From positions 1 through 21,974 of IMG/VR virus record IMGVR_UViG_3300021599_000255: DNA of 21,974 bases; one strand, written 5' to 3'. This DNA comes from a virus. Of this stretch, positions 1 through 21,974 are shown piece after piece (within the stretch, counting starts at the first letter, position 1; each line of letters starts with the position of its first letter). A program made the position numbers and the translations under genes. A model generated the notes under the pieces. That model worked only from the letters and a program-made list of their open reading frames with translations. It had not been told where the DNA came from and searched no databases.

Positions 1-176
1 CTATGACTTGGGGATATATCGATGGAACTCGCCACCACTTAGGCTTTGCTAAGTCTCAGGGTATGAGCTCTGCGAACAAATTCCCAGGATATGAAATCTG
101 GATGAAAGACCGTTGTGATGTATTCATTGAGGACTTGTCTCGTACAGTGTTGATCGAAGAGATCCCACAATTCTAA
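1..176 (+). CDS. C-terminal end of probable major capsid protein (partial)
   Basis: An open frame enters from the left edge and ends at TAA 174-176. The visible 57 codons from position 3 read MTWGYIDGTRHHLGF onward and finish IEDLSRTVLIEEIPQF. The true start lies outside the window, so the internal ATG at 3 should not be taken as one. The fragment has no domain I can name with certainty. The call as major capsid protein is an inference: in crAss-like phages the capsid gene lies just upstream of neck and tail genes like those that follow, and a short beta-rich ending is usual for HK97-fold capsid proteins. It could instead be another head protein. A structured intergenic stretch follows directly, unlike the tight spacing elsewhere. 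Confidence 0.5.
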   Translation, partial: MTWGYIDGTRHHLGFAKSQGMSSANKFPGYEIWMKDRCDVFIEDLSRTVLIEEIPQF

Positions 177-188
177 TAAGAATACAGC

Positions 189-319
189 AAGAGCTGTTCT
201 TATAATCTACCGAGGAGAGAATGCCCCCCACTTCAATGTGGGGGAGCTCTTCTCAACTCTACAGAGTGTTGAATTGGGGTGTCTCCCAATTGCAGGTCCC
301 TTCGGTGGGAATCACTCTG
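189..319 (+). ncRNA. Candidate structured RNA element between capsid gene and next gene
   Basis: The 171-base gap after the first gene can form several compatible helices. They are AAGAGCT 189-195 with AGCTCTT 245-251; CCCCCAC 225-231 with GTGGGGG 238-244 (loop TTCAAT), which abuts the previous helix; CAGAGTG 262-268 with CACTCTG 313-319; and, inside the last, AATTGGG 272-278 with CCCAATT 285-291 and TCCC 297-300 with GGGA 307-310. The last three form a three-way junction. The stretch is G+C-rich compared with the flanks. No T-run follows the strong hairpin at 225-244, so a plain intrinsic terminator does not fit. I see no hammerhead core motif. It could be an mRNA-stability, processing or attenuation element; function is unknown. 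Confidence 0.4.
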
Positions 320-347
320 CAAACAAAACCAAATAAATAAACTACAT

Positions 348-1316
348 ATGGGTAAGTTAGGTAAAATCTCAACACTTAAGAAAGAGTATAACAACTCTCA
401 ACTTCAAACAATGCAAGGTGGTCTTTCACTTAAAGGCTTAACACGTATTCCTGGTACTGGTGTATTCAAGTATCCTTATAAAGAACTTGATGGTCAGTAT
501 AGGACAGGACTTGATCCAAACGCTGCTTACATTCGCAGAATCTCTGATCCTCTTGAGAGAGAAATGGAGATTGAGCGTGTAACAGCTCTAAGAGAAAGAT
601 TACAAGTTGCTCTTGGTGATGTTAACTTAGGTCCTCGTTCTAGTTTCTGGAACTATGGATTATCAACATCTACAGATGATACATTGCATGTACAGCCTGT
701 AAAATTACTTGATGGTGATAACTTTTTCGATCTTTCTATTCCTTTTCAGGAATTAGCATTCTCTTGGTTACGTGTTCATCCAACAATTGCAAGCTCTTAT
801 CAGGCTTGGGAGCGTGGTGAATATCCTGCTGATACACAATTCTATGTAGCAGACGAAGAGATTGAAAATGCTGTTTTGTTCAAGAAGAAACAAATGATTA
901 ACAAAGCTATTGTTAAGTTTGACAGCATGACTCCTGAAAGAAAAAGAAAAGTGGCACGTCTGTTGGGATTACCTGTAACTGATGATACTAAAGAGGAAGC
1001 AGTTTACAACCTTGTAGATAATGTCCTCAAACAAACCGAGTTTAAAAACGGTAAGTATCAGGGACTTAATCCTGTTGAAGTGTTCACACGCTTTGCAGAC
1101 ATGAAGGATAACTTACTCCATATCAAAGACTTAGTGAAACAAGCTCTTACACATTCTATATACAGATCTAAACCTAATGGTAAGGTGTATGAGGGTGAGT
1201 TTGAAGTAGCTAAAGATGAAGATGATTTAATTAAAATGCTTGCTGACGATGATAATCAGGACATGCTTCTGACTCTCGAAGGTAAGTTGAAAACTAAGAA
1301 ATTAGCTGCAGTATGA
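348..1316 (+). CDS. Conserved crAss-like virion-block protein, 322 aa, function unknown
   Basis: The start at ATG 348 is preferred over an upstream GTG at 279. The extra 23 codons would overlap the folded intergenic element, while ATG 348 sits behind the A-rich leader (aaataaataaac) typical of this phage. The protein starts MGKLGKISTLKKEY. It has an N-terminal basic segment, a central region with FDLSIPFQELAFSWLRVHP (about residues 127-145), and a largely helical second half. That half includes the RKVARLLGLPVTDD segment (about 200-213) and an acidic stretch near 289-303. I recognise the overall pattern as one next to the capsid gene in crAss-like and related Bacteroidota phages, but I know no established function. 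It is probably a head or head-tail junction protein, or an assembly factor. Its stop overlaps the next start (ATGA), implying translational coupling. Confidence 0.8.
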   Translation: MGKLGKISTLKKEYNNSQLQTMQGGLSLKGLTRIPGTGVFKYPYKELDGQYRTGLDPNAAYIRRISDPLEREMEIERVTALRERLQVALGDVNLGPRSSFWNYGLSTSTDDTLHVQPVKLLDGDNFFDLSIPFQELAFSWLRVHPTIASSYQAWERGEYPADTQFYVADEEIENAVLFKKKQMINKAIVKFDSMTPERKRKVARLLGLPVTDDTKEEAVYNLVDNVLKQTEFKNGKYQGLNPVEVFTRFADMKDNLLHIKDLVKQALTHSIYRSKPNGKVYEGEFEVAKDEDDLIKMLADDDNQDMLLTLEGKLKTKKLAAV

Positions 1317-2044
1317 TACCAGTAGATAGTTTATTGTATAAGATAGACCAGAAACTAAATAAACTATCGACTAATATACATCAGCAGATAAACTTAGAAG
1401 ATAAGATTTTAGCTCTTAATGAAGCTCAAATCAAGCTGATAAAACAAAAGGTTGATGGTTTTAGTGTGGTAAGTGGAATGGGACTCGATGCTTTTAAGAA
1501 GCGTTATGAGGACCTCCAAAGTTTGGTTGTTACCTACAATCATCAGCCTCTTGACTTAACACTCAAGAATGCTGAACTAAATCAATGGTTTGCTAATCTG
1601 CACCTTCTTAATCCTAAGTATATGTTCTATATTGATAGTTATATACTTGCTGACAAAGGAGTGTGTAAGGATAGAAAGATCTGGATTAACAGAGACTTGG
1701 CTAAACATGGTGACTTACAGTTCATCCTGAATAACGATCACTACAAGCCTTCCTTTGAATATCAAGAGACTTTCAACTTCCTCTCGACAGATGAAATATC
1801 TATCTTCACAGATGGTACCTTCACTCCGAGTAAGATATATATGTCTTATATGAGATATCCAGTGTACATAAATGCAGAAGGATATGTTATGTTAGACGGA
1901 CAACCATCTTATAATCAAGATTGCGAACTTGAACTCTATCTAGAGGACGAACTATTAGATTTAACAGTACAGAATCTGGCAATGTACACAGAGAACGCTG
2001 CTGCTGTTCAAAGTGCACAGTTTAGAATACAGACAAACGAATAA
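1313..2044 (+). CDS. Probable virion neck/ring-type structural protein, 243 aa
   Basis: The start ATG 1313 overlaps the upstream TGA in an ATGA arrangement, so the two genes are probably translated together. The N-terminal 50 residues are amphipathic and look helical or coiled-coil. The middle and C-terminal parts look beta-rich (PKYMFYIDSYILADKG at about 102-117). The C-terminal segment ends in an acidic helix (LELYLEDELLDLTVQNLAMY). A similar order, a beta segment followed by an acidic C-terminal helix, occurs in the 242-aa protein at 7495. Both could be ring proteins of the crAss-like neck, where several different ring proteins stack between portal and muzzle. That role is inferred from position and general shape only; no catalytic motif is visible. 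Confidence 0.75.
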   Translation: MIPVDSLLYKIDQKLNKLSTNIHQQINLEDKILALNEAQIKLIKQKVDGFSVVSGMGLDAFKKRYEDLQSLVVTYNHQPLDLTLKNAELNQWFANLHLLNPKYMFYIDSYILADKGVCKDRKIWINRDLAKHGDLQFILNNDHYKPSFEYQETFNFLSTDEISIFTDGTFTPSKIYMSYMRYPVYINAEGYVMLDGQPSYNQDCELELYLEDELLDLTVQNLAMYTENAAAVQSAQFRIQTNE

Positions 2045-2073
2045 ATTTTTTCAATCACCTAAAATAAAACAAA

Positions 2074-3243
2074 ATGGCTGATTTTTCATTAACTACGCTC
2101 TTCGTAGTACCAGTAGGGCAAACTGCGCTCCCTAGCTCTGGATCTACGCAAGACTTAACTCCTGGCCAAGTTGGTATTTTCAAAAATGATTATGCCGTGG
2201 CTACAGCTGTAAACATCGCAGCTGCTCCTTACTTTTATGTTGCGCAGGGCCGTACAAACACTTATCTGCAAGGCTCTAAGCGTTCTGATAAGATTAAAGG
2301 TTGTCCTTCAGGTGCTGGTTGCAATAGCAACGTAACTGAGTGGTATAAAGTGAATGGTTGTCCTACACCTGTAACTCAAATTACAGATGTAACAAACTTT
2401 AACGTACAGTGTGGTGATGTTATCACTGTAACTTTACGTGCTCACTCTAGCTACTTAGACACTCTGTATTTCAACGGTTTTACACGTTCAGTAACTGTAA
2501 ACGCACCTTGTTGCGATTGTGGTGGAGATCCTTGCTCTATCGTTGATATCCCTGCATTGATTGATGATATCATCTATCATTTCTTATTGCAAGCTCCTGG
2601 TAACAACCCTGACAACATCACCTTCTCTGATTTCTATCAGTTCCAAAGAATTGGTAACGACCAAAACGCTTTCTTGCGTATCACTGGTAAGCCTCTTACC
2701 AAATATGGTCAGCCTTGTGATGTTGCAGCATTTCCTTTCGAGTATGACCGTATGTGGTTCCGTACATTCGTGTACAGTGGACCTGCAACAACTGCTGACT
2801 TCATTGTAGCAGATGCTTGTAACATTGTAGCTGATGCTACCGTTGTACAGCGTTCTTCTTATGCAGTGGGTACTTCTGCTGAGATTGCTCAGTTGGAGAA
2901 AAACTTCTACAGCTACCAAGCTGGTTACCTGAAGCATTTGTACAGAATGAATGGTTACAACGAGAACTTTGAAAGCTGGGTATCTGATGGTACTACCTAC
3001 GATACTTACTACATCAAGTTCAATGAGTATGACAAGTCTGCATATCAGTGGGGTGACTACATTTATGAAGATGCAACTGTAATCATTGCTGTTGCAAGCG
3101 GTAGTGCTGCTGCAACTGCTATCGAGGCTGTTCTTGTTGCTGGTTTGGGTCCTGTAGCTGGTGATAACTCTTGTATCACAACTACATCCACTACAACTAC
3201 TGTATGGCCTTCTACTACTACTACATCAACTTTGATTCCGTAA
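2074..3243 (+). CDS. Virion structural protein with Cys cluster and Thr-rich C-terminus, 389 aa
   Basis: The start ATG 2074 follows an A-rich leader (aaaataaaacaaa). There is no signal peptide. The body is beta-rich, has many Ala/Thr/Tyr residues, and carries clustered cysteines: CPSGAGC at about 77-83, then PCCDCGGDPCS near 145-155. The last 20 or so residues are a Thr/Ser tract (DNA 3178-3231) ending TLIP. The composition and position suggest an abundant virion component such as a head auxiliary or decoration protein or a tail surface protein; I cannot choose between these. The Thr tract at the extreme C-terminus leads to no further domain, unlike the same kind of tract in neighbouring genes. 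The gene ends with tandem stops TAA TAG and is followed by a hairpin, so it probably closes a transcription unit. Confidence 0.8.
   Translation: MADFSLTTLFVVPVGQTALPSSGSTQDLTPGQVGIFKNDYAVATAVNIAAAPYFYVAQGRTNTYLQGSKRSDKIKGCPSGAGCNSNVTEWYKVNGCPTPVTQITDVTNFNVQCGDVITVTLRAHSSYLDTLYFNGFTRSVTVNAPCCDCGGDPCSIVDIPALIDDIIYHFLLQAPGNNPDNITFSDFYQFQRIGNDQNAFLRITGKPLTKYGQPCDVAAFPFEYDRMWFRTFVYSGPATTADFIVADACNIVADATVVQRSSYAVGTSAEIAQLEKNFYSYQAGYLKHLYRMNGYNENFESWVSDGTTYDTYYIKFNEYDKSAYQWGDYIYEDATVIIAVASGSAAATAIEAVLVAGLGPVAGDNSCITTTSTTTTVWPSTTTTSTLIP
3178..3231 (+). repeat. Thr/Ser-rich ACN codon tract at C-terminus of the 389-aa protein
   Basis: Eighteen consecutive codons are nearly all Thr or Ser, broken by Val-Trp-Pro. 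The codons mix ACA, ACT and TCN, so the DNA is only loosely repetitive. It is the first of six such tracts in the window. Confidence 0.85.
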
Positions 3244-3270
3244 TAGTAGGATAAACCTAGATTATAAACC

Positions 3271-3319
3271 TAAGCCAGAGGTGAGAGGATTCAAACTCAA
3301 TCCTCTGGCTTATTTATTT
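3271..3319 (+). terminator. Hairpin terminator candidate between 3243 and 3328
   Basis: The sequence TAAGCCAGAGG (3271-3281) pairs with CCTCTGGCTTA (3302-3312), giving 11 bp. Inside, TGAG (3282-3285) can pair with CTCA (3296-3299) and extend the stem past a two-base bulge. It is followed by TTTATTTA rather than an unbroken T-run. An alternative inner hairpin GAGGATT 3285-3291 with AATCCTC 3299-3305 excludes the long one. It is either an intrinsic terminator of moderate strength or an mRNA end/stability structure. Confidence 0.65.
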
Positions 3320-3327
3320 AAAACAAC

Positions 3328-3891
3328 ATGGCAGATTTAAAATTAGACATATTAGTAATTCCTACGTATAATACACTTACACTAGGTGTTGCTGATGCAT
3401 CTATCTACCCTACAAACCCTCCTGTTGTTTCTGGAGCCACTATTGAGATTAATGTCCCTAACTTTGGAGTGGTTGTTAAACCATTCAATGTTAATGACTT
3501 TAACATATTCACTTCTTCAAACTTAGGTATCACTGCACCAGGTGTGGATCAACCACTTCCTGATGGTGTATACTACCTGAAATATTCTGTAGCACCTGCA
3601 TATTTAAACTTTGTAGAAAAGTCAATCATGCGTGTTGAAAGATTACAAGAGAAGTTTGACGGAGCATTTATGAAGCTTGATATGATGGAATGTGATAGAG
3701 CTATTAAAACACAAGCAAAGGTGGATTTAACTTCTATCTATTTCTTCATCCAAGGATCAATAGCTGCTGCAAACAATTGTGCTACACAGGAAGCTATGAA
3801 ACTATACAATCAGGCAGATATAATGCTTGATAACTTCCTGAAGAATAATTGTGGTTGCTCTGGAAATAACTACGTTATAAACTTCTATTAA
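3328..3891 (+). CDS. Conserved phage structural protein, 187 aa
   Basis: The start ATG 3328 follows a taaaacaac leader. The N-terminal half (MADLKLDILVIPTYNTLTL and following, to about residue 95) reads as a beta-sandwich. The second half, about 97-175, is helical with many Met and Lys residues (RVERLQEKFDGAFMKLDMM). It ends in a short Cys-Gly segment, NNCGCSGNN. I recognise this beta-then-helix layout as a conserved small virion-block protein of crAss-like phages, but no function is established to my knowledge. It heads a tight cluster (3328-4271) of three small proteins just before the adhesin genes, which suggests a part in tail or fibre attachment or assembly. Confidence 0.75.
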   Translation: MADLKLDILVIPTYNTLTLGVADASIYPTNPPVVSGATIEINVPNFGVVVKPFNVNDFNIFTSSNLGITAPGVDQPLPDGVYYLKYSVAPAYLNFVEKSIMRVERLQEKFDGAFMKLDMMECDRAIKTQAKVDLTSIYFFIQGSIAAANNCATQEAMKLYNQADIMLDNFLKNNCGCSGNNYVINFY

Positions 3892-3892
3892 T

Positions 3893-4045
3893 ATGGCAAA
3901 ATGTAGAAACTGCGGAGCTAATGTTGGCTGCGGATGTCAATTGATAAATGGTCTTTGTGCAGCATGTAACGGTGCTGTAAAACAAGGAAGAAAAATTATA
4001 AGAAATGTTATCACCCAGGCTTACAAATTGTCCAGAATGCGCTAA
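3893..4045 (+). CDS. Small zinc-ribbon-like protein, 50 aa
   Basis: The start ATG 3893 is one base after the previous stop, and TAA is at 4043-4045. The product reads MAKCRNCGANVGCGCQLING and continues with a CAAC knuckle and a basic tail (KQGRKIIRNV). The cysteines fall at residues 4, 7, 13, 15, 22 and 25: two CxxC knuckles flank a CxC, a good zinc-ribbon pattern. The Cys spacing, the Met-Ala start typical of this phage and the perfect fit between neighbours argue for a real gene despite its length. The last 41 bases overlap the start of the next gene in another frame, so translation is probably coupled. Its role is unknown; metal-stabilised scaffold, assembly factor and RNA/DNA binder are all possible. 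Confidence 0.75.
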   Translation: MAKCRNCGANVGCGCQLINGLCAACNGAVKQGRKIIRNVITQAYKLSRMR

Positions 4046-4271
4046 CATTCCTTCTCTGATTGCAGAGATAGATTGTAAGCTCGCTGATCTGGCTAGTAAT
4101 TTGTACAACAATGTTGTATTTATGTTAAACCAACCTGTTCCTGGTGGAACAATGTTGGACCTCCTAAACTATAGGAGGATTCTTGTTTATAAATATTGCA
4201 ATCCTAATTATAATGCTGAGTTCACTGTGAACATGATTGCCAGCAGAGTTAAAATTTTAAAATTTAGATAA
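4005..4271 (+). CDS. Conserved small protein with NCPEC motif, 88 aa
   Basis: ATG 4005 lies inside the zinc-ribbon gene and the frames overlap by 41 bases. The protein begins MLSPRLTNCPECANIPSL and continues with an acidic helix and a hydrophobic segment NLYNNVVFML (about residues 32-41). It then has LLNYRRILVYKYCNPNY and a basic end. The conserved-looking TNCPEC start comes right after the initiation site, so a shorter start is unlikely. It resembles small uncharacterised proteins I associate with structural clusters of crAss-like phages. The stop TAA 4269-4271 directly abuts the ATG of the collar-domain adhesin, suggesting a role in its folding or attachment, but that is inference from position only. 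Confidence 0.7.
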   Translation: MLSPRLTNCPECANIPSLIAEIDCKLADLASNLYNNVVFMLNQPVPGGTMLDLLNYRRILVYKYCNPNYNAEFTVNMIASRVKILKFR

Positions 4272-5402
4272 ATGGCTTGTTCTAATTGCTATAATGGATG
4301 CACGGAGATTATATCTGATCAATGTGTCAAGTATACAGGAGTAGATGTTCCAGTTTTGGGAATTCAAACAGGAGACTCCCTGTCATATGTTGAACAAGCA
4401 TTGATTGGATTTCTCACTTCTACATTAGATGGTACAGGTATCAAACTAGTTATTGATCCTGATATCATATGTGAGATTATAAATAAAAACTTGGTAGAGT
4501 GTGAAGACCTTACACTGGTTAATGTAATTAATGCCCTGATAAAAGCCGTTTGTGAACTAGACACAAGAGTTACTGCTCTTGAGGATGATTTTGCTGCATT
4601 AGAAGGACCCTACACAATAGGATGTCTTACTGGTGTAACATCAACCTCTGGAACACATGCTATTTTACAGGCTACTATTACAAAACTTTGTAGTGTAGAG
4701 GTTGCTCTCAATGCTCTTGCTTTAAATGTTAGTACCAACTATGTAAAGCTTGCAGATCTTAATTCACTTATTGCTTCTTACCTTGCTAGTGTAGGAACTA
4801 CCACTAAATACTACAATCGTATGGTTCCATACGCTGTTGTAGAATATTATGGTCCCCTTGTAGGTAACTTTGATGTATCAGGTGCTGGACTAGGTGACTG
4901 GGAGAAAATCTATTTATGTAACGGTAATAATGGTACACCTGACAAAAGAGGACGTGTTCCTGTAGGTGCTACAACTGGCATGGGTGGTGGAGCTCTAAAC
5001 CCTGCTGTTGATCCTGCGGTTGCTGGTAATCCTGCTTATGCTTTGTTAGGAACTGCTGGTTCAAACACTGTAACTCTTAGCCCTACACAGATTCCTGCTC
5101 ACTCTCACTCAGCTACAGCTACTGTAGTTGATAACCATTATCATTTTGTAGCAGCTAGCGATAGCACTGGTAGTTGTGACATTATAACATCAACTGATCC
5201 AGTTGCAAGAGCAGGAAGTTGTGGAACAAATCCAGCTTATGAACTTAGAAAAAGTGGTGAAACTACAGCAACTCTTGGTAAATCAAGCGGAGCTCAAGGT
5301 ACAATTGATGTATCTGTAGCAATAGGCTCTACAGGAGGTGGATTAGCTCACTCTAACTATCAACCTGGTCTTGGTTGTTACTACATTATGTATATCCCTT
5401 AA
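4272..5402 (+). CDS. Tail-collar-domain adhesin / fibre protein, 376 aa
   Basis: The first 60 residues form an attachment region with MACSNCYNGC and the motif YTGVDVPVLGIQTGDSLS (21-38), shared in outline with the next protein. Residues about 65-175 are helical heptad-like sequence (LDTRVTALEDDFAALEG), consistent with a trimeric stalk. Residues about 208-376 match the phage tail-collar / microcystin-dependent-protein type: YLCNGNNGTPDKRGRVPVGA, an HSH at 277-279, NHYH at 288-291, and the terminal NYQPGLGCYYIMYIP. In T4 gp12 an analogous His-x-His set binds a metal in the receptor-binding tip, so H277, H279, H289, H291 and H360 are candidates here. The likely role is host-surface recognition. 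It abuts the 88-aa gene and precedes a second protein with the same anchor. Confidence 0.85.
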   Translation: MACSNCYNGCTEIISDQCVKYTGVDVPVLGIQTGDSLSYVEQALIGFLTSTLDGTGIKLVIDPDIICEIINKNLVECEDLTLVNVINALIKAVCELDTRVTALEDDFAALEGPYTIGCLTGVTSTSGTHAILQATITKLCSVEVALNALALNVSTNYVKLADLNSLIASYLASVGTTTKYYNRMVPYAVVEYYGPLVGNFDVSGAGLGDWEKIYLCNGNNGTPDKRGRVPVGATTGMGGGALNPAVDPAVAGNPAYALLGTAGSNTVTLSPTQIPAHSHSATATVVDNHYHFVAASDSTGSCDIITSTDPVARAGSCGTNPAYELRKSGETTATLGKSSGAQGTIDVSVAIGSTGGGLAHSNYQPGLGCYYIMYIP

Positions 5403-5420
5403 TAGCTTAAACTCTCTATA

Positions 5421-6068
5421 ATGCAATTCACTCCTCCACAATATTGTAGCCCCTGTCAAGATCCCTGCCAATCAAAGGTTGTGGGGTCTGATCAAGTTGG
5501 TTATACTGGACCAAATCTTCCTTGTACTAATGTACAGACATGTGATTCGTTGAGTGTGGCTCTTCAAAAGATTGATGAGCAAATCTGTGATTTAAAAAGT
5601 ACTGTTATTTCTTTACAGAACCAAATTAATGCTTTAACTACTACAACAAGTACATCTTCTACTACTACTACTAGCACAACGACTGTAACTCCTCCTACAA
5701 CAACCACCACAACAACATTAGCAGAGAGCTATCCCGTAACTGTTTATTTAGCTGTTAATGGATTAGTTCCATCGCCTGTTACAATATGGTATGACACTGG
5801 AAGTGGGTGGCAAACTTGGAATATTTCTCCAGGTAATTATCCAAGTTATATACCATCAACAACTTTCACTATAGCTGCTGGAGGCACATTTATATTTGGT
5901 ATTAGAAACTTTTCAAATCAAGACTTGTTGTTTGGTCAAGGACAAGTGTCAGGAGATTTCACTTCTAAATGTGGTATATCAAATCCAGTATCACAAGTAA
6001 TTAATGGTGTAACTAGTATATATGCAAATCTACAAATACAAGATAATGCATATGTACTTTGTCCATAA
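5421..6068 (+). CDS. Fibre-like protein with shared anchor and Thr-rich linker, 215 aa
   Basis: Three parts are visible. Residues 1-72 hold a Cys-rich start (YCSPCQDPCQ), the motif VGYTGPNLPCTNVQTCDSLS (27-46) and a short helix (LQKIDEQICDLKSTVISLQN). Residues 73-99 are an almost pure Thr/Ser/Pro linker. Residues 100-215 are a beta-rich domain (SYPVTVYLAVNGLVPSPVT and following) with two cysteines. The motif YTG-x2-[LV]P-x3-[IV]QT-x-DSLS matches the collar-domain protein upstream, so both probably dock on the same virion site. The C-terminal domain resembles no family I can name and is plausibly a glycan- or receptor-binding head. It is the last gene before a strong terminator. Confidence 0.75.
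   Translation: MQFTPPQYCSPCQDPCQSKVVGSDQVGYTGPNLPCTNVQTCDSLSVALQKIDEQICDLKSTVISLQNQINALTTTTSTSSTTTTSTTTVTPPTTTTTTTLAESYPVTVYLAVNGLVPSPVTIWYDTGSGWQTWNISPGNYPSYIPSTTFTIAAGGTFIFGIRNFSNQDLLFGQGQVSGDFTSKCGISNPVSQVINGVTSIYANLQIQDNAYVLCP
5637..5717 (+). repeat. Thr/Ser/Pro linker tract of the 215-aa fibre protein
   Basis: Twenty-seven codons, almost all Thr, Ser or Pro, join the anchor and head domains. ACA and ACT codons predominate. It probably forms an extended flexible or glycosylated linker. Confidence 0.85.
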
Positions 6069-6103
6069 TATTAAAAAGCTCTGTTTGTTGGTTTTCAGGG
6101 CTT

Positions 6104-6135
6104 CTCCTGGGGGTTTTTACCCCTGGGAGTTTTTT
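6104..6135 (+). terminator. Strong intrinsic terminator
   Basis: CTCCTGGGGGT (6104-6114) pairs with ACCCCTGGGAG (6119-6129) over 11 positions, with two tandem G-T wobbles in the middle and a TTTT loop. Six T residues follow at 6130-6135. It closes the 3328-6068 unit and sits before a promoter. Confidence 0.9.
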
Positions 6136-6149
6136 ATTTATAACAAGTT

Positions 6150-6168
6150 TAGTTAGAATAGATAACTA
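6150..6168. promoter_or_regulatory. Inverted repeat upstream of promoter, possible operator
   Basis: TAGTTA (6150-6155) and TAACTA (6163-6168) form an inverted repeat with a 7-base spacer, about 16 bases upstream of the -33 box. It could bind a regulator, but in A/T-rich DNA such repeats arise easily. Confidence 0.25.
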
Positions 6169-6183
6169 GAAAGGTTAAAATAA

Positions 6184-6216
6184 TTTGGAAAATATCAAAA
6201 CTCTTTCGTATCTTTA
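6184..6216 (+). promoter_or_regulatory. Bacteroidota-type promoter for the 6245 unit
   Basis: TTTG at 6184-6187 (in TTTGGAAAAT) and TATCTTTA at 6209-6216 are 21 bases apart. This fits the Bacteroidota -33 TTTG / -7 TAnnTTTG pattern except for the last base. Transcription would begin near 6222, giving a leader of about 20 bases. It lies just after the terminator and before the first gene of the next unit. The same TTGGAAAAT box occurs in the promoter near 21387. Confidence 0.7.
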
Positions 6217-6244
6217 CTGCAATTTTAACTAAATTAAATCGTAA

Positions 6245-7495
6245 ATGCCTGAAAATCAATCCCTTCTGCACCAGCTGGAGCAGATGCTTCACTGGAAAAA
6301 GAGCAAAAAGTTCTATGCAGAGAAACTAAACATTACAGAGGATGAGGTTGATTCGTTGATAAGAGAGTTAAGGAATTCAGAAAGTATAAGAAATGAGGCA
6401 GAAACTGCCAGCTATATTGGAGAACTAGAAGATGCAATTGTAAGGTTTTCCGAGGATGTGGAAAAGGGAACAGGTGAGATAGTCTTTAATAGTAAAGAAG
6501 AGATCAAAGATTTAGACGATTTAATTGAGAAGTGTAAGATTGATACAGACAAGTGGGAAATAACTAAATACGTACAAAACTACTGGGGGAATGCTGACCA
6601 GCCTCATTATCAAGTGAAGGCTTGGCTTGGTAAAAAGAAAGGAGAACAGGTATTCCAAGACTCCTTTATAGAGTTCCTCAGTTCATACACTCCTGCTTCT
6701 CAGGAGATAATGTCTCCAAAACTACATCCAAGCAAGTCTAATGCTGCTCTTGTTATTAACAAACAGGATGCGCATTACAATAAGATTGATGTAGATGGAG
6801 ATAACAACATTAAAGAAAGATTTGCTAGAATGGCTTACAGGACTGAAACAATCCTTGCACAAGCTGCTTTAGCAAATAACTTAGATAAGATTGTATACAT
6901 TATTGGATCAGATGAATTCAATAGTGAGTTTACAGGAACTACAACCAAAGGCACTCCACAACAGAATATTGGAGGTTACCATGAGTCATTCAAATCAATA
7001 TGCGATCATGAGGTTCTTATGATTTCATTGCTACTCAACTACACAAGTAATGTGGATGTGATATATGTAGCTGGTAATCACGATGAATATGTAGGATGGC
7101 ACATGATAAATTGGCTGCAAACCTACTTTAGATATATCCCTGGAGTGACATTTGATTGTTCTCCTAAGTATAGGAAGTACGTAAGTTATGGAGTTACAGC
7201 TATGATGTTTAATCATGGTGATGCTATCAAACCTGCTAAACTTGCTGGTATATTCCCAATGGAATATAAAGATAATTGGTCTGACCATGAAGTGTTTTAC
7301 ATATTCACAGGTGATAAGCACCATGAATTGAGTCAAGACTTTAACGGAATTAAATTTTACCAAATCCCTGCATTCTCAAATGCAAAGAGTGGGTGGGATG
7401 AGAAGAATGGATACACGTGCGCGAGAGGTGAGGTAACTGCGTTTCTCATTGATGAGCTCTATGGGATGACGAACATATTCAAACAATATTTATAA
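6245..7495 (+). CDS. Calcineurin-like metallophosphoesterase with N-terminal HTH-like region, 416 aa
   Basis: Residues about 15-45 (KKSKKFYAEKLNITEDEVDS) look like a winged helix or helix-turn-helix. A helical middle section with WEITKYVQNYWG (104-115) follows. From about 165 the metallophosphoesterase core appears with its metal-binding motifs in order: QDAHYN (D175, H177), IGSDEF (D223), AGNHDE (N278, H279), NHGD (H324) and GDKHH (H359/H360). The second motif is GSD rather than the usual GD. The set looks complete, so the enzyme is probably active on phosphodiesters, perhaps DNA ends or nucleotides. The fused DNA-binding-like region and large size recall phage SbcD-like enzymes. Its place inside the structural block and at the head of its own promoter is notable. 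The stop overlaps the next ATG (TAATG). Confidence 0.85.
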   Translation: MPENQSLLHQLEQMLHWKKSKKFYAEKLNITEDEVDSLIRELRNSESIRNEAETASYIGELEDAIVRFSEDVEKGTGEIVFNSKEEIKDLDDLIEKCKIDTDKWEITKYVQNYWGNADQPHYQVKAWLGKKKGEQVFQDSFIEFLSSYTPASQEIMSPKLHPSKSNAALVINKQDAHYNKIDVDGDNNIKERFARMAYRTETILAQAALANNLDKIVYIIGSDEFNSEFTGTTTKGTPQQNIGGYHESFKSICDHEVLMISLLLNYTSNVDVIYVAGNHDEYVGWHMINWLQTYFRYIPGVTFDCSPKYRKYVSYGVTAMMFNHGDAIKPAKLAGIFPMEYKDNWSDHEVFYIFTGDKHHELSQDFNGIKFYQIPAFSNAKSGWDEKNGYTCARGEVTAFLIDELYGMTNIFKQYL

Positions 7496-8223
7496 TGTCT
7501 ACTTTTAGGAAATTAGTTTCAGATGTACGCTCTATGCATAAACTGTTGTCAACTGATAATTTGATAACAGATAGAGCTGTTATGTCTGAGATTAAGAACA
7601 ATGCCTTCCTTTTGATTAAACGTGAGACTAATCTGAGGAAGCTTTGGGCTACTGACACAGTATTCACTACCATCCCTTGTTTAGAGATGGTAGAGGTTCC
7701 TATTTCTGAATGCTGTGATTATGTCGATCCTTGTTCTGTAGCTAGAACTAAACTCAAGCTCCCTCGCATCACTGAAGGTAACTATCAGTATGTTATCCAG
7801 GGTGTTTACTCAATCAATGCGATGAGTGGACAAGGAAAGAAACTAAAAGAAATAACCATCAATCGATACATTAACTTGCTTAAGCTTCCTATCATTAAGA
7901 AGGAAGAATACTACTGGATTTCTAATGGATATCTTTATGTAAACAATCCACTTCTCAAAGCTATCAGACTTGTTGCTTTGTTCGAGGAGGATGTTCCTAA
8001 TTCCATTATGTATCCAGAGTGTGGTTGTGGTACTCCAGAATATACAACAGAACAACTTTGCAAGAACCCTCTTGACAATGAGTCTCCTGTTCCTGGTTAC
8101 CTAGAGAAGCAAGTCCTCGAGCTAACTTCCCAGAAGTTACTATCCACCTACTTCAAATTGAAGACAGACATCACAAGTGATGGAGTTGATGGTCAAGCAC
8201 CAAACGCTCCAAACCTTAGATGA
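7495..8223 (+). CDS. Probable neck ring protein of crAss-like type, 242 aa
   Basis: ATG 7495 shares its A with the previous TAA. The N-terminal helix (residues 1-50) leads into TDTVFTTIPCLEMVEVPISE, then a Cys cluster ECCDYVDPCS (72-81). A beta region follows with YQYVIQGVYSINAM (98-110), then EEYYWISNGYLYVNNPLLK (about 137-155), then a second Cys group PECGCGTPEYTTEQLC (174-189). The acidic C-terminal helix is followed by a polar tail. I recognise the pattern as a conserved structural protein located just upstream of the adaptor and muzzle genes in crAss-like phages. By gene order it would match one of the ring proteins between portal and muzzle. It carries no enzyme motif. Positional inference dominates, so the exact ring is uncertain. 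Confidence 0.8.
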   Translation: MSTFRKLVSDVRSMHKLLSTDNLITDRAVMSEIKNNAFLLIKRETNLRKLWATDTVFTTIPCLEMVEVPISECCDYVDPCSVARTKLKLPRITEGNYQYVIQGVYSINAMSGQGKKLKEITINRYINLLKLPIIKKEEYYWISNGYLYVNNPLLKAIRLVALFEEDVPNSIMYPECGCGTPEYTTEQLCKNPLDNESPVPGYLEKQVLELTSQKLLSTYFKLKTDITSDGVDGQAPNAPNLR

Positions 8224-8224
8224 G

Positions 8225-8701
8225 ATGAGAATTAAGATAGACTGGAGAAGCGCAAGTAAAGAAAACTACAGCAATTTTTGCAAGAAGAATCCTTCTATCA
8301 AACTTACGTTTGACGAGTGGAGGAACATCATTTACACCTACAATGAGGCTTTCAAAGAATACATCCTGGAGACAGGAGAAAGAGCAAAGCTTCCATATGG
8401 GTTTGGTGAGTTCTCCATTAATAAAAAGAAACGTAGAAAGATGAAAGGAGTGGATGGTAAAGAGTTTGTCAATCTTCCTATTGATTGGAAAAAGACAAGA
8501 GAGAAAGGTAAGCGTATCTACAACTTTAATTTTCATACAGAAGGATACTTCTTTGGATGGATGTGGTTTAAAGATACAGCAAGGTTTAGACACTCAGGAC
8601 TCTGGTACTTCAAACCATCTAGAAACACATCAAGATTGCTGTCACACTATATCAAAACCAGTGATACATATCAGCATATTTATCATGAATGGAAAAAGTA
8701 A
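8225..8701 (+). CDS. Conserved aromatic/basic protein of the neck gene cluster, 158 aa
   Basis: The start chosen is ATG 8225, one base after the previous TGA (8221-8223), giving MRIKIDWRSASKENY. An in-frame ATG at 8177 would add 16 residues overlapping the upstream gene and is less likely. The protein is basic and rich in Trp, Tyr and Phe. It has an N-terminal helix (LTFDEWRNIIYTYNEAFKEY), a middle LPYGFGEFSINKKKRRK (about 57-73) and PIDWKKTREKGKRIYNFNFH. The C-terminal part is WYFKPSRNTSRLLSHYI. Such a protein between a ring gene and the adaptor gene is, as far as I recall, a conserved feature of crAss-like phages, with no function known to me. Nucleic-acid binding or an assembly role are both compatible with the charge. 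Confidence 0.75.
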   Translation: MRIKIDWRSASKENYSNFCKKNPSIKLTFDEWRNIIYTYNEAFKEYILETGERAKLPYGFGEFSINKKKRRKMKGVDGKEFVNLPIDWKKTREKGKRIYNFNFHTEGYFFGWMWFKDTARFRHSGLWYFKPSRNTSRLLSHYIKTSDTYQHIYHEWKK

Positions 8702-8706
8702 AATAG

Positions 8707-9681
8707 ATGTCATACTATTACAAATATAACTTCATCTCCCCTGAGATTGTCTATTCCACTGTAAAGGAAGAGTTTAAAAGCTACTTCGATACAGGAGCTA
8801 TTGATGATCTTATGTTCCCTACCTACCTAGAGAAATGCTTACTTAAGCTAGGTAGAGCTACGTATGTGATTCAGGAGGAAGTACTTTACATTAGTGACTA
8901 TGAAGCAAGGCTCCCAGACAACTTCTATGCTGTCCGTGAGGCTTGGTTATGTACAGCTGTAAATGGTTTTCCTTATCAACAGGCTAACTCATTCTACTCA
9001 CAAGCTGCTACAGCCACAACAATCCAGGTGAGCCCCATCACATATGGTGGACCATCTTGTCCTAGTCCTTGCTGTGGTAACGTAGGGTGTGATGGATCTT
9101 GTATGCCTGAGATTATACAAACAGTGTACAAGACTAATAATCAGGCTCCTGTTCTCTACCAAAGAGAGTATTTATTAAAACCTGGTAACATCTCTGCAAG
9201 AAGAAACTGTGGAGTAGAATATACAAATAACTGGGAGTTCTATGCACAAGCTCCTCCTCTCAATGAGTTCACTCCTGGTTCTGCTGGATATGACTCATTT
9301 GATATTAGAGATAATAAGTTTGTTACAAACTTCCGTAATGGTATTGTGCATTTAATTTTCTATGCTACGGAATATGATCAGGTGGGTAACCAAATGATCC
9401 CCAATAACTTCCGTGTTAGGGAATATATAGAGGCTTTCATCAAGTACAAGATGATGGAAACTCTCACCAACCAGACCAATGATGAGACCTTTAATCAGCT
9501 CCAACAGAAGCTTGCATATTACAAGCAACAGGCTGAGGAAGCATTCATCATGGCTGATATTGAGATTAAGAAACAAGATCCTTGGGCTAAACAGCGTAGG
9601 ATTAAGAATGACCTGAACAGATTTAATATGTATGAACTTCCTAACCGTACTAACAGATATGGTTGGAGACGCAATAATTAA
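8707..9681 (+). CDS. Head-tail adaptor / tail stabilization protein, P22 gp4-like, 324 aa
   Basis: The N-terminal helices (PEIVYSTVKEEFKSYFDTG) lead to the segment YISDYEARLPDNFYAVREAW (61-80), typical of phage adaptor proteins that dock under the portal. Residues 105-135 hold an insert with a tight Cys cluster, CPSPCCGNVGCDGSC (118-132). Near 215-252, HLIFYATEYDQVGNQMIP then a helical IEAFIKYKMMETL recall the P22 gp4 / 'stab' family. The C-terminus is helical and basic. In crAss-like phages the corresponding protein forms a neck ring adjacent to the muzzle, and here the muzzle-like gene starts 5 bases after the stop. The family call is from pattern memory and synteny. Confidence 0.75.
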   Translation: MSYYYKYNFISPEIVYSTVKEEFKSYFDTGAIDDLMFPTYLEKCLLKLGRATYVIQEEVLYISDYEARLPDNFYAVREAWLCTAVNGFPYQQANSFYSQAATATTIQVSPITYGGPSCPSPCCGNVGCDGSCMPEIIQTVYKTNNQAPVLYQREYLLKPGNISARRNCGVEYTNNWEFYAQAPPLNEFTPGSAGYDSFDIRDNKFVTNFRNGIVHLIFYATEYDQVGNQMIPNNFRVREYIEAFIKYKMMETLTNQTNDETFNQLQQKLAYYKQQAEEAFIMADIEIKKQDPWAKQRRIKNDLNRFNMYELPNRTNRYGWRRNN

Positions 9682-9686
9682 TACTA

Positions 9687-12600
9687 ATGGCTGAACAAGA
9701 ACAAGGTAACGTTAGACAAGAGTATAATAATGCCACCACTGGTCTTAATATGGACCAGACAGTTAATCAGATTCCGAAAGGTAAGCTGACATATGCATTG
9801 AATGCTGTTGTTGAAAACTTTGATGCTAATTCTGTAAACTATCAGAATGAGCCTGGGAATGAGCCTTGCGTTTCATTCCCTTCTGGCTTTGTATTGGTTG
9901 GTACACATTTCATCCAGGAGAGAAACAAACATATATTCTTCATCACTAACCCTGAAACAGGTGGTAGTCAGATTGGATATATGGAGAATAACGATTGTAT
10001 ATACCGTGTACTTGTAAATGCTCCTTGTCTTAACTTTAATGTTAACTATCCCATCCTCAAGGCAGCACACAAGATAACCAACTGCACTACAGAAATCTAC
10101 TGGACAGATGGTTACAATCCTAGAAGATACTTAGATATTGATGACATTCCAAAGATATTAAAGTCTGGTACTCCTTTCTGTAATCCAGAGTATACAGATG
10201 ATGTAGACTGTAATCAGTTAAAGCTACAGCCTAATTTTAAGATTCCTCAATTAGAAGTGGTTGATGTTACTAGCACAGGTAATCTGATTGCTGGTACATA
10301 CCAGTTTGCTATCCAATACTCTGATCCTCAGGGTAATCCTTACACTTCCTACTACTCTGTTACCAATCCCACTCCTATTGCTGATGAGTTCATAACATCT
10401 GTGAACTTTAACTATCCTGTTGGTAAATCCATCATCCTTAATATAAGCAACTTAGAGGATACAGGACTATATCAGTATTTCAACTTAGCAGTGATTAGAA
10501 CTGTTAATGCTATCACTTCTGTTGAACTTGTAGGCACTTATTATATTGATAATGTCCAGAAGCAAATCACATACACTGGTCAGAACGTAACACAAATACG
10601 TCTAACTGTTGATGATATATTTGAGAAATTCCCTTACTATGATATTGCACAAGACTTAACAAATGTGCAGGACATTCTCGTTTGGGATAACTTAACATCA
10701 ATTGATCGTATTAACTACCAAAGCATTGCTAATCAAATCAATCTGTTATGGGAGAGCTGGAGAATACCAGCTAATGAAAACTATGCAGATGAGTTGAACG
10801 CAACCAATCTCAGAGGATATTTGAGAGATGAGGTTTATGCTTTTGAGATAGTATTTTTGCTTAGAAATGGTAAGCAAACTGATGGTTTCCATATTCCTGG
10901 TAGAATTAAAGGCCCTTCAGAAACATTACAACCAGACGTACCAGACACTAACCCAGACTTTATAGGCAATCCTGATTACGCATCTGGAGGAATAGGATAT
11001 AGTCCTTATTGGAAAATCTATAACACAGGATCTGTAATTGGTACAAGTCCTGGTTACTCTCCTGCTCCTGAATACAAAGGTCCTTATCAATATGGCCAGT
11101 TTGGTTATTGGGAATCAACAGACACCTATCCATGTAATGTAGATGTATGGGGTGATCTTGCTGGTCAACCTATTAGACACCATAAGTTTCCTGACATTAA
11201 TATCAGTCCTGCGTATGAGTCTAAGATATTCTTAGGCCCTAATACAATGGTTCAGGGTAATGATGCTGTATTTCCTATTGGTGTGCAGATAGATGTACAA
11301 CAAGTTAGTGCGCTAATTCAAGCATCTAATTTAACACAAGAACAAAAGGATGAGATTGTAGCATTTAAGATTATTCGTGCAGACCGTGGTACTAATAAGT
11401 CTATTGTAGCAAAGGGCATTCTTAGAAATGTTAATACATACGAAAGAGAGAAGCAAACCTACTTCTATCCTAACTATCCTTATAATGATCTTAACCAAGA
11501 TCCGTTCCTTAATTCTACAAATAATGCTTGGAGTCAGATATGTGATGGTTATAATGTAATAATTACTGTATTAGGTCCTGATCCAAATGGTGGTCCTGAC
11601 TTTGCTGAGGTACAATACACAGATTGTAACACTAACAAACAGGGCACACAAAAGTATTATTCTATAGGTACATTCCCACTTTGCTCTACCAGCAAACCTG
11701 TTATACTTGCTCCTGCAGAAGGAAAAACTGGACTTTCTACATATGAAGAGTGGACAGTAACAATATGTCCTCCTACATTCCTAAAAGCTGGAGGAAGAAT
11801 TGAGTGGGATGATATATATGAAGGAATATCTCAAACATGGGTTAATGGTTGGCCAAGTGTAGACACTTTAACTCTTTCTGTAGTTCCTGGAACAGGTGGA
11901 CCTGTAGCAATAGAAAATCCTGAAAATATTTGCATCACTGGACCTGTACTTGTCACTGGAAAAAATTGTAAGATTCAGAATCCACAACCTGGATTTACAG
12001 AAAAATACAGACAGATATTTAACTCTCCTGAAACATCTTTTGGACAACCATTCCTAGGTGATATTCTGAAGCTTGAGAGTGTAATGTTTGGTGGAGGTAA
12101 GGCTCACTTCGTTGAGGTGAGAAATAATGCTAAGTATAGACTTTTAACTAAAGAAGCTCAAGAAGATGCTCTTAATAGTTCTAATGAGTTAGGTAAGCTC
12201 ACTTCGCCATTTAGTGCATCAGCAATGTTTGCTGCATATCAAGCGTATTTAACCATATACGTAAATGGTATTACTAGAAAGAACTATGCTTATTCTTTCA
12301 ACTCTGTGGCTGATTATAACTATGGAGTGGGAGTTCCTGATAATCAGGGAATTAAACAACGTACTCTTGATATTGCTAGATATTTAATACCTGGTGTACA
12401 GAATGTTGGTGATATACATAACATCAACAACTTCCAAAGAGAATCATCTGTTTATTTGAGAACTGATATAGGTAAACAAGCTCTTCCGTTCCCAGATCAG
12501 AGTCCTAACATGTTATCTGGAATTGTTCCTATTGTTACAGATAAATCAAGATTCACTATATCAGAGGCAGGAAATTGTGATGTTCCTGCTAAGGAAGAAG

Positions 12601-14774
12601 ATATATCTGTAGTGTCTTATTATGCTTCTCTTAAGAATGTGTTTGTAAATCAATATGGACAAATCTATTCTTATGACACTGTAGATACTGGATTCCAAGC
12701 ATTTGTGGATGCTGACACTCCTCAGATACAAACTGTATTTGGTGGTGATACATTTATCAGCAGATTTACATTTAAGACCAAGCTTCCATTCTTCATTGAT
12801 AATCGTGTTAATGCTCCAGATGATAGTGACATATTCTATGATGAGATAGGTAACATAGCTTATCCGAAATACTGGCATTCAGCTCGTTCTATTTTAAGTA
12901 ACTACACAAGTGGTGGTGGTTTGCTCACTAACATTATTTCCTACAAAGCTCACGAGTTTGATTGTCCAAATAGTCAATTACCTGCACCTCCAGCTGAAAA
13001 TCCTAATAGAACTTTCTATGATGGATATTTCTACATGTTTGCTTATGGTATTCCCAACTTCTATTGTGAAAGTTCTTATAATGTAGATTTACGTCAGGCG
13101 TTCAATAATAGAGAAGGAGACTACTGGCCTCATGTAAGTACAGGTATTCCTGATGACTGGGTACAAGAAAGCTTTGTTCCTATTGCTCAGGATAACACTT
13201 ATTACTATAATGTTACATTCTCTAAACAGAACAGGGAGAACACCTTCACTCACCTGCCTATAGATTGGGACAAACCTTGTTACACCTACTATCCATTCAG
13301 GGCTATTTATTCTGATGCTCAGAACATAGATGCTGATAACAGGGTCAATAGCTGGTTAATCTACAGATCAATATCTTATTTTGACTTCCCTCAGAACTAT
13401 GGAGACTTAATCTCTTTAGATGGTATTCAGAACAGAGCTGTGTTAGCTAGATTTGAGAACAAGACGTTGATGTACAACAACTTGTTGACAATCGATACTA
13501 GCAATCCTCAAGCTGCTTATGTTGGTAATCCTATGCTCTTCAGAGGAGCTCCTCCAATTGATTTTGCTGAAACTGATTTGGGGTATGTAGGAACCCAGCA
13601 CAAGATGCTTCTGAAGATTCCACAAGGACAGGTAACTATTGATGCTAAACGTGGTCAAGTTTTCTTAATCACTGGTACACAAGCTGTGGATCTATCAGGA
13701 TTTGGTTCAGGACTTAATAGGTTCTTTACAGACCATCTAGCATTTGAAATCTTACGTTACTTCCCAGATGTACCTGTAGACAACCATTATAACGGTATTG
13801 GTTTACATGGTGTATATGATAGCAAGTATGATAGAGTATTAATAACTAAGCTTGACTACATCCCTAAGAGCAGTGATGTTAAATGGGATGCTGTAAATAG
13901 AGAGTTCTATGTAGAAGAGGTGTATCCTCAAAATGGTCCTACAACAACTAGCACCACTACACTAGCTGGTACTACAACAAGTACCACTACTAATCCAGGA
14001 ACTTTCACTACCACTACAACTATTCGTCCTATAGTTACACGTAAGGTGGTGTATGTTACAGATCTAGAATACTTCTGTAATAAGAGCTGGACTGTGTCAT
14101 TTAACTTCAACACTAAGAGCTGGATAAGTTTCCACACCTATTTCCCTAACTGGTACATTGGTGAGAACAACTTCTTCTACTCTGGTATTAATGGATGTTG
14201 CGAAGATCTTGATGCTATTGTTGGTACACTTGGACCTATTCCAACTACCACCACTACATCTAGCACATCTACAACATCTACAAGTTCTACAACAACTACC
14301 ACTACAACAAAGAGTTGTAACTTAGAAGGATCTGCTGTAGAGAAAAGTTGTAATCTTGGAGGATCAGCAATAGTGATTGGACCAACTCCACCTCCTCCTT
14401 GTACAAGGCCTTCAAGTTTAATAAATGATGTATTCTTTACAGGATACGATATTATATCTCCACCATCTAATGTTGTTTCTACAGGAAGCTTAATAGCTGC
14501 ATGTAATGCTGTGGTATATTTGAATGCAAACATTATAGATGGAGTTTATGTAAACGTTATACCTACATTCCTAACCATCCAATATCAAGGACTTTATGTT
14601 GGATCTAAGGTGTTTGTAGCAAATGGTACAAATAATTGTGCAACCATCCCTGACGGCTGGTACTTTACAGGAGCTTCTCAGTCAGTGAACACAGTGTTCC
14701 AAGTGGTGGGTGGACTAATTGTATTTATTACTAACTGTAGTACAACTACCACAACAACAACTTCTGCACCTTAA
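9687..14774 (+). CDS. Muzzle-like large tail protein with Thr-rich C-terminal modules, 1695 aa
   Basis: The first 1400 or so residues form one long region starting MAEQEQGNVRQEYNNATTG. It contains GLNMDQTVNQIPKGKLTYA and THFIQERNKHIFFITNPE, and a later segment EIYWTDGYNPRRYLDID (near 134-150). I recognise these as highly conserved in the large tail ('muzzle' or stabilization-type) protein of crAss-like phages. The C-terminal 280 residues are modular: a Thr linker (1419-1445); a small domain with CNKSWTVSFNFNTKSWISF and YIGENNFFYSGING; a second Thr/Ser linker (1520-1541); a doubled KSCNL segment; a further beta domain; and a terminal Thr tract. The family's usual C-terminal module seems to be on the gene at 15406 instead. 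The next gene lies in the same frame, four sense codons after the TAA. Expected location: the distal part of the short tail. Confidence 0.8.
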   Translation: MAEQEQGNVRQEYNNATTGLNMDQTVNQIPKGKLTYALNAVVENFDANSVNYQNEPGNEPCVSFPSGFVLVGTHFIQERNKHIFFITNPETGGSQIGYMENNDCIYRVLVNAPCLNFNVNYPILKAAHKITNCTTEIYWTDGYNPRRYLDIDDIPKILKSGTPFCNPEYTDDVDCNQLKLQPNFKIPQLEVVDVTSTGNLIAGTYQFAIQYSDPQGNPYTSYYSVTNPTPIADEFITSVNFNYPVGKSIILNISNLEDTGLYQYFNLAVIRTVNAITSVELVGTYYIDNVQKQITYTGQNVTQIRLTVDDIFEKFPYYDIAQDLTNVQDILVWDNLTSIDRINYQSIANQINLLWESWRIPANENYADELNATNLRGYLRDEVYAFEIVFLLRNGKQTDGFHIPGRIKGPSETLQPDVPDTNPDFIGNPDYASGGIGYSPYWKIYNTGSVIGTSPGYSPAPEYKGPYQYGQFGYWESTDTYPCNVDVWGDLAGQPIRHHKFPDINISPAYESKIFLGPNTMVQGNDAVFPIGVQIDVQQVSALIQASNLTQEQKDEIVAFKIIRADRGTNKSIVAKGILRNVNTYEREKQTYFYPNYPYNDLNQDPFLNSTNNAWSQICDGYNVIITVLGPDPNGGPDFAEVQYTDCNTNKQGTQKYYSIGTFPLCSTSKPVILAPAEGKTGLSTYEEWTVTICPPTFLKAGGRIEWDDIYEGISQTWVNGWPSVDTLTLSVVPGTGGPVAIENPENICITGPVLVTGKNCKIQNPQPGFTEKYRQIFNSPETSFGQPFLGDILKLESVMFGGGKAHFVEVRNNAKYRLLTKEAQEDALNSSNELGKLTSPFSASAMFAAYQAYLTIYVNGITRKNYAYSFNSVADYNYGVGVPDNQGIKQRTLDIARYLIPGVQNVGDIHNINNFQRESSVYLRTDIGKQALPFPDQSPNMLSGIVPIVTDKSRFTISEAGNCDVPAKEEDISVVSYYASLKNVFVNQYGQIYSYDTVDTGFQAFVDADTPQIQTVFGGDTFISRFTFKTKLPFFIDNRVNAPDDSDIFYDEIGNIAYPKYWHSARSILSNYTSGGGLLTNIISYKAHEFDCPNSQLPAPPAENPNRTFYDGYFYMFAYGIPNFYCESSYNVDLRQAFNNREGDYWPHVSTGIPDDWVQESFVPIAQDNTYYYNVTFSKQNRENTFTHLPIDWDKPCYTYYPFRAIYSDAQNIDADNRVNSWLIYRSISYFDFPQNYGDLISLDGIQNRAVLARFENKTLMYNNLLTIDTSNPQAAYVGNPMLFRGAPPIDFAETDLGYVGTQHKMLLKIPQGQVTIDAKRGQVFLITGTQAVDLSGFGSGLNRFFTDHLAFEILRYFPDVPVDNHYNGIGLHGVYDSKYDRVLITKLDYIPKSSDVKWDAVNREFYVEEVYPQNGPTTTSTTTLAGTTTSTTTNPGTFTTTTTIRPIVTRKVVYVTDLEYFCNKSWTVSFNFNTKSWISFHTYFPNWYIGENNFFYSGINGCCEDLDAIVGTLGPIPTTTTTSSTSTTSTSSTTTTTTTKSCNLEGSAVEKSCNLGGSAIVIGPTPPPPCTRPSSLINDVFFTGYDIISPPSNVVSTGSLIAACNAVVYLNANIIDGVYVNVIPTFLTIQYQGLYVGSKVFVANGTNNCATIPDGWYFTGASQSVNTVFQVVGGLIVFITNCSTTTTTTTSAP
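13941..14021 (+). repeat. First Thr-rich linker tract of the 1695-aa protein
   Basis: Twenty-seven codons encoding mostly Thr with Ser, Leu-Ala-Gly and Asn-Pro-Gly interruptions (residues 1419-1445). It separates the main muzzle-like body from the first small C-terminal domain. Confidence 0.85.
14244..14309 (+). repeat. Second Thr/Ser-rich linker tract of the 1695-aa protein
   Basis: Twenty-two codons, all Thr or Ser (residues 1520-1541), encoded by mixed ACN, TCN and AGC codons. It runs straight into the doubled KSCNL segment. Confidence 0.85.
14310..14375 (+). repeat. Imperfect 33-base tandem duplication (KSCNLxGSA)
   Basis: Two 11-codon units lie head to tail at 14310-14342 (KSCNLEGSAVE) and 14343-14375 (KSCNLGGSAIV). 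The DNA copies differ at several mostly synonymous sites, so the duplication is not brand new. Confidence 0.85.
14739..14771 (+). repeat. C-terminal Thr tract of the 1695-aa protein
   Basis: Eleven codons reading STTTTTTTSAP end the protein immediately before TAA, with no domain after them. The next ATG lies in the same frame after four sense codons. Confidence 0.85.
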
Positions 14775-14786
14775 CACAATATAACA

Positions 14787-15395
14787 ATGACAGTATTAAT
14801 AACATTAACAACAGCTGGAACGGATACAGGTCCTTTTGATCTCTACTCAAATGTAGATGGTTATGTTTCAGCATTTGAAACAGGAGTGTCTAAAGCAGCT
14901 CTTGTAGCTGGTTATTCTTCTTCACTTGTGCCTAATGGTACAACAATCATAAGAGTAAAGTCTACAGGCACTTGTTTAAACTATATAGACATTATAGTAG
15001 TTACAACAACTACAACCACTACTACAATTGTACCACCACCTACAACAACTACTACAACAACTATTTTTGGAGATACATTCTTTATCACAAACGGTAGTAC
15101 AAATAGTACGATAAATAACATTACAGTTTCAGCAGCTTCTTTCTACTTCCTCAATACAGGATCATTGCCTGTAGGACCTAGTCAAACTGCTTCAGGTACT
15201 CATTCTGCATTAGTTTCAGCTAATATTGATGTAGATGTTACTCAGTCTCTTGGTAATGCATGTCTTACACTTTATGTAAATACAATAGCTGTTGCACAGC
15301 AGAATGTAGGTTCAACAGGGGTTTACACCTTCACTGGAATAACCTTTGGAACAACTGATTTAGTAGAGTTTGAGATTGTAGATGGAACTTGTTAA
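14787..15395 (+). CDS. Two-domain beta protein with Thr linker, probable tail surface protein, 202 aa
   Basis: Residues 1-71 form a beta domain beginning MTVLITLTTAGTDTGPFDLY. A GPF, a TGVSK-like ETGVSKAAL and an STGTC near its end match the N-terminal domain of the next gene. Residues 73-92 are a Thr/Ile/Pro linker. Residues 93-202 form a second, Asn/Thr/Val-rich beta domain ending in Cys. It has no catalytic motif or signal peptide. The gene is in the same frame as the 1695-aa gene, after a TAA and four sense codons (CAC AAT ATA ACA), with its own ATG behind an A/T-rich leader. It is probably an accessory surface domain on the muzzle; whether separate or sometimes fused by readthrough is not decidable here. 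Confidence 0.75.
   Translation: MTVLITLTTAGTDTGPFDLYSNVDGYVSAFETGVSKAALVAGYSSSLVPNGTTIIRVKSTGTCLNYIDIIVVTTTTTTTTIVPPPTTTTTTTIFGDTFFITNGSTNSTINNITVSAASFYFLNTGSLPVGPSQTASGTHSALVSANIDVDVTQSLGNACLTLYVNTIAVAQQNVGSTGVYTFTGITFGTTDLVEFEIVDGTC
15003..15062 (+). repeat. Thr-rich linker tract of the 202-aa protein
   Basis: Twenty codons (eight Thr, then IVPPP, then seven Thr) separate the two beta domains. ACA and ACT dominate. Confidence 0.85.
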
Positions 15396-15405
15396 ATAAA
15401 TAAGA

Positions 15406-16272
15406 ATGGCTAAAACAATCGTCATAAAGTTAACTTCCTCAGGACCTACAGCGGGCCCTTTTACAATCACTGATGAATTTGGTAACATTCTAGCAACAGG
15501 TGTTACCAAAGATCAGTTGATTGAAGGGGTGAGCTATAGTGTTGCTGATAATGTTACTATGGTGACTTTGGAATCCACTGGTAAATGTAAAAGCAAGAAA
15601 ACATTCCCTGTTGGTGTTACAAATCCAGTTGATTTAGCATCCGCAGAATACACACAGGTTAGAACAGCTTGTCTCTGGAGGCACCTGAAGAACCCAGTGA
15701 TATACAACTACTTCTATGGAAACATAGAACAATACATCATTGAGTATCCTTTTGCTTATCAGTATCAGGATGAGATTCTTCAGAGTGTACAAGATTACAC
15801 CAAAGCATACAAGTACTTCCCTGATCCAGATGGTGTGTCTGATGACAACCGCAAGATAGAAACTGATGATGCTTGGTTTAATAAGGCTGTAGTGTACAAT
15901 GGTCAACAGTCTTCTGGTATACTTGAACTGGTTCCTAAACCAATCAACAACCTAAAGGAGTATTTGAAGTATCCTATATACAACACTGATAGTAAGACAA
16001 TTACATTCACCAAGAGTGATAACTTCTATCAGTATAACACATTCTGGTCATTGGTTAAGTATAAGCAGGAACCTCTGTTCGTGCGCACGTGCGAGGGTCT
16101 GTCTATAGATAAGTTAGTAAACCAAGCAAATATGGATTATGGTAAGAGATCCTTTAAGAAGGAACCTCTGCGTGCTAAAGAATTGAAGGTGAGACACATC
16201 CTAGATAATAGATATGATGCGCATCTGGTTAGCCAGTTCATTATTACACCAGCTCAAATCTCTTACAAATAA
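15406..16272 (+). CDS. Muzzle-associated protein: beta domain plus conserved C-terminal module, 288 aa
   Basis: Residues 1-70 are a beta domain (MAKTIVIKLTSSGPTAGPFT) paralogous to that of the previous gene: both have GPF, TGV[ST]K and STG-x-C in the same order. Residues about 80-288 contain CLWRHLKNPVIYNYFYGNIE, WFNKAVVYNGQQSSG (157-171), FTKSDNFYQYNTFWSL (201-216) and a basic segment KRSFKKEPLRAKELKVRHIL (247-266), ending TPAQISYK. I recognise the second part as the strongly conserved C-terminal module of muzzle/stabilization-type proteins of crAss-like phages. Here it is on its own polypeptide, so it should assemble with the 1695-aa product. The ATG at 15406 follows the aaataag leader. The stop overlaps the next ATG (TAATG). 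Confidence 0.75.
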   Translation: MAKTIVIKLTSSGPTAGPFTITDEFGNILATGVTKDQLIEGVSYSVADNVTMVTLESTGKCKSKKTFPVGVTNPVDLASAEYTQVRTACLWRHLKNPVIYNYFYGNIEQYIIEYPFAYQYQDEILQSVQDYTKAYKYFPDPDGVSDDNRKIETDDAWFNKAVVYNGQQSSGILELVPKPINNLKEYLKYPIYNTDSKTITFTKSDNFYQYNTFWSLVKYKQEPLFVRTCEGLSIDKLVNQANMDYGKRSFKKEPLRAKELKVRHILDNRYDAHLVSQFIITPAQISYK

Positions 16273-17837
16273 TGGCAAAGAAGCTTACATCCACAAAAGC
16301 AAGAAAGATATGGCACGACAAAGACGTGCATGGTCAACCTTTGACTGACAAACAGCGCAGGTTCTTTGGGGCTATTGCTGGAGGTGCTAAGCCTTATAAA
16401 GCACAGGTGGGTGGTGCATTCCTTGGACCAATCACTCCTCAGAATGTATCTGATTTTTTTGAGTTGTTTTCTGTACCACAAAAAGCTTTAACAAAGCTTA
16501 TAACAGGAAAATACCAAACTCCTTCTGAGGCAATGGGGATTAAAAACAAAGCTGGTGCAATTGCTACAGATATGGTTCTCGATCCTGTTAACCTTGTTGG
16601 AGCTGGTGCTGTAAAAGCTACAGGTGCTTACAAGAATGCTTATAGATACAATCCTTGGAAATTTAAAGCTAATCCTGAAGCTTACTACCATAGAAGTCCA
16701 AATATAGAAAATATAGTTAATCAAAAAACAGGAATGCTTCAAGGATTTGGAGAATCTGAAGCAGGTAGGTTATTTAGTGATGGTAATGGATTAGTAGAGG
16801 GAATAAATCTTAAAAAAGGAGCTAATTCTCGTTTGTATTTTGCTAAAGGTACTCCTTTAGATTGGGGTAGAACAAACATGGTACCTGATGAAAAAACTGG
16901 TAAAATGATACCAGGTCAAGGATATCCTGGTCCATACATGGTTGAAGTAAAAGGTGTTCCTATGGGAGCATCAACAAAAGGAAGAGCACCTGGAGCAGAA
17001 CCTACAAAGATAGGATCGTATGCTGTATCTAAAAGACCTATATCCTTAGACGAAGCTAAGTTTTATAAAGAGCATTGGCTGAGAGGATACAAAGAAGTTA
17101 AACCTCCAAAGAAAAAACAAAATGGAGGATGGCTTGATAAATATGACGCCCCCAAAGCACAGAACGGTATAGAGGGAACAATGGGTGGATTGACAGATAT
17201 AGGATTTAATTACAACGGTGCATGGGGTGGCCCATCTATGCAAACTGGTGGTAACATTCAGCCTGCTATGGCTGGGGCTAATCAAACTGTTCCTATGGCT
17301 CAATTAGGAGACAGTGTTAAACCTATCACCATGCAACTAGCAATGGGAGGATCTATTCCTGGTGCTGTAGGGTTCACGTACGCACGTACAGTTGGAGCTG
17401 CTCCATCCAACGGACCATATGCTAAGAAGACAAAAGCTTCTGCACAGAATGGTATGGAAATGAAATACTATCAGCAAGGGCTAGACTTCAAACCTAAGAC
17501 TATTAGTCAGGATGGTAGTGAGATTCCTGTAGATCCTATGGGATATTGGAACCCTGAGAATGTAGGTAACCCAGTAATCATCCCATCTAACATCATCACT
17601 ATGGAGGGTGTAGATCAACCTCTCCTCGGTATATCTGATACAGGAGATGTACAATACATGGAACCAGGAGAAGACTATGAGTTTGAAGGAGAATATGTAA
17701 CAGAATATCCTGTGGCTAAGAAGGGTATAAGTGTGAATAATGCTGATGCTCAACCTATTAAAAAGTTAGACCAATTACTTAACTTTACGAACTATAACAA
17801 ACCAACCAAGGGCGGCTGGTTAGATAAATATAACTAA
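16272..17837 (+). CDS. Probable internal (cargo/ejection) virion protein with AQxG modules, 521 aa
   Basis: Residues 1-50 are basic (MAKKLTSTKARKIWHDK, then DKQRRFFGAIAGGAKPY). Residues 60-118 are amphipathic to hydrophobic and hold DMVLDPVNLVGAGA, suiting membrane contact during ejection. Residues 138-276 form a compact domain with YYHRS, RLYFAKGTPLDWG, GPYMVEVKGVPMG and KFYKEHWLRGYKEV that might have an ADP-ribosyltransferase-like fold. The rest is low-complexity and modular: the heptapeptide GGWLDKY occurs at 285-291 and again at the C-terminus (514-520). AQxG-type motifs recur (44-47, 296-299, 343-346, 391-394, with KQNGG at 282-286). The module SIPGAVGFTYART (361-373) is of a kind I associate with Bacteroidota phages. 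It directly follows the muzzle genes, where crAss-like phages carry cargo proteins. The enzyme suggestion is tentative. Confidence 0.75.
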   Translation: MAKKLTSTKARKIWHDKDVHGQPLTDKQRRFFGAIAGGAKPYKAQVGGAFLGPITPQNVSDFFELFSVPQKALTKLITGKYQTPSEAMGIKNKAGAIATDMVLDPVNLVGAGAVKATGAYKNAYRYNPWKFKANPEAYYHRSPNIENIVNQKTGMLQGFGESEAGRLFSDGNGLVEGINLKKGANSRLYFAKGTPLDWGRTNMVPDEKTGKMIPGQGYPGPYMVEVKGVPMGASTKGRAPGAEPTKIGSYAVSKRPISLDEAKFYKEHWLRGYKEVKPPKKKQNGGWLDKYDAPKAQNGIEGTMGGLTDIGFNYNGAWGGPSMQTGGNIQPAMAGANQTVPMAQLGDSVKPITMQLAMGGSIPGAVGFTYARTVGAAPSNGPYAKKTKASAQNGMEMKYYQQGLDFKPKTISQDGSEIPVDPMGYWNPENVGNPVIIPSNIITMEGVDQPLLGISDTGDVQYMEPGEDYEFEGEYVTEYPVAKKGISVNNADAQPIKKLDQLLNFTNYNKPTKGGWLDKYN

Positions 17838-17838
17838 T

Positions 17839-20800
17839 ATGAAAAAAGAAATCCTAAAAATCGCTGGTGTTAAGTCTGAAAAGGAATTCTACAAAAAGTT
17901 TCCTGATGAGGCATCCTTCATGGCTAAACATGGAAAAGCTTTTAAGAAGGCCCAGATAGGTGCATATATTGGTGGAACACAAGACGCTGGTTTTCAACCA
18001 ATTGGCTTCAAAGATATGTATGATGAAGCTGATTATGCTATTACAGGCTCCACAGAAGATATCCGCAAAGAAGAAGCTTACAGACAAGCTGAGATTGCTG
18101 CTGCCCAACAAGCTGCTCAAGGTGGTGGAGGTAGAGGTTTTGGTAATATTGGAAGTACACTTGTGCAAGCTGGAGAAGCATTTGCTAAATCAGGTGCGTT
18201 TGCTAAGAAAGGTAAGAACATAAAGAAAGGACAAGGTGGGTTATACACTCCTCCTGGAACTCCTATAAGTTTACCACAGCCTCCTGGTATGAATTATGCT
18301 TGGGCAAACGTCAGTCAACAACCTGTTCCTATGCCTCCCCAGAGTGCAATGTATCCTATGCAAACACAAGGTGCATCTTTTGCACCAACTAGTGGTGGTA
18401 TAGATGTTGAGGTAAAAAAAGGAGATTGGATGCAACAAATAGGTAAGTATGCTCCAGGAGTTGGTAAAATTTTTCAAGCAGTTCAACAGTTAAAAGATGA
18501 GAAAGAAGCTCTTCAAAGAGCTAGACAAGCAGAAGGTGTTAGTGATATTGCTTTAGAAGCTGCTAGAATCCGTCCTGAACAAACAGAACGCAAATATCTA
18601 CGTCCTGAACAAATCACAAATACAGGAGAAGAGTTCTTCCCTATATATGGTGTAGGTACAAATGTGCTTGCTAGAGATGGTAAGATGGTAGGTGGAATCC
18701 CTGGTGAAATAGCTAACACGTTCGCTCCTAATACATTATACGATGATTTAGGATATGAGCCTTTAAATGATAGTGAGCGTTATAAGCAGTTCTACTATGG
18801 TGGTAGAACACACAAAGCTCAGAATGGTGACTGGTTACAGGGTGAAGGTATTTATGACTTTGCTTCTGCTGGTGGTGGAGATCTTGCTAGCAATCTTATC
18901 ACTAGTATTGGTGGTGAAAATGCTGGTGGTAATCTAGGTGGTAGTATTGGTGGAACTATAGGATCAGCATTTGGTCCTGCTGGTAAAATGATTGGTCAAG
19001 TAGGTGGACAATTGATTGGTGCTGCTTTAGATAGAAAACCTCAAAAGATTAAAAAAGCTAGAAAAGCTACACAAAGAAACATTCAATCAATGGCTTTACA
19101 ACAGGGTATTCCTGGTGCACAAGCTCAATATACATCATTCATGAAGGATGGTGGAATGACAACATCTCCTTATGAGTGGGTAAGTCATACATGGCAACCA
19201 CAGGTTATAACAACCTTTGGAGAGCATAAGGTGAAAGATCTTTTAAAACCTCCTGCTGATGCAGATATGCTCAGAGCTGGTGGTCATTTAAAAGCCTATA
19301 CACCTCCTAGTGCAGCAGCTATGTCTACAGAAAGACCTATGATGCAAATGGGCGGTGAGCTTGAAACACACTGGGGTGGATATGCAGAACCTATGTCCTA
19401 CAATCCCTACCTACCAGATGGTGGTGAGACCATTATGTTCAGAGGTCAATCCCACGATGAATCTGATGGAAGAGGTAACACTGGTATTGGAATCACCTAT
19501 GGTGACAATCCTGTAGAAGTGGAAAGAGGTGAACCAGCTATCAAAATGCAAGATGGTGGCACTCCTGGAGACTCTAGCCTTGTAGTGTTTGGCAACCTCA
19601 AGATACCTAAGTCTTACCTGCCATTCCTTGGACCAGAAGCAAAAGATAAGAAGTTTAAAACATTTGTAGCTGACATTTCTAAGAAAGAAAACACACAGAC
19701 AAAAGCAGTTGATAGAGAACTACAAATGCTTGATCAACTGGAAGTTAGCTCACCTATTGATAAGATAACACAAAACGCATTGTCACACAGTATAGAAGGA
19801 AGAAATAGCAAACTCAAAGACTTTGCTAACAAGAAGATAAAAGCTGCCTCTCTGCAGAACGCTATTAATGATACAGCTGAAGAGATGGGGCTAGTAGCTG
19901 ATGATTTAGCTAAGGGTAAGGTGAAGATAAACAAGGAAGCATTTAAAGAAGCTGCTAAGTTTGGTAAGATGATTAAAGCCCAGGGTGGTGCTGTCACTCC
20001 TCCTGTAAGCACTAAGGAAAAGGTGGCTGAAATCATGGCTTTGTATAACAGAGCTAAAGAAGTGAATGCTCAAAGTCCAGGTAAAAAGAATCCTTTTATA
20101 CTAGAACTTCAGAAGAAATACCATGAATATTTCCCTGAAGTGGCTAAAAAAATTATTCTTAATGCTGGAGAAGTTACACGAAAAGCAAAAGGTAGAGGTA
20201 TTAAATCTATAGCACAACTTGAAAAACTTCCTATAGAAACAATCCTTGATACAAATCTTGATGAATACTTTGGTCCTCGTACAGAGCAATATATTGCAGC
20301 TCTGCCAACTGATACCACTCCTCCACCTGAGACTCCTCCTGTAGAAACTCCTACTAAAGAACCTCCCACTACAGTACAAACAACTACTGTTCAAACTACA
20401 ATACCTATTATTCCTTACAAAACGAATACGTTTGTAGATATACTTAGTCAGGCTCTTCCATATATAAGACCTACAGACATGGAAGAACTTGATCCTAATC
20501 AGTTGACAGGTGAGATGTATGCATTGGCTACCAATCAGTTAGAGCCTGTACAAGCTCAAACTATACAGCCTGTGCTTTCTGTTCCTTATGATATTTCCTA
20601 TCAGGATATATTGAATGAGAACGAGGCTGCTTACAGATCACAACAAAGACTTGTAGGTTACAATCCTTCTCTCCAAGGTCAGCTGAGTGCACAGAAATAT
20701 GCTGCTAATCAGAAGGTATTAGCTGAACAGTTCCGTGCTAATCAGGCTATGAAGGATCAGGTGTACAGAGATAATAGGAACATCCTTAACCAATATGGCC

Positions 20801-21345
20801 TCCAGAATCTAGCTATTCTTGATAGGCAATATGAAAGACAAGCAGCAGCTAAGTCTAAAACTAAGGCTACAACACAGGCTGCCTTGAATTCTATTAGTGA
20901 TAAATATCTGCGTAACCAATTGGAAAACAGGACTTTAGCTACATATGAGAACCTGTACAACTATCGTTATGATCCTAGGTTTAGAGCTATAAACATGAAT
21001 GCTCCTTTCCAACCTAGAATACCTACAGTGTATATAGGACCTGATGGAAAGCAATATCAATCAGTTCCTGTTTTAGATGATAAGGGTAATGTCATAAGCT
21101 ATCAACAACAAGCTGTAGGTAGTTCCACAACTGCTCCTGCTGTTACACAAGCTCCTGTAAAGAATACTGTACCTGCTGCAGCTCCTTCTGCAGCACCAGT
21201 TCCTATGATGGTTCTTCCAAGTCAAATGAAAGAGCAGCCTGATCCATTTAAAGAGGAAATAGAAATTACAGGGAAAAAAGGTGTTAAAGTGGACAAAAAG
21301 AAGAAGTTGAACAGTACTATTGTGAAAGCTTTTAAAAATCTCTAA
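17839..21345 (+). CDS. Large internal (cargo/ejection) virion protein, 1168 aa
   Basis: The start MKKEILKIAGVKSEKEFYKK, followed by HGKAFKKAQIGAY, is a pattern I associate with crAss-like cargo proteins. Parts in order: a helical Ala/Gln stretch (75-98); a Gly/Pro/Met-rich region; a charged helix (215-245); a glycine-zipper (357-397, repeated GG/GxxxG with small hydrophobics) that could insert into a membrane; a segment with YLPDGGETIMFRGQSHDESD and PVEVERGEPAIKMQDGG (524-574); a Lys-rich helical region (600-715); a stretch ending LDEYFGPRTEQYIAAL (807-822) that recalls peptidoglycan-binding repeats; a Pro/Thr linker (823-855); a Gln/Asn/Tyr-rich helical region (918-1050); and a basic Lys tail. 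Together they suit a protein ejected to help DNA cross the envelope. No clear protease or polymerase motif is visible. Confidence 0.8.
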   Translation: MKKEILKIAGVKSEKEFYKKFPDEASFMAKHGKAFKKAQIGAYIGGTQDAGFQPIGFKDMYDEADYAITGSTEDIRKEEAYRQAEIAAAQQAAQGGGGRGFGNIGSTLVQAGEAFAKSGAFAKKGKNIKKGQGGLYTPPGTPISLPQPPGMNYAWANVSQQPVPMPPQSAMYPMQTQGASFAPTSGGIDVEVKKGDWMQQIGKYAPGVGKIFQAVQQLKDEKEALQRARQAEGVSDIALEAARIRPEQTERKYLRPEQITNTGEEFFPIYGVGTNVLARDGKMVGGIPGEIANTFAPNTLYDDLGYEPLNDSERYKQFYYGGRTHKAQNGDWLQGEGIYDFASAGGGDLASNLITSIGGENAGGNLGGSIGGTIGSAFGPAGKMIGQVGGQLIGAALDRKPQKIKKARKATQRNIQSMALQQGIPGAQAQYTSFMKDGGMTTSPYEWVSHTWQPQVITTFGEHKVKDLLKPPADADMLRAGGHLKAYTPPSAAAMSTERPMMQMGGELETHWGGYAEPMSYNPYLPDGGETIMFRGQSHDESDGRGNTGIGITYGDNPVEVERGEPAIKMQDGGTPGDSSLVVFGNLKIPKSYLPFLGPEAKDKKFKTFVADISKKENTQTKAVDRELQMLDQLEVSSPIDKITQNALSHSIEGRNSKLKDFANKKIKAASLQNAINDTAEEMGLVADDLAKGKVKINKEAFKEAAKFGKMIKAQGGAVTPPVSTKEKVAEIMALYNRAKEVNAQSPGKKNPFILELQKKYHEYFPEVAKKIILNAGEVTRKAKGRGIKSIAQLEKLPIETILDTNLDEYFGPRTEQYIAALPTDTTPPPETPPVETPTKEPPTTVQTTTVQTTIPIIPYKTNTFVDILSQALPYIRPTDMEELDPNQLTGEMYALATNQLEPVQAQTIQPVLSVPYDISYQDILNENEAAYRSQQRLVGYNPSLQGQLSAQKYAANQKVLAEQFRANQAMKDQVYRDNRNILNQYGLQNLAILDRQYERQAAAKSKTKATTQAALNSISDKYLRNQLENRTLATYENLYNYRYDPRFRAINMNAPFQPRIPTVYIGPDGKQYQSVPVLDDKGNVISYQQQAVGSSTTAPAVTQAPVKNTVPAAAPSAAPVPMMVLPSQMKEQPDPFKEEIEITGKKGVKVDKKKKLNSTIVKAFKNL

Positions 21346-21353
21346 TCAATTCA

Positions 21354-21384
21354 GTTATAGCGATTTACCAAAAATTGTTATAGC
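21354..21384 (+). repeat. Direct repeat GTTATAGC upstream of the right promoter
   Basis: GTTATAGC occurs at 21354-21361 and 21377-21384, 23 bases apart start to start, about two helical turns. The second copy ends two bases before the -33 box. It may be an activator or repressor site. Confidence 0.4.
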
Positions 21385-21386
21385 TC

Positions 21387-21417
21387 TTGGAAAATTTAAT
21401 TATTCATATTACATTTG
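21387..21417 (+). promoter_or_regulatory. Bacteroidota-type promoter for the 21433 gene
   Basis: TTG at 21387-21389 (in TTGGAAAAT) and TACATTTG at 21410-21417 are separated by 20 bases. The -7 element is a perfect TAnnTTTG. Transcription would start near 21423, giving a leader of only about 10 bases before ATG 21433. This matches the promoter near 6184 in both the -33 box and spacing. Confidence 0.8.
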
Positions 21418-21432
21418 CTAACTTAATCTATC

Positions 21433-21974
21433 ATGGCTTCATTTACAGACATAATACCCCAATTTAACCCATACGTGCAACAGCTGCCTGTAGAGGCAAT
21501 GGTGCAGGTGGGCATGGAGAAGCAGAAGCGCTATGATGAGGGTATCCAAAAGATCCAGTCTCAAATAGATGAGGTGGGTGGGCTTGATATTTATAAGCCT
21601 CTTCATAAGATGTATTTGCAGTCTAAGCTTAATGAGCTGGGCAACAACCTTAAATTGGTAGCTGCGGGTGACTTCTCTAACTTTCAGCTGGTTAACTCCG
21701 TATCTGGAATGACCAGTCAGATAGTAAAAGATCCTGTTGTGCAAAATGCTGTAACATCCACTCAGAAGATACGAAAAGAACAGGAGAACATACAAGCTGC
21801 TCAGAAGGCTGGAAAATCAAATCCCAATAATGAGGACTTCTTCTATGACAGATTTAACAATTGGTTGAATGATGGCAAGGTGGACACTCCTTTTAATGAA
21901 GAGTTTATAGAATATACAGATGTTGATAAGAAACTTAGAGATCTTGCCTCTAAGCTTAAGGAGGATGAGTTGGG
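21433..21974 (+). CDS. Large internal virion protein, N-terminal part (partial)
   Basis: The open frame starts at ATG 21433, right behind a strong promoter, and runs off the right edge after 180 codons. It begins MASFTDIIPQFNPYVQQLPV, followed by EAMVQVGMEKQKRYDEGIQK and IQSQIDEVGGLDIYK. The text then continues with QSKLNELGNNLKLVAAGDFSN. I recognise this FNPYVQQLP / MVQVGM / KIQSQID pattern as the start of large internal (cargo) proteins of crAss-like and related Bacteroidota phages. It is helical and charged with no membrane segment in the visible part. The total length is not known. The separate promoter suggests that it and whatever follows are expressed independently of the upstream structural unit. 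Confidence 0.8.
   Translation, partial: MASFTDIIPQFNPYVQQLPVEAMVQVGMEKQKRYDEGIQKIQSQIDEVGGLDIYKPLHKMYLQSKLNELGNNLKLVAAGDFSNFQLVNSVSGMTSQIVKDPVVQNAVTSTQKIRKEQENIQAAQKAGKSNPNNEDFFYDRFNNWLNDGKVDTPFNEEFIEYTDVDKKLRDLASKLKEDEL

Follow-up and report, generated by a model that had tools for sequence, protein, structure and literature searches.

A conserved structured RNA follows the major capsid protein gene in a group of environmental crAss-like phages

In a crAss-like phage, the gap directly behind the gene for the major capsid protein was found to hold an RNA which lies on the mRNA strand, is conserved and covarying among relatives, occurs as a single copy at one fixed place, is non-coding and lacks the T-run of a terminator. 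Tentatively, and with slightly less than even confidence, we favor the view that it is an intercistronic punctuation element, which would uncouple the abundant capsid mRNA from the downstream mRNA by processing and end protection. The window, that is, the whole stretch of DNA analyzed, comprises positions 1 to 21,974 of the virus record IMGVR_UViG_3300021599_000255, a record of 21,974 bases.

The window opens inside the capsid gene, whose 5' part lies outside it and whose 3' end occupies positions 3 to 176 of the plus strand, with a TAA stop codon at 174 to 176 that is followed in this phage by a second TAA. An initial annotation had assumed a capsid gene of a crAss-like phage just upstream of the structured region, and a profile search confirmed this: the full-length homologue in the related locus L076 matches Pfam Crass_capsid (PF23898) with an E value of 1.3e-27 as well as a PHROG major head protein (E 2.6e-32), and PF23898 scored above its curated cut-off in 4 of 4 long contigs. 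By its Crass major capsid protein, the phage carrying the element is thus crAss-like. The next gene in the operon, referred to here as gene 2 (348 to 1316, plus strand), encodes a head-region protein of 322 amino acids without assigned function (phrog_16383), and the order of the capsid gene and gene 2 was the same across all relatives examined. The crassvirus structural atlas lists gp32 as the capsid protein and gp34 as a tail-ring protein (PMC10172136), and the gene order in csAssE-Sib is capsid, hypothetical, ring. By analogy of gene order, gene 2 would be the counterpart of gp33, and gene 3 would encode a ring protein.

Three modules, all on the plus strand, fill the 171 bases between the two genes (177 to 347): a hairpin at the capsid stop codon (H1), a long hairpin (H2) that contains an internal loop, and a compact three-way junction (3WJ). 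H1 spans 176 to 203, with pairs 176-181/198-203 and 184-188/193-197. H2 (212 to 254) consists of a lower stem (212-219/247-254), an internal loop (220-224/245-246) and an upper stem (225-231/238-244). The 3WJ (261 to 320) is built from P1 (262-268/313-319), P2 (269-271/293-295 plus 272-278/285-291, with G292 bulged) and P3 (297-300/307-310), the loop of P3 being UUCRRU at 301 to 306. An A-rich, unstructured leader, in which inserts are tolerated, then leads to the ATG of gene 2 (321 to 347, plus strand). The fold of 172 to 351 had a z score of -5.8 against dinucleotide shuffles, with 0 of 200 shuffles as good, whereas 189 to 319 alone reached -3.7; for 177 to 347, z was -6.4 against shuffles. 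A coding function of the gap was rejected, since both the gap length and the distance from the 3WJ to the ATG vary out of register with three.

Compensatory changes among relatives support this structure. In alignment A6 (84 distinct rows, 36 base pairs), which was fitted to the model and so favors the structure somewhat, 93.4% of cells were paired and 29 of the 36 pairs showed changes on both sides (22.8 in shuffles; sd 1.9). Cells changed on both sides numbered 526 versus 166 in shuffles, and the covariation score was 0.476, compared to 0.170 for shuffled alignments and at most 0.144 for shifted structures; kinship among the sequences inflates such counts. The structure nevertheless keeps its support despite fit bias and kinship, because the margin is large and because a structure-blind ranking by mutual information agrees, the element's own pairs making up 8 of the top 9 and 22 of the top 55. 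Its compensatory changes go beyond both the shuffled and the shifted controls, and the element is a conserved structured RNA; compensatory changes, the absence of which had been named in the initial annotation as speaking against the RNA, are present.

Individual helices behaved consistently with this. In H2, 95% of cells were paired in both stems, and 12 of 15 pairs showed both-side changes. P3 alternates between CCC/GGG, GAGG/CCUC, GAAC/GUUC and others around one loop, P2 is replaced wholesale between close relatives, and in lower P2 the pair G271-C293 becomes A-U in 7 rows, always next to the never-varying G292. At paired positions outside lower P2, G-U was found in 118 cells versus A-C in 35. 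This tolerance of G-U, and the much lower tolerance of A-C, indicate the plus strand, which is that of the capsid mRNA, as the functional molecule, and we regard it as practically certain that the element functions as a real RNA on the mRNA strand.

Comparison with relatives also revised the helices themselves. All five complementary stretches in the initial annotation are present in the window, and relatives bear out four of them (upper H2, P1, upper P2 and P3), each kept and covarying, as well as the assembly of the last three into a three-way junction. The fifth, 189-195/245-251, has to be abandoned: among 72 distinct sequences, the window is the only one with a 7-of-7 match, and the best match averaged 5.14 versus 4.94 in shuffled sequences. 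Its 3' strand pairs instead with 212-219 to form the lower H2 stem, which is conserved and covarying. This stem, H1, and lower P2 with its bulged G292 had all been missing from the initial annotation. A switch between AAGAG/TTCTT pairing and the discarded helix, also suggested there, finds no support in the H1 slot, which differs among relatives in sequence, in hairpin number and in whether a hairpin is present at all.

Within the 3WJ, conservation is concentrated in a few letters. Among the unpaired bases, G292 and C320 are kept in 84 of 84 rows, and U301, U302, C303 and R304 occur together in 83 of 84, the exception being L044 with GUUA. The base after UUCR is A in 60 of 84 rows, U306 is kept in 78 of 84 and A261 in 78 of 83. 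The first four pairs of P1 (CAGA/UCUG) are nearly invariant, the bases after P1 are mostly C-A-A-A, and the rest of the arms drifts with compensation. This pattern is the signature of a domain recognized by its shape and a few letters, and the invariance of the P1 base, the bulged G and the UUCR loop suggests a specific reader of the 3WJ, be it a nuclease, a phage protein or an RNA tertiary contact. As an RNA family with good support, whose helices turn over rapidly while the loops stay fixed, the element should be useful for the study of RNA tertiary contacts and of phage RNA-protein recognition. Two other readings of the loop were rejected. A pseudoknot between the UUC of the P3 loop and purine-rich 271-273, an idea derived from L044, would use bases that belong to P2, cannot form in several relatives (L075, L142), and is absent from the mutual-information ranking. 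A closed UUCG tetraloop is not the general form, as the closing pair may be either C-G or G-C without a change of the loop.

Relatives were collected by scanning viral contigs with the gene-2 protein, which yielded 447 related stretches, 80 of them taken as loci; two more scans with divergent members added others. Nearly all have a gap of about 160 to 200 bases with the same modules, a 3WJ of 56 to 62 bases and, in most cases, 22 to 30 bases between the 3WJ and the ATG. A covariance model of H2 and the 3WJ (R1), built from 72 sequences, recognized the window as well as 77 of 77 related loci. It likewise matched all 47 loci outside model building, with scores from 115 down to 26 bits, 44 at an E value of 5e-7 or better and three at about 1e-3. 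The total of 124 matches in 124 related loci, along with the covariation, bears out the original proposal of a compact multi-helix RNA directly after the capsid gene. When a pattern of the 3WJ only was scanned over 2.9 million viral contigs, with no protein used, all 68 hits lay ahead of gene 2: 65 within 40 bases, two at 48 (with an extra hairpin) and one at 353 (with an inserted stretch). The capsid gene was directly upstream in 67 of these 68, and the remaining contig starts too close to the hit. R1 found one strong site in each of 15 long contigs (78 to 115 kb), its weak antisense matches at the same place reflecting helix symmetry, and a 3WJ-only model (R2) found one strong site in each of 18 long contigs, with the next best at E 0.009 or worse.

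No convincing match to the element was obtained in the gut crAss phages tested, in the clade of Leptolyngbya phage Lbo-JY46 or in Flavobacterium phage FpV4, nor did annotated phage genomes give a match when searched by DNA and by gene-2 protein. The distance from the capsid gene to the next gene is about 25 bases in gut crAss002, cr107_1 and Carjivirus communis and 13 to 86 bases in the Lbo-JY46 clade. From the R2 results in the gut crAss phages and the Lbo-JY46 clade, the element appears to be limited to one clade of environmental crAss-like phages, and since relatives with capsid gaps of 13 to 86 bases, gut crAss included, do without it, a crAss-type late operon does not depend on it. One contig in a Tissierellales genome bin (L235, 3586 to 3695), with an 89% identical capsid protein, carries a short, divergent 3WJ with a different 7-bp P1 and the same UUCGAU loop (R2 E 1.3e-4); it is probably a phage contig placed in that bin.

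A search against Rfam 15, which covers known self-cleaving ribozymes, riboswitches and tRNA, was one of the checks proposed in the initial annotation and returned no family at gathering score in the window and none up to an E value of 5 in 100 to 420. In 12 relatives, Rfam found only a separate tRNA, and a search of the literature available to the analysis yielded no account of such an RNA in crAss-like phages. Comparative genomics has previously yielded 104 candidate structured RNAs from bacteria, archaea and metagenomes (PMC2864571). Like such orphan motifs, the present element combines covarying structure, a non-coding gap and one gene context with a function not assigned; unlike them, it is phage-specific, confined to one operon position and without a match in Rfam 15. 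Cis-acting structured RNA in phage mRNA is thus known as a kind, whereas the family, the architecture and the operon position appear new.

The modules differ in how freely they change. H1 is the least conserved: most relatives carry one or two unrelated hairpins there, and a few carry none. The 72 distinct segments in this slot had a mean z of -3.1, and 89% of them fell below -1; little or no structure was seen in L155, L157, L166, L174, L202 and L218. The same H1 and H2 are combined with different 3WJs in L065 versus L066 and in L206 versus L217, which suggests module exchange by recombination. Another conserved motif, GCUUACCRUAAGAWCAGC, in which changing stems flank the loop ACCRUAAGAWC, was observed in L061, L071 (2820 to 2858), L076, L126, L179, L180, L188, L193, L204 and L227. 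It replaces H1 in some relatives and stands after the 3WJ in L180 and L204; in the contigs searched it occurs only in the gap between the capsid gene and gene 2, and it may be another recognition element.

Several relatives have acquired inserts on the 3' side of the 3WJ. An open reading frame lies between the 3WJ and gene 2 in L070, L074, L126, L156 and L160, which places gene 2 356 to 494 bases away, with the RNA still behind the capsid gene. The one in L074 encodes an HNH endonuclease by profile, and the other four were judged by visible sequence similarity; the inserted gene carries the same leader. In L229 (2393 to 2467) and also in L227, a tRNA-Met gene directly follows the 3WJ, between the capsid gene and gene 2. 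tRNAs are signals for RNA processing. Extra hairpins occupy the same insertion spot in L180, L204 and L289. Since these inserts move gene 2 away, neither a fixed spacing nor gene 2 itself is needed just downstream, and the position kept by the RNA despite them suggests that the element is tied to the capsid mRNA rather than to the start of gene 2. The HNH-type frames, which come with a copy of the leader, sit just 3' of the RNA, either directly at the ATGGGTAAG of gene 2 or close to it, and a short frame in L222 resembles the deletion scar of such an insertion.

If the element acts by processing and end protection, gene 2 would be transcribed through it on the same late transcript, since no promoter-like site was found on the plus strand of the gap by a sigma-70 scan, a type of scan that does not cover Bacteroidota promoters. 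The site at which the transcript is cut, or its decay stopped, would lie in the short single-stranded linkers, that between H2 and the 3WJ being the most likely. H1 and H2 would protect the capsid mRNA at its 3' end against 3'-to-5' exonucleases, and the 3WJ would cap the 5' end of the downstream mRNA, so that one operon would yield far more capsid protein than tail-ring and head-completion proteins. Of the functions initially considered, namely self-cleavage, stability and attenuation, stability or attenuation is the most plausible class. The mechanism is a candidate answer to how crAss-like phages obtain hundreds of capsid proteins and a dozen of each tail ring from one gene cluster; this candidate is precise and testable, the element being small and single-copy with named invariant bases. 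Against it, the P1 base and the UUCR loop are conserved beyond the needs of plain end protection.

These invariant features would fit a protein operator, in our judgment possible though unlikely, at which a structural protein of the phage, whether the capsid protein, the product of gene 2 or some other, binds the 3WJ to regulate gene 2 translation or mRNA decay, comparable to T4 gp43 and gp32 on their own leaders. The hairpin operator of T4 gene 43 and the RNase E cleavage of gene 32 exemplify operators and processing sites in phage mRNA (PMC3014915), and the present RNA resembles them as a structured phage mRNA element that may set protein dose post-transcriptionally; it differs in its three tandem modules after a capsid gene and its three-way junction. 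The invariant unpaired bases and P1 base, the small domain of nearly fixed size and the 22 to 30 bases to the ATG in most relatives all speak for an operator, but the candidate partner protein is still hypothetical, and spacing to gene 2 is lost where genes, a tRNA or hairpins are inserted, a variability which weakens the case for a simple operator of gene 2 translation.

Rather doubtful, in our estimation, is that the 3WJ represents a new recognition or catalytic RNA, for instance through tRNA-elbow-like docking of UUCR and the bulged G or as a ribozyme, which would cut crAss-like late transcripts between capsid and downstream head genes and thereby set stoichiometry. Its specific versions are each quite improbable. 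A self-cleaving ribozyme cutting the late transcript, with the 3WJ as putative catalytic domain, would agree with the compact junction, the few invariant unpaired bases (G292, UUCR, C320) and the position between cistrons. However, the invariant core bases are few compared to those of known small ribozymes, and Rfam, which includes known ribozymes, gave no match even at E values up to 5. A tRNA-like mimic, putatively cleaved by RNase P or a comparable enzyme of the host, is one concrete form of the processing model, and we give it just as low a probability. P1, with its 7 bp, would be the acceptor stem, P3 with its short UUCR(A/G) loop the T-arm, 0 to 2 bases from the P1 3' strand, and the conserved bulged G292 the elbow G; UUCR in 83 of 84 rows, A as the next base in 60 of 84 and the true tRNA in the neighboring slot of L229 fit this picture. 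The loop nevertheless has 6 rather than 7 bases, CCA is lacking, neither ARAGORN nor the Rfam tRNA model recognizes the element, and a G292-C303 contact has no statistical support because both bases hardly vary.

We consider it very unlikely that the element is a transcription attenuator or pause site which lowers downstream expression without processing. It shares with intrinsic terminators stable hairpins 3' of a stop codon, the hairpins here being very stable, close to that codon and ahead of lower-dose genes. Yet no intrinsic terminator, defined as a G+C-rich hairpin followed by a T-run, was found on the plus strand in 1 to 1000, and no helix of the element is followed by a T-run, in agreement with the initial view that it is not a plain terminator. 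This absence is informative because a terminator-like hairpin with T6 exists elsewhere in the window, at 6104 to 6135, after the gene at 5421 to 6068. Moreover, plain hairpins would not need the conserved loop and bulge seen here, and the conserved P1 base and the three-way junction also set the element apart from intrinsic terminators. A chance fold or a DNA-level hairpin (protein site or cruciform), to which the symmetrical inverted repeats and the well-folding reverse strand might point, is contradicted by the compensatory changes in 29 of 36 pairs and the excess of G-U over A-C, and its probability is negligible.

Further features were observed elsewhere in the window. Past the hairpin at 6104 to 6135, at about 6182 to 6220, a promoter-like sequence of the Bacteroidota type (TTTG, about 20 bases, TATCTTTA) was recognized by eye ahead of an exonuclease-like gene at 6245. 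A strong hairpin, CCAGAGG...CCTCTGG, with an AT-rich tail lies between two genes at 3244 to 3327 (z -4.8). Finally, several proteins encoded at 5421 to 6068 and 9687 to 15395 contain long Thr/Ser-rich stretches (TTTTTSTT), for which repetitive DNA codes.
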